NCBI GenBank assembly: GCA_021810505.1
Contig: JAJZIR010000001.1
Location: forward strand, 310,001-374,000
Source: a bacterium
GTDB lineage: Bacteria > Deinococcota > Deinococci > Deinococcales > Deinococcaceae
DNA length: 64,000 nucleotides
Reading direction: 5' to 3'
Part shown: positions 1 through 64,000 of the stretch, in pieces
How positions within the stretch are numbered: position 1 is the stretch's first letter
How the letters are laid out: each line of letters starts with the position of its first letter
Position numbers and translations under genes: made by a program
Notes under the pieces: generated by a model
Database searches by the model: none
The model's input: only the letters and a program-made list of their open reading frames with translations
Told to the model about the DNA's origin: nothing

Positions 1-1
1 C

Positions 2-2485
2 CAGCGTGACGCCTGGCTGCGCATCTTTCACAGCTTCGTCTATGTCGAGAAAAAGGATGTGGTTGACCTGAAGGGCAACTGGTCCAAGAAAGAAACTCTG
101 ATATTTCCACGCTACCACCAGTGGGCGGCGGTCAATGAGATGATTAGTGACGCGCGCGCCAACGGCCCCGGCATGCAGTACCTGGCCGATCACAGCGCAG
201 GTTCAGGTAAGACCAGCACCATTTCATGGACAGCCCACGATCTGGTCAAGCTGCGCCGGGACAACGGCGATGCCATCTTCAACAGCGTCATCATCGTCAC
301 TGACCGGAACGTTCTGGACAGCCAGCTCCAAGATGCTGTAAAGCAGATCGACCATCAGTTCGGGGTGATCGCGGCTATTGATCGCCAGAAGTCCTCCAAG
401 TCGAAAAGCAAACAACTGGCGGAAGCGCTGCTGGCCAACACGCCGATTATCGTGGTCACCATCCAGACCTTCCCCTACGCGATGGAAGCCATCGTCACCG
501 AGAAGTCCCTCAAGGACAAGAGCTTCGCAGTGATCATCGACGAGGCGCACGCTTCGCAAACGGGATCGACGGCCGCCAAGCTCCAGGCAGCGCTCTCCAT
601 GAGCGGCAAAGGCAAGATGGCGTCGCTAACCGTGGAAGAACTGCTGGAGGAGTTGCAGAAGTCGCGGGCACGGCCGAAGAATATCAGCTACTTCGCCTTC
701 ACCGGCACGCCGAAACATTCCACACTCATGCTGTTCGGTCGTCCGGCTGACCCTTCACGCCCGGCCTCCAAGACCAACCTGCCGCAGCCGTTCCACCGTT
801 ATCCCATGCGCCAGGCTATCGAAGAGGGCTTCATCCTTGATGTGCTTAAGGGTTATGTGCCATACAAGACCGCCTTCAATCTGTCCAAGCAGGTCGGCGA
901 CACCAAGCGAGTCAGCGGCAAGCAGGCCAAGCGGGCACTGGCCCAGTGGATGTCCCTACATCCGACCAACGTCACGCAGAAAGTGCAGTTCATCATCGAA
1001 CACTTCCACAGGAACGTTGAATACCGGCTGGATGGCAAGGCCAAGGCCATGGTGGTCACCAGCTCGCGTGCCGCCGCCGTGCGCTACAAGAAGGGGTTCG
1101 ACAAGTATATCGAGAAGCACCAGGAATATGCCGGCATTCACTCACTGGTGGCCTTCTCCGGCAAACTGACCGGCAAGCAGGTCATGCACTCCGACGATGA
1201 GCGAATCGCCGGAGAAGTCTTCGTGGTGGATGAAGACGAGGAATTCACCGAGATCAGCATGAACCCCGATGTTGCCGGCCAGGACTTGCGGCTGGCCTTC
1301 GAGCGCCCCGAGTATCGGGTCATGCTGGTGGCCGACAAGTTCCAGACTGGATTTGATCAGCCCAAGCTTGTTGCCATGTACGTGGACAAGAAGATCGCCA
1401 ACGACGTGGAAGTCGTCCAGACCTTCTCGCGCCTGAACCGCATCGCGCCCGGCAAGGATGAAATCTTCATCATTGATTTCGTAAATGATCCTGCCAATGT
1501 GCGACGAGCGTTCGCCATGTACGACGATGGCGCACAGATCGACGACATGCAGGACCTCAATGTGGTCTATGAGATCAAGGAAGCGCTTGATGCTCAGGGG
1601 CTATACGAGGCGGAAGACCTTGCCGCCTTCAAGGAAGCTCGCTTCAAGACCATCCGTGACATCACGCAGGCGCAGGAGCCACAGCACAAAGCGCTCTATG
1701 CCGCCACGGAGCGGTCCACGCGCCTCTTTAACCAACGCCTGAAAATGCTGCGCGAGGCCGTGAATACCTGGGAATCTGCTTACGAAAAAGCGCACAGCCA
1801 GGGAGACGAGGCGGGCATGAAAACGGCGGATCATCACCGCCGGGAACATGCGGATCAGATCAAGACCATCATGACCTTCAAGGCAAGTCTGGGGCGGTTT
1901 TGTCGTACTTACGCCTACATCGCCCAGTTGGTCGACTTCGGCGATCCAGAGCTGGAGAACTATGCCGCGTTTGCCAAACTGCTTCAGAAGCGCCTCAATG
2001 GTGAGCCCCCGGAATCCGTGGACCTGAAGGGGCTCGTGCTGACGGGGTTCGACATCAAGAACAAGGATGATGTGGCTGGTGAGGAGGATGAGCCTCCGGT
2101 ATTGAAACCCGTCGGTCCCGGAACCGGTGGCGGGAAAGGTGACGATCCGCACTACCTGCATGAAATCATCGAGCGGCTGAATCACCTGTTTGGCGATGCG
2201 ACGCCGCTGCGCGACCAGGCGACCTTCGTCAACCACATCGTCGCGATTGCGCGTGAAAACGATGTCGTGATGGCTCAAGTCGAAAACAACACCCGCGAGC
2301 AGGCACTAAAGGGGAACTTGCCCGGCGCAGTTCAGCAAGGGGTTGTGCGCGCGCTGACTTCCCATCAGAAACTGGCGACATTGGTGCTGAAGTCCGACCG
2401 CCAAGCCATGTCCGCCCTGACCGACGTAATTTATGAGTTGATCAGGGAGCGCCGCGACATCGATCTGGACGACCTCGGTGCTTGA
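2..2485 (+). CDS. hsdR: Type I restriction enzyme R subunit (HsdR), 5' end outside window
   Basis: This is the motor/endonuclease subunit of a type I restriction-modification complex, which translocates DNA with ATP and cleaves unmodified DNA. The frame is open from base 2, upstream of the first possible GTG at 59, and those first codons read RDAWLRIFHSFVYVEKKD, which fits the HsdR family, so the gene enters from the left. Visible motor motifs are Walker A HSAGSGKT, the DEAH box (VIIDEAHASQTG), motif III (AFTGTPKHS) and motif VI (QTFSRLNRIAPG). The N-terminal nuclease domain and the hsdM/hsdS partners would lie outside the window. About 827 residues are present against roughly 1000 for the family. 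The last codons overlap the start of an insertion-sequence transposase, so the extreme C-terminus may have been altered by insertion. Base composition is lower in GC than the genes after 10 kb, which suggests transfer. Confidence 0.9.
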   Translation, partial: QRDAWLRIFHSFVYVEKKDVVDLKGNWSKKETLIFPRYHQWAAVNEMISDARANGPGMQYLADHSAGSGKTSTISWTAHDLVKLRRDNGDAIFNSVIIVTDRNVLDSQLQDAVKQIDHQFGVIAAIDRQKSSKSKSKQLAEALLANTPIIVVTIQTFPYAMEAIVTEKSLKDKSFAVIIDEAHASQTGSTAAKLQAALSMSGKGKMASLTVEELLEELQKSRARPKNISYFAFTGTPKHSTLMLFGRPADPSRPASKTNLPQPFHRYPMRQAIEEGFILDVLKGYVPYKTAFNLSKQVGDTKRVSGKQAKRALAQWMSLHPTNVTQKVQFIIEHFHRNVEYRLDGKAKAMVVTSSRAAAVRYKKGFDKYIEKHQEYAGIHSLVAFSGKLTGKQVMHSDDERIAGEVFVVDEDEEFTEISMNPDVAGQDLRLAFERPEYRVMLVADKFQTGFDQPKLVAMYVDKKIANDVEVVQTFSRLNRIAPGKDEIFIIDFVNDPANVRRAFAMYDDGAQIDDMQDLNVVYEIKEALDAQGLYEAEDLAAFKEARFKTIRDITQAQEPQHKALYAATERSTRLFNQRLKMLREAVNTWESAYEKAHSQGDEAGMKTADHHRREHADQIKTIMTFKASLGRFCRTYAYIAQLVDFGDPELENYAAFAKLLQKRLNGEPPESVDLKGLVLTGFDIKNKDDVAGEEDEPPVLKPVGPGTGGGKGDDPHYLHEIIERLNHLFGDATPLRDQATFVNHIVAIARENDVVMAQVENNTREQALKGNLPGAVQQGVVRALTSHQKLATLVLKSDRQAMSALTDVIYELIRERRDIDLDDLGA

Positions 2486-3762
2486 TTTACTGAACCTCCC
2501 AGGCGTTAAGCCTGTGGATTTGCGCACGGGAAATAAGGCCATTATCGTCATTGCCGAAGTCCTCGAAGGTGATCCACCGCTATGCCCGGAATGCGGCAAG
2601 CCATTGTATCGGCATGGTCGCCGAACAAATGTGTTTGCCGATACACCGATGCAAATGCAGCCGGTTCGCTTGGAAATCTCCCGGCCACGCTATCGCTGCT
2701 CCGCCTGTGGAACAATGGTCGTTCCGGAATTGTCGTTTCTGGATGAGCGCCGTCGGGCTACAAAGCGACTGGTGGACGCCGTTCGCGAGCGCTGCCTTGG
2801 AATGACTTTCCATTCACTCGCTGAGCAGACCGGACTGGCTGTCAATACCATCAAGAACATCGCCTTGGATCTGATTGAGGATTTGGAACGCACAGTTCAT
2901 TACGAAACCCCTGTCATCATGGGTATTGATGAGGTTAATCTAGCCGGTGGCATGCGCTGCGTTATCACGAACCTTGCTACGAACAACGCCTTTCAGATGC
3001 TTGAGTTCCGAACGCAGGAGCACCTGAAGCCGTTCTTCAAGAACTTGCCTGACAAAGAAAAGGTGGAGTGGGTCTGCACGGACATGTGGCGACCGTTCAA
3101 GCGGTCGTTCAGCAAGTACCTGCCAAATGCCCGTCTGGTCATCGACAAGTTCCATGTGGTTGCAATGGCGTCCGAGGCGCTGGAAACTGTGCGGAAGAAA
3201 TACCCAGGCGACTCTGGACAAGACAGAACGCATCAAGGTGAAAAAGTCGATCCGGTGGCTCACCTTGAAGCGGTCCAACAACCTTTCTCCGGAGGAAGTC
3301 AAAGCCTTGGGGGTTGTACGGCAAATCATCCCAGACCTGGCTGTTGCCTACGACTTCAAGGAAGCCTTCTACCGGATTTACGACGATCCGGCCAAGGAAT
3401 CCGCTATGCGGGCGTTCGAGGCATGGGAAAACTCGTTGCCAGACGAGGGATTGGATGGCTTTCGCAGTCTGGCCAAGACCGTTCACAATCACTATGAAGA
3501 CATCTTCGCCTACTGGGATTCGCCCACCCGGATCACGAATGCCTACACGGAAGGCTTGAATGGATTGACCAAGGTAGCGAACCGAATGGGGCGTGGATAT
3601 AGTTACGAGATCATTCGGGCTAAGATGTTGTACGCCAAGTATGCACGAAGGGTCGGCAGCGGCGTTCGAATTGCTGAAAAGACGGGTAGATCCGAGACTG
3701 TGGAGTACGGTCCGCACATTCCAACCTTGGTCGAGATTGCCGATGAAGGCGGGTTGGATTAA
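2478..3762 (+). pseudogene. ISL3-family transposase, broken by a +1 frameshift
   Basis: This is a DDE transposase of the ISL3 type. The N-terminal zinc finger is visible (CPECGKPLYRHG, then YRCSACG), followed by a helix-turn-helix (TGLAVNTIKNIALDLI) and catalytic-core segments MGIDEV, WVCTDMWRPFKRSF and NARLVIDKFHVV. The reading frame changes inside the CCC at 3203-3205. Upstream the protein runs to VRKKY, and after skipping one C it continues ATLDKTERIKVKKS through the end of the family domain (SPTRITNAYTEGLNGLTKVANRMGRGYS). A single inserted base explains this, either as a real inactivating mutation or as a homopolymer sequencing error. The GTG start overlaps the hsdR stop. I could not identify terminal inverted repeats or a target duplication, so element boundaries are unresolved. 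Confidence 0.88.
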
Positions 3763-3824
3763 CGGTAGTAGACAATTAACGCCGCTCGGCAAAGCCGACG
3801 GTTAGAATGCGAAAAGGTGCTCAT

Positions 3825-6800
3825 ATGGAATCTATGGCCCCTGAACTTGATGATCTGCTCAACGATGACCGGCTAGCGCGGCTGTTCTCGAAGGATGCCC
3901 GCCACTGCGCGTTGCAGCTGTGGATTTTGCAGATCAAGTCCGGGCAATCCATTGAAAATCGCGTCATCTACGGCCGCCTTCTCCCATACGGCCATGCCGG
4001 CGACAACTGGTACGCCAGTGACAACGACGACTTCGAGTCCTTTGGGGAATATCAGGCGCAGGTCCGCCGGCTCAACCTGTATGTCAAAAGTGCCAAGTGT
4101 GCAGCGTTGTTGCGAGGGTTGAGCGCTGGCCGGAGCGTCGTGGAGGTCAGCCAAGATCTGAACATCGGACTATCGGATCGGTTGAAAACACGGTTCGGAG
4201 CGACCACGCTCGCCGCCGATAACCTCGTCTACCGCCCCGTCGCTTACCTGCTCAACCGCGATGCGTATGGCGAACGTTCGCCTTCCAGCCCGCATGGCGG
4301 AGCTGGGGCCTTCAGCGCGTCGATCACCCAGACCGGCAAAGGGGCGCTGTTCCGCCTGGGTCAGGACTACGACGTGACCTTGACCGCATCGGTGATCAAA
4401 CACATCAACAAGGATACTGGGCTGGACTTTGGGGGTACCGACATCGCCAGGTTCGGCGACCTCGAGCTATTAGTATTTCCTACGCTGGATGATCAGGAAC
4501 GTCGCTTGCTAAACGTGAGCTGGGCCGATAATCCGCGAGCCCTTATCGCCCGATTCAATCCGATGCAGGTACCGTACTTCAGTGGCTTCCAGTTTCGCCT
4601 GAGTATCGCGAATGGCGGCCAAATCGCCTATTCGGGTATCGCCACTGCAGCAAAAGATGTGAACGGCATTTTCGAATGCAAGTTCGAGCTGAGCGACCAG
4701 CTACGCGCCAGAACCGACAGTACCGAACTGGAGATATTCGGCTTCCATGGCGACCCGTCCAGCCAGGGCACACTGTGTTGCCGGTGGCGAATCGGGTACA
4801 TCCGGGAGGTCAATTTCCAGGGACATGTGGTGGGTCAAGGCGCCACGCCTGTCAAGTTCGACTGGCTGGGGAAAACCACGCGGCCGGCCATGTTAGAGCG
4901 AGTGAATGCAGCGCTTACGCTTAACCGTGGTAATACGGGGTTTGCCAACCACATTGGTGGGCGCAAGGCGGACCCTTGGGTTCCAGTTAACCGCGAACTC
5001 GTTTCCCTTTTTGCGCGGCTCCATCCGCCAAAGTCAGAGGGGCAGTTCTTCCTGCGCTGGGGCCAGGGCGATGGCGAGGGGCGACTGCAATTCGTGGAGT
5101 GGTTCAAGGCGCTGCTGGCCAAGTATCAGCAGCATCAGATAGTCATTTTCGATCCCTATTTCGATGCCGCCGGCTTGGGTCTGGTGTTGCTCTGTGCGGG
5201 ACAGAATGCCGATTACATCGTCTTCACGTCTTTACCAAAGCCATCGAAGGAGGTCGAAGCCTCGCAGGGCGAATCGGATCTGCCAACCTCGGGCCGGGTT
5301 AACAATCTGGTGGCGAGTTGTGAGCACAACAGCCAATTACTGAAACGCATCAAGCTGCGTATCTACGGCATAAAGGAAGGCCGGCTACATGATCGCTACA
5401 TCCTGGTCATGGGAGCGGACAGGCTACCGGTCGCAGGTTTCAACCTGTCCAACTCGTTTCAAAAAGCTGCTGAAAACTACCCCTTGCTGGTCACCCCGAT
5501 CCCTGCGGATGTTCTGCTCAAGGTTGAGCAATATAAGTCCGGCCTGGTGCAGGAGGCGATGGCTACGCCGCCCGATGGAGAGATCGAGAATCCCTCCATG
5601 CGGCTTCTCTTTGATTCTACGGCATCGCCTACAGCGCCGCGACGCTACGAACCACTACGCTTCCTAGAAAACGCTAAGGCAGGCGATGTGCTGAGTGTAT
5701 GGATCAGCGAGCCGTCGCTGCAAGGCTTGAGCGGCGATTCGTTGAAGGAGCAGATGACGGCGCTGAACCTGATCAAGGATGGCTCGCTCGCGCTGCCCGA
5801 GGAGGCAGGCCTGCGCAATTGTCTGAATTCGCAGTCGGGCAATTTCGCGGGCTTTACGGCGGCCTGGGAGGTGCTCGGCGAGGTGCTCGCACACTCACCT
5901 TTCGGAGACTACCGCTTTCACGAGATCGAATCCGAGCGTGGCTTTCTGGAATTCTTGGCACGATTCCTAAAGGCATCGTTCAACCGCGCGCATGACGAGG
6001 TGGACAAGGAACTGGCCGTGGTGGACGCCCGGTTTTTTCTAGAACCAGTCGAGACACTGCTGCACAGCCCTTATCACGTACATCATCTGTTCCATGCGAC
6101 AAAATACGCAGCCCTGACTTGGGCGGAGTACTTTACCATCAAGTTTCTGTGGTGGTATGCACCAAATGCCCTGCTGGCGATCGCCGAGACCCAGGTGGCC
6201 AGCTTGCCAATGGAGCCTCAAGGTTCGGATGTGATGCGTTTGTCTCTATTGAGCCAGATCGTCAGCGAAATTGCGTTGTCGGTGCAGCAGTTCGACATCA
6301 GCGACGCACAACGGGATCGACTTGTTCGCAGCGGCAATGGCCTCCTGCAATGGATGGGACTGAATGCAATTGAGATGCAACTGGAAAAGACGGGAGATCT
6401 CACCACAGTGCTGCAGTTGTTGGCCAAATATACTGACCAAGAGCAGGTGCGTACCCTGGGCTGGATGGTTCAGCACGCGGCAGGGAATCCGCAAAAGGCC
6501 GAGATCTACAAAGGTCTGGTCGCGGCGCTGCATGAGACACTGCCGTCGACGATCCCCGCAGACGTGTTGCAGTGCTTGGTCGACTCCATGCGAGGTCATA
6601 TGCGGCAACTGGCTTGGGCCGAGCCATGGCTATTTCAGGACGTGGTCTTTCCCTTGTTGCAGAATGGGCGCGCCAACACCGACGACGCCTGCGAGATCTG
6701 GGTGCAGGAACTGGCCAGCATGCTGGAGCCACAGATGAAGGACCGGTCGCTGCTGTTTGACCGAGCGCGCGAGGGCCAGACGACCAACATCACAGCATTC

Positions 6801-7157
6801 CTCTTCGCCTACAGCAGTCCCGAGCGGCAGCAGGTTAGCTTGAAATCGATGCAGGAGATCCTGAATCGGCAGAAACGGATCGTGCAACAGCCCCTCGCCA
6901 GCACCTCGGACTGGACCCGGTGGGACCGCGCCCTGATGGTCTCGATGTGGATTTTGGTCTTCACTAGATGGGCGCAGTATTACCTGTGCAATGGCGGCAT
7001 GACTAACTGCGAGCTGGAGGATCTGTCGCGGGACGCCCACGAGCTTGCGATGGTCAGGCCGATGAGCGAATGGCGGTCGAAGAGCGCCGGCAAGCAGGGC
7101 GAGATCGCCGCGTTCCTCGACCAAGTGGAGGAACTCCTAGCATCAAGCGACGAGTAG
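3825..7157 (+). CDS. Large VPA1262/phospholipase-D-like defence-associated protein
   Basis: A protein of about 1110 residues. The N-terminus (LFSKDARHCALQLWILQIKS, then NRVIYGRLLPYGHAGDNW) resembles the family annotated as VPA1262 N-terminal domain, from memory of family annotations. Around residue 522 the segment LHDRYILVMGADRLPVAGFN resembles the second HKD-like motif of phospholipase-D-type nucleases; the preceding stretch HQIVIFDPYFDAAGLG fits the same fold. The C-terminal half is helical with no motif I recognise. I place the start at the ATG at 3825 because AAAAGGTG lies 6-7 bases before it; an in-frame ATG at 3807 has no comparable ribosome site. It lies downstream of hsdR and the IS element and shares their lower-GC composition. 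A role in anti-phage defence is inferred from the neighbourhood and PLD-like motif only. Confidence 0.65.
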   Translation: MESMAPELDDLLNDDRLARLFSKDARHCALQLWILQIKSGQSIENRVIYGRLLPYGHAGDNWYASDNDDFESFGEYQAQVRRLNLYVKSAKCAALLRGLSAGRSVVEVSQDLNIGLSDRLKTRFGATTLAADNLVYRPVAYLLNRDAYGERSPSSPHGGAGAFSASITQTGKGALFRLGQDYDVTLTASVIKHINKDTGLDFGGTDIARFGDLELLVFPTLDDQERRLLNVSWADNPRALIARFNPMQVPYFSGFQFRLSIANGGQIAYSGIATAAKDVNGIFECKFELSDQLRARTDSTELEIFGFHGDPSSQGTLCCRWRIGYIREVNFQGHVVGQGATPVKFDWLGKTTRPAMLERVNAALTLNRGNTGFANHIGGRKADPWVPVNRELVSLFARLHPPKSEGQFFLRWGQGDGEGRLQFVEWFKALLAKYQQHQIVIFDPYFDAAGLGLVLLCAGQNADYIVFTSLPKPSKEVEASQGESDLPTSGRVNNLVASCEHNSQLLKRIKLRIYGIKEGRLHDRYILVMGADRLPVAGFNLSNSFQKAAENYPLLVTPIPADVLLKVEQYKSGLVQEAMATPPDGEIENPSMRLLFDSTASPTAPRRYEPLRFLENAKAGDVLSVWISEPSLQGLSGDSLKEQMTALNLIKDGSLALPEEAGLRNCLNSQSGNFAGFTAAWEVLGEVLAHSPFGDYRFHEIESERGFLEFLARFLKASFNRAHDEVDKELAVVDARFFLEPVETLLHSPYHVHHLFHATKYAALTWAEYFTIKFLWWYAPNALLAIAETQVASLPMEPQGSDVMRLSLLSQIVSEIALSVQQFDISDAQRDRLVRSGNGLLQWMGLNAIEMQLEKTGDLTTVLQLLAKYTDQEQVRTLGWMVQHAAGNPQKAEIYKGLVAALHETLPSTIPADVLQCLVDSMRGHMRQLAWAEPWLFQDVVFPLLQNGRANTDDACEIWVQELASMLEPQMKDRSLLFDRAREGQTTNITAFLFAYSSPERQQVSLKSMQEILNRQKRIVQQPLASTSDWTRWDRALMVSMWILVFTRWAQYYLCNGGMTNCELEDLSRDAHELAMVRPMSEWRSKSAGKQGEIAAFLDQVEELLASSDE

Positions 7158-7232
7158 AAGAGCAAACTTCAATCAGGTGTTGCTGCGGTACGCGGTAAAA
7201 ATCGATTACAGAATGCGGGGACCTGATTGGCG

Positions 7233-7363
7233 CTAGCAGCCTGTCGGAGTTTCGATTTTGCAAAAACACAACGCATTGATTGCAAAGCATATTTGCAAAT
7301 TTTAAGAAAATAGCCGGTGCAATAGAATCAGTGGGTTACGCGAATACTCCGACAGGCTGCTAG
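7233..7363. mobile_element. 131-bp MITE-like element with perfect 18-bp terminal inverted repeats
   Basis: CTAGCAGCCTGTCGGAGT at 7233-7250 is the exact reverse complement of 7346-7363, and the similarity continues loosely inward (TTCG against CGAAT). The AT-richer interior codes for nothing. This looks like the two ends of an IS with its transposase deleted. No autonomous parent is in the window, and I see no clear target-site duplication. Confidence 0.75.
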
Positions 7364-7406
7364 GACATTACCTGCAGTGCTTCGCTTGCTTCCTGGCTCG
7401 TTTTTT

Positions 7407-7488
7407 GGAAAACCTGTCCATACGGACAGGAATTTCCAACCAACAGCACCTTGCGGTTGATCGGGCGCGATTGCCAATTTCCAACCAA
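7407..7488. promoter_or_regulatory. Palindrome plus 13-bp direct repeat upstream of the membrane-protein gene
   Basis: CCTGTCC (7413-7419), loop ATAC, GGACAGG (7424-7430) forms a hairpin that extends outward through GGAAA and TTTCC to 7407-7437. AATTTCCAACCAA occurs at 7431-7443 and again at 7476-7488, 45 bp apart. The position 120-200 bp before the gene at 7609 suggests operator sites or remnant IS ends. The function is unknown. Confidence 0.45.
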
Positions 7489-7608
7489 GAGGACGGGAAA
7501 GCTCAGGTGTCATTTCAACTGCAAAATTGCGCCATTCCAACCCTAGATTGCAAATAGCCGGCAAAAGCAGCGACCTCGAGCAAACCCGACAAGAGGTGAA
7601 TCCGGTTC

Positions 7609-8988
7609 ATGCCCAACAGCAACAAAAAGCAGGCAAGCGAAAGAAGCGGAGTCCAACCGAGAACTCCACCAGCCTGGCTAATGGTTTTTGCCATCATAGC
7701 CATCCTTGCCCTATCGTTTGCTTTAGCCATCTTCGCCTCTAGCAAAGCAACCGCGGTTTCTGTGTTTCAAGCAATATTAGGCGGAGTCTTTGCTATCTCC
7801 GGAATTATCGTAGCCGCAGTTGCCGTGCTCACGCAGCTTAGTTTCAAGGAAAGCTTACGGTCTGAGGCTTCCAGGCTTGAAAAAGAGGTGCACGAAGCAA
7901 TTTTTAAGTTTCAAGAAGAAAATCGACAACAAATCCACCAGTACACTGAAAAAATAAATTCGATTTTTATGATCAAGGCGGTAGACCTAGTTAATGTTCC
8001 CAAGATCTATTGGCCTCAGAGAATCCGCGCGGGAGAAAGGGCTTGGAAGATCGATCCAGGTACCGCCGATGCCCTGGTGGCCCCAGCTCTGGGAGTCGAC
8101 CTGACCGAAGTGTGCCGTACCTACCACTGGGCAGCGCTCAGCGGAGGGATAGTAAATGAGGACCTGAACTTTGTCGGCCCCGGCCCAGCGAGTTTCCCTG
8201 CTGGACGCATACGCGTAGTCCCCCAGACGCTTCGCCTGGGCGATTACCCAGCGCTTGAGGCGCTAGAGTACCTCCAGCGCTATATCCAGTGGAGGAAGGG
8301 GCAGAGCCAGTACCCTACCCGGCGCGACCTCATCGCCGGAGCCTGCCTCGCGGAGATCTATGGATTCTTGGGCAGCTTCGACAAGATGATCGATCAACTG
8401 CGCCAGCTCATGGCCAATTTCGGGGGACTCCCCGAGGAAGCTCCCGGCTACGAGGAGGATCCCCCGGTGCGCTCGGACATCGATACCTACCTCAGAGCAG
8501 CTCCTAACGTCGCCATGTACTGCCGGGCCTGCCAAGGAAGGGTACTTGCACCTGGGACGAGGCATGACCAGAAGCAGCAGGTGAGGGACCAGCTGAAGCA
8601 GCTGGCGAGCATCTTGCAGCTCGATTTTCCGCTCGACGAAGCTGAAAAGCTAAGGAGCTGGACAGTTGCGCGGGCGAGGAGCTATTACCGCCGCCTCCTA
8701 GAAGCGCAGAGCCAAGGGCGATCTCTTTTTGGAGGCGACGTCTTCCATTGGCTGGCCATCTGCCTGAACGCCGAGCCGTTTCTGCAGCTCGTCGGGGTGT
8801 ACGCGATTCCGCAGGATCCTCCCCAGAGCCCACAGGGCAATCCAGAAAAAATCCAGATCGACCCCGACCAAGTTGAGTTCGGCCCTCCGATGCTGCGCTG
8901 GACAGATGGCCAGAATACGTCACGCAACGTGGAGATCGGCAGCCCTGAGTGCGACCAACTCGGCTACCTTTTGATCGTCCCGGCTTAG
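7609..8988 (+). CDS. Membrane-anchored protein of unknown function
   Basis: A 459-residue protein with a short basic N-terminus and two probable transmembrane helices (about residues 23-43, starting WLMVFAIIAI, and 52-75, VFQAILGGVFAISGII). A charged, probably coiled-coil stretch follows (about 80-120, rich in E, K, R and Q), then a soluble C-terminal domain of about 330 residues that I do not recognise. The start is supported by AGAGGTGA at 7592-7599, about 9 bases before the ATG. Base composition is intermediate between the left island and the host genome. It stands alone between a MITE-like element and the methylase cassette on the opposite strand, and a role as an accessory membrane component of defence is only a guess from position. 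Confidence 0.7.
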   Translation: MPNSNKKQASERSGVQPRTPPAWLMVFAIIAILALSFALAIFASSKATAVSVFQAILGGVFAISGIIVAAVAVLTQLSFKESLRSEASRLEKEVHEAIFKFQEENRQQIHQYTEKINSIFMIKAVDLVNVPKIYWPQRIRAGERAWKIDPGTADALVAPALGVDLTEVCRTYHWAALSGGIVNEDLNFVGPGPASFPAGRIRVVPQTLRLGDYPALEALEYLQRYIQWRKGQSQYPTRRDLIAGACLAEIYGFLGSFDKMIDQLRQLMANFGGLPEEAPGYEEDPPVRSDIDTYLRAAPNVAMYCRACQGRVLAPGTRHDQKQQVRDQLKQLASILQLDFPLDEAEKLRSWTVARARSYYRRLLEAQSQGRSLFGGDVFHWLAICLNAEPFLQLVGVYAIPQDPPQSPQGNPEKIQIDPDQVEFGPPMLRWTDGQNTSRNVEIGSPECDQLGYLLIVPA

Positions 8989-9117
8989 CCCGAGCCCGGA
9001 CTATATTCCTGGCAGCTCGACAAGAACCGCGCCGCCATCCCTGGCCCGGGGCACGCCGGCCTGCTTCCAGAAAGACCTAATAAAATCCGGCCCTCAGATC
9101 GGGACTCACCGGTTCCT

Positions 9118-9235
9118 ACGAGGACCAGACTGTTCAGGTTAGCTAGCAGGCAAAACTGCAGAGCAAGGCTCTGATCGCTGAGCAGCAAGGGAGCTTTGTG
9201 GCTGGTACCCACCCTAGGGAGCAAGGATCTTTTCT
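9118..9235 (-). pseudogene. Fragment duplicated from the 3' part of the adjacent N6-adenine methylase gene
   Basis: About 105-115 bp matches the methylase gene at 9961-10075 with scattered substitutions. Translated on the minus strand it gives LPRVGTSHKAPLLLSDQ, against LPRVGTGHTAPLLLSDQ in the intact gene. Both then continue as CLLANLNSLVL. The similarity ends abruptly on both sides. It is most simply the scar of a second or former methylase copy, or of a partial duplication. Confidence 0.8.
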
Positions 9236-9246
9236 GCACAGCATCA

Positions 9247-9474
9247 GTGCCAGATTCTACTAGGAGGTCGGTTTGCAGTACTCTCGATGAACTCTTTGGA
9301 GCCAGTCACCTGAGCCCAGTCATTCTTTTCGGTCACTACCGCACCGGACACTAACGTAATGCGATCGCGAACTAATGAGGCAACCGGGTTATCTAGTGGA
9401 CTATTTGCCAGTATGTACTTAGCACTTTGAAGCGGCTTGGATAGGTACAGGACGTTCGCAGCGGTATCGCGTAG
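9247..9474 (-). other. 76-codon open frame in phase with the methylase after its amber stop
   Basis: Directly after the methylase TAG (9475-9477) the same frame stays open for 76 codons and ends at TGA (9244-9246). The translation has a protein-like composition (NVLYLSKPLQSAKYILANSP, later ITLVSGAVVTEKNDWAQVTG), and its codon use is less GC-biased than the methylase. There is no good start codon near its beginning. It may be a former C-terminus cut off by a nonsense mutation, a readthrough extension, or a chance open frame. Confidence 0.35.
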
Positions 9475-12400
9475 CTAATCCTGAGCTAGCAGATCTCGAT
9501 CTCGGTAAGCCCCCAAAGTCAGCTCCATGGTCCGGTAGCGTCCAAACTTACTTGGACTTCTTTCCTTCTCCTTGAGGACCCGAAAAGTCTCGCTGGGATA
9601 CCCAGGCTCCACCGACTCCGGGTCCAAGATAAAACTGAGCTCCTCTTCATTCAGGCCGTAGAGCCTGGCGTAGTAGGCGTCTAGCTCAGCGCGCAGCAGC
9701 GCCCTGCGCTCGCCGTCGAAAACATAAGGCTGCCCTGGCTGCAAAGACGCCAGCGCAGTAGCCAGATCTCCCCTAGCTTCCTCCTTGAGCAAGGCCGCAA
9801 AACCGTCCAAGTCCCGGGCGGTGTAGACCAGCTCAGCCACCCGGGGGACGATATAGAGAAGGTCCTCAGGGCGGTAGTGCTCAGGGTGCAGCGCCGGGAA
9901 CTGCTTGAGGTAGTGATAGGTGACATGGGTCCCGCCCAGCTTCTGCCTAGCACAGTAATCGAGGACCAGGCTGTTCAGGTTAGCTAGCAGGCAAAGCTGC
10001 AGCGGTACCGGCTGGTCGCTGAGCAGCAAAGGAGCCGTGTGGCCGGTCCCCACCCTGGGGAGCACTGTGGCGATCACCGTCCTCTCGTCGGTCGCGCGCG
10101 CGATATCCCGCCAAGCGATCAGGTAAGGCTTATCCCAGCCCCTGGCGGCCAAGCGGCTCTCCACTTCGCGCTGGGGAACCCAGTAGCGGGGACGGATCGG
10201 CGCGGTCCGGTCGGCGGGCGCCGCGCTGCGGTCCCCTTCCATGTCGGCGTAGCGGTGGTCGTATTGCCAAAACATCTTGGCCTCCACTAGGGGCACTCCC
10301 TGGTCACTGAACAGGGGGGCGTCCGCAGACATCTGGAACATCATGAAGAAAGAGAGCCCCCAAGGGTTGCCCCCCGTCTCCTCCCACAGCACCGGCACCC
10401 TCTGGTAAATCTTCTTGGCTAGCCACAAGTCCCTCTGGCTGCGCAGCAGCGGTAGGCTTCCCGAGTTAGGGTTGAACAGCCTAAGCTCCGTTGGGCCGAG
10501 AGCGTAGTGCCTGCGGGGATCGCCTAAGTCCTCTGGGGAAGCCAGGTAAACGGCGAAGTCGGGAAGGGTGCTTGCCCGGGCGCGCTGCGCAGTGAGCAGG
10601 CAGAAGCGTTGGCGCGAGTCCACTGCTGGAAACAGCCCTTCTCGGTTCTCGAAATCGAACAGCGAGACCAGTTTTCGCTGCCCTACCAACGCCGCGAAGA
10701 AGGGCTGGCTCGCCCAGTCGGTAGCGACGCCGCTAGGGACCAAAATTCCTAGGCGACCTCCCTCCCGCAGCAGCCGCAGGGCCAACTCGGCAAAGAACAG
10801 GTAGGTGTTGGTATTCCCCCCAGCAGACAAAGGATAGAGACCGCTGCCCCCCAGGAACTGCTTCAGCGCGGCAGAAGCGTGCAGCGCTTCTTGGTAATCG
10901 GCGTAAAGAGCAGGATTGCTTTCGGCGAGCTCCTTGATCGCTTGCTTGCGGTGCACGTTCTTCTCCGCAGCGAGTTCCGGTAGGCGTCCCTTGAAGAATT
11001 CCTGCTCCTGCACTTCTAGTCTCTCCCAAGGTGGGTTGCCCAGCACGCAATCGAAACCGCCGCGTTCGAAAACCTCCGGGAACATCAGGGACCAGTGGAA
11101 GAAAGCCTGCTCACGGGCGATCTCGCTGATCGCCTGGTGCAGCGGCGCTAGAGACTCCCGCTGGGGACCAAACCTCAGGATCTCCAACTGTGTGCTGGTC
11201 AGAACCGGCGCGCCCTCCCGCTTGGGCAGAAAGAAAGCCGCGCACCAAGCGTCCCTGAGCAGCTTAAGGCGGTGGTAATCCGGATTCTGGTAGAGCTCTT
11301 CCAAGCGCAGCCGCTTGCGCTGCTGATCCGCCAAGCTCTCTTCGGGCAGCGCTAAGGTCTCCTGGACCTGATAGGTCAGCTCGCCCTGTCGGTAATCCAG
11401 AAGCCGGTCTATACCGACGGCGACTCTGTGGTTATCAGCCTTGAGGCGGCGGATGACCAGTTTATCATCCCCTGGTAGAGCGCCAAAAGCCTCCGGGGGG
11501 ACCCCTAGGGGATCCTCCCAGGCCCCCACCAAGCTGTTACCGCAGCGCACGTGGTACTCGAGCAGCCCCAAGGGTTTCCCTGGTTCGACGCTCTCGATCC
11601 AGAGCGCCACCCTACAGAGTTCGGCGGCCAAGGGGTTTTGGTCCACCCCGTAGATGCAGCGCCGCACCACCTCGCGCAGGGCGTGCTGGGGGGCAAGGAG
11701 GCCGACCGCCGCCACGTGCTCGGCCAAGCGCCGCGCCGCCGCCAGCAGGAAGTGGCCCGAACCGCAGGCGGGGTCGACTACCTTGAGCGCGAGCAGGGCT
11801 TCGCCGGGATCGGCCGGCTTGCTAGCCAGCACCTGGTCCACCAGGGGATCTAGCGCCGAGTGCACCAGCTCGCGCACCAAAGCGTCCGGGGTGTAGTAGG
11901 AGCCGGTCAGCTTCCTGGCCGAGCCCTTAGCCGAAGTACCCTCCTCTCCCAGCTGGAAGCGCCAGCGCCCATCTTGAACTGCCAGCTGGGGGCGCAGCTC
12001 CAAGAGCCCCTCGTAGACCGAACCCAGCTCTTCGGTGTCCAGGTCGCGGTAGTTCACCCTGCTTTGCAGCGCCTTGGCGTGCGAAGCGAAGCCCAGGGCG
12101 CCCACCGCCAGCAGCAGGTCGGCGTTGGGCAGTCCTGCTGCGTCCAGGTCAGGGCACAATTCCTTGGCGAAGAGACCGCCCAGCGCCGGGAGGCCGAGCG
12201 CGCTCTGGCCGCCGGCAAGCCCGGCGAAGACCACCTGCAGCCCCTCCCACAGGTCGCCGTGCAGGTCCAGCTGGCGCAGCCTGGCCCGCTCCAGCAGCCG
12301 GCTCAGCGCGTAGCCCTTGCGGTAGATCTCGCGCTGCTCGGCGGTGGCCGCCTCCGGGTGCAGCAGGCCGCGGCTCTCGGTCACCAGCAAGAACAGCATC

Positions 12401-13233
12401 CGGTAGATCAGCCGCAGCAGCTGCTGGAAGTAAGCCTCGGCGCTGAGGGTCCCTTCCGCCAGCCGGCCCCGCAGGGGATCGTTGGAGGCGGCAGCCAAAA
12501 AGCCGTCCCCCAGGTAGCCGAGGGCGGAGCGCACCCCGGCGCGCAGCTGCTCCAAGGCGCGCTGGCCGCTGACTTGGGCCTCCTGCAGCCAGCTGTCCCA
12601 GAGGCAGCGGCCCTGGACCTGCAGGAAGCGCGAGCCGTGCAGCAGCCGCCACAGCGCCGCGAATTCGCTCTGCAGCTCCTCGGTGAAGATCCGCTCCAAG
12701 TCGACGTCCAGGTAGGCCGGTCTGGTCAAGCTGGCCGAGCTGTGCAGCAGCCGCAGCCGCTTGGGATCGCCGACCAGAGCCCAGCGGAAGCTGCCCGAGC
12801 TCACCAGCTGGCGCATCAGCTCGAAGGGGGTGTGGCGGCCGCTCTCGCCGAAGTCAGCGGGCTTATCCAGCGGCGCACCGCGCAGCAGTACCGGCAAGCT
12901 GCCCTGGGCTAGGTAGCTCAGGGGAAAGCTGCGCTCCGCTACCGCCAGCTGGGGGCAGGGCTCCAAGCGGAAACCCAGAGCTTGCTCCAGAAGCGGCCCC
13001 ACATCCGCCGAGCGCGCCCAGAGGTCCTTGGCGATCTTCCAGGAGCGGGCCAGCTCCTCCTCGAACTCCAGCGAGCGGCTGATCCCGTAGTCGGCCTTGC
13101 CCTGGGCGCTGGCCGCCCCCGAGGCGGCCTTGAGCAAGAACTCCCCTTCGATCCAGCCGCCCACCGCGCTGATCGCGCCGAGCTGGCTGCCCGCCCGCTT
13201 GGGCTGCCGTCCCCTTTTCCCCCGAGGGCTCAC
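9475..13233 (-). CDS. N6-adenine DNA methylase of a DISARM-like cassette (DrmMI-like)
   Basis: A 1252-residue gamma-class adenine methyltransferase. The SAM-binding motif I DPACGSGHFL is near residue 487 and the catalytic NPPW motif (DCVLGNPPWERL) near residue 731. A long N-terminal region and a C-terminal part that probably includes the target-recognition domain surround the catalytic core, as in Eco57I/PglX/DrmMI-type enzymes. It would modify host DNA so that the partner helicases and nuclease spare it. I start it at the GTG at 13233: this overlaps the stop of the upstream helicase gene as GTGA, and family-like sequence begins there. The frame is open further upstream to 13974, but that is low-complexity Ala/Gly/Arg/Pro shadow translation of the helicase gene. 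It is the third gene of a minus-strand operon. A partial duplicate and an in-frame open extension lie just beyond its stop. Confidence 0.85.
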   Translation of the reverse strand: MSPRGKRGRQPKRAGSQLGAISAVGGWIEGEFLLKAASGAASAQGKADYGISRSLEFEEELARSWKIAKDLWARSADVGPLLEQALGFRLEPCPQLAVAERSFPLSYLAQGSLPVLLRGAPLDKPADFGESGRHTPFELMRQLVSSGSFRWALVGDPKRLRLLHSSASLTRPAYLDVDLERIFTEELQSEFAALWRLLHGSRFLQVQGRCLWDSWLQEAQVSGQRALEQLRAGVRSALGYLGDGFLAAASNDPLRGRLAEGTLSAEAYFQQLLRLIYRMLFLLVTESRGLLHPEAATAEQREIYRKGYALSRLLERARLRQLDLHGDLWEGLQVVFAGLAGGQSALGLPALGGLFAKELCPDLDAAGLPNADLLLAVGALGFASHAKALQSRVNYRDLDTEELGSVYEGLLELRPQLAVQDGRWRFQLGEEGTSAKGSARKLTGSYYTPDALVRELVHSALDPLVDQVLASKPADPGEALLALKVVDPACGSGHFLLAAARRLAEHVAAVGLLAPQHALREVVRRCIYGVDQNPLAAELCRVALWIESVEPGKPLGLLEYHVRCGNSLVGAWEDPLGVPPEAFGALPGDDKLVIRRLKADNHRVAVGIDRLLDYRQGELTYQVQETLALPEESLADQQRKRLRLEELYQNPDYHRLKLLRDAWCAAFFLPKREGAPVLTSTQLEILRFGPQRESLAPLHQAISEIAREQAFFHWSLMFPEVFERGGFDCVLGNPPWERLEVQEQEFFKGRLPELAAEKNVHRKQAIKELAESNPALYADYQEALHASAALKQFLGGSGLYPLSAGGNTNTYLFFAELALRLLREGGRLGILVPSGVATDWASQPFFAALVGQRKLVSLFDFENREGLFPAVDSRQRFCLLTAQRARASTLPDFAVYLASPEDLGDPRRHYALGPTELRLFNPNSGSLPLLRSQRDLWLAKKIYQRVPVLWEETGGNPWGLSFFMMFQMSADAPLFSDQGVPLVEAKMFWQYDHRYADMEGDRSAAPADRTAPIRPRYWVPQREVESRLAARGWDKPYLIAWRDIARATDERTVIATVLPRVGTGHTAPLLLSDQPVPLQLCLLANLNSLVLDYCARQKLGGTHVTYHYLKQFPALHPEHYRPEDLLYIVPRVAELVYTARDLDGFAALLKEEARGDLATALASLQPGQPYVFDGERRALLRAELDAYYARLYGLNEEELSFILDPESVEPGYPSETFRVLKEKERSPSKFGRYRTMELTLGAYRDRDLLAQD

Positions 13234-16006
13234 CGCGCCACCGGCAGCAGCGCGTAGACCCCGATCAGGTCGGGCGGCAGAGCCTCCACCTCGTAGCGCA
13301 CCCCGCGCTGCAGCGAAGCCCCCTGCACCCTGCAGTGATCGGCCAGCAGCTGCGCGGCCCGCTGCTCGGCCAAGCGGGCCAGCTCCCCCTCCAGCTCGGG
13401 GAGCCGCGAGAGCGCCTGCTGGACCAGGGCGCTGCGCTGCGCGGCCTCCATGTTGCGCTGGGGCTCCAGCTCGAGCAGCTCGGCGACCTCCCTGGCTTCC
13501 AGGGCCGTCAAGCTGCCAGCCAGGCTCTCTGCGCCCAGGCATTCCTCCACCAAAGTGAGGTGTTCGCCGCCCTGGCCCAGGCGGCGCAGGGCGCAGCGCA
13601 GGCGCAGCAGGTAGAGGGTGCGGCGCTGGGGCACCGCCACGAAGGCGGCGGCCGTCCGGGCCCGGGCGAATTCGGGTGCCCCCTCGGGCGACTCCCAAGC
13701 CAGCTCGCTGGCGTAGTCGGCCAGCGCCGCGGTGAGCGGGTGGGCGCGGTGGACGAGTTCGCTGCCTGGGGGCGCGGGCAAACTGAAGCTCAGCCGGCTG
13801 GGAACCCCTTGGACGCGCAGCCGCTCCGCCAGGGCGGGCGGCAGAGCGCCCAGCGCCAAGCCGAAGCTGCCGTCCCCGCGGGCTTCCAAGGGCGCCCCCA
13901 GGGCGGAGAGGGCTCTCTGGACGAAGCGGAAAACCTCCGAGGAGTCGCCCAGCAGGGCGGAAGTCCGCTCCCACTCCGCCAGAGCCTCCGCCGGGCGCAG
14001 CCGCCTCTGGGCGAAGATGGTCAGCTGCGCCGGGCCGCGCCGGGCGGCTTGCCAGAGCTGCTCGGTCTCAGGGGGTTCCTCGGCAGCGAAGTCGAAGACC
14101 GGCTGGTAGGAAGCGCTCAACACCCCGCGCATCACCCGCTCGATCAGCGCCGGCTCCACCGGCACCGGCACCGCGACCCCCAGCTCTTTGCGGATCCGCT
14201 CGGCCTTGCGCAGGATCACCTTGAGGATGGCCTCGTCCACCGGGTTGCCCTGGCCGTAGAGGGTCAGGATCCGCACCTTGGGAGCCGGCTGGCCGAAGCG
14301 GTCGACCCGGCCCTCGCGCTGCTCGTGGCGGGTGGGGTTCCAGGTCAGGTCGTAGTGCACCACCGCGTCGAAGGCCGACTGCAGGTTGATCCCTTCCGAG
14401 AGGCAGTCGGTGGCGACCAGCAGGCGGCTGCCCTCCTGCTGGCAGAGCTCCGCGACCAGCTGGCGGCGGGCGTCCGGGTCCAGCTCGCCGGTCACCACCG
14501 CGCTGGCGGCTCGGTCCCCGAACTCGGCCTCCAGCTCGGCTCCCAGGTAGTGGGCGGTGGCTTGGTAGCGGCAGAACACCACCGGGTTGAAGCCGGCGTC
14601 CAGCAGGGCGGCCAGCTCGGGGATCAGCGCGCTGAGCTTAGGGTCTTTGCCCTTGCCGCGCAGCCGGGCGCTGCGCTGGGCCAAGTCGTTCAGCTGCGCA
14701 GCTTCGGCGTCCGGCAAGGCCGCCGCCGGTCCGAGGTCGTCTGGGAGGTCTTCGCTGCTGTCTAGGACCAGCCGCTCCCCGCTCTCCTCCAGGGCGGGGA
14801 GCTCGCTCTCGCCCTGGACCTGCAGCCGGGTGCGCAGGGCCATCTCCGCCGCCGCCGGGCTCGAAGACAGGCAGCGCAGCAGCGCCAGGGCGGCCCAGAA
14901 GGACATCCGCCGCTGCAGCTGCCCGCCGCCCTCTGCCCGGCGCACCAGCTCCCTGGCGTAGGCCAAGACGTCGGCGAAGAGCTTTCCCCAGGCGCGGCCC
15001 ATGGGGTAGGCCAGCTCCCCCACTTCCCGCTGGGGGAAAACCTGGTCCCCCCAATCGGCGATGTCCTTACGGCGGCGCTGCACCAGCTGCAGGGCCAGCT
15101 GCTCGCGCAGGGCGCTGCGCCGCTCCCCTTCGGGCAGATCGGTCAGCTCGGCGAAGCGGGGGTCCAAAAAGCCGAGCAGCTGGGAGAAAGCCCGGTCGTC
15201 CCCGGAGTGGGGGGTGGCGGTGAGCAGCAGCAGGTGGCGGGGGCTGTCCGCCAGGGCCCGGACCAGCTGGTAGCGCTGGTGGCGGGCGGCGCCGGCCTGG
15301 ACGCAGCTGTGGGCCTCGTCGATCACCACCAGCTCCGGGCAGCTGGCCAGAAACTCGGCCCGGCGCCGCTCCGACTTGATGAAGTCCAAAGAGACCACGG
15401 TGTAGGGGTAGGCGGCGAACAAGGACTCCTCGGGGCCGAGGCCCCGCTCCAGGCGGGCCGCGCTCTGGCTGCGCACCACCGCGGCGTCCAGGGCGAACTT
15501 GTCCCGCAGCTCGGCCTGCCACTGATCGCAGAGGTAGGGCGGGCAGATCACCGTGAAGCGGGCTACCTCGCCGCGCTCCAAGAGCTCTTTGACGATCAGG
15601 CCGGCCTCGATGGTCTTCCCCACCCCGACGTCGTCGGCGATGAGGAGGCGCAGCCGCTCCATGCGCAGCGCCATCATCAAGGGGACCAGCTGGTAGGCCT
15701 TGGGGGAGAAAGCCAGGGCCGCGAAGCTGCGGAAAGGGCCGGCCCCCGAGCGGAACCTGAGCCGCAGGGCGCTCAACAGCAGCGCAGCCGCCGCCAGGTT
15801 GCCGGGCCGCTCCGGGCCGGGCGCAGGGAATCTGGCCGGGACCGGCGCCCGGCGCTCGGCCGCCAGCAGCAGCCAGGCTTCTTGCGCACTCGCCCCGCCC
15901 AGCGGCCGCAGCCGCAGCAGCTCCGCGGAGCTGCCCGGCAGCACCACCCACTCGCGGCCTCTGGCCCGCACCAGGTTGCCGGGAGAGAAGCGCGGCGGAG
16001 CGGCGC

Positions 16007-16010
<4 letters not shown>
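13230..16010 (-). CDS. SNF2-type helicase of a DISARM-like cassette (DrmD-like)
   Basis: A 926-residue superfamily-2 ATPase. Walker A is [20 protein letters not shown] near residue 125, the DEAH box is [10 protein letters not shown] near 227, and the TATPHSG motif follows. The second RecA-like domain carries the SNF2 signature [13 protein letters not shown] near 563. Length and motifs fit the RapA/HepA-like DNA translocases used in defence systems, including DrmD of class 1 DISARM. It should act as an ATP-driven motor on double-stranded DNA. The GTG start overlaps the preceding gene's TGA (GTGA), and its own stop overlaps the methylase start the same way, so all three proteins are probably made in fixed proportion. 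No nuclease motif is visible in it. Confidence 0.87.
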
Positions 16011-21166
<5,156 letters not shown>

Positions 21167-21237
21167 GCTCTCAAGCCTCCAGCAAGGCCGGTTGTAATTC
21201 CTGGGCGGCATATAAGGCAAGGCGGAAGGCCGTCTCC

Positions 21238-21475
21238 AGGTAAGGGCGGGAATGGAAAGCAGCTCTCGTCCACAACGATCCGATCGCAGCTAGCTTCCGC
21301 TTGGAAGCATATCCCTAAATGGGGAAGATCTCAGCCACTATTGTAACTTCGTAGTACTCCCACGTAGTACTCCCCCAACAAATAGGCTAGCCCGCGCTGC
21401 GCAGTGACCGGCCCGCAAGATCATGCTGCCACGCACTATTGTCAGGTGTACAATACCTTACCCCTACGGAGCTAT
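21238..21475. repeat. Dispersed repeat, copy A (continuous)
   Basis: The first half (21238-21346) matches 26458-26562, and the second half (21349-21475) matches 27313-27408. In the other locus a DUF3800 gene separates the two halves. Here the last few codons of that gene survive as two tandem CGTAGTACTCCC units (21350-21375), so the DUF3800 gene was probably deleted from this copy. Apart from this repeat I see nothing in 21167-21724. Confidence 0.8.
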
Positions 21476-21724
21476 AGCCAGCTTGGCCGTCACACCTACC
21501 GGACCTTGCTCTCTCCGGAAGGCCCACGGGCAGAGGCTGGGATCGCCCAAAACGAGCTCCGCTGGAGGAAGGTGTATTCCGAGGGCAGCGCCTACTGCTG
21601 GGCGCAGCGGCTGGCCAGGAACCAGTAGGTCTGGCGGGTAAGGGAGGTGCAGTTCTGAGTCCGGCTCAGCCCTCTTCTCACGTATTCCCTACACTTCTTA
21701 TGAGTAGTTCTTCTAGTTTACGCT

Positions 21725-23323
21725 ATGAAAACCAGCTTAGCCAGCTGTTTGGCTGGAGCTGCCCTGATCCTGGTCGGATGCAGCTAGGGGGGAGCCCCCG
21801 CTCCCAACCACCAGAGCAGTTCGGCCCTGTCCTTGAGCGGAGCTGCGGCCCTCTCGGTCCAGCAGGGGAGCAGCGGGAAGGAGACCCTCAGCTTGAGCAG
21901 CCAGAGCTTGAGCGGGACCGTGCAGCTGAGCTACCGAGTCAGCGAGGGAGGGGCCGCGCTCCCTAGCTCGGCTTTCAGCTTCAGCCCTAGCAGCGTGACC
22001 CTCTCCGCTGGGAAGGCTGTGCAGGTTCCCTTGACCGTAAAGACTCCTTCCAGCCTGGCCGGCCACGATCAGGTGCAGGTGACCGCTAGCTTATCGGGGG
22101 CGAGCGCTTCAGCGACCTTCCCCCTCACGGTGACCGGGGAGCAGGTGATCTACAGCTTTCAGGGCGGGAGTGACGGCGCCAACCCCGAGGCCGCCCTGGT
22201 CCTCGGCAGCAACGGGGACCTGTACGGGACGACGGAGCTTGGTGGCGCTTCTAGTAAAGGCACTGTCTTCCAGCTCTCGCCTCCCGCTTCCCCTGGGAGC
22301 AGCTGGACTGAGCAGGTAATCTACAGCTTTAAGGGTGGGAGTGACGGCGCTGATCCCAAAGCCTCTCTGGTCCTCGGCAGCAACGGGGACCTGTATGGGA
22401 CGACGTATGGTCTTAACGGCACTTCTGATTACGGCACCATCTTCCAGCTCTCACCTCCGACCTCCTCTGGGGGGAGCTGGGCTGAGCAGGTGCTGCACAA
22501 CTTCGGGAGTACCGGTGACGGCGCTAACCCCAGAGCTCCCCTGATCCTCGGCAGCAACAGGGAACTATACGGGACGACGGCGTATGGCGGCACTCCTGGT
22601 AATGGCACCGTCTTCCAGCTCACACCTACAGCTTCCTCTGGGGGCAACTGGACCGAGACGGTGCTGCACAGCTTTGGGAGTGGGGGTGACGGCATTTATC
22701 CATTCTCTTCCCTCATTTTTAGCAGCAACGGGGAACTGCTGTACGGGACGACAGCGGGTGGCGGCAGTAGCGGCACTTCTAGTGACGGCACCGTCTTCGA
22801 GCTATCGCCCATTACCACTGGGAGCGGTTGGGCTGAGCAGGTGATCTATAACTTTCAGGGCGGGAGTGACGGCGCTGATCCACTCTCTTCTCTCATCTTT
22901 GGCAGCAAGGGGGAGCTGTACGGGACGACGGGGTTTGGCGGCGCTTCTGACCTCGGCACCGTCTTCCAGCTCTCACCCCCGACCTCCTCTGGGGGTAGCT
23001 GGACCGAGACGGTGCTGTACAGCTTTGGGGGTGGGAGTGACGGCGCTCACCCTACTGCTGCTCTGATCTTTGGCAGCAAGGGGGAACTGTACGGGACGAC
23101 GGCGGTTGGCGGCGCTTCTGGTAAAGGCACCGTCTTCCAGCTCGCACCCGCTACCACTGGGAGCGGCTGGACTGAGCAGGTGATCTACAACTTTAAGGGT
23201 AGCAGTGACGGCGCTAACCCCGAGGCCCCCCTGATCCTCGGCAGCAACGGGGACCTGTACGGGACGACGTATAGTGTTAACGGCACTTCTGATTACGGCA
23301 CCGTCTTCAAGATCGTCCTCTGA
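21725..23323 (+). pseudogene. GloVer-repeat lipoprotein interrupted by an amber codon after its lipobox
   Basis: From ATG 21725 the frame gives a lipoprotein signal peptide, MKTSLASCLAGAALILVGC, one serine, then TAG at 21785-21787. The same frame continues without another stop to 23323. The mature part has an Ig-like domain (SGTVQLSYRVSEGG, then LTVKTPSSLAGHDQVQVTAS) and seven tandem repeats of about 57 residues with the pattern YGTTxxGGxSxxGTVFQLSP, the GloVer-type repeats of extracellular proteins. A TTG at 21833 could start a product lacking the signal. Either the gene is inactivated or the amber is read through. It belongs to a duplicated module; the second copy (27409-27972) has lost the signal peptide and five repeats. 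TAGTTT at 21715-21720, five bases before the ATG, may be a leaderless promoter. Confidence 0.85.
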
Positions 23324-23395
23324 TCCAGCTGATCCAGTTGGACACCCGTAGGATGGGGATTCAGATAGAGCGGTTGGGAGCGTGGGTTGGAGTGT

Positions 23396-24143
23396 AGAGG
23401 GCAGTCTGACCTAGCCTCCCAGGGAAGTTCGCGCAGTCGCCAGGGCTGGAACCCACAGAGCCCCTGGCGGGGGAATCTCCGCTCAGAAGCGACCCGGCCC
23501 TCAGCTGCACCGACACGCTGAATGAAGACCCGGGAACTGCCGAACAGCTCACTGACCATCTGCTCTGCGACTGGTTGGCAACTCACGAGCACCTGCTCTT
23601 GGTGGCAAGCCTGCCCCAGTACCATCCCTGGCTCGCCGGAGCACTCCCAGGAGGCCGCGCGGGGCTGCCAGCAGTCCCCCGCGCTAGAGATCAGGGGGTA
23701 CCCCCTCCAGGGCAACCGGGGTCTCTAGGGCGGTGCAGTTCCGCGCCGCCGGGTAGGGCGGCACACTTCCCAGGTCTGGGGGTCGTGGAGCTAGGTGGGC
23801 AGGTTATCCACGCCACCGTCCGATTCGGTGAGAACTCAGACCAGTAAGCCGACCCATTCACCCAGCTTGGGCTGGTGGTATTTGGAGTCAGGGCTAGCCC
23901 GCAGGCCTCTGGGGGTGTAGCCTAGCAGCTTGGCCAGCTCGGGGACGCTGAGGCCGGGGGCAGCTAGAGTAGAGCACCGAAACGACCGCTCCTGGGGTTG
24001 GGCCCGGTGAGCAGAGTACGGCGCAGAGCGGTGGTCGCGCTGCCAGCCTAGCACCATTCTTTTTGTGCCCAAGAACGTCTTGTGTAAAAAACGCTCCTAT
24101 TATTCCCAGATGGCCATGAGCAGCCCGTGGAGGCCGGGGAGTT
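23396..24143. other. Gap with no confidently identified gene
   Basis: Homology to the second GloVer module ends near 23395. A plus-strand frame is open from about 23413 to 23847 (containing TDHLLCDWLATHEHLLLVAS) but has no convincing start or ribosome site and dissolves into low-complexity G/P/A sequence. It may be a gene remnant. Nothing else is recognisable. Confidence 0.3.
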
Positions 24144-24294
24144 CCCCTGAAGCGGGGCGGCTGCGCCCAGTCCAGTACAGGGCGCGCTCCCGGGGGGCGA
24201 GCCGAGCCCAAATCCCCTGAGCGGAGGCTCTCCGAGGAAGAGCTCAGTGGCCCCTAGGAGGCGGCGCTCAGACCCCCCTGAGCGGAGGCTCTCC
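24144..24294. repeat. Short direct repeats, two of them at 61-bp period
   Basis: CCCCTGAGCGGAGGCTCTCC occurs identically at 24214-24233 and 24275-24294. A relative, CCCCTGAAGCGGGG, begins at 24144. The 61-bp period equals a type I-E CRISPR unit, but the repeat is short and unlike the CRISPR-like repeat at 28181. The array lies just beyond the 3' end of the binding-protein gene and could also be duplicated terminator hairpins. Confidence 0.4.
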
Positions 24295-24301
24295 CCTACC
24301 C

Positions 24302-25963
24302 TTAGAAGCTCCAGTACTGGGGCGAGAAGCGGCCGATGTAGAGGTGGCCCCGAACACCGTGCAAGCCGGTACTGACCTCGTTGAGCGCGTCGGGAACCGG
24401 CATCCACAGCCGGGGTAGGGTCTTGGCAGCGTAGTCCTGGTAGCGGTAGAGCGCCTGCAGCGAGGCCGAGGGGCTGGCGTAGAGGTGGGTCTGGACGGTC
24501 AGCTGGTTCATCTTGGGGTCGTCGTAGCCACCGCGGTTAGAGCCGCCCTGGCTATTGAAGACCTGGTAGTTGCTGGGGTAAGGGTCGGTGCCGTAGAGCC
24601 AGCCCCCGAAGAGCTCGAGCTGCCAGGACTGCAGCTTGCCGAGCTGGGCGATCAGGGTGCCGAAAGGCATCGGCTGTAGGTGGACCGAGATCCCCTCCTT
24701 GGCCGCCGCCGCAGCGATCGCCTCGGCCTCGAGCTGGATGTACTGGCTGCCGACCGCGTAGGCCAGGTTGAGGACCAGGCGCTGGCCACCCTTGACCATC
24801 ACCCCACCCTGCAAGCTCCAGCCCGACGCCTCGAGCAGGCGCTTGCCGGCCCGGGGGTTATAGGGATACGGGACAGTGGACTTGAGGTAGGGACTCAAGT
24901 AGGTCGGGGGCACGTAGGGGACCGGACCGTACTGGGCAACCCCCTGACCGTGCAGGAAAGCCTTGACCATCCCTGGCTGGTTGATCGCCATCTGCAGCGC
25001 TTGGCGCACCGGCAGAGAAGCTAGCTCGGGAGCCTGGCGGTTCTTGAAGTTGGCGTCCATGTAGTACATAGCCCACAGCGGGGTCGACCAGAAACGGAAT
25101 CCGGAGATCTGGCGCTGAGCGTAGAGGTGCGCCGGGAGGTAGCCCACCTGGATCTGGCCGTCGCGCAGCGCGTTGTATTCCGCGTCGGTGCTGGTGAAGT
25201 AGGTTAGGACCAGCCGCTGGTAGTCGGCCCGGTGCCCGGAGTAGGCGGGGTTGGCAGCGAAGATGAAACGCTTGTTCAGCTCGAGGCTTGAGACCTTGAA
25301 GGGCCCGTCCACCGGGCTGCTGCGGAAAAAGCTCTGGCTGTCGCCGCGCGCTTGCAGGTACGCCAACGTCTTGGCCGGATGGCCGGGGTAGCGGTCCCAG
25401 GCCTGCTTGGGCAGCGGGGTGATCAGGCTGAGGCCGTTGAGAATGAACCACTGTGGGTTGTAGCGGCCGTTCAGGGTGATCTCCAGCCGGTAGCGGCTGA
25501 GCTGGCGCGCGCTGACGATATCGTTGGGCACCCCACCGCCGCCCCAGCCGCCAAAGAGGTTGGATTTGCCGGCGGGAATCGAGCGCAGCAGGCGGATATC
25601 GAACAGGACGTCTTTGGCTGTCACCGGCTGTCCGTCCGACCAGCGCCACTTGGGGTTCAGAGTAATGAAGTAGTGCTTGCCGTCAGCCGTCTTGACCGAC
25701 TGGGCCAGGGAGCGGGTGTAGTTGACCTGGACTTTGGAGTTCACGAAGACCAGCGGGCGGTAGAGCAGGCTCTGGACGTAATGGATATTGACCGAAGCGT
25801 AAAACTGGCTGGGCGTGATCGGAAAGAGGTAGGTGATGTTGGTCGCGGCCGGCAGGGCGAAACGGATGGTGGAGCCAGGCTGCGCTGCCAGGCCAGCCGC
25901 CGTCAAGAGCGCGGCGGCAACCAGCAGCCTAGGGCTGAGGCGGAAAAAAGCTGAGCGGGGCAT
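24302..25963 (-). CDS. Extracellular solute-binding protein, family 5 (peptide/nickel type)
   Basis: A 553-residue binding protein of the oligopeptide/dipeptide ABC transporter class. It has a Sec signal peptide (FFRLSPRLLVAAALLTAAGL, ending near AAQ). Family-5 landmarks are WRWSDGQPVTAKDVLFDIRL, RQALQMAINQPGMVKAF and, near the C-terminus, ELFGGWLYGTDPYPSNYQV. It would capture a peptide or similar ligand outside the membrane. No permease or ATPase genes accompany it, so it must work with a transporter encoded elsewhere. I choose the ATG at 25963 because the signal peptide follows immediately and TACAAT sits five bases upstream. The open frame continues upstream to 26386 but is not protein-like. 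It lies between the two copies of the duplicated module. Confidence 0.88.
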   Translation of the reverse strand: MPRSAFFRLSPRLLVAAALLTAAGLAAQPGSTIRFALPAATNITYLFPITPSQFYASVNIHYVQSLLYRPLVFVNSKVQVNYTRSLAQSVKTADGKHYFITLNPKWRWSDGQPVTAKDVLFDIRLLRSIPAGKSNLFGGWGGGGVPNDIVSARQLSRYRLEITLNGRYNPQWFILNGLSLITPLPKQAWDRYPGHPAKTLAYLQARGDSQSFFRSSPVDGPFKVSSLELNKRFIFAANPAYSGHRADYQRLVLTYFTSTDAEYNALRDGQIQVGYLPAHLYAQRQISGFRFWSTPLWAMYYMDANFKNRQAPELASLPVRQALQMAINQPGMVKAFLHGQGVAQYGPVPYVPPTYLSPYLKSTVPYPYNPRAGKRLLEASGWSLQGGVMVKGGQRLVLNLAYAVGSQYIQLEAEAIAAAAAKEGISVHLQPMPFGTLIAQLGKLQSWQLELFGGWLYGTDPYPSNYQVFNSQGGSNRGGYDDPKMNQLTVQTHLYASPSASLQALYRYQDYAAKTLPRLWMPVPDALNEVSTGLHGVRGHLYIGRFSPQYWSF

Positions 25964-25968
25964 GGCGC

Positions 25969-25974
25969 ATTGTA
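25969..25974 (-). promoter_or_regulatory. -10 element TACAAT, leaderless transcript
   Basis: TACAAT on the minus strand lies five bases before the ATG of the binding-protein gene, so the mRNA would begin at or next to the start codon. Confidence 0.5.
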
Positions 25975-26457
25975 ACAGGGGAACTCGGCGGCGGCTCCGC
26001 GAGCAGCTATACAGGTCCCTCGGCAGCGCGAGCCCGCGGGCAGCGGAGTGCGACGAACCCCAGCTGCCACAGAGCGCCCTACCGGAGAAGGGCTTCCGCG
26101 CGTCCAACTCGGGGTCGGCGCAGGGACTTTTTCTGATTGATAAGGAACTGTCCCTGGATAGGTCAGGTGACGTCCCCTGAAACCAGCCTCCGGGGGCGCT
26201 GCTGGCTGGCTGAACTAGGGAGCCTGAACCATACCCTCTCTCGGGGAAGAGACAGGGGTTCCCCTTTCCTGTTGGTTGGGTACGCGCCCTTCCCCGGCAC
26301 CCCCTACCTGGTTCCGGAGTTCTAGATCCCACCCAGGTACCTACCTTTTTGTCTATCCGTCTTCGCTTAGGTGGGCGCCCTTCCACCCAGGCCTGCCGGC
26401 TCAGGGCGCGCCGTAGCTCTTCAGTCCACCCAACCAGAGGCCTCGAGGCTTTCTTTT
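25975..26457. other. Intergenic stretch without recognisable features
   Basis: I find no gene, RNA or convincing hairpin between the binding-protein start and the left end of repeat copy B. The open frames here have no ribosome sites and are not protein-like. Confidence 0.5.
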
Positions 26458-26562
26458 AGGTAAGGACAGGATGGAAAAGCAGCTCTCACCCACAACGACT
26501 CGATCGCGCTAGCTTCCGCCTGGAAGTATATCTCTTGGGGAAGATCTCGGCCACTTTGTAGC
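26458..26562. repeat. Dispersed repeat, copy B, left half
   Basis: It matches 21238-21346 base for base with scattered changes (shared blocks include AAGCAGCTCTC, GCTAGCTTCCGC and GGGGAAGATCTC). It ends just before the AT-rich promoter of the DUF3800 gene and probably belongs to that gene's upstream region. Confidence 0.8.
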
Positions 26563-26597
26563 AATTTTAGAAAATAAGTTTAGAATTTAGATTAAAT

Positions 26598-27335
26598 ATG
26601 AAAGTGCTCTTTCTCGACGAATCTGGCGATCACAACCTATCTTCGGTCGATCCACAGTATCCAGTGTTTGTTTTAGGCGGCATCATCGTCGATCAAGATT
26701 ACGCCGATGGTGAACTCTTAGAGCGCGTCGATGCTTTCAAAAACGCATGGTTTGGCCGTACAGACATCATCCTACATACAGCCGACATAACTCGGCAGCG
26801 CAGAGGTTTTGAATCCCTACGAGATTTACCGACTCGGCAGCGCTTTCATGCCGCCCTCAACGCCCTGATGCGCGATCTAAAGTACACCGCTTTGGTCTGC
26901 GCAGTCCGCAAGGACGAGCACTTCAGCCGTTATGGCGCTAACGCGCTGGACCCCTACGCACTGAGCTTGCGCGTGTTAGTCGAACGATTCTACTTTGAGA
27001 TCGACCGCAGTGACCATCAAGGCGTGATCGTGGCAGAAAGTCGAGACCAGATACTGGACTACAATCTGAAACAAGAATGGGAGAGTTTAAAGGTAAAAGG
27101 CACCGAGTACCTGGCAGCTAGCCAGCTGACAGCGCGCATCACCGATCTTTCGCTGCAACACAAGCGAGCTAATCTTGTGGGCTTGCAGATAGCCGACTTG
27201 ATCGTCACACCCGCGGGGCGCCACGTGCTTGAAAAACCCGCACGCGAAGACTGGGAGATCATCCAAGGTAAGTTGCGTCGCGGGAAAGGTGGGCAAGTGC
27301 TTGGGTACGGCCTCGTAGTACTCCCAAAGCAGTAG
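26598..27335 (+). CDS. DUF3800 domain protein
   Basis: A 245-residue protein of the DUF3800 family, which has an RNase H-like fold and is often found in mobile and defence loci. The hallmark acidic positions are visible: VLFLDESGDHN at the N-terminus, an internal glutamate (VIVAESRDQ) and the C-terminal LQIADLIVTPAGRHV. The biochemical role is not established. The ATG follows an AT-rich segment (TAGAAT and TAGATT within 20 bases) suitable for a -10 element; no strong ribosome site is seen. GC content is clearly lower than in the surrounding genes, consistent with acquisition. It is flanked by the two halves of a repeat that is continuous at 21238-21475, where the gene has been lost. Confidence 0.85.
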   Translation: MKVLFLDESGDHNLSSVDPQYPVFVLGGIIVDQDYADGELLERVDAFKNAWFGRTDIILHTADITRQRRGFESLRDLPTRQRFHAALNALMRDLKYTALVCAVRKDEHFSRYGANALDPYALSLRVLVERFYFEIDRSDHQGVIVAESRDQILDYNLKQEWESLKVKGTEYLAASQLTARITDLSLQHKRANLVGLQIADLIVTPAGRHVLEKPAREDWEIIQGKLRRGKGGQVLGYGLVVLPKQ

Positions 27336-27408
27336 GCCGGCCCCCGCTACGCAGTGACCAGCCCGCAAGATCATTTTGCCACCCACCATTGTCAGATGTC
27401 AATACCTT
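27313..27408. repeat. Dispersed repeat, copy B, right half
   Basis: It matches 21349-21475, starts within the last codons of the DUF3800 gene (CTCGTAGTACTCCCAAAGC) and ends at CAATACCTTTT, where it joins abruptly to the interior of the second GloVer gene. Confidence 0.8.
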
Positions 27409-27972
27409 TTGAGCAGCCCAAGCTTGAGCGGGACCGTGCAGCTGGGCTACCGAGTCAGCGAGGGAGGGGCCGCGCTCCCTAGCTCGGGTTTCAGCTTCAG
27501 CCCTAGCAGCGTGGCCCTCTCCGCTGGGAAGGCCTCACTGGTTCCCTTGATCGTAAAGACTCCTTCCAACTTGGCCGGCCACGATCAGGTGCAGATGACC
27601 GCTAGCTTATCGGGGGTGAGCGCTTCAGCGACCTTCCCCCTCACGGTGACCGGGGAACAGGTGCTCTACAGCTTCGGGGGCGGGAGTGACGGCGCTTACC
27701 CCCACGCTTCCCTGATCTTTGGCAGCAAGGGGGAGCTGTACGGGACGACGGAGTTTGGCGGCGCTTCTGGCCTCGGCACCGTCTTTCAGCTCTCACCCCC
27801 GACCTCCTCTGGGGGTAACTGGACCGAGACGGTGCTGCACAACTTCGGGAGTGGGAGTGACGGCGCTGAGCCCTTTGCTGCCCTGATCCTCGGCAGCAAG
27901 GGGGAGCTGTACGGGACGACGGAGGAAGGTGGCGCTTCTGGTAAAGGCACCGTCTTCAAGATCGTTCTCTGA
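27409..27972 (+). pseudogene. 5'-truncated GloVer-repeat protein (second module copy)
   Basis: It is nearly identical to the lipoprotein gene at 21725-23323 from its Ig-like domain onward (SGTVQLGYRVSEGG) but keeps only two of seven GloVer repeats before the same GTVFKIVL ending. Sequence corresponding to 21476-21892 of the first copy is missing, which removes the signal peptide, lipobox and natural promoter. An open frame from a TTG at 27376 exists, but its first residues come from the repeat. Without a signal it should not reach the surface. Similarity to the first copy continues about 70 bp past the stop. Confidence 0.8.
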
Positions 27973-28180
27973 CCCAGTTAGATATTCGTAGAGGGTAGAG
28001 GATTCGGATAGAGCGGCCAGAAACGTGGGTTGGCGTCGAGTGCACAGGGACTCCCGGGGTCAGGGATCGGGAACCGGATCGCCGGGGAGCTCCTGCGGGG
28101 AACTAGATCCAGGCCGGTGACCGTCCAGGCCAGTCCAGGCAACGAAGGGGCCGGAGCGAGGGGTTCTGGGTATCGCTGGA

Positions 28181-28332
28181 CTTTACTCCCCCACCCGCGG
28201 GGCAGCCACGTCCCAGGGGCAGTTGCGCGAATTATTCACCGCCTTTCCCCCCCCACCCGCGGGGTAGCCACACCCACCTGCACCCGGGCTTCCCGCCGCG
28301 CCCGGCTGTCCCCAGCGGCGGGTCTTAGCAGC
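28181..28332. CRISPR. Minimal, degenerate type I-E-like CRISPR array
   Basis: Repeat 1 (28181-28209, 29 nt) and repeat 2 (28242-28271, 30 nt with one extra C) share the core CCCCCACCCGCGGGG and a YAGCCAC end, as in type I-E repeats. The spacer between them is 32 nt (28210-28241). A further 32 nt downstream, at 28304-28332, is a degraded copy (TCCCCAGCGGCGGG, then TAGC) exactly where a third repeat would begin. No cas gene is in the window and no leader is recognisable. It could be an orphan relic, or chance GC palindromes. The rest of 27973-28356 shows nothing else. Confidence 0.45.
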
Positions 28333-28356
28333 GGGTCTTATCGGGCGAGCGCCAGC

Positions 28357-30135
28357 TCAGCTGCTAGGGCGCCGCAGGCTGAGCCAGCCGGGCTCGGGCT
28401 GGACCTCTTCTTCCAGGAGCTTGCGGCGGGCCTCTAAGATCTCCGAGCGGCCCAGGTAGCCGATCGGCCGCCCAGGGGCGTTGCGCTCCACCACCGGCAA
28501 GCGCCCGACATGCTGCGCGATCATCTTGAAGATGGCCTGCCTGAGGGTCTCGTCGGGATAAGCGACCACTGGGGGGTGCGCCAGCTCGGCCAGCGGGCGC
28601 TCTCCCCTGCCCTCGCCCACCGCCTGCTCCAACTCTTTCCTGGTGGTCACCCCGATCAGCTCCTGCTCGGCCGACAGGACCAGCAGGCCGGCCCTGGGGT
28701 GAGGGCGCTGGCGCAGAGCGCTCAGCACCTCGGCGATAGGGGTGGCGGCTTCGGCGGCCGGAAAGTCTTTGGCCATCACATCGGCCACCTGCGCAGCGCC
28801 CATGATGTCCACCTCGTAGTCGCTGGCGACCCGCCGCCCTCTGCGGATCAGCTTTTCGGTCATCACCGAGTTCGGCAGCCAGCGCACCGCCACCAGGTTG
28901 GCCACCACCGCGACCAGCATCACCGGGAGCACCGCGCGGTAGTCCTGGGTGATCTCGAAGGCGAAGATGATGAAGGTGAAGCTGGCTCGCGAGGCCGCAC
29001 CGAAGACGGCGCCCAGAGCGGCCAGCGCGAAGGCGTTGGGGTCGGCGCCGAGGGCGGGGAAGATCAGCCGCACCAGTTCTCCGTAGACCGCCCCCAGGGC
29101 GGCGCTGGACATGAACAGCGGGGCCAGCAGACCCCCGGAAGTCCCCGAAGCCAAGGAGACCACCAGCGCCGCCGCCTTGGCGACCATCACCGCCACCAGC
29201 AAGGTCAGCGGGAGGCTGCCGTTCAGGATCGCGTTGATGGTGTCGTAGCCCACCCCGAGGACCCGGGGGACGAAGTAGGCGATGACGCCCAAGCCCAGGC
29301 CACCGATGGCCGGGAGCAGGATGGGCGAGATCCGGATGGATTCGAAGCGGTCCTCGGCCCAGAACAGCAGGCGAGTAAAGCCCACCGCCGCCAAGCCGCA
29401 GATCAGTCCCAGCAGCAGGTAGGCGGGCATGGCCTGGGGCAGGCCGAAGTGCACCGAGGTGACGTGGAAGAGCGGTCCCCTGTGGAACAGGGCCGCCGAC
29501 AGGCTGGTGGCCACCGTGGAGGCGATGACCAAGGGGATGAACGAGCGGGACTTGAACTCGAACAGCAGCAGCTCGATGGCCAAGACCACCCCGGCCAGCG
29601 GCGTGTTGAAGGTGGCGGCCATGCCGGCAGCGGCCCCGCAGGCCAGCAAAACCTTGCGCTCCGCGGCCGTGACCGAGACCAGCTGGCCCAGCAGCGAGCC
29701 CACGGCGCCGCCGGTCTGGATGATCGGCCCCTCGGCGCCGAAGGGGCCGCCGGTGCCGATGGCGATGGCGGTGGCGAGCGGCTTGTAGACGGCTACCTTC
29801 GGATCGATACGGCTCTTGTTGATCAAAACCGCTTCCATGGCCTCGGGAATCCCGTGGCCGCGGATCTTGGGCGTGCCGTACTGGGCCATCAGGCCCACCA
29901 CCAAACCGCCCAGGGCCGGTACGATCAGCACCCAGAGGCCCAAGTGATTGAGCTGCACCGGGGGGAGAGACCAGGCTACCCTACCGAAGAAGACCAGGTT
30001 CTCGGCCAGGCCGATCAGCCGCAGCAGCACGAAGGCCAGGACCCCCCCGGCCAGGCCGATCAGCGCCGCCAGCACCGACATCAGCAGCAGGCGGTAGGCG
30101 GTGTAGCTCTCTTCGGGTCCCACGGGCGTACGCAC
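28357..30135 (-). CDS. ClC-type chloride channel/proton-chloride exchanger with CBS domains
   Basis: A 592-residue ClC protein with about eleven hydrophobic segments. The anion-pathway signatures are present as GHGIPEAME, GPFGAEGPIIQTG and GTSGGLLAPLF. The glutamate of the second motif, which acts as gate and proton acceptor in exchangers, is conserved, which favours Cl-/H+ antiport. Two C-terminal CBS domains (from about residue 440; DVMAKDFPAAEAATPIAEVL, then HPPVVAYPDETLRQAIFKMI) probably sense nucleotides. The GTG start at 30135 is supported by TAGGCT six bases upstream. It could serve acid resistance or anion homeostasis; no neighbour specifies this. Confidence 0.92.
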   Translation of the reverse strand: MRTPVGPEESYTAYRLLLMSVLAALIGLAGGVLAFVLLRLIGLAENLVFFGRVAWSLPPVQLNHLGLWVLIVPALGGLVVGLMAQYGTPKIRGHGIPEAMEAVLINKSRIDPKVAVYKPLATAIAIGTGGPFGAEGPIIQTGGAVGSLLGQLVSVTAAERKVLLACGAAAGMAATFNTPLAGVVLAIELLLFEFKSRSFIPLVIASTVATSLSAALFHRGPLFHVTSVHFGLPQAMPAYLLLGLICGLAAVGFTRLLFWAEDRFESIRISPILLPAIGGLGLGVIAYFVPRVLGVGYDTINAILNGSLPLTLLVAVMVAKAAALVVSLASGTSGGLLAPLFMSSAALGAVYGELVRLIFPALGADPNAFALAALGAVFGAASRASFTFIIFAFEITQDYRAVLPVMLVAVVANLVAVRWLPNSVMTEKLIRRGRRVASDYEVDIMGAAQVADVMAKDFPAAEAATPIAEVLSALRQRPHPRAGLLVLSAEQELIGVTTRKELEQAVGEGRGERPLAELAHPPVVAYPDETLRQAIFKMIAQHVGRLPVVERNAPGRPIGYLGRSEILEARRKLLEEEVQPEPGWLSLRRPSS

Positions 30136-30141
30136 CCAGGA

Positions 30142-30147
30142 AGCCTA
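30142..30147 (-). promoter_or_regulatory. -10 element TAGGCT, leaderless transcript for the ClC gene
   Basis: TAGGCT lies exactly six bases before the GTG at 30135, the same spacing as at several other genes in this window. Confidence 0.5.
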
Positions 30148-30183
30148 CCACCGGAGCCGGAGCTGGGTGCCGACAAGGCCGTG

Positions 30184-30948
30184 TCAGAAGCGCACCACCC
30201 GGACCGAAGGAGGGGTGTCTAAGTCCTCCGAGGACTGGAAGCGCAGCTCCAAGTACTCGCCGCACTCCAAGGCGTCGATCATGGCGAAGCGGTGCTGGCG
30301 GTCCATCCGGATCCCCCCCGGCATCAGGTTGTGGCCGTAGACGCCGAAGTTCCAGCCGCACTCGGCGACCAACTCGGGGCGGGCCAGGAACCACTGCCGC
30401 GGGTCTTGGTCGGCATAGAAGAAGTCGTCGTACTGGCTCATGCTGGGCAGGGGCCCCACGTGGGCGAAGTGGGTGCGCCCGATCACCACCTCCCTGGCAA
30501 AGCCCAGGAACCAGGCCCGCAGCTCGGGGTCCAAGGGAGTCCCCCCGGCGGAGGGATCGAATTCGCGGTGTTGGAGGTGGGCGCCGGACTTGAGGCGGTG
30601 GCGGTGCGACAGCGCCGACTCGTCATGGTTGCCGAGCAGGATCTTGAGGTGGCCCCCGCTGCGGAAGCTGAATTCCCGCAGCTTGCGCAGGGCGTAGGCC
30701 TGGTTGTCGGCGGCGGCCTTGAGGTGCTCTTTGTTCTGGTCGTCGAAGGGGCGGTAGCCCGATATCCGGGCGTAGTCTTCGGGGGTCTTGGGGTGCACCA
30801 AGTCCCCCATCAGCAGGACCAAACTGGAGCCGGACAGCAGGCGGACGCTGGGGTTGCCGTCCTCGTCGCTCAGACCCGCCGACTGCAGGGCGCGCCAGAA
30901 GGCCGGCCAGTTGGCGTGGACGTCCCCGACTGCGATCACCCGGAGCAT
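30184..30948 (-). CDS. Calcineurin-like metallophosphoesterase
   Basis: A 254-residue cytoplasmic phosphoesterase. All metal-binding blocks are visible in order: GDVHAN (residues 8-13), LMGDLVHP, LLGNHDES, a histidine block (THFAHVGPLP) and VYGHNLMPGG. The family hydrolyses phosphomono- or diesters with two divalent metals; the substrate cannot be told. It starts 12 bases after the stop of the gene at 30961-31488 and is probably co-transcribed with it. It converges on nothing; the ClC gene downstream runs in the same direction with its own promoter. Confidence 0.88.
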   Translation of the reverse strand: MLRVIAVGDVHANWPAFWRALQSAGLSDEDGNPSVRLLSGSSLVLLMGDLVHPKTPEDYARISGYRPFDDQNKEHLKAAADNQAYALRKLREFSFRSGGHLKILLGNHDESALSHRHRLKSGAHLQHREFDPSAGGTPLDPELRAWFLGFAREVVIGRTHFAHVGPLPSMSQYDDFFYADQDPRQWFLARPELVAECGWNFGVYGHNLMPGGIRMDRQHRFAMIDALECGEYLELRFQSSEDLDTPPSVRVVRF

Positions 30949-30960
30949 GCCGCCCGCCGC

Positions 30961-31488
30961 TCAGGGGATCCGGTCGCGCAGCAGGCCGCGCAGTTCGCTG
31001 TAGAGCTGCCGGCTCTCCTCCAAGGAGTCGCCGTAGCCGCGGTGGCGCAGGGTGATCCTGGCCGCCTCCAAGCCGAGGCCGGCCTGCCGGAGCTGCTCCA
31101 GCAGGCGGTCGATGTGCTGGCGAGCGGTCTCGGAGAGGTCGGGCTCTGACCTGGGCAGCTCCATCACCAGCCCGAACAGGCTCAGGCTGTAGGCCAGAGC
31201 GCCCTCCACCGCCTGCTCCAGGTCGGGCGCGTCGCAGAGGGCCTCGCGCGCGGCGCCAGCCAGCTCCAGGCGGCACCACACCACCACCCGCTCGGGAGCG
31301 GCCGGCAGCGAGCCCTCCTGGCGCAGGGACAGAGACCAACCGGCCGGGCCGAGCAGGACGCTGAGCTGCTCGGCCAACCAGGCCGCGCTCACCCGGTAGC
31401 CTCCAGCCGGCCGGGCTCGCAGATAGGGCGGAACCAAGCCGGCCTGCAACTCGGCCAGCACCGCTTCCAAAGCGGAGGGAGCCTCCAT
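30961..31488 (-). CDS. Conserved hypothetical protein
   Basis: A 175-residue cytoplasmic protein I do not recognise. It has no signal peptide or membrane segment. The composition is Leu-, Ala- and Glu-rich, with a helical C-terminus (RQHIDRLLEQLRQAGLGLEA). The ATG at 31488 is chosen because TATACT lies exactly six bases upstream, matching the leaderless promoters elsewhere here. The frame stays open further upstream to 32058, but that is the antisense shadow of ispD. It diverges from the ispD leader ORF and heads a two-gene operon with the metallophosphoesterase. Confidence 0.65.
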   Translation of the reverse strand: MEAPSALEAVLAELQAGLVPPYLRARPAGGYRVSAAWLAEQLSVLLGPAGWSLSLRQEGSLPAAPERVVVWCRLELAGAAREALCDAPDLEQAVEGALAYSLSLFGLVMELPRSEPDLSETARQHIDRLLEQLRQAGLGLEAARITLRHRGYGDSLEESRQLYSELRGLLRDRIP

Positions 31489-31494
31489 GCGACC

Positions 31495-31500
31495 AGTATA
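31495..31500 (-). promoter_or_regulatory. -10 element TATACT, leaderless
   Basis: TATACT is six bases before the ATG at 31488. Nine bases away, the opposite strand carries TATGAT for the ispD transcript, so the two promoters are back to back. Confidence 0.6.
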
Positions 31501-31509
31501 GGAGGCGGG

Positions 31510-31515
31510 TATGAT
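31510..31515 (+). promoter_or_regulatory. -10 element TATGAT upstream of the ispD leader ORF
   Basis: TATGAT lies seven bases before the ATG at 31523, implying a transcript that begins at or near the leader ORF start. Confidence 0.55.
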
Positions 31516-31522
31516 GCGGGCG

Positions 31523-31585
31523 ATGCCGAGCAGCGCTCCTGTCCCTCCCCCAGGGGAATTCCGTCCCGGGCAGAGGGCTCGGTGA
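31523..31585 (+). CDS. 20-codon leaderless leader ORF overlapping ispD
   Basis: ATG at 31523 opens a 20-residue frame (MPSSAPVPPPGEFRPGQRAR) whose TGA at 31583-31585 overlaps the GTG of ispD as GTGA. With TATGAT seven bases before the ATG, ribosomes would load on the leaderless end, translate this proline-rich peptide and re-initiate at ispD, which has no good ribosome site of its own. Polyproline (PVPPP) could slow ribosomes. Protein function is unlikely. Confidence 0.5.
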   Translation: MPSSAPVPPPGEFRPGQRAR

Positions 31586-32220
31586 AGCTGGCCGCCCTGC
31601 TGCCAGCCGCCGGGGAGGGGCAGCGGTTGGGCTTGGGCCCCAAGGCGCTGCTGCGGCTGGGCGGCGAGACCCTGATCGAGCGGGCGGTGCGCCAGCTCTC
31701 GCCGCTGGTGGACCAGGTCTTGGTCGGCTTGCCCCCGGGCTGCCCCCCACCCCCCGGAGCCGCCGGCCGGCCCGGGGGGAAAACCCGCCAGGAGACGGTC
31801 CTCGCCTTGCTGGAAGCCTGCGACGCCGACCTGGTCCTGATCCACGACGCCGCCCGGCCCTTCCTGCGGTCCGGTCTGGCCAGCGCGGTGCTGGCCGCGG
31901 CTGGGCCGGGCGGCTTCGCCACCGCCGCCCTGCCCAGCCCAGACACCCTGGTGGAGGTCGCGGGCGGCAGCTACCGCCCGCTCGACCGCAGCCGGGTGCA
32001 GCGGATCCAGACCCCCCAGGCCGGCTGGCGGGAGCCGCTGCTGCGCTGGCACCGGCAAGCGGCCAGCGCCGGCCTGGAGTTCACCGACGACGCCGGCCTA
32101 GCAGCCGCCTTCGGGCAGCCGGTCAGCTTGGTTCCGGGCGACCCCTGGCTGTTCAAAATCACCACCCCCAGCGATTGGGCCATGGCGCAGGCCTTGCTGA
32201 GCGCCTGGGAGGAGCGGTGA
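31582..32220 (+). CDS. ispD: 2-C-methyl-D-erythritol 4-phosphate cytidylyltransferase
   Basis: The third enzyme of the MEP isoprenoid pathway: it joins CTP and MEP to give CDP-ME in the cytoplasm. The nucleotide-binding start LLPAAGEGQRLGLGPKALL, the conserved LVLIHDAARPF and the QTPQAGWR motif are all visible. At 212 residues it is slightly short for the family (about 230). The GTG start at 31582 places the family motif right at the N-terminus, as usual. The stop overlaps ispE as GTGA, so the two enzymes are coupled; ispF is not nearby. Confidence 0.93.
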   Translation: MKLAALLPAAGEGQRLGLGPKALLRLGGETLIERAVRQLSPLVDQVLVGLPPGCPPPPGAAGRPGGKTRQETVLALLEACDADLVLIHDAARPFLRSGLASAVLAAAGPGGFATAALPSPDTLVEVAGGSYRPLDRSRVQRIQTPQAGWREPLLRWHRQAASAGLEFTDDAGLAAAFGQPVSLVPGDPWLFKITTPSDWAMAQALLSAWEER

Positions 32221-33035
32221 GGCGGCGGGCCCCGGCCAAGCTCAACCTGGGCCTCGAGCTGGGTGAACGGCTGCCCGGCGGGCTGCACCGGATCGCGACC
32301 CTGATGGTCCCGATCAGCCTGGCCGACTGGGTCGAGGTCGAGCCCGCCGGGCAGCTCCAGCTCCAGCTCACCGGGCCGGTGGCGGTCGGGGGCGGGGCGG
32401 ACAACCTGGTCTGGCGCGCCGCCCAGAGCTACCTGAGCCGTCTAGGCGGCGGGGCCAAGCTGACCTTAGAGAAGCGGATCCCGCTGGGCAGCGGCTTGGG
32501 AGGGGGTTCCAGCGACGCCGCAGCCACCCTGCTGGCGCTGCAGGAGCTCTTCCCCAGCCAGCTCGACCTGGCCGGGCTGGCCGCGCGCCTAGGGGCCGAC
32601 GTCCCCTTCTTCCTGCTGGGAGGGGCGGCGATCGCCCGGGGATTCGGGGAGCAGCTGCAGCCGGTCTCCCTGCCCCAGCGGCAGGTGGTGGTGGTGCGGC
32701 CGGACGCCGCAGTCAGCACCGCGGAGGCCTACCGCTGGTGGGACGAGAGCGGCGGTCCGGGCAGGCGGGTGGACTTCGAGCGGTTGATCGCGCAGCTGCG
32801 CGCCGGCGAGGTGCCCGACTCCTTCAACGCCTTTCAGGAGCTGGTGGCCAGCCGCTGCCCACCGGTCGCCCAGGCCTTAAGCGCGCTGCGGGGCAGCGGT
32901 TTGGGGGGAGCTTTGATGAGCGGCTCGGGGAGCAGCTGCTTCGCCTACGCGGGTAGCCGGGCCCAGGCCGAAGAGGTGGCCGCCCAGCTGGCTGAGCGCT
33001 TCCCGCGGTGGTGGGTCCAGGCGGCCGAGTTCTGA
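32217..33035 (+). CDS. ispE: 4-diphosphocytidyl-2-C-methyl-D-erythritol kinase
   Basis: A GHMP-family kinase that phosphorylates the IspD product in the MEP pathway. It shows RAPAKLNLGL at the start, the ATP-binding glycine loop PLGSGLGGGSSDAAA near residue 90, GADVPFFLLGG, and the C-terminal LMSGSGSSCFA loop. Length is 272 residues, normal for the family. The GTG at 32217 overlaps the ispD stop; the in-frame ATG at 32175 would lie inside ispD and is rejected. A new promoter for the phoH group begins three bases after its stop. Confidence 0.94.
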   Translation: MRRRAPAKLNLGLELGERLPGGLHRIATLMVPISLADWVEVEPAGQLQLQLTGPVAVGGGADNLVWRAAQSYLSRLGGGAKLTLEKRIPLGSGLGGGSSDAAATLLALQELFPSQLDLAGLAARLGADVPFFLLGGAAIARGFGEQLQPVSLPQRQVVVVRPDAAVSTAEAYRWWDESGGPGRRVDFERLIAQLRAGEVPDSFNAFQELVASRCPPVAQALSALRGSGLGGALMSGSGSSCFAYAGSRAQAEEVAAQLAERFPRWWVQAAEF

Positions 33036-33037
33036 GC

Positions 33038-33043
33038 TATACT
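33038..33043 (+). promoter_or_regulatory. -10 element TATACT of the phoH operon
   Basis: TATACT lies six bases before the GTG of the leader ORF at 33050. A -35 box would fall inside ispE; I see no strong match. Confidence 0.6.
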
Positions 33044-33049
33044 GAGCGG

Positions 33050-33154
33050 GTGCGAGAAACTGTTCGGGATCGGCTGGTCCGCGCTGACGGCCAGCCCTGG
33101 TCAGCTTTCGGTCCGCTGCCGGCGGCCGGCGACCAGGACCGGGTGCAGGCTTGA
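33050..33154 (+). CDS. 34-codon leaderless leader ORF overlapping phoH
   Basis: GTG at 33050 begins a 34-residue frame (MRETVRDRLVRADGQPWSAF, then about 14 more) ending at TGA 33152-33154, which overlaps the TTG of phoH as TTGA. The promoter-to-start spacing implies a leaderless message, and phoH itself has a weak TTG start without a ribosome site, so translation of phoH probably depends on this ORF. It repeats the arrangement seen before ispD. Whether the peptide has a function of its own is unknown. Confidence 0.5.
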   Translation: MRETVRDRLVRADGQPWSAFGPLPAAGDQDRVQA

Positions 33155-34071
33155 GCAGCGGGCCGAATCAGGCGGTCATCCCCCTCAACGGCCAGCAAGA
33201 AGCCCTGGCCCTGTTCGGAGAGCAGGACGTGCTGCTCCGGCAGATCCGCCAGCTCAGCTCGGCTAGGATCAGCGCCAGGGGGGACGTGATCGTGATCAAC
33301 GGCGAGGCCGCCGAGGTCGAGCGGACCAAGCGGCTGCTGACCGAGCTGATCGGCACGGTCCGCAAGGGCGGCGACGTGCAGGAGGCCATCGAGCGCGGGG
33401 ACACCCCACCGGGAGGCCCCGCCGGCCTGCCCAACCGGCTGCGGGCCAAGACGCCGGGCCAGCAGAGCTACCTGGAGGCGATCGAGCGGAGCGACATCAC
33501 CTTCGGGATCGGGCCGGCCGGGACCGGGAAGACCTACCTGGCGGTAGCCATGGCCATCGCCCACCTGCGCAGCCGCCGGGTCAAGCGGATCATCCTGACC
33601 CGGCCGGCGGTCGAGGCCGGAGAGCGGCTGGGCTTCCTCCCCGGAGACCTGCAGGCCAAGATCGATCCCTATCTCAGACCGCTCTACGACGCCCTCTACG
33701 ACATGCTGGAGTCGGACCGGTTCGAGAGCTACCTGGCCCGGGGGACCATCGAGGTGGCGCCGCTGGCCTTCATGCGCGGCCGCACCCTCAACGACGCCTT
33801 CATCATCCTGGACGAGGCCCAGAACACCACCGCCGAGCAGATGAAGATGTTCCTGACCCGGATGGGGTTCTCCAGCAAGGTGGTGGTCACCGGCGACATC
33901 ACCCAGGTCGATCTCCCCCGGCACCTGGGATCCGGCCTGATCGTCGCCGAGCAGACCTTGGTCGGGATCGAGGGGATCCACTTCCACCACTTCAGCGAGG
34001 CCGACGTGGTCCGCCACCCGCTGGTGGGCCGGATCGTCAAGGCCTACGAGGTCGCCGAAGCGCTGGGATGA
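33151..34071 (+). CDS. phoH: PhoH-family ATPase (KH-like N-terminus)
   Basis: A 306-residue PhoH-like protein, a cytoplasmic NTPase thought to act in RNA metabolism. The N-terminal part (about 15-70) resembles the usual KH-like nucleic-acid-binding region (ARISARGDVIVINGEAAEVE). The P-loop is GIGPAGTGKTYLAVAMA near residue 118, and the Walker B segment is DAFIILDEAQNTT. It is coupled to ybeY by an ATGA overlap; this gene pair is widely conserved. The TTG start is chosen because it overlaps the leader ORF stop and precedes the normal family N-terminus. Confidence 0.92.
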   Translation: MSSGPNQAVIPLNGQQEALALFGEQDVLLRQIRQLSSARISARGDVIVINGEAAEVERTKRLLTELIGTVRKGGDVQEAIERGDTPPGGPAGLPNRLRAKTPGQQSYLEAIERSDITFGIGPAGTGKTYLAVAMAIAHLRSRRVKRIILTRPAVEAGERLGFLPGDLQAKIDPYLRPLYDALYDMLESDRFESYLARGTIEVAPLAFMRGRTLNDAFIILDEAQNTTAEQMKMFLTRMGFSSKVVVTGDITQVDLPRHLGSGLIVAEQTLVGIEGIHFHHFSEADVVRHPLVGRIVKAYEVAEALG

Positions 34072-34532
34072 TCGATCTGGTCTGCCGCTCGGAGCTGCCC
34101 GGGACGCTCCGGAGTTCCCTCAAGCGGGGCGGGCGGGCGGTGCTGAAGGGCCACGGCCTAGCAGGCCACCGCCTCACCGCGGTGGTGAGCGGCGACAGCG
34201 AGCTGCGCCAGCTCAAGCTGCGCTACTGGGGGGTGGACGCGGTCACCGACGTGCTCAGCTTCCCCTCCTGGGTCCCCGGAGACCCCTTCGTCCCGCTGCA
34301 CTTAGGTGACCTCTTCCTCAACCTGGAGCAGGCCGAGCGGCAGGCCGAGGAGTTGGGCAGCGGCCGGGAGCGCGAGCTGCTTTTGCTGCTCTCGCACGGG
34401 ATCACCCACCTGGCCGGCTTCGACCACCCGGCCGCCGAGTCCCTGAACGCCCAGGCGCTGCCGGAGGCGCCCGGTTGGGAGATCTTCAACCGGGCGGCTC
34501 AGTGGGCTTGGGAGGCGGACCGGTCGCGGTGA
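34068..34532 (+). CDS. ybeY: Endoribonuclease YbeY
   Basis: A 154-residue single-strand-specific metallo-endoribonuclease that works in 16S rRNA 3' maturation and ribosome quality control. The zinc site is visible as SHGITHLAGFDHP (three histidines), preceded by TDVLSFPS. It is coupled on both sides: ATGA with phoH and GTGA with dgkA. Length and order phoH-ybeY-dgkA match the common bacterial arrangement. Confidence 0.95.
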   Translation: MIDLVCRSELPGTLRSSLKRGGRAVLKGHGLAGHRLTAVVSGDSELRQLKLRYWGVDAVTDVLSFPSWVPGDPFVPLHLGDLFLNLEQAERQAEELGSGRERELLLLLSHGITHLAGFDHPAAESLNAQALPEAPGWEIFNRAAQWAWEADRSR

Positions 34533-34852
34533 GGGGGCGCTGGCGCAGCGCCAAGGCCGCCTGGAACGGCCTAGCGCTGCTGTGGCTGGAGACCAATTTC
34601 CGGATCGAGCTGGCCGGCGCGGCCCTAGCCGTGGCCATCAGCCTGGTCCTGGGGCGCGGCCTGGTCGCGATCGCGCTGGCCTGCGGGCTGGTCCTGAGCT
34701 TGGAGGCGGTCAACACCGCAGCCGAGCGGCTGGTCGACCTGGCAAGCCCGGGGTGGAGCGCGGCCGCCGGGCGGGTCAAGGACCTCACCGCCGGCGCGGT
34801 CCTGATCGCCGCCTGCGCCGCCCTGGCGGTAGGCCTCATCTCCTGGCTCTAG
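34529..34852 (+). CDS. dgkA: Diacylglycerol kinase/undecaprenol kinase, small membrane type
   Basis: A 107-residue membrane kinase with three hydrophobic helices (LAGAALAVAISLVLG, LVAIALACGLVLSLEAVN, GAVLIAACAALAVGLISWL). The active-site motif appears as LEAVNTAAERLVD, close to the consensus ENTAIE. It recycles diacylglycerol or phosphorylates undecaprenol at the inner membrane. The GTG at 34529 overlaps the ybeY stop; an earlier in-frame start at 34475 lies inside ybeY and is not used. Confidence 0.88.
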   Translation: MRGRWRSAKAAWNGLALLWLETNFRIELAGAALAVAISLVLGRGLVAIALACGLVLSLEAVNTAAERLVDLASPGWSAAAGRVKDLTAGAVLIAACAALAVGLISWL

Positions 34853-34863
34853 CTTCCGGCTCA

Positions 34864-34881
34864 GGGCGGAGGTTCCCGCCC
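34864..34881. terminator. Possible GC-rich terminator hairpin between convergent genes
   Basis: GGGCGG (34864-34869), loop AGGTTC, CCGCCC (34876-34881) lies 11 bases after dgkA and before the 3' end of the convergent aminotransferase gene. There is no T-run, so it may not be an intrinsic terminator. Confidence 0.3.
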
Positions 34882-34944
34882 CCCGGGGAGCCGCGGCGGC
34901 TCAGCGGTCATGGCGCCGGACCGGGGGGACCGCACCGAGGCGGC

Positions 34945-36306
34945 TCAGGAGACCGCGCGCAGGGCGGCCGCGATCAGCTCCAGGCCCACTTCGGCTTCCT
35001 GGCGGTTCAGGATCAGGGGGGGCGAGATCCGCAGGCTGCTGTAGCCGCAGGGCAGGGTGAGCAGGCCCAGGCGGAAGGCGGCCTCCGCGAAGCGGTCGCG
35101 GACGGCCGGGTCCTCCGCGCCGTCCGCCGAGACGAACTCGATCCCCAGGAAGAGGCCGCGGCCCCGGACCTGGCCGACAGCCGGAAAATCGGCCGCCAAC
35201 CGGCGCAGCTCGGCCAGCATCCACTCGCCCTGGATCCTGGCGTTGTCGATCAGGCTGGTGCCCAGCCCGGGGTGCAGGGCGCCGCCCTCCAGCAGGTCCA
35301 GGGTCGCCGAAGCGGCGGCCACCGCCACCGGGTTGCCGCCGAAGGTGCTGCCGTGACTCCCCTCGGGCCAGGTCATCAACCGCTCCCTGGCCAGCATGGC
35401 GCTGAGCGGCAGGCCGGAGGCGATCCCCTTAGCCAGGGTGACCATATCCGGCTGGATCTGATCGTGCTCGAAAGCGAACATCTTTCCGCTGCGGCCCATA
35501 CCGGTCTGGACTTCATCGAGGATGAGCAGGATGCCGTAGCGGTCGCAGAGCGCGCGCAGGCCGGGCAGGAAGTCGCTGGGCGGGACAATGTAGCCGCCCT
35601 CGCCCTGCATCGGCTCCACCAAGATGGCGGCGACCTCATCGGGGGGCAAGACGGTGGGGAACAGCTCGCGCTCCAGATAGTCCAGCACCGCCCGGCCGCA
35701 GCTCTCCGGGTTAGAGCCCAGGGGCGGCCGGAAGGGGTTGGGGTAGGGGACATGGACCACACCGGACAGCAGCGGACCGAAACCGCGGCGGTAATTGGCT
35801 TTGGACCCGGTCAGCGAGACCGCGCCGTAGGTCCTGCCATGGAAGGAGCCCAAGGTGGAGATCAGGTAGGGGCGGCCGGTGTGGTGCCTGGCCAGCTTGA
35901 TGGCCGCCTCCACTGCCTCGGCACCCGAGTTGCCGAAGAAGGCCCGGTAGCGATCGCCCGGCAGGTGGGCCAGCAGCCGCTCGGCCAGCTGGGTGGTCCC
36001 CTCCTGGGCGTAGTCGGTCAGGCAGATGTGCAGGAAGCGCCCCACCTGGTCGGCGATCGCCGCCGCCACGTGGGGGTGGTGGTAGCCGGTGGTGGACACC
36101 GCGATCCCGGCCATGAAGTCCAGGAAGGTGTTGCCGTCCAGGTCGCTGAGCCAGACGCCCTGGCCGCGGTCCGGCACCAGCGGGAAAGGGCGGGTATAGC
36201 AGGTGGCCAGGGCGGCGCGGTCGCGCCGCAGCACCTCTGCGCTGCGCGGGCCGGGGAGGGCGGTGCGCAGCTCGGGGCGCCGGACTGGGGCCTGGGCGGG
36301 GTTCAC
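34945..36306 (-). CDS. Class III aminotransferase (acetylornithine/4-aminobutyrate type)
   Basis: A 453-residue PLP-dependent omega-aminotransferase of fold type I. Landmarks are FFGNSGAEAVEAAIKLAR, SFHGRTYGAVSLTGS, the cofactor aspartate in LILDEVQTGMGR, and the Schiff-base lysine in TLAKGIASGLPLSAM. The GTG at 36306 overlaps the kamA stop as GTGA, so it is made together with the lysine aminomutase. I infer that it deaminates an amino acid in the same route, for instance beta-lysine or a derivative, but the substrate could also be 4-aminobutyrate, 5-aminovalerate or acetylornithine. No arg genes are nearby. Confidence 0.88.
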   Translation of the reverse strand: MNPAQAPVRRPELRTALPGPRSAEVLRRDRAALATCYTRPFPLVPDRGQGVWLSDLDGNTFLDFMAGIAVSTTGYHHPHVAAAIADQVGRFLHICLTDYAQEGTTQLAERLLAHLPGDRYRAFFGNSGAEAVEAAIKLARHHTGRPYLISTLGSFHGRTYGAVSLTGSKANYRRGFGPLLSGVVHVPYPNPFRPPLGSNPESCGRAVLDYLERELFPTVLPPDEVAAILVEPMQGEGGYIVPPSDFLPGLRALCDRYGILLILDEVQTGMGRSGKMFAFEHDQIQPDMVTLAKGIASGLPLSAMLARERLMTWPEGSHGSTFGGNPVAVAAASATLDLLEGGALHPGLGTSLIDNARIQGEWMLAELRRLAADFPAVGQVRGRGLFLGIEFVSADGAEDPAVRDRFAEAAFRLGLLTLPCGYSSLRISPPLILNRQEAEVGLELIAAALRAVS

Positions 36307-37670
36307 CGCCGCTCCTCGGCCGGCTGGCGGTCCAAGGGGTTCCACTTCTCGGGGTCGCGGTTCAGGCGGTGCTCGCCGGCACCGCGGCGGTGCAGCTCGC
36401 GGAAACCGGCCGGCTCGATGCTGATCCCCTCGCCCTCGAGCAAGCCGTAGACCCCTTTCTGGCCGGGCTCGCTGCGCTGCCACTCCGCGGGCACCGAGAC
36501 ATCCGGCCCGGTGTAGTCCTCCGGCTCGGCGTAGGCGGCGATGTAGCCCTCGAAGTTGCGCAGCACCAGCTGGTCGGGCCCCTGGGAGAGCAGGTAGTTG
36601 GGAGCCAGCGGGATCTTGCCGCCGCCCCCCGGGGCGTCGACCACGTAGGTCGGGATGGAGTAGCCGCTGGTGTGGCCGCGCAGGCTCTCCATGATCTTGA
36701 GGCCCTGGGCCACGCTGGTGCGGAAGTGGCCGGCGCCGTGGACCAAGTCGCACTGGTAGAGGTAGTAGGGCCGCACCCGGATGCGCACCAGCTCGCGCAG
36801 CAGCTTCTGCATGACCACCGGGTCGTCGTTGACGCCGCGCAGCAGGACCGATTGGTTGCCCAAGGGAATCCCAGCCCGGCTCAGCCGGTCGCAGGCCTCG
36901 GCCACCTCGGGGGTGATCTCCTTGGGGTGGTTGACGTGGATGTTGATCCAGAGGGGGTGGGCGCTGGCCAAGGTCTCCAGCAGCTGGTCCGTGATCCGCA
37001 TCGGCAAGAACACCGGAACCCGGGTCCCGATGCGGACGATCTCGATGTGGGGGATGGCGCGCAGCTCGGAGAGCAGCCCGGCCAGCACCTTGGGTGCCAG
37101 GGTCAGGGGATCCCCGCCGGAGAGCAGCACGTCGCGGACTTGGGGGGTGCGCCGCAGGTAGGCGAGCTGCTGCTCGAAGTCCTTGGCCGAAAAGGTCTCC
37201 GAGGGGTCACCGACGATCCGGCTCCTGGTGCAGTAGCGGCAGTAGCTGGCGCACTGGGTGGTGACCAGCATCAGCACCCGGTCCGGATAGCGGTGGACCA
37301 GGCCGGGGACCGGGCTGTGGCGGTCCTCGGCTAGGGAGTCGTCCATCATCGAGGGGAAGGGGAGGAGCTCCTTGTCGGTGGGGATGACCTGGCGGCGGAT
37401 GGGGCAGGTGGGGTCGGTGGGGTGCATCAGGCTGGCGAAGTAGGGGGTGATATCCAAGCGGAATAGCCCCTGGGCGCTGATCCCGGCCCGCTCCGCCTCG
37501 GTCAGTTCCAGGACCTGCTCCAGCTCCTCGAGCCGGTTGAGCCGGTGGCGCATCTGCCACTTCCAGTCGTACCAGTCGCTGTCGGGAACCTCGCGGAAAG
37601 GGGCGGCCCGCAGGTTTCGGGGCAGCATGCGCTGGGATTCCTCGGTCGCTCTCGGGTGAATCTGTCTCAT
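36303..37670 (-). CDS. kamA: L-lysine 2,3-aminomutase (radical SAM, PLP)
   Basis: A 455-residue radical-SAM enzyme that interconverts L-lysine and beta-lysine. The iron-sulfur motif CASYCRYCTRSR is near residue 140, the SAM-contacting LLSGGDPL follows, and the PLP lysine is in APGGGGKIPLAP. The ATG at 37670 has a strong ribosome site (GGAGGTGGGAG). It heads a two-gene operon with an aminotransferase and diverges from a regulator, a P5C-type aldehyde dehydrogenase and another aminotransferase. This points to lysine catabolism through beta-lysine, though beta-lysine could also serve as an osmolyte or building block. Related family members act on glutamate or arginine, so the substrate is likely but not certain. 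Confidence 0.93.
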   Translation of the reverse strand: MRQIHPRATEESQRMLPRNLRAAPFREVPDSDWYDWKWQMRHRLNRLEELEQVLELTEAERAGISAQGLFRLDITPYFASLMHPTDPTCPIRRQVIPTDKELLPFPSMMDDSLAEDRHSPVPGLVHRYPDRVLMLVTTQCASYCRYCTRSRIVGDPSETFSAKDFEQQLAYLRRTPQVRDVLLSGGDPLTLAPKVLAGLLSELRAIPHIEIVRIGTRVPVFLPMRITDQLLETLASAHPLWINIHVNHPKEITPEVAEACDRLSRAGIPLGNQSVLLRGVNDDPVVMQKLLRELVRIRVRPYYLYQCDLVHGAGHFRTSVAQGLKIMESLRGHTSGYSIPTYVVDAPGGGGKIPLAPNYLLSQGPDQLVLRNFEGYIAAYAEPEDYTGPDVSVPAEWQRSEPGQKGVYGLLEGEGISIEPAGFRELHRRGAGEHRLNRDPEKWNPLDRQPAEERR

Positions 37671-37725
37671 CTCCCACCTCCTCTTTGGGGAAAACCCAGG
37701 CGGTCCCGGGCGTCTAGATGTCTAC

Positions 37726-37740
37726 CGCCTATGCTAGGCG
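37726..37740. promoter_or_regulatory. 15-bp perfect palindrome, candidate operator in the kamA/lrp intergenic region
   Basis: CGCCTA-TGC-TAGGCG is a perfect inverted repeat 56 bases before kamA and 118 before the regulator gene. Its minus strand contains TAGCAT, a possible kamA -10. Lrp-family regulators commonly bind 15-bp palindromes between themselves and a divergent target. Confidence 0.45.
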
Positions 37741-37823
37741 CAAACCCCAGCCATTTGGAAGAGCGCATTCCCGTCCGAGACGGCACTGTACAGCCGACCG
37801 CAGGCCCTAGACCCCTCCGCCAC

Positions 37824-37852
37824 TTGGCATTTGCGAAGTGAAGGTCTAGAGT
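37824..37852 (+). promoter_or_regulatory. Sigma-70-type promoter of the Lrp-family operon
   Basis: TTGGCA at 37824-37829, a 17-base spacer and TAGAGT at 37847-37852, six bases before the GTG at 37859. The transcript should be leaderless. Confidence 0.7.
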
Positions 37853-37858
37853 GAGGGG

Positions 37859-38371
37859 GTGCGCGTCCGATTCGACCGGGCTGACCGGCTGATCCTCTCC
37901 GCCCTGCAGCAAGACGCCAGGCTGAGCATGCGCGAGCTGGGGCGCAAGGTCGGCCTCTCCGCTCCAGCCGTCACCGAGCGGGTCCGGCGCCTGGAGGAGG
38001 AAGGGGTCATCTCCGGCTACAGCGCCAAGCTGGTCCCAGCGCGGCTGGGACGGCAGATCACCGCCTTCATCGGCGTCCAAGACAGCGGGCAACGCGACCC
38101 CCAGCTGATCCATTGGTCCGAGGAGCACCCCGCCGTGCTGGAATGCCACAGCGTGACCGGAGAGAACAGCTGCATGCTGCGGGTCGCGGTGGAGAGCGTC
38201 GCCGACCTGGAAACCCTGCTCTCGCAGCTGATCGCCATGGGCTTCACCTGCTCGACCTCCATCGTCTTGAGCAGCCCGGTCGCCGGCAAGCCGGTCCTAC
38301 CCGCCAGCCACCTGGCCCCCCAAGCGGCCCAGAATCCCAGTCAGAATCTCAGCAAGAAGGAGCGTCCATGA
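37859..38371 (+). CDS. Lrp/AsnC-family transcriptional regulator
   Basis: A 170-residue regulator. The N-terminal winged helix is ADRLILSALQQDARLSMREL followed by GLSAPAVTERVRRLEEEGVI (about residues 7-56), then the Lrp/AsnC ligand-binding alpha-beta domain. The family senses amino acids. Its position, divergent from kamA and coupled by ATGA to an aldehyde dehydrogenase gene, suggests that it controls the lysine/beta-lysine locus in response to lysine or a product. The GTG start fits the leaderless promoter six bases upstream. Confidence 0.92.
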   Translation: MRVRFDRADRLILSALQQDARLSMRELGRKVGLSAPAVTERVRRLEEEGVISGYSAKLVPARLGRQITAFIGVQDSGQRDPQLIHWSEEHPAVLECHSVTGENSCMLRVAVESVADLETLLSQLIAMGFTCSTSIVLSSPVAGKPVLPASHLAPQAAQNPSQNLSKKERP

Positions 38372-39942
38372 ACACCGGTCTCACCCCCTTCCGCCACGAG
38401 CCCTACAGCGATTTCCGCGACCCCGAGGTGGCCGAGTGCCAGAGAGCCGCCTTCGCGCAGGTGCGCAACCTGGCCCCCAAGCGCTACCCGCTGATCATCG
38501 GCGGGGAGCGGGTCTGGTTGGACAGCGACTTGGAGGTCCGCAACGTCAGCGACCGCGGCGAGCTGATCGCCCGCTTCCAGAAAGCCAAGGGCGCTCACCT
38601 GGAAGCCGCCATCCGGGCCGCCCAAGAGGCCTTCGCGGGTTGGTCGAGGACCAGCCCACAGCTGCGCTGCGCCCTGCTGCTCCAGCTCGCCTCGCTGCTG
38701 CGCCGCAAGCGCTTCCTTCTCAACGCCGCGATGAGCCTGGAAAACGGCAAGAACTGGGCTGAGGCCGATGGAGAGGTCGCTGAGAGCATCGACCACTGCG
38801 AGTACCTGGCCCGCCAGGTACTGGTCTGGTCGGAGGGCAAGGAGCTCTCCCCTATCCCCGACGAGCAGGTGACCTTGCAGTACGAGCCGATCGGCGTGGT
38901 GGCGGTGATCAGCCCCTGGAACTTCCCCAGCGCCATCCCGCTGGGGATGACCCTCGGAGCCCTGGCTGCCGGCAACACGGTGGTGCTCAAGCCGGCCAGC
39001 GAAGCCCCCATCAGCGCCTACCTGCTGGTCGAAGCCCTAGAGGAAGCCGGTCTCCCCGCGGGGGTGGTCAACTTTCTGACCGGGGATGATGCCGACTTAG
39101 GAGACCCGCTCGTCGACCATCCGGCCATCCGAATGGTCGCCTTTACCGGCTCAAAGGAGATCGGCTGCCGCATCTACGCCCGGGCGGCCCAGGTCCAGCC
39201 CGGGCAGCGCTGGCTCAAGCGGGTCATCGCCGAGATGGGCGGCAAGGACGCCACGGTGGTCTGCAAGGACGCCGACCTGGAAGCGGCCAGCCAAGGCATC
39301 GTCGACGCGGCCTTCGGGTACAGCGGTCAGAAGTGCTCGGCCTGCTCGCGGGTGATCGCCGAGGAGAGCGTCTACCAGGACCTACTGGAGCGGGTGGTCG
39401 CCAAGACCAAGCAGCTGCAGCTGGGCAGCGCCGAGTCCAACGCAGACGTCACCCCGATCATCACCGCCGAAGCGGCCGAGCGCATCGCCGGCTACATCGC
39501 GCTGGGCCGGAGCTCGGCCCAGCTGGTCTGCGGGGGATCCGCCCCCCAAGTCCGCGAGGGCGGGCGAGTCCTGGCCGCTTCGTTCCTCGAACCGACCATC
39601 TTCAGCGAAGTCCCTGCCGACTCCCCGCTGTTCACCGAGGAGATCTTCGGGCCGGTCCTGACTTTCACCAGAGCCAAGGACCTAGACCAGGCCTTCGAGC
39701 TGGCCAACCAGACCGCCTACGGGCTGACCGGCTCGGTCTACAGCTCCGACCCGGCCACCCTGGAGCGGGCCAAGCGCGAGTTCGCGGTCGGCAACCTCTA
39801 CCTCAACCGCAAGTGCAGCGGCGCCCTGGCCGGCACCCACGCTTTCGGCGGCTTCCACATGAGCGGAACCGACGCCAAGGTCGGGGGGCCCGACTACCTG
39901 TTCTATTTCCTGCAGGCCAAAACGGTGGCCCTGCGCTACTGA
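38368..39942 (+). CDS. 1-pyrroline-5-carboxylate dehydrogenase-type aldehyde dehydrogenase
   Basis: A 524-residue NAD(P)-dependent aldehyde dehydrogenase. Visible features are ISPWNFPSAIPLGMTLGALA, the cofactor-binding FTGSKEIG, the general-base glutamate in AEMGGKDATVV, the catalytic cysteine in GYSGQKCSACSRV, and the family-typical ending SGTDAKVGGPDYLFYFLQAK seen in RocA/PutA P5C dehydrogenases. The ATG at 38368 overlaps the regulator's stop and has AAGGAG upstream. P5C dehydrogenase oxidises glutamate semialdehyde. In this context it might oxidise an aldehyde formed by one of the neighbouring aminotransferases, but a plain proline/arginine catabolic role cannot be excluded. Confidence 0.88.
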   Translation: MNTGLTPFRHEPYSDFRDPEVAECQRAAFAQVRNLAPKRYPLIIGGERVWLDSDLEVRNVSDRGELIARFQKAKGAHLEAAIRAAQEAFAGWSRTSPQLRCALLLQLASLLRRKRFLLNAAMSLENGKNWAEADGEVAESIDHCEYLARQVLVWSEGKELSPIPDEQVTLQYEPIGVVAVISPWNFPSAIPLGMTLGALAAGNTVVLKPASEAPISAYLLVEALEEAGLPAGVVNFLTGDDADLGDPLVDHPAIRMVAFTGSKEIGCRIYARAAQVQPGQRWLKRVIAEMGGKDATVVCKDADLEAASQGIVDAAFGYSGQKCSACSRVIAEESVYQDLLERVVAKTKQLQLGSAESNADVTPIITAEAAERIAGYIALGRSSAQLVCGGSAPQVREGGRVLAASFLEPTIFSEVPADSPLFTEEIFGPVLTFTRAKDLDQAFELANQTAYGLTGSVYSSDPATLERAKREFAVGNLYLNRKCSGALAGTHAFGGFHMSGTDAKVGGPDYLFYFLQAKTVALRY

Positions 39943-39943
39943 G

Positions 39944-41227
39944 ATGGCCAATTCCAGCGTCTTCTACCGGAGCGCCAGCCCCTATCCGGTAGCGGTCCGC
40001 GGGGCCGGGAGTTACCTGTGGGACGAGAGCGGCAAGCGCTACCTGGACGCCGCCTCCGGGGCGCTGGTCTGCAACCTGGGGCACGGCCTGACCCGGATCG
40101 CCGAGGCCATGGCGGCGCAGGCCAGGACGCTGCAGTACGTGCACGGCAGCCAGTTCAGCAGCGCCATCTACGAGCGCTACGCCGAGCGGCTCAGCCAGTT
40201 GGCCGGCGGCGGCTACCGCTTCTGGGCCTGCTCGGGGGGATCGGAGGCGGTGGAGAGCGCGATCAAGCTCGCCCGGCAATGGCAGGTCGAGCGGGGGGAG
40301 AGCGGGCGCTTCAAAGTGATCGCCAGGATGCCCAGCTACCACGGGGCCTCGCTGGGCGCGCTGGCTAGCTCTGGCATGGGCAGCAGGCGGGCGCTCTACA
40401 CTCCCCTGCTCAGGGAGGAGGCCTTCCCCAAGATTCCGGCCCCCGATCCGGCGCTGCCCGGCCTCCAGGACGCGGCCCAGCTGGAGGCCGAGGTGGAGCG
40501 CCAGGGAGAGGACCGCGTGGCCGCCTTCCTGGCCGAGACGGTGGTCGGAGCGGCCGACCCGGCCCTAGCCCCCGCCGAGGGGTACTTTCAGGAGATCGCG
40601 GCGATCTGCAGGCGGCACGGCCTGCTCTACATCGCCGACGAGGTGATGTGCGGGATGGGGCGCTGCGGCCAACCCATGGCCTTCTCCCGCTACGGTGTCC
40701 GGCCGGACGTAGTGGTTCTGGGCAAGGGGCTAGCGGCGGGCTACGCCCCCTTGGCCGGCATCCTGGTCAAGGAGGAGATCTTCGCGGAGCTGATGGCGGG
40801 CTCAGGGCGTTTTACGCACGGCTACACCTACTCCGGCCACCCGGTCAGCTTGGCGGCGGGCGAGGCGGTGCTGGACATCCTCTGGGAGGAAGAGCTGTTT
40901 GGGCGCGCTGGGGTGCTGGGAGCGCGCTTGGAACAAGGTCTGCGGCAGATCGGCGACCCCAGAGTCCTGAAGCTGCGCCGCGAGGGCTTGATGCTGGGCT
41001 TAGTCCTGGGGGACCCGGAGAGCGCCGGACCCTTCCCCAGGCCGGGCCTGGCTGCCCGGGTGGGGCGCGCGGCCATGGAGAGGGGTTTGATCGTCTACCC
41101 GGGGAGCGGCGCCGCCGACGGGACCAGGGGCGACCACCTGCTGCTCGGCCCTCCCTTCAACGCGACCGAGGGGGAAATCGACCTGATCTGCGAACTGCTG
41201 CAGAGTAGCCTGGCAGCCACCGCCTAG
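39944..41227 (+). CDS. Class III aminotransferase (omega-amino acid/diamine type)
   Basis: A 427-residue PLP-dependent aminotransferase with a shorter N-terminus than the paralogue at 34945-36306. It shows FWACSGGSEAVESAIKLAR, SYHGASLGALASSGMG, YIADEVMCGMGRCG and the lysine in VLGKGLAAGYAPLAG. The closest families are those annotated as beta-alanine- or diamine-pyruvate aminotransferases. It starts one base after the dehydrogenase stop and is the last gene of the Lrp-led operon. A substrate linked to lysine or beta-lysine is inferred from the locus. Confidence 0.87.
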   Translation: MANSSVFYRSASPYPVAVRGAGSYLWDESGKRYLDAASGALVCNLGHGLTRIAEAMAAQARTLQYVHGSQFSSAIYERYAERLSQLAGGGYRFWACSGGSEAVESAIKLARQWQVERGESGRFKVIARMPSYHGASLGALASSGMGSRRALYTPLLREEAFPKIPAPDPALPGLQDAAQLEAEVERQGEDRVAAFLAETVVGAADPALAPAEGYFQEIAAICRRHGLLYIADEVMCGMGRCGQPMAFSRYGVRPDVVVLGKGLAAGYAPLAGILVKEEIFAELMAGSGRFTHGYTYSGHPVSLAAGEAVLDILWEEELFGRAGVLGARLEQGLRQIGDPRVLKLRREGLMLGLVLGDPESAGPFPRPGLAARVGRAAMERGLIVYPGSGAADGTRGDHLLLGPPFNATEGEIDLICELLQSSLAATA

Positions 41228-41429
41228 CAAGCTTCTGAAAAGGGGCTGGTATCCCCCGCTGGGCCGGCAGGTCGCCGCTCTCCGGTCTGCGCACCCCAGC
41301 GAGGGGGCCTGGGGCAGGCAGCTAGACGGCCAGTCCGCACTCCTGCCGGGGAGCTCTACAGCGCTTTCCGATCCAGGGGGATGGGAGGCGTACAGGCGGA
41401 GGGCGGAAGAGCGGGAAGTAAAGAGGAGG

Positions 41430-41478
41430 GGGCTAGTTGGGGAGATGACTACGAGAAAGTCATCTCCCCAATTAGCCC
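41430..41478. terminator. Long hairpin (21-bp stem, 7-nt loop) between convergent genes
   Basis: Bases 41430-41450 pair with 41458-41478 with one G-T wobble and loop ACGAGAA. It lies 203 bases after the aminotransferase stop and 39 bases past the lipoprotein stop, so it may end both transcripts, but there is no clear T-run. I see nothing else in 41228-41516. Confidence 0.5.
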
Positions 41479-41516
41479 TTCAGTTGAAATAGGGCTGAGC
41501 TGCTAGGCTCTCCTCC

Positions 41517-42749
41517 TCACGGGATCACGGTGAGGAAAGTGGGGGAATTTAGCCCGTCGCTATAAGTGGGGCTGGTGAAGTCCGTAGAGCTGATCTCCGC
41601 TCCGGTAGACGGGTTGTAGGCGGTGATGGTGCTGCCGAGATTGTTCGCCGCGTACAGCCAGCCGGTCTGAGGGTCAAAGGCGAGGCCGACTGGGTTAGAC
41701 AGCCCGCTGCTGGCGGAGAAGCTGGAGCTGGGAACCTGCGCACCGGTAGCCGGGTCGTAGGCGGTGATGGTGGTGCTAAAGTTCGCCGCGTACAGCCAAC
41801 CGGTCTGAGGGTCGTAGGCGAGGCCTTGTGGACCAGATAGCCCGCGGGTAGCCTGGAAGCCCAGCTCCCTCCCGTGGGCGGTGTAGGCGGTGATGATATT
41901 GCTCCCACCATTGCTCACATACAGCGCCTGAGTCTCGCTGATGGTGGGGAGGGAGATAAGGGTGGAGCTGCCGCGGGTGAGCTCACTCCCCGAGCAGTTC
42001 CCTACCGCCAGGTAGAGGCTCTGGGCACTGGAGGGGTTAGAGCCGAAGGGGTGCAGAGCTCTCAGTTGGTACTCCCCTGAGCCAGCTGGGGTGACGCGGA
42101 GCTCCCCCGGATCCGAAGCGCACAGGGTGACTTGGGGAGCTCCCGCAGCCGACTGGAGGATCACACTCCCTGAGGCGTCCAGCAGGGTCAGGGTGAAGGT
42201 CTCCGGGAGGGTCTCAGCTGCAGCCAGGTCGTAGTTGGTGACCGAGCTGGGGGTAGAGGAGCTGTAAGTGGTCAGGATCAGACTGCTGCTTAGGGGAGTG
42301 AGCTGCGCGCTGGCTACCACCGCCCCCAAGGTGAGGGAGAGCTGGTTCATCTGCCCAGGGAGGATGGTCACCTGCTCAGTGGCGTAGGAGAGCAGGTGGC
42401 TGGCAGTGAAGTTACTGAAGCTGGAAGTGTCGTAGGTCTTCACCGTCAAGGGGTAGCTCCCCGGAGCTAAGGGGACGCGGATCTGGCAGGTGGTGACCCC
42501 CGAGCTGGTAGTGCAGTTCCCTCCCGAGACGGACAGGGAGTAGTCCACTGCAGAGCTACTCCCTGCCTGCAGGCTCAGCCCCTCGGTCCCGGAAGAGACG
42601 TACTGGGCTTGGACTCCGGAAGCTCTGTGGAAGGTCAGGTGCAGCTCGACCCCTTGGGGAGCGGCTGGCTGAGGAGCTAGGCTGGCGCAGCCGGCGAACA
42701 GCAGGGCGGTGAGGGGGAGGGTAACAGAGCTGAGCCAGCCTGATCGCAC
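41517..42749 (-). CDS. Surface lipoprotein with C-terminal propeller-type repeats
   Basis: A 410-residue exported lipoprotein. The signal peptide ends in the lipobox LFAGC (cysteine near residue 21), followed by a proline-rich linker. The middle holds Ser/Thr-rich beta-sandwich-like segments. The C-terminus has NHL/YncE-like repeats: LYVSNGGSNIITAYTAHG, then twice the pattern GLxxDPQTGWLYAAN...ITAY. Such repeats form beta-propellers used in binding. The GTG at 42749 is preceded by GGAGGTT. The substrate is unknown. It stands alone between convergent and co-directional genes. Confidence 0.82.
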   Translation of the reverse strand: MRSGWLSSVTLPLTALLFAGCASLAPQPAAPQGVELHLTFHRASGVQAQYVSSGTEGLSLQAGSSSAVDYSLSVSGGNCTTSSGVTTCQIRVPLAPGSYPLTVKTYDTSSFSNFTASHLLSYATEQVTILPGQMNQLSLTLGAVVASAQLTPLSSSLILTTYSSSTPSSVTNYDLAAAETLPETFTLTLLDASGSVILQSAAGAPQVTLCASDPGELRVTPAGSGEYQLRALHPFGSNPSSAQSLYLAVGNCSGSELTRGSSTLISLPTISETQALYVSNGGSNIITAYTAHGRELGFQATRGLSGPQGLAYDPQTGWLYAANFSTTITAYDPATGAQVPSSSFSASSGLSNPVGLAFDPQTGWLYAANNLGSTITAYNPSTGAEISSTDFTSPTYSDGLNSPTFLTVIP

Positions 42750-43005
42750 GCAACCTCCGTCTGGGCTCCTGGGGAAGGAGGAGCACCCCAGGACTAAGCC
42801 ACTACCCTAGCGAGCCCTCTGGGCACCCTGAAAGGAACCTGAGGGAAGAGTAAGCTGGACGGAGCTGGCCTGTCAATACCCTAGGATTGGCGCGAAGCCG
42901 AGTTAGGGCTGAGCCCTCGATCCGCGAGTATCCGCTGCCTATCGATAGCCGGATACGAGCAGCACAAAAAGAGCGCGAGTTCCTACCGGACCAGAGCGAG
43001 CTGCT

Positions 43006-43845
43006 TTAGCCTTGCAGGCCCTCCCCACGGCTGATCCCGCGGATGATCTGCTTTTGGACCAAGGCGTAGACCAGGATCAAGGGTAGGGTTGCCATCAGTC
43101 CAGCCGCCGACAGCCTGCGCCAGTCCACTGAGTGGGCTTGGGTCAGCCTGGCCACCGCAACCTCGATGGGCTGCACGTGGTGGCTGGTAGTCACGATCAG
43201 TGGCCATTGGAAAGAGTTCCAGCTACCGATGAAGATGTAGAGGGCGATGGTGAACAGGGTGGGCGCAGCCAGGGGCAGGGCTACCGACCAGAGGAAGCGC
43301 AGGTGCCCACAGCCGTCGATCCGGGCGGCGTCCCAGTAGCTAGACGGGAGCGATAGGAAAAACTGTCTGAGCAGGAAGATCCCGAACACCGAGACGCCGT
43401 AGGGCAGGATCTGGGCCCAGTAAGTGTTGAGCAGGCCGAGCAGGTGCAGGACGACGTAGTTGGGGATCAGCAGCGCCTCGGCTGGAATCATCAAGACCAA
43501 CAAGATCAGCACGAACAGCCGCTCCCGGAAGCCGAAGCGCAAGAAGCTGAGGGCGTAAGCAGCCAAGACGCTGGTAGCCAGGGCCAGAACGATGGTCGTA
43601 CCGGTGATGAAAGCGGTATTGAGGAAGTACATCGGCCAGCGGGCCATGCCCCAGACACGGGCGTAAGGAGAAAAATCGAAGTCGAGCAGCAGGTGGGTAG
43701 GAAAGGAAAAGACGTCGGCCCGGGTATCCAAGGAGGTCACCAAGGCGATGTACAGGGGAACCAAGAAGATCAGGGCCACTAGGGTGGCTAGGACCAACTG
43801 CAACCACCGGCTCCCCCTGCGCCGCACCGCCGGCAGGGCGCTCAT
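43006..43845 (-). CDS. Sugar ABC transporter permease, MalG type
   Basis: A 279-residue inner-membrane permease with six hydrophobic segments. The cytoplasmic EAA loop reads YWDAARIDGCGHLRFLWSVA, with the first Glu-Ala replaced by Asp. It pairs with the MalF-type permease just upstream to import a sugar delivered by the binding protein. The ATG at 43845 overlaps the upstream gene's stop as ATGA; the longer open frame to 44703 is a shadow of that gene. No ATPase gene is present, so a shared ATPase encoded elsewhere is expected, as is common for this family. Confidence 0.9.
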   Translation of the reverse strand: MSALPAVRRRGSRWLQLVLATLVALIFLVPLYIALVTSLDTRADVFSFPTHLLLDFDFSPYARVWGMARWPMYFLNTAFITGTTIVLALATSVLAAYALSFLRFGFRERLFVLILLVLMIPAEALLIPNYVVLHLLGLLNTYWAQILPYGVSVFGIFLLRQFFLSLPSSYWDAARIDGCGHLRFLWSVALPLAAPTLFTIALYIFIGSWNSFQWPLIVTTSHHVQPIEVAVARLTQAHSVDWRRLSAAGLMATLPLILVYALVQKQIIRGISRGEGLQG

Positions 43846-44765
43846 TGGTAGAAAACCCAGCGCTTGGAGAGCCAATTCTGAAACAGGGTCAAGCCCAGGA
43901 TCAGCAAGACCAGCAAGACCGCCATCGCGGCTGCGTAGGAGAAGTGGTAGTACTGGAAGGCAGTCTGATAGATCAAGAAGATCAGGGTGGTAGTAGCGTA
44001 CTCCGGCCCGCCCTGTCCGCCCGAGAGGGCGTAGATCTGGGAGAAAGCCTGCAGCGAACCGATGGTGGTGATGACCAGCAAGAAGAACAAGGTAGGGGTG
44101 AGCAGGGGCAGCGTGACTCGGAAAAAAATAGTCGCTGGGCCGGCACCGTCGATCTGGGCAGCTTCGCTGACCGACTTGGGCAACGAGGCCAAGGCGGCCA
44201 GGGCGATGATCATATCGAAGCCCAAACCGTGCCACAGCGTGTACATGGCCACCGCGGGCAAGGCCCAGGTCGGGCTCTGCATCCACTGGTGCACCGGCAA
44301 CCCCAACCAGGACATCAGGCTGTTGAGCAGGCCGTATTGGGGGTTGAAGATCCACAGCCAGCCGATGGCGGTAGCGATCACGGGAGTGATGTAGGGCAGC
44401 AGGATCAGCGTGCGCAAGAAACCTACGTACTTTCCAGGCCCGCAGAGCAGCTGGGCGAGCAGCAGAGCGCCGATCAGGGTCACCGGCACCATAATCAGCG
44501 CGTAGAGCAAGGTGTTGCGCAGGGCGGTCCAAAACAACGAGTAGCGCAGAGCGCTCCGGAAGTTGGTCAGACCGGCCCAAGTAGTCCCGATGCCCAGCAG
44601 GTGGTAGTGAAAGAAGCCCAAGCCCAGAGCCAGCAGGGCGGGGGCGTAGACGAATAGGATCAAGAGCAGGAGGGCGGGGGCCAAAAAAACTGCCGCCCGC
44701 CAACCATCCTTTTGCCGAGCCCGGGGTGTCCGCGCCGAGCGTACCCTAGCGGCTAGGCTCTCCAT
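43842..44765 (-). CDS. Sugar ABC transporter permease, MalF/UgpA type
   Basis: A 307-residue permease with six membrane segments (the first is AAVFLAPALLLLILFVYAP) and a standard EAA loop, SEAAQIDGAGPATIFFRVTL. It forms the transmembrane heterodimer with the product of the overlapping downstream gene. The ATG at 44765 lies 15 bases after the binding-protein stop with GGGAGGGAG before it. The gene order binding protein-MalF-MalG is typical for oligosaccharide or sugar-phosphate importers. Confidence 0.91.
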   Translation of the reverse strand: MESLAARVRSARTPRARQKDGWRAAVFLAPALLLLILFVYAPALLALGLGFFHYHLLGIGTTWAGLTNFRSALRYSLFWTALRNTLLYALIMVPVTLIGALLLAQLLCGPGKYVGFLRTLILLPYITPVIATAIGWLWIFNPQYGLLNSLMSWLGLPVHQWMQSPTWALPAVAMYTLWHGLGFDMIIALAALASLPKSVSEAAQIDGAGPATIFFRVTLPLLTPTLFFLLVITTIGSLQAFSQIYALSGGQGGPEYATTTLIFLIYQTAFQYYHFSYAAAMAVLLVLLILGLTLFQNWLSKRWVFYQ

Positions 44766-44780
44766 GCTCCCTCCCCCACA

Positions 44781-46043
44781 TCAACCGCGGAGCTTGCCGG
44801 AAAGGTAAGCGTTCCCGGTCTGGTTCATCTGGCGCAGGGCGGCGCCCACCCCGATCTGCCCGCGCAGAGCCTCCAGCAGGATCGCCTGCAGGGCGTTGCG
44901 GGCCGCGACGTAGTTGGCGGTCCTAGGCTTGTACCACCACTGCGCGGGATCGGAGAAACTGGCCGCCCAAGCCGGGTGAGCGCGGTAGAAGGGCCGCATC
45001 AGCTGGTAGACCGCGGGGCCCAAAGGGAGGTAGTTGGTGTGCGCGTTCCAGTAGGCGTTGACCTTGGGGCTGGAGAGCCACTTCATGAAAGTCCAAGCCG
45101 CCTGCTTCTGCGCTAGGCTACCGGTACCGAAGAGCACCAGCGAGGCGCCGTTGATCTCCTGGGAGGAAAAACCCGAGCTGCCCACCGGGTCGGGCAGACC
45201 GCCCATGTAGAATTTGCCTCCCACCGAGCCCTTATCGTAGGTGTAGCCGGCCGAAGCGTCGAAGAGCATCCCGACGTTCCCGGTTCCAAAGTCGAGTTGG
45301 TACTGGTATCCGGAGGTGAGGATCACCTCCCCGGATTTGACCCAGCCGCGCAGCATGGTCAGGGCCTGGCGCGCTCCGGCGTTGACCAGGTCGAAGCGGC
45401 GCCGGGGATGACCGGGAGCGAATACCCGGCCACCGTCCGCTCTGACGATATCGAAGAACTGGCGCAGCGCAGGGGTCCAGGCCGCGCCGTGGATCTGGTG
45501 ACCCAGAGCTGAGATCTTAGCCAGGTCGGCGCTGACCTGGCTCCAGCTGGCGGGGAGGTGGTGGATCCCAGCTCGTTTGAACAGGGAGGCGTTGTAGTAG
45601 ACCACCATGAGCGCCTTCTTTTCCAGAGGCATCTGGTACAGCTGGCCGCTGGAAGTGTGCATGTCCCTCCAGACCGCTGGGTAGTAGCGCTGGGCGATCT
45701 GGGCTGGGGTCAAGCCGTCCGCTCCGTGCACAAAGGGGCGCAGGTTCAGGATCGCCCCGGCCTGGGCCAGCTGCGGAACCACGTAAGAGGAGACCATCGC
45801 TAGATTGGGGGCCTGACCGGCTTCAAAAGCGGCCAAACCGCGCTTGGAGGCCCCGATGGCCCGGAAAGTCACGTGGATTGCGGGGTGGGTGCGGTTGAAC
45901 AGAGCCACCTCGGCCAGGACGGCCTTGTGGAGGGCACCCGAGCCGTGGCCAGCCCAGTAGCTGATCTGCACCGGGGCAGCCGCCGAGCTGGCGGCCAGAG
46001 TCAATACTGCGAGCGCGCTTAAGTTCTTGATTTTGGAATACAT
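44781..46043 (-). CDS. Sugar-binding protein of an ABC transporter (family 1)
   Basis: A 420-residue extracellular solute-binding protein. The signal peptide MYSKIKNLSALAVLTLAASS is followed by VQISYWAGHGSGALHKAV, the usual start of family-1 sugar-binding proteins. Other landmarks are KGLAAFEAGQAPNLAMVSSY and WTFMKWLSSPKVNAYWNAHT. I start at the ATG at 46043; in-frame starts further upstream (46070, 46157) would put non-signal sequence before the hydrophobic core. It leads the three-gene importer operon and diverges from the PIN-TRAM gene. The sugar cannot be told from sequence. Confidence 0.89.
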   Translation of the reverse strand: MYSKIKNLSALAVLTLAASSAAAPVQISYWAGHGSGALHKAVLAEVALFNRTHPAIHVTFRAIGASKRGLAAFEAGQAPNLAMVSSYVVPQLAQAGAILNLRPFVHGADGLTPAQIAQRYYPAVWRDMHTSSGQLYQMPLEKKALMVVYYNASLFKRAGIHHLPASWSQVSADLAKISALGHQIHGAAWTPALRQFFDIVRADGGRVFAPGHPRRRFDLVNAGARQALTMLRGWVKSGEVILTSGYQYQLDFGTGNVGMLFDASAGYTYDKGSVGGKFYMGGLPDPVGSSGFSSQEINGASLVLFGTGSLAQKQAAWTFMKWLSSPKVNAYWNAHTNYLPLGPAVYQLMRPFYRAHPAWAASFSDPAQWWYKPRTANYVAARNALQAILLEALRGQIGVGAALRQMNQTGNAYLSGKLRG

Positions 46044-46114
46044 GGCGTAAGTGTGCCGGCTCTGCGTCATGCGAGTGTCAGCCGAAAGGGCGCTCGCCCG
46101 AGCGAGCCAACCGC

Positions 46115-46120
46115 TATGCT
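46115..46120 (+). promoter_or_regulatory. -10 element TATGCT before the PIN-TRAM gene
   Basis: TATGCT lies eight bases before the ATG at 46129 and supports that start over the open frame from 46051. A short palindrome (CGCTCG-CC-CGAGCG, 46091-46104) lies between the two divergent genes. Confidence 0.5.
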
Positions 46121-46128
46121 GGGCGTGC

Positions 46129-47079
46129 ATGTCAGAGCGCGCGGGTCCGGCACTCACTTTGGGGTTGCTGCTGGGGCTGCTGGTCAGCTTGGCCTACGGG
46201 CGGCTGGACCCGGCGCAAGTGACCGCCCTGGTGGCCTGGGGGGGAGCTGGGGCGGCGGTCGGCTGGCAGTACGGCGGAGCCTTGCAGGGCTTTGCCCGCC
46301 GGCTGCGCGGGAGGTTCCCGGGCAAGCGGGCAGGGACAGCCGGCTTAGCCGCCCTGGCGGCCTCCGGGCTACTGGCGCTGTGGCTACCCGACCTCTGGCC
46401 GGCGGCAGCGCTGCTGGCCGCAGCCGGCTTCCTGGGTCTGCTGCTCGGCGACCCGGCGAGGAGCTCTCAGGCGGTGCACGGGTCAGCGGCAGGAGAGATC
46501 ATCCTCGACACCAACGTCTTGATCGACGGGCGGATCCTGGAGCTGTACCGCTTGGAGCTGCTGGGGGAACCCAGCCTGGTCACCGACGGGGTGCTGCGGG
46601 AGTTGCAGCACCTGGCCGATCACGCCGAGCCCTCCCGCCGCCAGAGGGGCAGGCGCGGGTTGGAAACCGCCCAGCGCCTGCAGGAGCTTGGCCGGCTGCG
46701 CACCCTGGACTGGGCGCCCGCCGGCGCGGCAGCCGTCGACGACCAGCTGCTGTTGCTGGCCAAATCCAGAGCCGCCCGGCTGGCCACCATCGATCAGCAG
46801 CTGGCCAGGGTCGCCGCCCTCAGCGGCGTCCGAGTCCTCAACCTCCAGGAGATCGCGCTGGCGCTGCGCTCCCAGCTGCAGCCGGGAGACCGGCTGCTGG
46901 TCCACGTCTCCAAGGCGGGAACCCAGGCCGGCCAGGGCGTGGCGTATCTGGAAAACGGCACCATGGTCATCGTCGAGAACGGCTGGCCGGCCGAGCAGGA
47001 TCCCCTACCGGTCATCCTGACCAGGCAGCTGCAGACCGCCGCCGGAAGGGTGGTCTTCGCCAGAAAAGAGCGGGACTAG
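46129..47079 (+). CDS. Membrane PIN-TRAM domain protein (YacL-like)
   Basis: A 316-residue protein. About four hydrophobic segments fill the first 110 residues (LTLGLLLGLLVSLAYG, AAALLAAAGFLGLLLG). A PIN nuclease domain follows (EIILDTNVLIDGRI near 120, LVTDGVLRELQHLAD, and the acidic AAVDDQLLLLAK and ATIDQQLARVA). The C-terminal TRAM domain is LVHVSKAGTQAGQGVAYLEN. The architecture is that of the widespread YacL-like proteins, thought to act in RNA processing. The gene ends one base before the convergent uppP stop. Confidence 0.9.
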   Translation: MSERAGPALTLGLLLGLLVSLAYGRLDPAQVTALVAWGGAGAAVGWQYGGALQGFARRLRGRFPGKRAGTAGLAALAASGLLALWLPDLWPAAALLAAAGFLGLLLGDPARSSQAVHGSAAGEIILDTNVLIDGRILELYRLELLGEPSLVTDGVLRELQHLADHAEPSRRQRGRRGLETAQRLQELGRLRTLDWAPAGAAAVDDQLLLLAKSRAARLATIDQQLARVAALSGVRVLNLQEIALALRSQLQPGDRLLVHVSKAGTQAGQGVAYLENGTMVIVENGWPAEQDPLPVILTRQLQTAAGRVVFARKERD

Positions 47080-47080
47080 C

Positions 47081-47917
47081 CTACCGGATAGCGGACAGGC
47101 CGACCACCGCGACCGCCAGGGTGATCAGGGCGATGATCAGGGTAGCTACCGAGGTCCTGAGCCGGGAGGCGATCCGCAGGACCGCGCCGATGGTCAGGAA
47201 GCTCACCACGGCAGCGACCAGCAGCATCAAGACGGTATCGCCCACGCCCAGGGCGTGCACCGCGCGCACCCCCCCGTGCGAGAGCAGCGGGACGCCGGCG
47301 GCGCCCAGCAGGGCCACCACGTCCAGCATGAAAGACAGCCGGAGCGCCTCGGCGGCCGAGTAGCCCATGGCCAGCAGCGGCGTCACCGTGACCCCGCTGC
47401 GGCTCATCCCAGGCAGGGCCGCCAGGCCCTGCAAGCCGCCCACCAGCGCCGAGGGCCAAGAGGCCGGAATCCCCTGGCGGCCGGCTCCCCCCGCGCGGAC
47501 CAGCCGCTCCTTGCGGGCGGACAGCCAGGCGGTCAGGAGCAGCAGCAGGCCGACAGCCAGCATGGCTAGCGATCCACCCGTCACCGACAGCAGGTGCTTG
47601 GCCGCCTCGTAGATGGGGATACCGACGATTCCGGTGGCCAGCGTAGCTAGGAAGACGAAGCGGAAGAGCTGGGCGTCCTGGCCGCTGCCGAAGGGGTGCA
47701 GGAGACCCCGGAGCACCGCCAGGGCCTCGCGGCGAAAGTAGTACAGGGCCGCGAAGAAGGAGCCGAAGTTGGCGATCAACCCGATGGCGTAGGCCTGGCT
47801 GATCGGCATCCCGGCTCCAGCCAGGACCAAGAGGTTCATCGTCTTGCTGCTGACCGGAAGCCACTCGATCAGGCCCTGCAGGATACCGACCAGCAGAGCC
47901 AAGGGAAGGTGCGCCAT
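47081..47917 (-). CDS. uppP: Undecaprenyl-diphosphatase
   Basis: A 278-residue inner-membrane phosphatase that recycles undecaprenyl pyrophosphate to the lipid carrier of cell-wall synthesis and confers bacitracin tolerance. The two signature motifs are GLIEWLPVSSKT near residue 20 and LPGMSRSG near 170, in a set of about eight hydrophobic helices. I start at the ATG at 47917 because TATGCT lies seven bases upstream; the alternative ATG at 47929 falls inside that -10 element. Confidence 0.95.
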   Translation of the reverse strand: MAHLPLALLVGILQGLIEWLPVSSKTMNLLVLAGAGMPISQAYAIGLIANFGSFFAALYYFRREALAVLRGLLHPFGSGQDAQLFRFVFLATLATGIVGIPIYEAAKHLLSVTGGSLAMLAVGLLLLLTAWLSARKERLVRAGGAGRQGIPASWPSALVGGLQGLAALPGMSRSGVTVTPLLAMGYSAAEALRLSFMLDVVALLGAAGVPLLSHGGVRAVHALGVGDTVLMLLVAAVVSFLTIGAVLRIASRLRTSVATLIIALITLAVAVVGLSAIR

Positions 47918-47924
47918 GGAGCGC

Positions 47925-47930
47925 AGCATA
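47925..47930 (-). promoter_or_regulatory. -10 element TATGCT, leaderless transcript for uppP
   Basis: TATGCT on the minus strand is seven bases before the uppP ATG at 47917. Confidence 0.55.
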
Positions 47931-47947
47931 GCAGCGTGCAGCGCAGG

Positions 47948-50347
47948 TCAGCGCGAGAGGCGCAGGCTGTTCCCCACCACGAAGAGGCTGGAGAGGCCCA
48001 TGGCCGCGGCGGCCAGAGCCGGGTTCAAGGCGATCCCCAGCGGGCGGAGCAGCCCGGCGGCCAGCGGGATCATGAGCAGGTTGTAGCCGAAAGCCCAGAC
48101 GAAGTTCCAGCGGATGGTGCGCAGCGTCCGCCGCGCCAGCGCGATGGTGGCGGGCAGGGCCTTCAAGTTCCCGGCGACCAAGACGAGGTCGGCGGCGTCG
48201 GCAGCCAGGTCGGTCCCCCGGCCCATCGCGATCCCCACCTCGGCCTGCACCAAGGCCGGGGCGTCGTTGATCCCGTCCCCCACGAAGGCGACCGGCCCCA
48301 GCTCGCGCAGCTCGGCTAAGCGCTCGGCCTTCTGCTGGGGGAGCAGGCCCCCGTCCCAGCGGGCGACGCTGAGCTGCTCGGCCACCGCCGCCGCGGTAGC
48401 CGGGTGATCGCCGCTGATCAGGGCCAGCTCTAGGCCCAGCTGCCTGAGCTCGGCCAGGACCGCCGCGCTCTCCGGGCGGGGTAGGTCGGCCAGAAACAGC
48501 AGCCCGGCCAGGCTACCGGACCGCGCAACCCACCACACCGTCTGGCCTTGCAGGGCGGCCTGCTCCGCCATGGCCTCGCCCGCAGAGGTGTCCACGCCCC
48601 GCTCCCGCAGCAGGCTGCGGCTGCCCACCAGCACAGGGAGCTCCCCGACCTGCGCGGAGACGCCGCGGCCGGGGAGGGCGGTGAAGTCCGAGACCGGCTC
48701 CAGGGCGAGCCCCCGGGACTGCGCCTCGCCGACCACCGCCGCAGCCAAGGGGTGCTCGCTGCCGGCTTCCACCGAAGCCACCCAGCCGAGCAGGCCGGAG
48801 AGGTCCTCTTCCCCGGCGGGGGACCAGAGCCCGGCCAGGCTAGCCCGGCCGCTGGTCAGCGTACCGGTCTTGTCCAGGGCGACCAGCTTGACCCCGGCCA
48901 GGCGCTCCAGCGCGTCCCCCTGGCGGATCAGCACCCCGCCGCGGGCGGCGACGCCGCTGGCCACCATCACCGCCACCGGCGTCGCCAGACCCATAGCGCA
49001 GGGGCAAGCCACCACCAAGACGCTGACCGCAGCGGCTAAGGCGGTGGCCAAGGGCTGCGCGGGCAGCAGGCGCCAGTTCAGGAAGAAGGTGAGCGCGGCC
49101 AGGGCCAAGACAGCCGGCACGAAGACCGCGGCGATGCGGTCAGCCAGCTGCTGGATCGGAGCTTTGCTGGCCTGAGCCTCCGAGACGGTCCGCAGGATTT
49201 GGCCCAAGACGGTCCGCTCGCCGACCTCGGTCACCCGCACGGTCAGGCCTCCCGACCGGCACAGCACCCCGCCGATCACCGCGCTCCCCGGGCCCACCTC
49301 CAGCGGGAGAGACTCGCCGGTGATCGCCGAGGTGTCCAGGCTGCCGCTGCCCTCCACCACCTCGCCGTCCAAGGGGAGGCGCTCGCCGGGCCTGAGCCGG
49401 ATCAGGTCACCCACCTGCAAGCTGGAGACGTCCACCTGCACGGCCTGGCCCGCCTCCAGCTTGAGGGCGCTGCGGGGCTGCAGCGCCAGCAGACCCCGCA
49501 GCGCCCCGGCGGCCCGCTGCTTGGAGGAGCTCTCCAACCACTTGCCCAGCAGGATCAGGGCGACGATGGCCGAGGCCGCGTCGAAGGTGGGGTGGAGCTG
49601 GCCGCCCAGCAGGCCCGGAGCGGCGGCGGCGATCAGCGAGCTCGAGTAGGCCACTAGGCTCCCTAGAGCCACCAGGGTGTTCATCCCCGGGCTGAGGTGG
49701 CGCAGCTCGGCCCAGGCACCGCGGTAGAAGCGCTGCCCGGGCCAGACCAGGATGGCGCCGGCGAGCAGGGCTTCTACCGCCAGCACCCCTGGGCCGGTCC
49801 AGGGGGACAGCGAGAGGGCCAGCACCGCAGCGGCCAGGAGCAGGGAGAGGGCCACCTGGAAGAGGCCGGAGCGGGGGGAGCGGTCCGGGGCGGCGTCCCC
49901 GGTGACCAGCTTGGGGGAGTAGCCCAGGCGGCGCAGGGCGGCCTCCAGGCGCGCGGGGTCCAGCGAGCTCAGGCATTCCACCTCCAGGCGCTCGCTGGCC
50001 AGCTGCACCCGCGCGGCCAGGACGCCGGGGATCCGCAGCAGCGCCGCCTGGGCTAGGGCGGCGCTCCCAGCGTCCCCTAGGCCCGGGAGGATCAGCTCGA
50101 GCGCGGCGCGCCGGACCTGATAGCCGGAAGCCACCACCGAGGCGACCAGCGCCTGGGTACTCACCTGCCCGGGGTCGAAGCAGACGTGGGCCCGTTCGGT
50201 CGCCAGGTTCACGGTAGCCTCGGCCGAGGGCAGCTTGGAGAGGCTGCGCTCCACCCTGCGCACGCAGGAAGCGCAGGTCATCCCCAAAATCTCCAGATCC
50301 AGTTGCGCACCCGGCTCAGCCGCGCGCGCGCTCTCCACAGCGGTCAA
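47948..50347 (-). CDS. copA: Copper-exporting P1B-type ATPase
   Basis: A 799-residue P-type ATPase that pumps Cu(I) out of the cytoplasm. The N-terminal metal-binding domain has GMTCASC (cysteines near 25 and 28). A second N-terminal domain of the same fold (about 80-145) has lost its CxxC. Further motifs are TGES in the actuator, the transmembrane CPC (VVACPCAMGLATP), DKTGT (phosphorylation), SEHPLA, and GDGINDAPAL. The TTG at 50347 is preceded by AGGGAGGT. It lies 22 bases after csoR and is the last gene of a copper operon copZ-csoR-copA. Confidence 0.94.
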   Translation of the reverse strand: MTAVESARAAEPGAQLDLEILGMTCASCVRRVERSLSKLPSAEATVNLATERAHVCFDPGQVSTQALVASVVASGYQVRRAALELILPGLGDAGSAALAQAALLRIPGVLAARVQLASERLEVECLSSLDPARLEAALRRLGYSPKLVTGDAAPDRSPRSGLFQVALSLLLAAAVLALSLSPWTGPGVLAVEALLAGAILVWPGQRFYRGAWAELRHLSPGMNTLVALGSLVAYSSSLIAAAAPGLLGGQLHPTFDAASAIVALILLGKWLESSSKQRAAGALRGLLALQPRSALKLEAGQAVQVDVSSLQVGDLIRLRPGERLPLDGEVVEGSGSLDTSAITGESLPLEVGPGSAVIGGVLCRSGGLTVRVTEVGERTVLGQILRTVSEAQASKAPIQQLADRIAAVFVPAVLALAALTFFLNWRLLPAQPLATALAAAVSVLVVACPCAMGLATPVAVMVASGVAARGGVLIRQGDALERLAGVKLVALDKTGTLTSGRASLAGLWSPAGEEDLSGLLGWVASVEAGSEHPLAAAVVGEAQSRGLALEPVSDFTALPGRGVSAQVGELPVLVGSRSLLRERGVDTSAGEAMAEQAALQGQTVWWVARSGSLAGLLFLADLPRPESAAVLAELRQLGLELALISGDHPATAAAVAEQLSVARWDGGLLPQQKAERLAELRELGPVAFVGDGINDAPALVQAEVGIAMGRGTDLAADAADLVLVAGNLKALPATIALARRTLRTIRWNFVWAFGYNLLMIPLAAGLLRPLGIALNPALAAAAMGLSSLFVVGNSLRLSR

Positions 50348-50369
50348 AGCTGACCTCCCTGCGGCCCGC

Positions 50370-50672
50370 TCAGGGCCGGTGGTACTTGAGCAGCTCCATC
50401 AGCTCGTCGACCAAGCGCTGGCTGTCGCCCCGCTCCGAGGCGGTAACGACATGCTCTTGGAGGTGACCCCGGAGGATCACCTCCCCGACCTTGTCCACCG
50501 CGCTGCGCACCGCGTACAGCTGCTGCAGCACATCCACGCAGTAGATCTGCTCGTCGTCGAGCTGGCGGAGCACGCCTTCTAGGTGACCCCGGATGGTGGC
50601 CAGGCGCCTCCTGGCGTCCTCGCGGACGGCCCGGTCCATGTGCAGCCGCTGCCCGGAGGGGTGGGCGGTCAC
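50370..50672 (-). CDS. csoR: CsoR-family copper-sensing repressor (Cys-His-His type)
   Basis: A 100-residue all-helical repressor. The metal ligands at the conserved CsoR positions are Cys45 (YCVDVLQQL), His70 and His74 (RGHLQEHVV). Most CsoR proteins have Cys-His-Cys; the Cys-His-His set is known from Thermus CsoR and widens metal response. Copper is the likely inducer because copZ and copA flank it. The GTG start overlaps the copZ stop as GTGA. It probably binds the palindrome at 50885-50908 upstream of copZ. Confidence 0.92.
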   Translation of the reverse strand: MTAHPSGQRLHMDRAVREDARRRLATIRGHLEGVLRQLDDEQIYCVDVLQQLYAVRSAVDKVGEVILRGHLQEHVVTASERGDSQRLVDELMELLKYHRP

Positions 50673-50872
50673 GGCAGCTCGACCTGGTAGCCCTCCTCCT
50701 GGACGGCAGCGGCGATGGCGACCAGGTCCGGGGCTCCCTGCACCTTGGCCTCGCCCCGCTCTAGGCTCACCGCCACAGCCTCCACCCCCGGCACTCCGGC
50801 GATCGCCTGGGTGACCGCACGCACGCAGTGCGCGCAGCTCATCCCCTTGACTTGGATAGTGACTTCTGGCAT
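50669..50872 (-). CDS. copZ: Copper chaperone (HMA domain)
   Basis: A 67-residue single-domain metallochaperone with the Cu(I)-binding loop VKGMSCAHCVRAV (cysteines near 13 and 16) and a beta-alpha-beta pattern filling the chain. It would pass Cu(I) to CopA and perhaps to CsoR. It is the first gene of the operon. The ATG at 50872 is preceded by AAGGAG and, further up, by the candidate CsoR operator. Confidence 0.93.
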   Translation of the reverse strand: MPEVTIQVKGMSCAHCVRAVTQAIAGVPGVEAVAVSLERGEAKVQGAPDLVAIAAAVQEEGYQVELP

Positions 50873-50884
50873 AGCGCTCTCCTT

Positions 50885-50908
50885 ATCCCTCCCCCTATGG
50901 GGAGGGTA
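50885..50908. promoter_or_regulatory. Candidate CsoR operator
   Basis: CCCTCCCC (50887-50894), CTAT, GGGGAGGG (50899-50906) is a perfect 8-bp inverted repeat of the G/C-tract type bound by CsoR proteins, 13 bases upstream of the copZ start and just upstream of its ribosome site. Confidence 0.7.
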
Positions 50909-51108
50909 CGGCCAAGATACGCCGGATCGGCCGCTGCGAGTACTCCCGAGATCACGGTTGCGGGCAGCCTGCCGACCTGCCCGGCCCGCACCGGGCGTAT
51001 TCTCTGGCCAGGTGAGCCGGCGAAGGGGTTAAACTACGGCAGCTGCACGACCGACCACCGCAGGGGCCTCCGGCCCGGCAGCGAAGAGGTCGGCCGATGG
51101 GAGGTATC

Positions 51109-52881
51109 ATGACCGACTGGCCAACCTGGCGTCAGAGCCCGCTCTTCCCAGGAACCGAATCTCCGGAGTTCCAGGGCGCACTCACAACCCTGCGCGAGCT
51201 GATGGGTGACTTGGTCGCCTTCTTCGACGACAAGGGGATCGGCAGCAGCACCCCCCCGGAGCTGCTGCAGGAAGCGATGCAGCGCTACTGCCAGGTGAGC
51301 GACGCGCTGCTGCCGGTGCGCGGCGAGCTCCAGATGCGGGTCACCACCGACAGCAGGGACGAGGCGGCGCAGAGCAAGACCTCGGAACTCAACCGGACGG
51401 CGTCGACGATGGCGACGCTGATGACCCGGCTGCAGCGCAGCGTCGGCCTAGCAAGCCCGGAGGCGCTCAACGGAGCCTTCTTCGGGAGCCACGGCTTCTT
51501 TCTGGAGAAGAGCCGGGACGCCTCGGTGCACCAGCTCAGCCCCGGCGAGGAGGAGCTGGCCGCCGAGCTCGACCTCTCGGCGGGGACGGCCTGGTCGAGG
51601 CTGCACGGGGACGTCAGCAGCCAGCTGCTGGCCACCCTCACCGTGGGTGGCCAGAGCAAAACCCTGCCGATCGCCGAGGTCCGCAACCTGGCCAGGAGCG
51701 CGGACCGGCAGGTACGGATGGAGGCCCAGCGCGCTGAGGAGCAAGCCTGGTCCAGCGTGGAGGTGCCGCTGGCCGCGGCGATCAACAGCATCAAGGGGCA
51801 GGTGAACACCCTGTGCCGGCGCCGCAGCTGGCCGAACCCCCTGGCGCAGAGCCTGCACCAGAACAACATCGACCAGGCTACCCTGCAGGCCCTGCAGCAA
51901 GCCTGCCAGGAGGCGGCGCCGCGGTTCCGAGGCTACCTGGAGGCCAAAGCTGCGCTGCTCGGCCTACCCAAGCTGCGCTTCTGCGACCTGCTGGCTCCCC
52001 TGGGGGAAGACCAGCGGACCTGGGACTACCCGGAGGCCGAGGCCTTCATCGTCCGCAATTTTCGCAGCTTCTCCGAGCGGCTGGGCGCCTTCGCCGAGCA
52101 GGCCTTCGCCCAGAACTGGATCGATGTGCCGCCCCGGCCGGGCAAGCGCGGGGGGGCTTTCTGCATGGCGGTGCGCCCCGGCGAGAGCCGCATCCTGCTC
52201 AACTACTCCACCGACTTGGACAGCGTCGCCACCTTGGCGCACGAGTTGGGGCACGGCTACCACAACCTCCAGCTGAAAGCCAGGAGCGCCCTGCAGCGCC
52301 AGACGCCGATGACCCTGGCCGAGACCGCCAGCATCTTCTGCGAGACGCTGACCATGGACCAGGCGCTGCGCGAGGTCAGCGGGGCAGCCAAGCTGCACCT
52401 GCTGGACACTTGGCTGCAGGGCGAGACCCAGGTGGTGGTCGACATCCACAGCCGCTTCCTGTTCGAGCAGGAGCTGTTCTCCCGCCGCCAGGATCACGAG
52501 CTGTCAGCCAGGGAGCTCTGCGAGCTGATGGAGCAGTGCCAGCTGCAGAGCTACGGGCCAGTCCTGGAGCGGGGGAACAGCTACGCCTGGGCCGCCAAGG
52601 TGCACTACTACAGCAGCGGCCGGAGCTTCTACAACTACCCCTACACCTTCGGCCTGCTGTTCGGTCTGGGCCTGTACGCCGAGTACCAGAACCACCCCGG
52701 GGGCTTCCCCGAGCGCTACGACCGGCTGCTCAGCGAGACCGGGATGTACTCGGCTGCCGACCTGGCCAAGCGCAGCTTCGGGCTGGACATCCGGGACAGC
52801 GCTTTCTGGGGGCGCTCGCTGGAGATCATCGGGCAGCAGATCGACGCCCTGCTCGAGTTGGCTTCCCAAGCCCGGGCCTGA
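51109..52881 (+). CDS. M3-family oligoendopeptidase (PepF-like)
   Basis: A 590-residue cytoplasmic zinc metallopeptidase. The active site is [12 protein letters not shown] near residue 380, followed by the third-ligand glutamate region ([13 protein letters not shown]). No signal peptide is present, and length and pattern fit the PepF group that degrades short peptides. The ATG at 51109 has GGGAGGT four bases upstream. TAAACT at 51030-51035 may be its -10. It is followed after 35 bases by icd, possibly in one transcript. Confidence 0.9.
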
Positions 52882-52916
52882 GGCCCAGACGCCCTCACCC
52901 ACCAAGGAGGAGTGCC

Positions 52917-54151
<1,235 letters not shown>

Positions 54152-54155
<4 letters not shown>

Positions 54156-55261
54156 CCCTGCGCCAGGGCGGCCAGCAGCTCGAGCAGCAGGGCGGAGCGG
54201 ACCGGGACCTGGTCTAGGAAGATCGACTCGCCGGGCTGGTGGGCGGCCTCCCCGACCAGACCCAGACCGTCGAGGGTGGGCCGGCCCAGCGCGGCGGTGA
54301 AGTTGCCGTCCGAGCCGCCTCCGACCCGGCCGGGATGAAGCTCCAGCCCGAGCCGCGCACCCACCTCCTGGAGCAGCCGAAACAGCCCCAGCGACGCCTC
54401 CGAGGGCTCCATCGGGGGGCGGTTGAGCCCTCCAGACCACTGCAGGCGGATGCGCGCGTCCTGCGGCCGCAGGACGCGCAGCGCTGCGTCCACTCGGTCG
54501 GCCTCAGCGGCGCTCCAGACCCGCAGGTCGACTTCCAGCCAGGCGCGGGCGGCCACCACGTTGGTCGCCGTGCCTCCGGCTGCCAGGTTGGGGCCCAGCG
54601 TCGTACCCAGCTCGCGGTCTTCCATGGCTTGGACAGCGAGGATCTGTCTAGCCAGCTCCACGATGGCATTGGCGCCGAGCTCCGGTTCAACACCCTGGTG
54701 GGCGGCTAGACCCTGCACCTCCAAGCGGTAGAGTCCCACCCCTTTGCGGGCCACTTTAGGGTCGCCGTTGGACATGGGCCCTTCCAGGACCAGCACCGCG
54801 TCGTGCCGCTCGGCCTCGGCCTCGATCGCGGCCCGCGAAGCGCGCGACCCGACCTCCTCGTCGGGGGTGAACAGCGCGGTCAGGGGCGGCAGAGGGCGTC
54901 CCAGCGCGGAGGCAGCCCGCAGCACCGAGCGCAACATCACGATGTTGCCCTTCATGTCGTAGACCCCTGGTCCCGAAGCTCGTTGCCCCTGGACCTGGAA
55001 AGACAGGGCGCCCGCGGGGTGCACGGTGTCGTAGTGGCAGAGCAGCAGGGTGCGCCGGCCCCTCTGGGAACCCCCGCGCCAGGTCAGGAGCGGGCCGGCA
55101 GGGGTGTCCTGCCGCTCCAAACCCGGTCCGAAAGCCTGATCGATCCAGAGCGCGGCCTTTTCCAGGGCCGCTCGGTCGCGCGACGGCGACTCCAGCCGGA
55201 TAAAGGCTTCTAGATCCGAGAGAAACGGAGGTAGGTCGGAAAAGTATTCTATCGCGTCCAC
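54152..55261 (-). CDS. M20-family metallopeptidase (carboxypeptidase G2-like)
   Basis: A 369-residue zinc peptidase. The metal and catalytic residues appear as [40 protein letters not shown] and a C-terminal [10 protein letters not shown] histidine. The inserted dimerisation domain lies in the middle ([19 protein letters not shown]). The closest known group is glutamate carboxypeptidase/CPG2, which removes C-terminal glutamate from folates or peptides, though M20 specificity is hard to predict. No signal peptide is evident. The GTG start at 55261 is the first with family sequence; no clear promoter is seen. Confidence 0.87.
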
Positions 55262-55409
55262 AGTTCGGGCGCCTCAGCCCTCAGGGCGCCCCTCCTCTCC
55301 CGAAGTCCCGCTCCCGCCCAACTAGCCGGCGGCTGGGCCGGGCGGAACGGTACTGCCCAGTCTAAGCCAGCCCCGCTGCCGCGGGCCAGCTCAGGGGAGG
55401 CAGCTGGGC

Positions 55410-55438
55410 TTGCCGGAACTGGGAAAGTGCAGTAGAAT
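55410..55438 (+). promoter_or_regulatory. Sigma-70-type promoter of the purH operon
   Basis: TTGCCG at 55410-55415, a 17-base spacer and TAGAAT at 55433-55438, placed so that transcription would start at the 5' edge of the ZTP riboswitch. Confidence 0.75.
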
Positions 55439-55444
55439 TCCCCT

Positions 55445-55514
55445 ACTGCGGTGACTGGCGAATGACGTGGCCACCACGGGGGAGCCGCAGCGCAACCGCC
55501 GCTCGCCTGGGCAC
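55445..55514 (+). promoter_or_regulatory. ZTP (pfl) riboswitch upstream of purH
   Basis: Both conserved blocks of the pfl/ZTP aptamer are present: GTGACTGGCGAA starting at 55451, with a TGG/CCACCACGGGGGAGC segment after it, and CCGCTCGCCTGGGCA ending at 55513. This RNA senses the purine intermediate ZMP/ZTP and turns on one-carbon and purine genes; purH, folD and fchA follow directly. The purH ribosome site (AGGGGG) lies about 15 bases beyond the aptamer and no terminator is evident, so control of translation is likelier. An ATG at 55462 is inside the aptamer and is not the purH start. Confidence 0.9.
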
Positions 55515-55539
55515 GGACTTCTCTGCTCAGGGGGTATAT

Positions 55540-57054
55540 ATGCGGGCGCTTTTGTCAGTTTACCGAAAAGACGGGCTCATCGATTTCGCCAGGGGGCTCT
55601 CCGCCCTGGGTTTCGAGTTGATCGCGACCGGCTCGACCCAGCGGGCTTTGGAGGCGGCCGGCCTGCAGGCCTGCCCGGTCAGCGCGCTGACCGGGCAGGC
55701 CGAGATCCTGGACGGCCGGGTCAAGACCCTGCACCCAGCGGTCCACGCGGCGATCTTGGCCCGCCGCGAGCCGGACCACCTGGCCCAGCTGCAGGGAGCG
55801 GGCTGGGAGCCCATCGACCTGGTCTGCGGCAACCTCTACCCCTTTACGGAGACCGTCCGCGCAGGCGCCGGCCTGGAGGAGGCCACCGAGCAGATCGATG
55901 TGGGCGGACCGAGCATGCTCAGGGGGGCGGCCAAGAACTTCCGCTGGGTCTGGGCGGTCAGCGATCCCGCCGACTACGCAGCGGTTCTGGTGTCGCTGCG
56001 GGAAGGAGACTTAGCGGCCCAGCGCGAGCTGCGCCGGAAGCTGGCTGCCAAGACCTTCGGGCTGCTGGCGTCCTATGACGGCGCGATCGCCGGCTTTCTG
56101 GGCGGGGAGGGTGAGCTGCTTCCCAGCCGACTGCAGCTGAGCCTGGAGCGGGTGCAGGCGCTGCGCTACGGCGAGAACCCCCACCAGGCCGCCGCGCTCT
56201 ATCGCCGCAGCGGAGCTGGAGGTGCGGTCCTAGACGCCGAGCTGTTGGCGGGCAAGGCCCTCAGCTTCAACAACCTCTCGGACGCCGAGGCAGCCTGGCA
56301 GCTGGCTGCCGAGCTCCCGGAGGCCGCCTCGGCGGCGGTGAAGCACGGTATTCCCTGCGGCGTCGCCTGCGCGGAGACGGCGCGGGCGGCCTGGGAGCGA
56401 GCGCGCGACGCCGATCCGGTCAGCGTCTTTGGGGGAGTCGTGGCCTTCAACCGGGCCGTCGACGCCGAGGCGGCCGCCTCCTTGGTCCAGACCTTCTTGG
56501 AGGTGATCATCGCACCGGATTTCAGCGCGGAGGCGCTGGCCACCCTGGCTTCCAAGCCGAACCTGCGCCTGCTGCGGGCCGCCGCCGCCGAAGCCGAGAC
56601 GCGGTCCTACCGGCAACTGGAGGGGGGATTCCTGGTCCAAGCCGCTGGTCCGCCCGACCCCCCAGCGCAGCTGAGGGTGGTGACCCAGCGGCAACCGGAT
56701 CCAGACAGCTGGGCCGACCTGCGCTTCGCCTGGATCGCGGTCAAGCACGCCCGGAGCAACGCCATCGTCCTGGCGCGCCGGGGGGCGACGGTGGGGATCG
56801 GAGCCGGGCAGGTGAGCCGGATCGGTGCCGCCCAGCAGGCCATCTCCCAGGCGGGAGGGCGCGCGGCCGGAGCCGTGCTGGCCTCGGACGGCTACTTCCC
56901 TTTCGACGATGTGGTCAAGGCCGCCGCTCAGGCGGGAGTCCGCGCGCTGATCCAGCCAGGGGGCAGCATCCGCGACCGCGACAGCATCGCCGCTGCCGAC
57001 CAGCTCGGCCTGTCCATGGTCTTCACCGGGATCCGCCACTTCCGGCACGGATGA
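55540..57054 (+). CDS. purH: Bifunctional AICAR formyltransferase/IMP cyclohydrolase
   Basis: A 504-residue enzyme for the last two steps of purine synthesis. The N-terminal IMP cyclohydrolase domain starts [20 protein letters not shown]; the transformylase domain carries [14 protein letters not shown] and the active-site region [10 protein letters not shown]. The middle and end ([40 protein letters not shown]) are canonical. The ATG at 55540 has AGGGGG six bases upstream. The gene is governed by the ZTP riboswitch and coupled to folD, which helps make its formyl donor. Confidence 0.96.
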
Positions 57055-57903
57055 TGGAAGGGAACCCCATCCTGACCAAGCCGCTGGTCCAGGCGCTCAG
57101 GAGCGAGATCCGCAGCGCGCTGGCCGAGTTGCGGCAGCGCCAGCAAGCCATCGGCCTGCTGGCGCTGGTGATCGCCTCCGAGGATCCAGCCATCCAGGTC
57201 TATCTGGCCAGCCAGCGCCGGATCGCCGAAAACCTGGGCTTGCCGGTCCAGGTGGTCGACGTGGGGCCGGAAGTCACCCAGGCAGCCCTGACCAGCACGC
57301 TGACCGAGCTCTCGGCCTCCCACCAGGTCGCCGGCATCGTCTTGGAGCTGCCGCTCGCCGGGCACTTAGACAGCGAGGCGGCGCTCAGCGCCATCTCCGG
57401 GCACAAGGACGTGGAGGGCTTAGGGCCCTACAACCTCAGCCTGCTGGCGGCTGGCCGGGAGGGAGAAGCCCTGCTGGCCCCCACCCCGCTGGCCTGCCTG
57501 ACCCTGGCCGAGACCCAGGTCGCCCTGCAGGGAACCCGAGTGGCCGTGATCGGCAGCGGCAGGACGGTGGGCAAGCCGCTGATCTGGATGCTGCTCAACC
57601 GCGGCGCCACCGTCACCGTCTGCACGCCGCACACCCGCGACTTGGCCGAGCTGCTCTCGGAGGTGGAGGTGATCTTCTTGGCGGCCGGCAAACCCAAGCT
57701 GATCGGGCCGGAACTGGTACGCCCCCACCACGTGATCATCGACGCTGGGATCAACTTCGTGGAGGACCGGCTGGTCGGCGACGCCGACGCGGCGCTCTAC
57801 CCGCTGGTGCGCTCCTACAGCCCCGTCCCGGGCGGGGTGGGCACCCTCACCGGGCTGCTGCTGTTCCGCAACTACATCCAGGCTCTGCGCTGGGGGATGG
57901 CCC

Positions 57904-57914
<11 letters not shown>
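57051..57914 (+). CDS. folD: FolD-type methylenetetrahydrofolate dehydrogenase, cyclohydrolase site altered
   Basis: A 287-residue FolD homologue. The folate-side tyrosine is kept (Tyr51 in [10 protein letters not shown]), but the catalytic lysine four residues on is Gln55. The positions of human Gln100 and Asp125 are Glu99 (LELPLAG) and Glu122 (KDVEG). The NADP domain ([12 protein letters not shown]) and the [14 protein letters not shown] block are intact. In human MTHFD1 the equivalent Lys56 is needed for cyclohydrolase but not dehydrogenase activity, so this protein is predicted to be mainly a dehydrogenase. It overlaps purH at the start and fchA by 11 bases at the end; FchA could supply the missing step. 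Confidence 0.92.
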
Positions 57915-59956
<2,042 letters not shown>

Positions 59957-59970
<14 letters not shown>

Positions 59971-61261
59971 CGGTCTCTCCTGGAGTTTGGCCTGGGGTCT
60001 GGAAGCGGCGGGGATCGGTGATGTAGCCGGCGACGGCACTGGCCGCCACGGTGGCCGGGCTGGCCAGGTAGATCTGGGCGCTGGGGTCGCCCATGCGCCC
60101 CACGAAGTTGCGGTTGGTGCTGGAGATGCAGACGTCCCCGGGACCCAGGACGCCGGAGTGCATGCCCAGGCAGGCGCCGCACGAGGGATAGCTCACCGTG
60201 GCGCCCGCGTCGACGAACAGCTCCAGCAAGCCCTCGGAAGCGGCCTGGCGGTACACCGCCTGGGTAGCGGGGACGATCACCATGCGGACGTGCTCGGCCA
60301 CTTGGCGCCCCCGGAGAATCCTGGCCACCTCGCGCAGGTCCCCGATCCGCCCGTTGGTGCAGCTGCCCACGTAGGCCTGGTCCACCCGGATGGGGTCGCT
60401 GCCGGCCAGGTGGCCGTTGCTGGGGATGTGGGGGTAGGCGACGGTAGGCTCTACCCGATCGGCCTCGACCTCGACGACCCGCACGAAGCGGGCGTCCGGA
60501 TCAGAGCGGTACTCGGTGTACTGCTGCGGCGCCACCCCCCTAGCCTGCAGGAAGTCCCGGGTGGTCTGGTCGACTGCGATGATCCCGGTCTTGGCCCCGG
60601 CCTCGATGGCCATATTGGTAAGGGTGAAGCGCGCCTCCATGTCCATGGCGTCGATGGTCTCCCCCACCCACTCCATCACCTGGTAGTTGGCGCCGTCCGC
60701 ACCGATCCTGCGGATCACTTCGAGCACCAAGTCCTTGGCGCTGACGCCGGGACCCAAGCGACCGCGCACCCGGATCAGCATGGTCTCAGGAACCTTGAAC
60801 CAGACCTTGCCGAGATAGATCGCTCCGGCCAGGTCGGTAGAGCCGACCCCGGTGGCGAAGCAGCCCAACGCCCCGGCGTTGCAGGTGTGCGAGTCGCCTG
60901 AAACCAAAGTCTCTCCAGGCTTGACCAAGCCGCTGTTCTCCAGCACCACGTGGGCGATCCCAGCCCTCCCTACCTCATAGAAGTGGCGGATGCCCTTCTC
61001 TTTGGCCCAGGACTTCAGCTTCTGGTACAGCTTGGCCGCCTTGATGTCCATGGAGGGCACGGTGTGGTCGGGGATGGCCACGATCCGCTCCGGGTCGAAG
61101 ACCGAGTCCATCCCGCGCTCCTCCAGCATGCGCAAAGCAGCCGGGGTGGTCACCTCGTGGCAGAGCACCCAGTCGGTGGGGCACTCGATCAGCTGGCCCG
61201 GCGCCACCTGGGCCAACCCGGCGTGCGCGGCCAGGATCTTTTCCGACATCGTCATTCCCAT
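59957..61261 (-). CDS. leuC: 3-isopropylmalate dehydratase, large subunit
   Basis: A 434-residue aconitase-family protein carrying the 4Fe-4S cluster (cysteines in [13 protein letters not shown] and in [13 protein letters not shown]) and the substrate-site [13 protein letters not shown]. It is of the short (archaeal/Thermus-like) class shared with homoaconitase. The leucine leader peptide upstream and leuB downstream favour isopropylmalate. The ATG at 61261 has AGGAGG five bases upstream. It is the first structural gene after the attenuator-like hairpin. Confidence 0.94.
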
Positions 61262-61298
61262 GGAGCCTCCTGCGGGGCTACCGCTACACCTAGAAGAC

Positions 61299-61321
61299 GC
61301 CCCCCGGGGAATCCGGGGGGC
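61299..61321 (-). terminator. Attenuator-like hairpin in the leu leader
   Basis: A perfect 9-bp stem (GCCCCCCGG with CCGGGGGGC, 5-nt loop) lies between the leucine leader peptide and leuC, followed on the minus strand by GTCTTCT, a weak U-tract. The leader ORF's CCGGGGG can pair with the first arm, which offers a competing fold. The direction of control cannot be fixed by eye. Confidence 0.6.
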
Positions 61322-61340
61322 AGGCAGGCCAGCGCAGCGC

Positions 61341-61391
61341 CTAAACCCCCGGTGGAGCTAGTAGGTCGCGGCCGGACAGGTCTCTAAGCAT
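61341..61391 (-). CDS. leuL: leu operon leader peptide
   Basis: A 16-residue peptide, [16 protein letters not shown], with four leucines including two adjacent CTA codons, a rare leucine codon in this GC-rich genome. TAGAGT lies eight bases before its ATG, so the message is effectively leaderless. Together with the hairpin at 61299-61321 and leuC downstream this is a standard plan for attenuation by charged tRNA-Leu supply. It is too short to have a function of its own. Confidence 0.75.
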
Positions 61392-61399
61392 GCCGGTTC

Positions 61400-61467
61400 A
61401 CTCTAGCCCCAGCGGCCAGGCCGCGTCAAGCGGCCGCTTGACGCGGCCTGGCCGCTCAGGGTAAGCT
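61400..61467. promoter_or_regulatory. Divergent promoters of the leu leader and tRNA-Gln built on a 46-bp perfect palindrome
   Basis: Bases 61411-61433 are the exact reverse complement of 61434-61456. Each arm holds TTGACG: at 61429-61424 on the minus strand for leuL and at 61438-61443 on the plus strand for the tRNA. The -10 boxes are TAGAGT (61405-61400, minus) and TAAGCT (61462-61467, plus), both at 18-base spacing. The tRNA gene starts 12 bases after its -10. Confidence 0.75.
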
Positions 61468-61478
61468 TCTGAGCGCCT

Positions 61479-61552
61479 TGGGGCATCGTCTAATGGCAGG
61501 ACAACGCTCTTTGGAAGCGTGAATCGTGGTTCGAATCCACGTGCCCCAGCCA
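61479..61552 (+). tRNA. tRNA-Gln (anticodon TTG)
   Basis: The 74-nt gene includes an encoded CCA. The acceptor TGGGGCA pairs with TGCCCCA at the 3' end. The anticodon stem ACGCT/AGCGT (61504-61508, 61516-61520) encloses loop CTTTGGA with TTG at 61511-61513, and the T arm contains GTTCGAATC. U33 is present. It reads CAA, and CAG by wobble. Confidence 0.96.
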
Positions 61553-61590
61553 CTTCCGCAAACCCCACAGTCTTCCCCGGCCGGCGCACC

Positions 61591-61596
61591 TATACT
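61591..61596 (+). promoter_or_regulatory. -10 element TATACT, leaderless transcript for the ABC permease
   Basis: TATACT lies exactly six bases before the ATG at 61603. Confidence 0.65.
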
Positions 61597-61602
61597 CGGC
61601 TG

Positions 61603-62763
61603 ATGAAAGCCGCCGACCTGCTTTGGATGGCCTGGAGAGCCCTGAGCCGCCGGCTCACCCGGACCGCGCTGACCGCCCTGGGTATCGCGGTCGCGGTCGC
61701 GAGCATGGTCATCTTCCTGTCTCTGGGCCAGGGGATCCGGCAGGTGCTCACCCAGCAGGTGCTGGCCTCGGGCCCGCAAATCCAGATCACCCTGGGGGGG
61801 TTCTCGCAGGGTCTACCCACCACCCCCGACTTCCCCATGTCGCTGGCTAGACGGATCGAGGCGGCCAAGCGGCGCTACGGGCTGCATGCGGTGATTCCGG
61901 TACTCCTCGCGGTCCGGGGTGGGCTCAACCCCAGCCAAACCTTCCTGATCTTCGGCTACCCGGTGACCAGCGGCCTCGCGGCGGTGGCCCCGGGCCTACA
62001 CCTGGCCAAAGGGCGGCTCCTGGGCCCCAGCGACCGCGGCGCGATGGTCGCCTTGGTGGGGGCCAAAGCCGCGCAGAACGCCGGGGCGGAGCTGGGGTCC
62101 ACGCTGCGGCTCAACGCGCAGAGCCAGTTCAAGGTGGTGGGGATCCTCAAGGCGAGCGGCGGCCTAGAAGACAATTTCATCTTCGTGCCGCTCCACGGGC
62201 TGCAGAGGGCTGAGAATGCCCAGCACCGCGCTTCCTACCTGGCGGTGTCGCTGCAGCACCCCAGGCGGGCGGCGGCGGTAGCTAGGGCCATCTCCAAGCG
62301 CTACCGGGTCGACGCCCAGACCCAGGCGCAGTTCCTGCACTACCTGGACCACGCCATCGCCATCAGCGACGCGCTGCGCTTCGGGATCAGCCTGATCGCC
62401 CTGATCGTGGGGGGCTTGGCGGTAGCCAACACCGTCATGATGGGTGTCTTCGAGCGCATCCGCGAGTTCGGCGCGATGCGGGCCATCGGGGCAGACCCTG
62501 GCCTGCTGCGCCGGCTGGTTCTGGTCGAGAGCTTGCTGCTCTCGCTGGTCGGAGGGGTTCTGGGAATCGGCCTGGGCGCGCTGGGGGTTCTGGGAGTCAA
62601 CGCCTACACCGAGCACTTAGCTGGCATCGCCGCCGCGGCGGTCACCTGGCCGCTGGTAGCCCTGGCCATCCTGGTCTCCTTGGCGTTAGGGCTGCTCTCC
62701 GGTATCTTTCCGGCCAGGAGTGCCGGGCGCGCTTCGATCGCTGCCGCCCTGGGGAGGAACTGA
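61603..62763 (+). CDS. MacB/LolC-type ABC transporter permease (FtsX family)
   Basis: A 386-residue membrane protein with one N-terminal helix ([20 protein letters not shown]), a large extracytoplasmic MacB-PCD domain (about 45-270) and three C-terminal FtsX-type helices ([55 protein letters not shown]). With the ATPase encoded next it forms a mechanotransmission-type exporter, perhaps for lipoproteins, peptides or antibiotics. The ATG at 61603 matches the leaderless promoter; frames open from 61519 run through the tRNA. Its stop overlaps the ATPase start by one base (TGATG). Confidence 0.9.
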
Positions 62764-63437
62764 TGCTGCGCACCGAGGGCTTGAGCAAGGTCTTTCCCAG
62801 CGGCGAGGGGGAGCTGCTGGCCCTAGCTCCCCTCGACCTGGAGTTCGCGCCGGGCCAGGTGACCGCTATCGTCGGCCCCTCTGGGAGCGGCAAGACCACC
62901 CTGCTCAACCTGCTGGCCGGCTTCGAGATCCCGTCCACCGGGCGGGTGGTCCACGACGGATTGGACCTCGGCGCGCTGGGGGAGAAGCGGAGGACCGCCT
63001 ACCGCCTAGCCCACTTCGGCTTCGTCTTCCAGAGCTTCAACCTGATCCAGATCCTCACCGCCCTGGAGAACGTCGAGTTCCCGCTCAGCCTGCGGGGCAT
63101 CCCCAGGGCCGAGCGGCGCAAGCGGGCCGCAGCCCTGTTGGAGCGCATGGGCCTGGGAGCGAGGGCCCACCACCTGCCCAACCAGCTCTCCGGCGGGGAG
63201 CAGCAGCGGGTCGCCATCGCCAGAGCGCTGATCGGCGGTCCTGACATCCTGATGGCCGACGAACCGACCGGAAACCTGGACAGCGAAACCGGCGCCAAGA
63301 TCCTGCGCGAGCTGCTGGAGCCAGCCAGCTGGGGCTGCACCGTCATCCTGATCACCCACGACGCGGAGATCGCCGCTTTGGCCGACCGGGTGGTCAGGAT
63401 CCGGGACGGGGTGGTTTCCCTGCCGCAGCTAGCCTGA
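62763..63437 (+). CDS. ABC transporter ATPase (MacB/LolD type)
   Basis: A 224-residue nucleotide-binding subunit. Walker A is [14 protein letters not shown] near residue 38, the Q-loop is FVFQSFNLI, the signature is [17 protein letters not shown], Walker B is [12 protein letters not shown], and the switch histidine is in LITHDAEIA. The GNLDSETG segment is typical of the LolD/MacB/FtsE class. It powers the permease encoded just upstream and is co-translated with it. Confidence 0.94.
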
Positions 63438-63469
63438 CGGCAGCGAGCAGCCGGAGCGGGCGCGGGGGA

Positions 63470-63475
63470 TAAACT
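63470..63475 (+). promoter_or_regulatory. -10 element TAAACT, leaderless transcript for alr
   Basis: TAAACT lies six bases before the GTG at 63482. Confidence 0.6.
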
Positions 63476-63481
63476 GGCGGC

Positions 63482-64000
63482 GTGCCCGCCCGCCTGGCCC
63501 ATGTCTCCCTGGAGCGGTTGCGCCGCAACCTGGTCAAACTCAGGCGGTTAGCTGGGCAGGTGAGAGTGTTGCTCCCGGTCAAGGCCGATGCCTACGGCCA
63601 CGGGGCGCGCCGGGTAGCCGCGGAGCTCTCGGACCTGCCCTGGATCTGGGGCTTCGGGGTCGCCAGCGCGCCGGAAGCGGCGGAGCTGCTCGCGGTCAGC
63701 GACAAGCCGGTCTTGATCTTCACCCCGCTGGAGCCAGGAGAAGTTGGGATCCTGCGCAGCGGCCAGGTGCGGGCGACGGTCAGCGCGGTCCAGGAACTAG
63801 AGCAGTTGCCCGAGGGGACGCCGGTCCACCTCGAGATCAACACCGGGCTCAACCGGTTGGGGGCACGTCCAGCCGAGCTCCCAGCGCTGTTGGAGGCTTG
63901 CCGGGGGCGTTTCCCAGTCGAAGCCGTCTTCTCCCACTTCGCCAGCGCCGACCGAGCTGACCTGCGCGACGCCACCCGGCAGCGCTGGGAGTTCGAGCGA
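63482..64000 (+). CDS. alr: Alanine racemase, 3' end outside window
   Basis: The first 173 codons of a PLP-dependent racemase that makes D-alanine for peptidoglycan. The cofactor-lysine motif VKADAYGHGARRVA is near residue 33, and the conserved HLEINTGLNRLG and VFSHFASAD follow. The GTG at 63482 is chosen for the family-like N-terminus (ARLAHVSLERLRRNL) and the -10 element six bases upstream. The remaining part, including the catalytic tyrosine, is beyond the right edge. Confidence 0.93.
   Translation, partial: MPARLAHVSLERLRRNLVKLRRLAGQVRVLLPVKADAYGHGARRVAAELSDLPWIWGFGVASAPEAAELLAVSDKPVLIFTPLEPGEVGILRSGQVRATVSAVQELEQLPEGTPVHLEINTGLNRLGARPAELPALLEACRGRFPVEAVFSHFASADRADLRDATRQRWEFER

What the first reader, a model, noticed from the sequence alone, without database searches (positions are those of the whole stretch)
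9475..21166. DISARM-like three-gene cassette with helicase, DUF1998 and nuclease-like domain fused in one protein
Seen: a minus-strand operon with GTGA couplings encodes (i) a 1719-aa protein with DEAD/DEAH helicase motifs, a zinc-ribbon-like block, the DUF1998 GCYRCLLSYYNQ signature and a terminal RPDFSY...IFVDGGPH segment, (ii) a SNF2 helicase with [11 protein letters not shown], and (iii) a gamma-class adenine methylase with DPACGSG and NPPW. Known: class 1 DISARM uses drmA (helicase), drmB (DUF1998), drmC (PLD), drmD (SNF2) and drmMI (adenine methylase). Inference: this is a compact variant in which drmA and drmB are one protein and the C-terminal endonuclease-like domain stands in for the missing PLD protein. 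The separate membrane protein at 7609 and the PLD-like protein at 3825 may or may not belong.
Basis: partly seen in the sequence, partly recalled or inferred. Interest (0 to 1): 0.85.

Follow-up and report, generated by a model that had tools for sequence, protein, structure and literature searches.

The report
ARMADA Type I anti-phage defence cassette
The three genes form an intact copy of ARMADA Type I, an antiviral system described in 2025; it is a relative of DISARM rather than a compact DISARM, with the helicase, the DUF1998 domain and a DNA-cutting domain normally carried on one protein.

Summary
Three co-directional genes (21166→9475, minus strand, joined by two GTGA overlaps) encode a 1719-aa YprA/DUF1998 helicase, a 926-aa SNF2/RapA-like helicase and a 1252-aa N6-adenine methylase. 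This is not a DISARM in which drmA and drmB have fused. Gene order, domain layout and phylogeny match ARMADA Type I (Bell et al. 2025, PMC12458937). There a helicase–DUF1998–Vsr-nuclease protein is the standard form, and the drmA/drmB split is peculiar to DISARM. Curated DISARM models fail, although the same island holds a genuine drmA+drmB pair about 24 kb away. The C-terminal domain has a confident AlphaFold model. Its best solved-structure match is the Vsr-like EDxHD endonuclease I-Bth0305I, it has invariant E, D, D, H and D residues, and it is homologous to the nuclease of validated E. coli ARMADA II. The C-A-B order recurs in 27 of 29 well-flanked relatives across many phyla. Six residues whose mutation impaired E. 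coli ARMADA II defence are all conserved. Best mechanism: direct, non-abortive restriction by a helicase-nuclease with a translocase and a methylase. Only Type II has been tested; Type I activity here is inferred. A new member of a known kind.

The parts
16007..21166 (-). armC-like gene: 1719-aa YprA-family SF2 helicase with fused DUF1998/MZB and C-terminal Vsr/EDxHD-type nuclease domain
20345..20887 (-). RecA1 / DEAD domain (res 94-274; Walker A K119, DELH D236)
   Evidence: PF00270, 3.6e-24; K119 and D236 conserved in 100%
18407..20329 (-). approximate span (res 280-920) of the insertions typical of the ARMADA/Druantia lineage between RecA1 and RecA2, with CxxC pairs C459/C462 and C569/C572
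   Evidence: similar spacing to ARMADA II and Druantia; absent from YprA/MrfA; model; Cys conservation
18122..18394 (-). RecA2 / Helicase_C (res 925-1015, QRSGRAGR)
   Evidence: PF00271, 1.8e-8
17576..17722 (-). long antiparallel helical hairpin after RecA2 (res ~1149-1197), as reported for ARMADA YprA proteins
   Evidence: two helices of 22 residues; spacing 191 aa; 195 in E. coli ARMADA II; 117-126 in YprA/MrfA
16490..16765 (-). MZB/DUF1998 zinc domain (res 1468-1559) with C1551, C1555, C1558
16049..16369 (-). C-terminal Vsr/EDxHD-type PD-(D/E)xK nuclease domain (res ~1600-1706; E1614, D1644, D1657, H1661, D1670)
13230..16010 (-). armA-like gene: 926-aa SNF2/RapA (BrxHII/DrmD/DpdE-like) helicase; K132, D231
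9475..13233 (-). armB-like gene: 1252-aa PglX/DrmMI-like N6-adenine methyltransferase
11755..11775 (-). methylase SAM motif DPACGSG (ArmB res 487-493)
11026..11037 (-). methylase catalytic motif NPPW (ArmB res 733-736; N733 = E. coli N971)

Best explanation
The cassette is an intact ARMADA Type I anti-phage system in the order armC-armA-armB. Likely mechanism (inferred): ArmC, a YprA-type SF2 helicase, loads on exposed single-stranded or junction-containing foreign DNA and translocates, the zinc-rich OB-CON-DUF1998 'canopy' gripping the strand. Its own C-terminal Vsr/EDxHD nuclease domain cuts the DNA, so no separate PLD protein is needed. ArmA, a RapA/BrxHII-like translocase, and ArmB, a PglX-like adenine methylase, complete the complex; ArmB either marks host DNA as self or acts as part of the sensing machine. 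The outcome is direct, non-abortive restriction. Shown here: gene content, order, domain folds, catalytic motifs, homology to the tested system. Inferred: protection, DNA cleavage, and the role of methylation in this organism. Confidence below is for the identity; for the mechanism as written it is about 0.5.
For: [quoted passage not shown] The window has that order. C-A-B holds in 27 of 29 loci with at least 7.5 kb on both sides. The methylase-before-helicase order appears in the same clade in the Nostoc, Phormidium, MAG-56 and MS-B loci. (2) Tree: the window sits in a 73-member clade (support 0.99) apart from ARMADA II (clade 1.0) and Druantia DruE (clade 1.0). (3) Domain spacing matches ARMADA and Druantia and not YprA/MrfA; AlphaFold model pLDDT 86 with a helical hairpin after RecA2, top fold match MrfA. 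(4) Nuclease: residues ~1600-1706 mostly at pLDDT above 90; best PDB fold I-Bth0305I catalytic domain, prob 0.99; profile match to the E. coli ARMADA II nuclease, E 2e-10; E, D, D, H, D invariant in 40 sequences. (5) The residues mutated in E. coli ARMADA II (ArmA K136/D236, ArmB G605/N971, ArmC K110/D234) correspond to conserved K132/D231, G491/N733 and K119/D236 here (E. coli ArmC is numbered 4 higher there because that frame starts upstream of the annotated start).
Against: Only ARMADA Type II has been tested experimentally, and it needs a fourth gene, ArmD, that Type I lacks. Sequence identity to E. coli ARMADA II is low (23-30%). The published Type I reference (WP_108720193.1) could not be fetched for direct comparison. 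The Foldseek E-value for the nuclease is modest (0.023), and DUF559 scores just under its Pfam cut-off for the window protein alone (20.5 against 20.6).
Confidence: 0.88

Rival explanations
1. A compact class 1 DISARM in which drmA and drmB have fused and a new nuclease domain replaces drmC.
For: Gene 2 and gene 3 match DrmD and DrmMI profiles (PADLOC 310 and 221 bits); gene 1 carries DUF1998.
Against: Curated cut-offs are missed by far: DrmA 15.8/950, DrmD 347/610. The best PADLOC matches are DruE3 for gene 1 and DpdE for gene 2. The same cassette, unsplit, is spread over many phyla. The genome has a genuine drmA+drmB pair elsewhere. The unsplit helicase is the usual YprA form (PMC12458937).
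Confidence: 0.04
2. A Druantia system (DruE-type helicase) that has picked up a SNF2 helicase and a methylase.
For: DruE profiles are the best PADLOC matches to gene 1 (308 bits); a 2108-aa DEAD/DEAH helicase (9tu7), probably Druantia DruE by its length, is the best PDB sequence match.
Against: No Druantia partner gene is seen among the neighbours scanned; Druantia III DruE ends in PLD domains (PMC12458937); the DruE proteins form a separate, fully supported clade.
Confidence: 0.04
3. A housekeeping or DNA-repair helicase operon (MrfA/YprA-like) rather than defence.
For: MrfA (6znp) is the top structural match of the helicase core.
Against: Patchy: 10 of 61 genomes in the related set. Closest relatives at 53-54% identity are in other phyla whereas order-mates are mostly at 42-48%, implying horizontal transfer. 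It lies in an island with type I restriction, drmAB and VPA1262 genes and on plasmids elsewhere.
Confidence: 0.03

Closest known systems
ARMADA Type I (Bell et al. 2025, PMC12458937)
   Same: Gene order YprA - BrxHII-like - PglX-like; DUF1998 fused to the helicase; C-terminal Vsr-type nuclease; no fourth gene; relatives with the order reversed in cyanobacteria
   Different: Nothing essential found. This copy lies in an island that also holds drmA+drmB and a type I restriction system
ARMADA Type II (E. coli ATCC 8739, ECOLC_RS20870-20885)
   Same: Same three protein families, conserved catalytic residues, homologous nuclease domain
   Different: Type II order is A-B-C-D, with a RelE-UvrD fusion ArmD and extra C-terminal sequence after the nuclease (75 aa after the PD aspartate here, 336 aa in E. 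coli)
DISARM class 1
   Same: Homologous helicase, DUF1998, SNF2 and methylase components
   Different: DISARM splits drmA and drmB, has a PLD drmC, and its curated models are not met here
Druantia DruE
   Same: Closest large helicase-DUF1998 family after ARMADA; similar insertions
   Different: Different partner genes, PLD or inactive Vsr C-termini, separate clade
Deinococcus radiodurans R1 plasmid MP1, DR_RS16130-RS17030
   Same: Same three-gene order (ArmC 42% identical), annotated only as helicases and methyltransferases
   Different: Its methylase is annotated as two genes

Membership tests
ARMADA Type I | Gene order YprA helicase, BrxHII/RapA helicase, PglX methylase | tested here: met
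ARMADA Type I | Helicase and DUF1998 in one protein, with ARMADA/Druantia insertions between RecA1 and RecA2 and a helical extension after RecA2 | tested here: met
   that the first insertion is BrxA-like was not shown separately
ARMADA Type I | C-terminal Vsr-type PD-(D/E)xK nuclease with intact active-site residues | tested here: met
ARMADA Type I | Phylogenetic position in the Type I YprA clade, apart from Type II, Druantia and DISARM | tested here: inconclusive
   separate clade with support 0.99, but the published Type I reference protein could not be included and some deep nodes are weak (0.32-0.73)
ARMADA Type I | Anti-phage activity | not testable with these tools
   needs a plaque assay; published only for Type II
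ARMADA Type II | Fourth gene armD (RelE-UvrD) after armC | tested here: not met
   no ArmD next to the cassette; the nearest UvrD match (about 40 kb away) does not cover the N-terminal 217 residues of ArmD
DISARM class 1 | DrmA above curated cut-off | tested here: not met
   15.8 bits, cut-off 950
DISARM class 1 | Separate DrmB (DUF1998) gene above cut-off | tested here: not met
   no DrmB_fam match in the cassette; the only one in the genome is at C8:289648-291414
DISARM class 1 | DrmC PLD nuclease | tested here: not met
   no PLD-nuclease match in the cassette or in the neighbouring window proteins scanned (the PADLOC PLD_Helicase hit to gene 2 covers its helicase part only)
DISARM class 1 | DrmD above curated cut-off | tested here: not met
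   347 bits, cut-off 610
Druantia | Druantia partner genes (druH or druABCD/MFG) beside druE | tested here: not met
   no Druantia partner among the window proteins scanned

The most novel reading that the evidence does not exclude
The drmA+drmB pair in the same island, which has no drmC, drmD or drmMI beside it, and the ARMADA I cassette about 24 kb away work as one mixed system: ArmA and ArmB, homologues of DrmD and DrmMI, serve both helicases.
Probability: 0.05. Interest if true: 0.55.

Novelty: new member of a known kind. Interest (0 to 1): 0.28.

Why it matters
It adds an intact ARMADA Type I locus with every tested catalytic residue in place. Type I is widespread but untested in the only paper found, so this copy and the Deinococcus radiodurans MP1 copy offer ways to test whether Type I protects cells without ArmD. 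The nuclease residues E1614, D1644, H1661 and D1670 are now specific targets. It also corrects a likely annotation error: profile libraries of 2023 point this architecture to Druantia, Dpd and DISARM.

Tried and rejected
DISARM by curated profiles: rejected. Druantia: rejected on partners and tree. ARMADA II: rejected, no ArmD and different order. VPA1262 gene (3807) and the 7609 gene as extra members: rejected, opposite strand and never found beside other copies. The island's right-hand boundary by synteny of the solute-binding protein at 24305: led nowhere, no relative searched has a match at E below 1e-30. The E. coli genome record cannot be searched by handle, so the ATCC 8739 locus was found by map position. 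A first profile comparison used a fragment cut after the active site and gave nothing; the full domain gave E 2e-10. The I-Bth0305I structure paper is not held.

Full report
Observation. The three genes exist at the stated coordinates, on the minus strand, with two GTGA start/stop overlaps. Domain content is as read: DEAD + Helicase_C + MZB/DUF1998; SNF2 + Helicase_C; Eco57I/N6 methylase. The quoted motifs are all present and highly conserved in relatives.

What it is. PADLOC places gene 1 nearest DruE (308 bits), gene 2 nearest DpdE and then DrmD, and gene 3 nearest DrmMI, a mixture that fits neither DISARM nor Druantia. Bell et al. 2025 (PMC12458937, a preprint) describe this mixture as ARMADA: two components shared with DISARM, and a YprA helicase closest to Druantia's. 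Type I has the order YprA - BrxHII-like - PglX-like, and its YprA protein ends in a predicted active Vsr-type nuclease. Type II has the order A-B-C plus ArmD. The window has the Type I order, and no ArmD adjoins it.

Recurrence. A scan of species genomes gave 80 loci encoding relatives of gene 1. Of the 29 with at least 7.5 kb on both sides, 27 show C-A-B, one C-B and one C alone; of 27 others with at least 3.5 kb to the right, 23 also show C-A-B. The reversed arrangement (methylase before the helicase) appears in Nostoc (L126), Phormidium (L047), MAG-56 (L052) and MS-B (L054), as the paper reports for many archaea and cyanobacteria. Order-level relatives of the host carry it patchily: 10 of 61 genomes, the host included, have a match, mostly at 41-48% identity, two of them at about 35% on a different lineage. 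Homologues from Gemmatimonadetes and Chloroflexi reach 53-54%. Horizontal transfer is the straightforward reading. D. radiodurans MP1 and a Roseomonas plasmid carry it too.

Phylogeny. The tree used E. coli, Streptomyces, Gemmobacter and Pseudanabaena ARMADA II (identified by their A-B-C-UvrD operons), E. coli Druantia III, a DruE1-like protein, two DISARM DrmA, and YprA/MrfA as outgroup. The window falls in a 73-member clade (0.99) with the ARMADA I-type helicases. ARMADA II and the DruE proteins each form clades with support 1.0. Some deep nodes are weak and the DrmA branches are long, and the published Type I reference was not available, so the Type I filing rests on order and architecture as much as on the tree.

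Architecture. Motif-to-motif spacing resembles ARMADA II and Druantia (long insertions between motif III and RecA2; about 190 aa from RecA2 to the next conserved block, as in ARMADA II) and differs from YprA/MrfA. The model of residues 50-1245 has mean pLDDT 86 and shows a long helical hairpin after RecA2; its best fold match is MrfA. Its best PDB match is the catalytic domain of I-Bth0305I (prob 0.99, E 0.023), the type member of the EDxHD homing endonucleases, whose active-site motifs and mechanism resemble those of restriction-type PD-(D/E)xK enzymes (PMC3943268). Across 40 relatives E1614, D1644, D1657, G1658, H1661 and D1670 are invariant. Relatives match DUF559 (38 of 46), MTES_1575 (17) and Vsr (3). 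The domain aligns with the nuclease of E. coli ARMADA II at E 2e-10.

Function. In E. coli ARMADA II each gene is required. K110 and D234 of ArmC, K136 and D236 of ArmA and N971 of ArmB are essential, G605 of ArmB partly so, and protection is non-abortive (PMC12458937). All six positions are conserved in the window. Druantia III DruE, a relative, loads on 3' single-stranded DNA and cleaves long DNA (PMC13192584). DISARM DrmAB discriminates by DNA structure and is proposed to sense methylation (PMC9142583). These support a helicase-nuclease restriction mechanism here by analogy; nothing was measured in this organism.

Surroundings. The left part of the same island (contig C8, 271-312 kb; the window starts at 310001) holds drmA+drmB above their cut-offs at 289648-294911, a DEDD-DinG-RecQ fusion, and a type I restriction system whose hsdR runs intact into the window. 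In the window it continues with an ISL3 transposase and a VPA1262-family protein. This resembles the Zorya-Druantia-ARMADA arrays of E. coli, here with DISARM core genes. Whether they cooperate is unknown.

Noticed in passing
G000:C8:289648-294911 (minus), left of the window (L113/L114): Genuine DISARM drmA (1174 bits) and drmB (570 bits) in the same island, with no drmC, drmD or drmMI next to them; the next gene, after a gap of about 200 bases, is a UvrD helicase with a duplicated N-terminal repeat.
   Followed up: partly
L114:14633 to window 2485 (plus): Type I restriction system hsdM-hsdS-(PIN_2 domain gene)-hsdR; a toxin-like PIN gene lies between hsdS and an intact 1076-aa hsdR.
   Followed up: partly
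L114:5865-10925 (plus): 1687-aa fusion of a DEDD exonuclease, a DinG-type helicase and a RecQ/DpdF-type helicase, followed by a coiled-coil protein: possibly an unnamed defence gene.
   Followed up: no
window 3807-7157 (plus): VPA1262-family protein (1270 bits), found in none of 60 related genomes; function unknown.
   Followed up: partly
L065-L073, L076, L077, L080, L081 (13 loci): A group, mostly Bacteroidota, of ARMADA I-type helicases has lost 10-11 of 11 zinc-binding cysteines, including the DUF1998 cluster.
   Followed up: partly
L119 (G025), 6264 and 7966: ARMADA I helicase split near residue 757 into two adjacent frames (931 + 1171 aa), a natural parallel to the drmA/drmB split.
   Followed up: no
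L039:10001-17612: Type I-like ArmC followed directly by an ArmD-like UvrD helicase (32% identity), with no ArmA or ArmB match within about 10 kb.
   Followed up: partly
L129 (G009), 7298-12985: 1896-aa YprA-family helicase on a deep branch between the main clades, followed by a 698-aa frame with weak UvrD similarity; possible further lineage.
   Followed up: no
window 24302-26386 and 11 other places in G000: Twelve matches to one family-5 solute-binding protein in a 2.3-Mb genome; no comparable match in six relatives at E below 1e-30.
   Followed up: no
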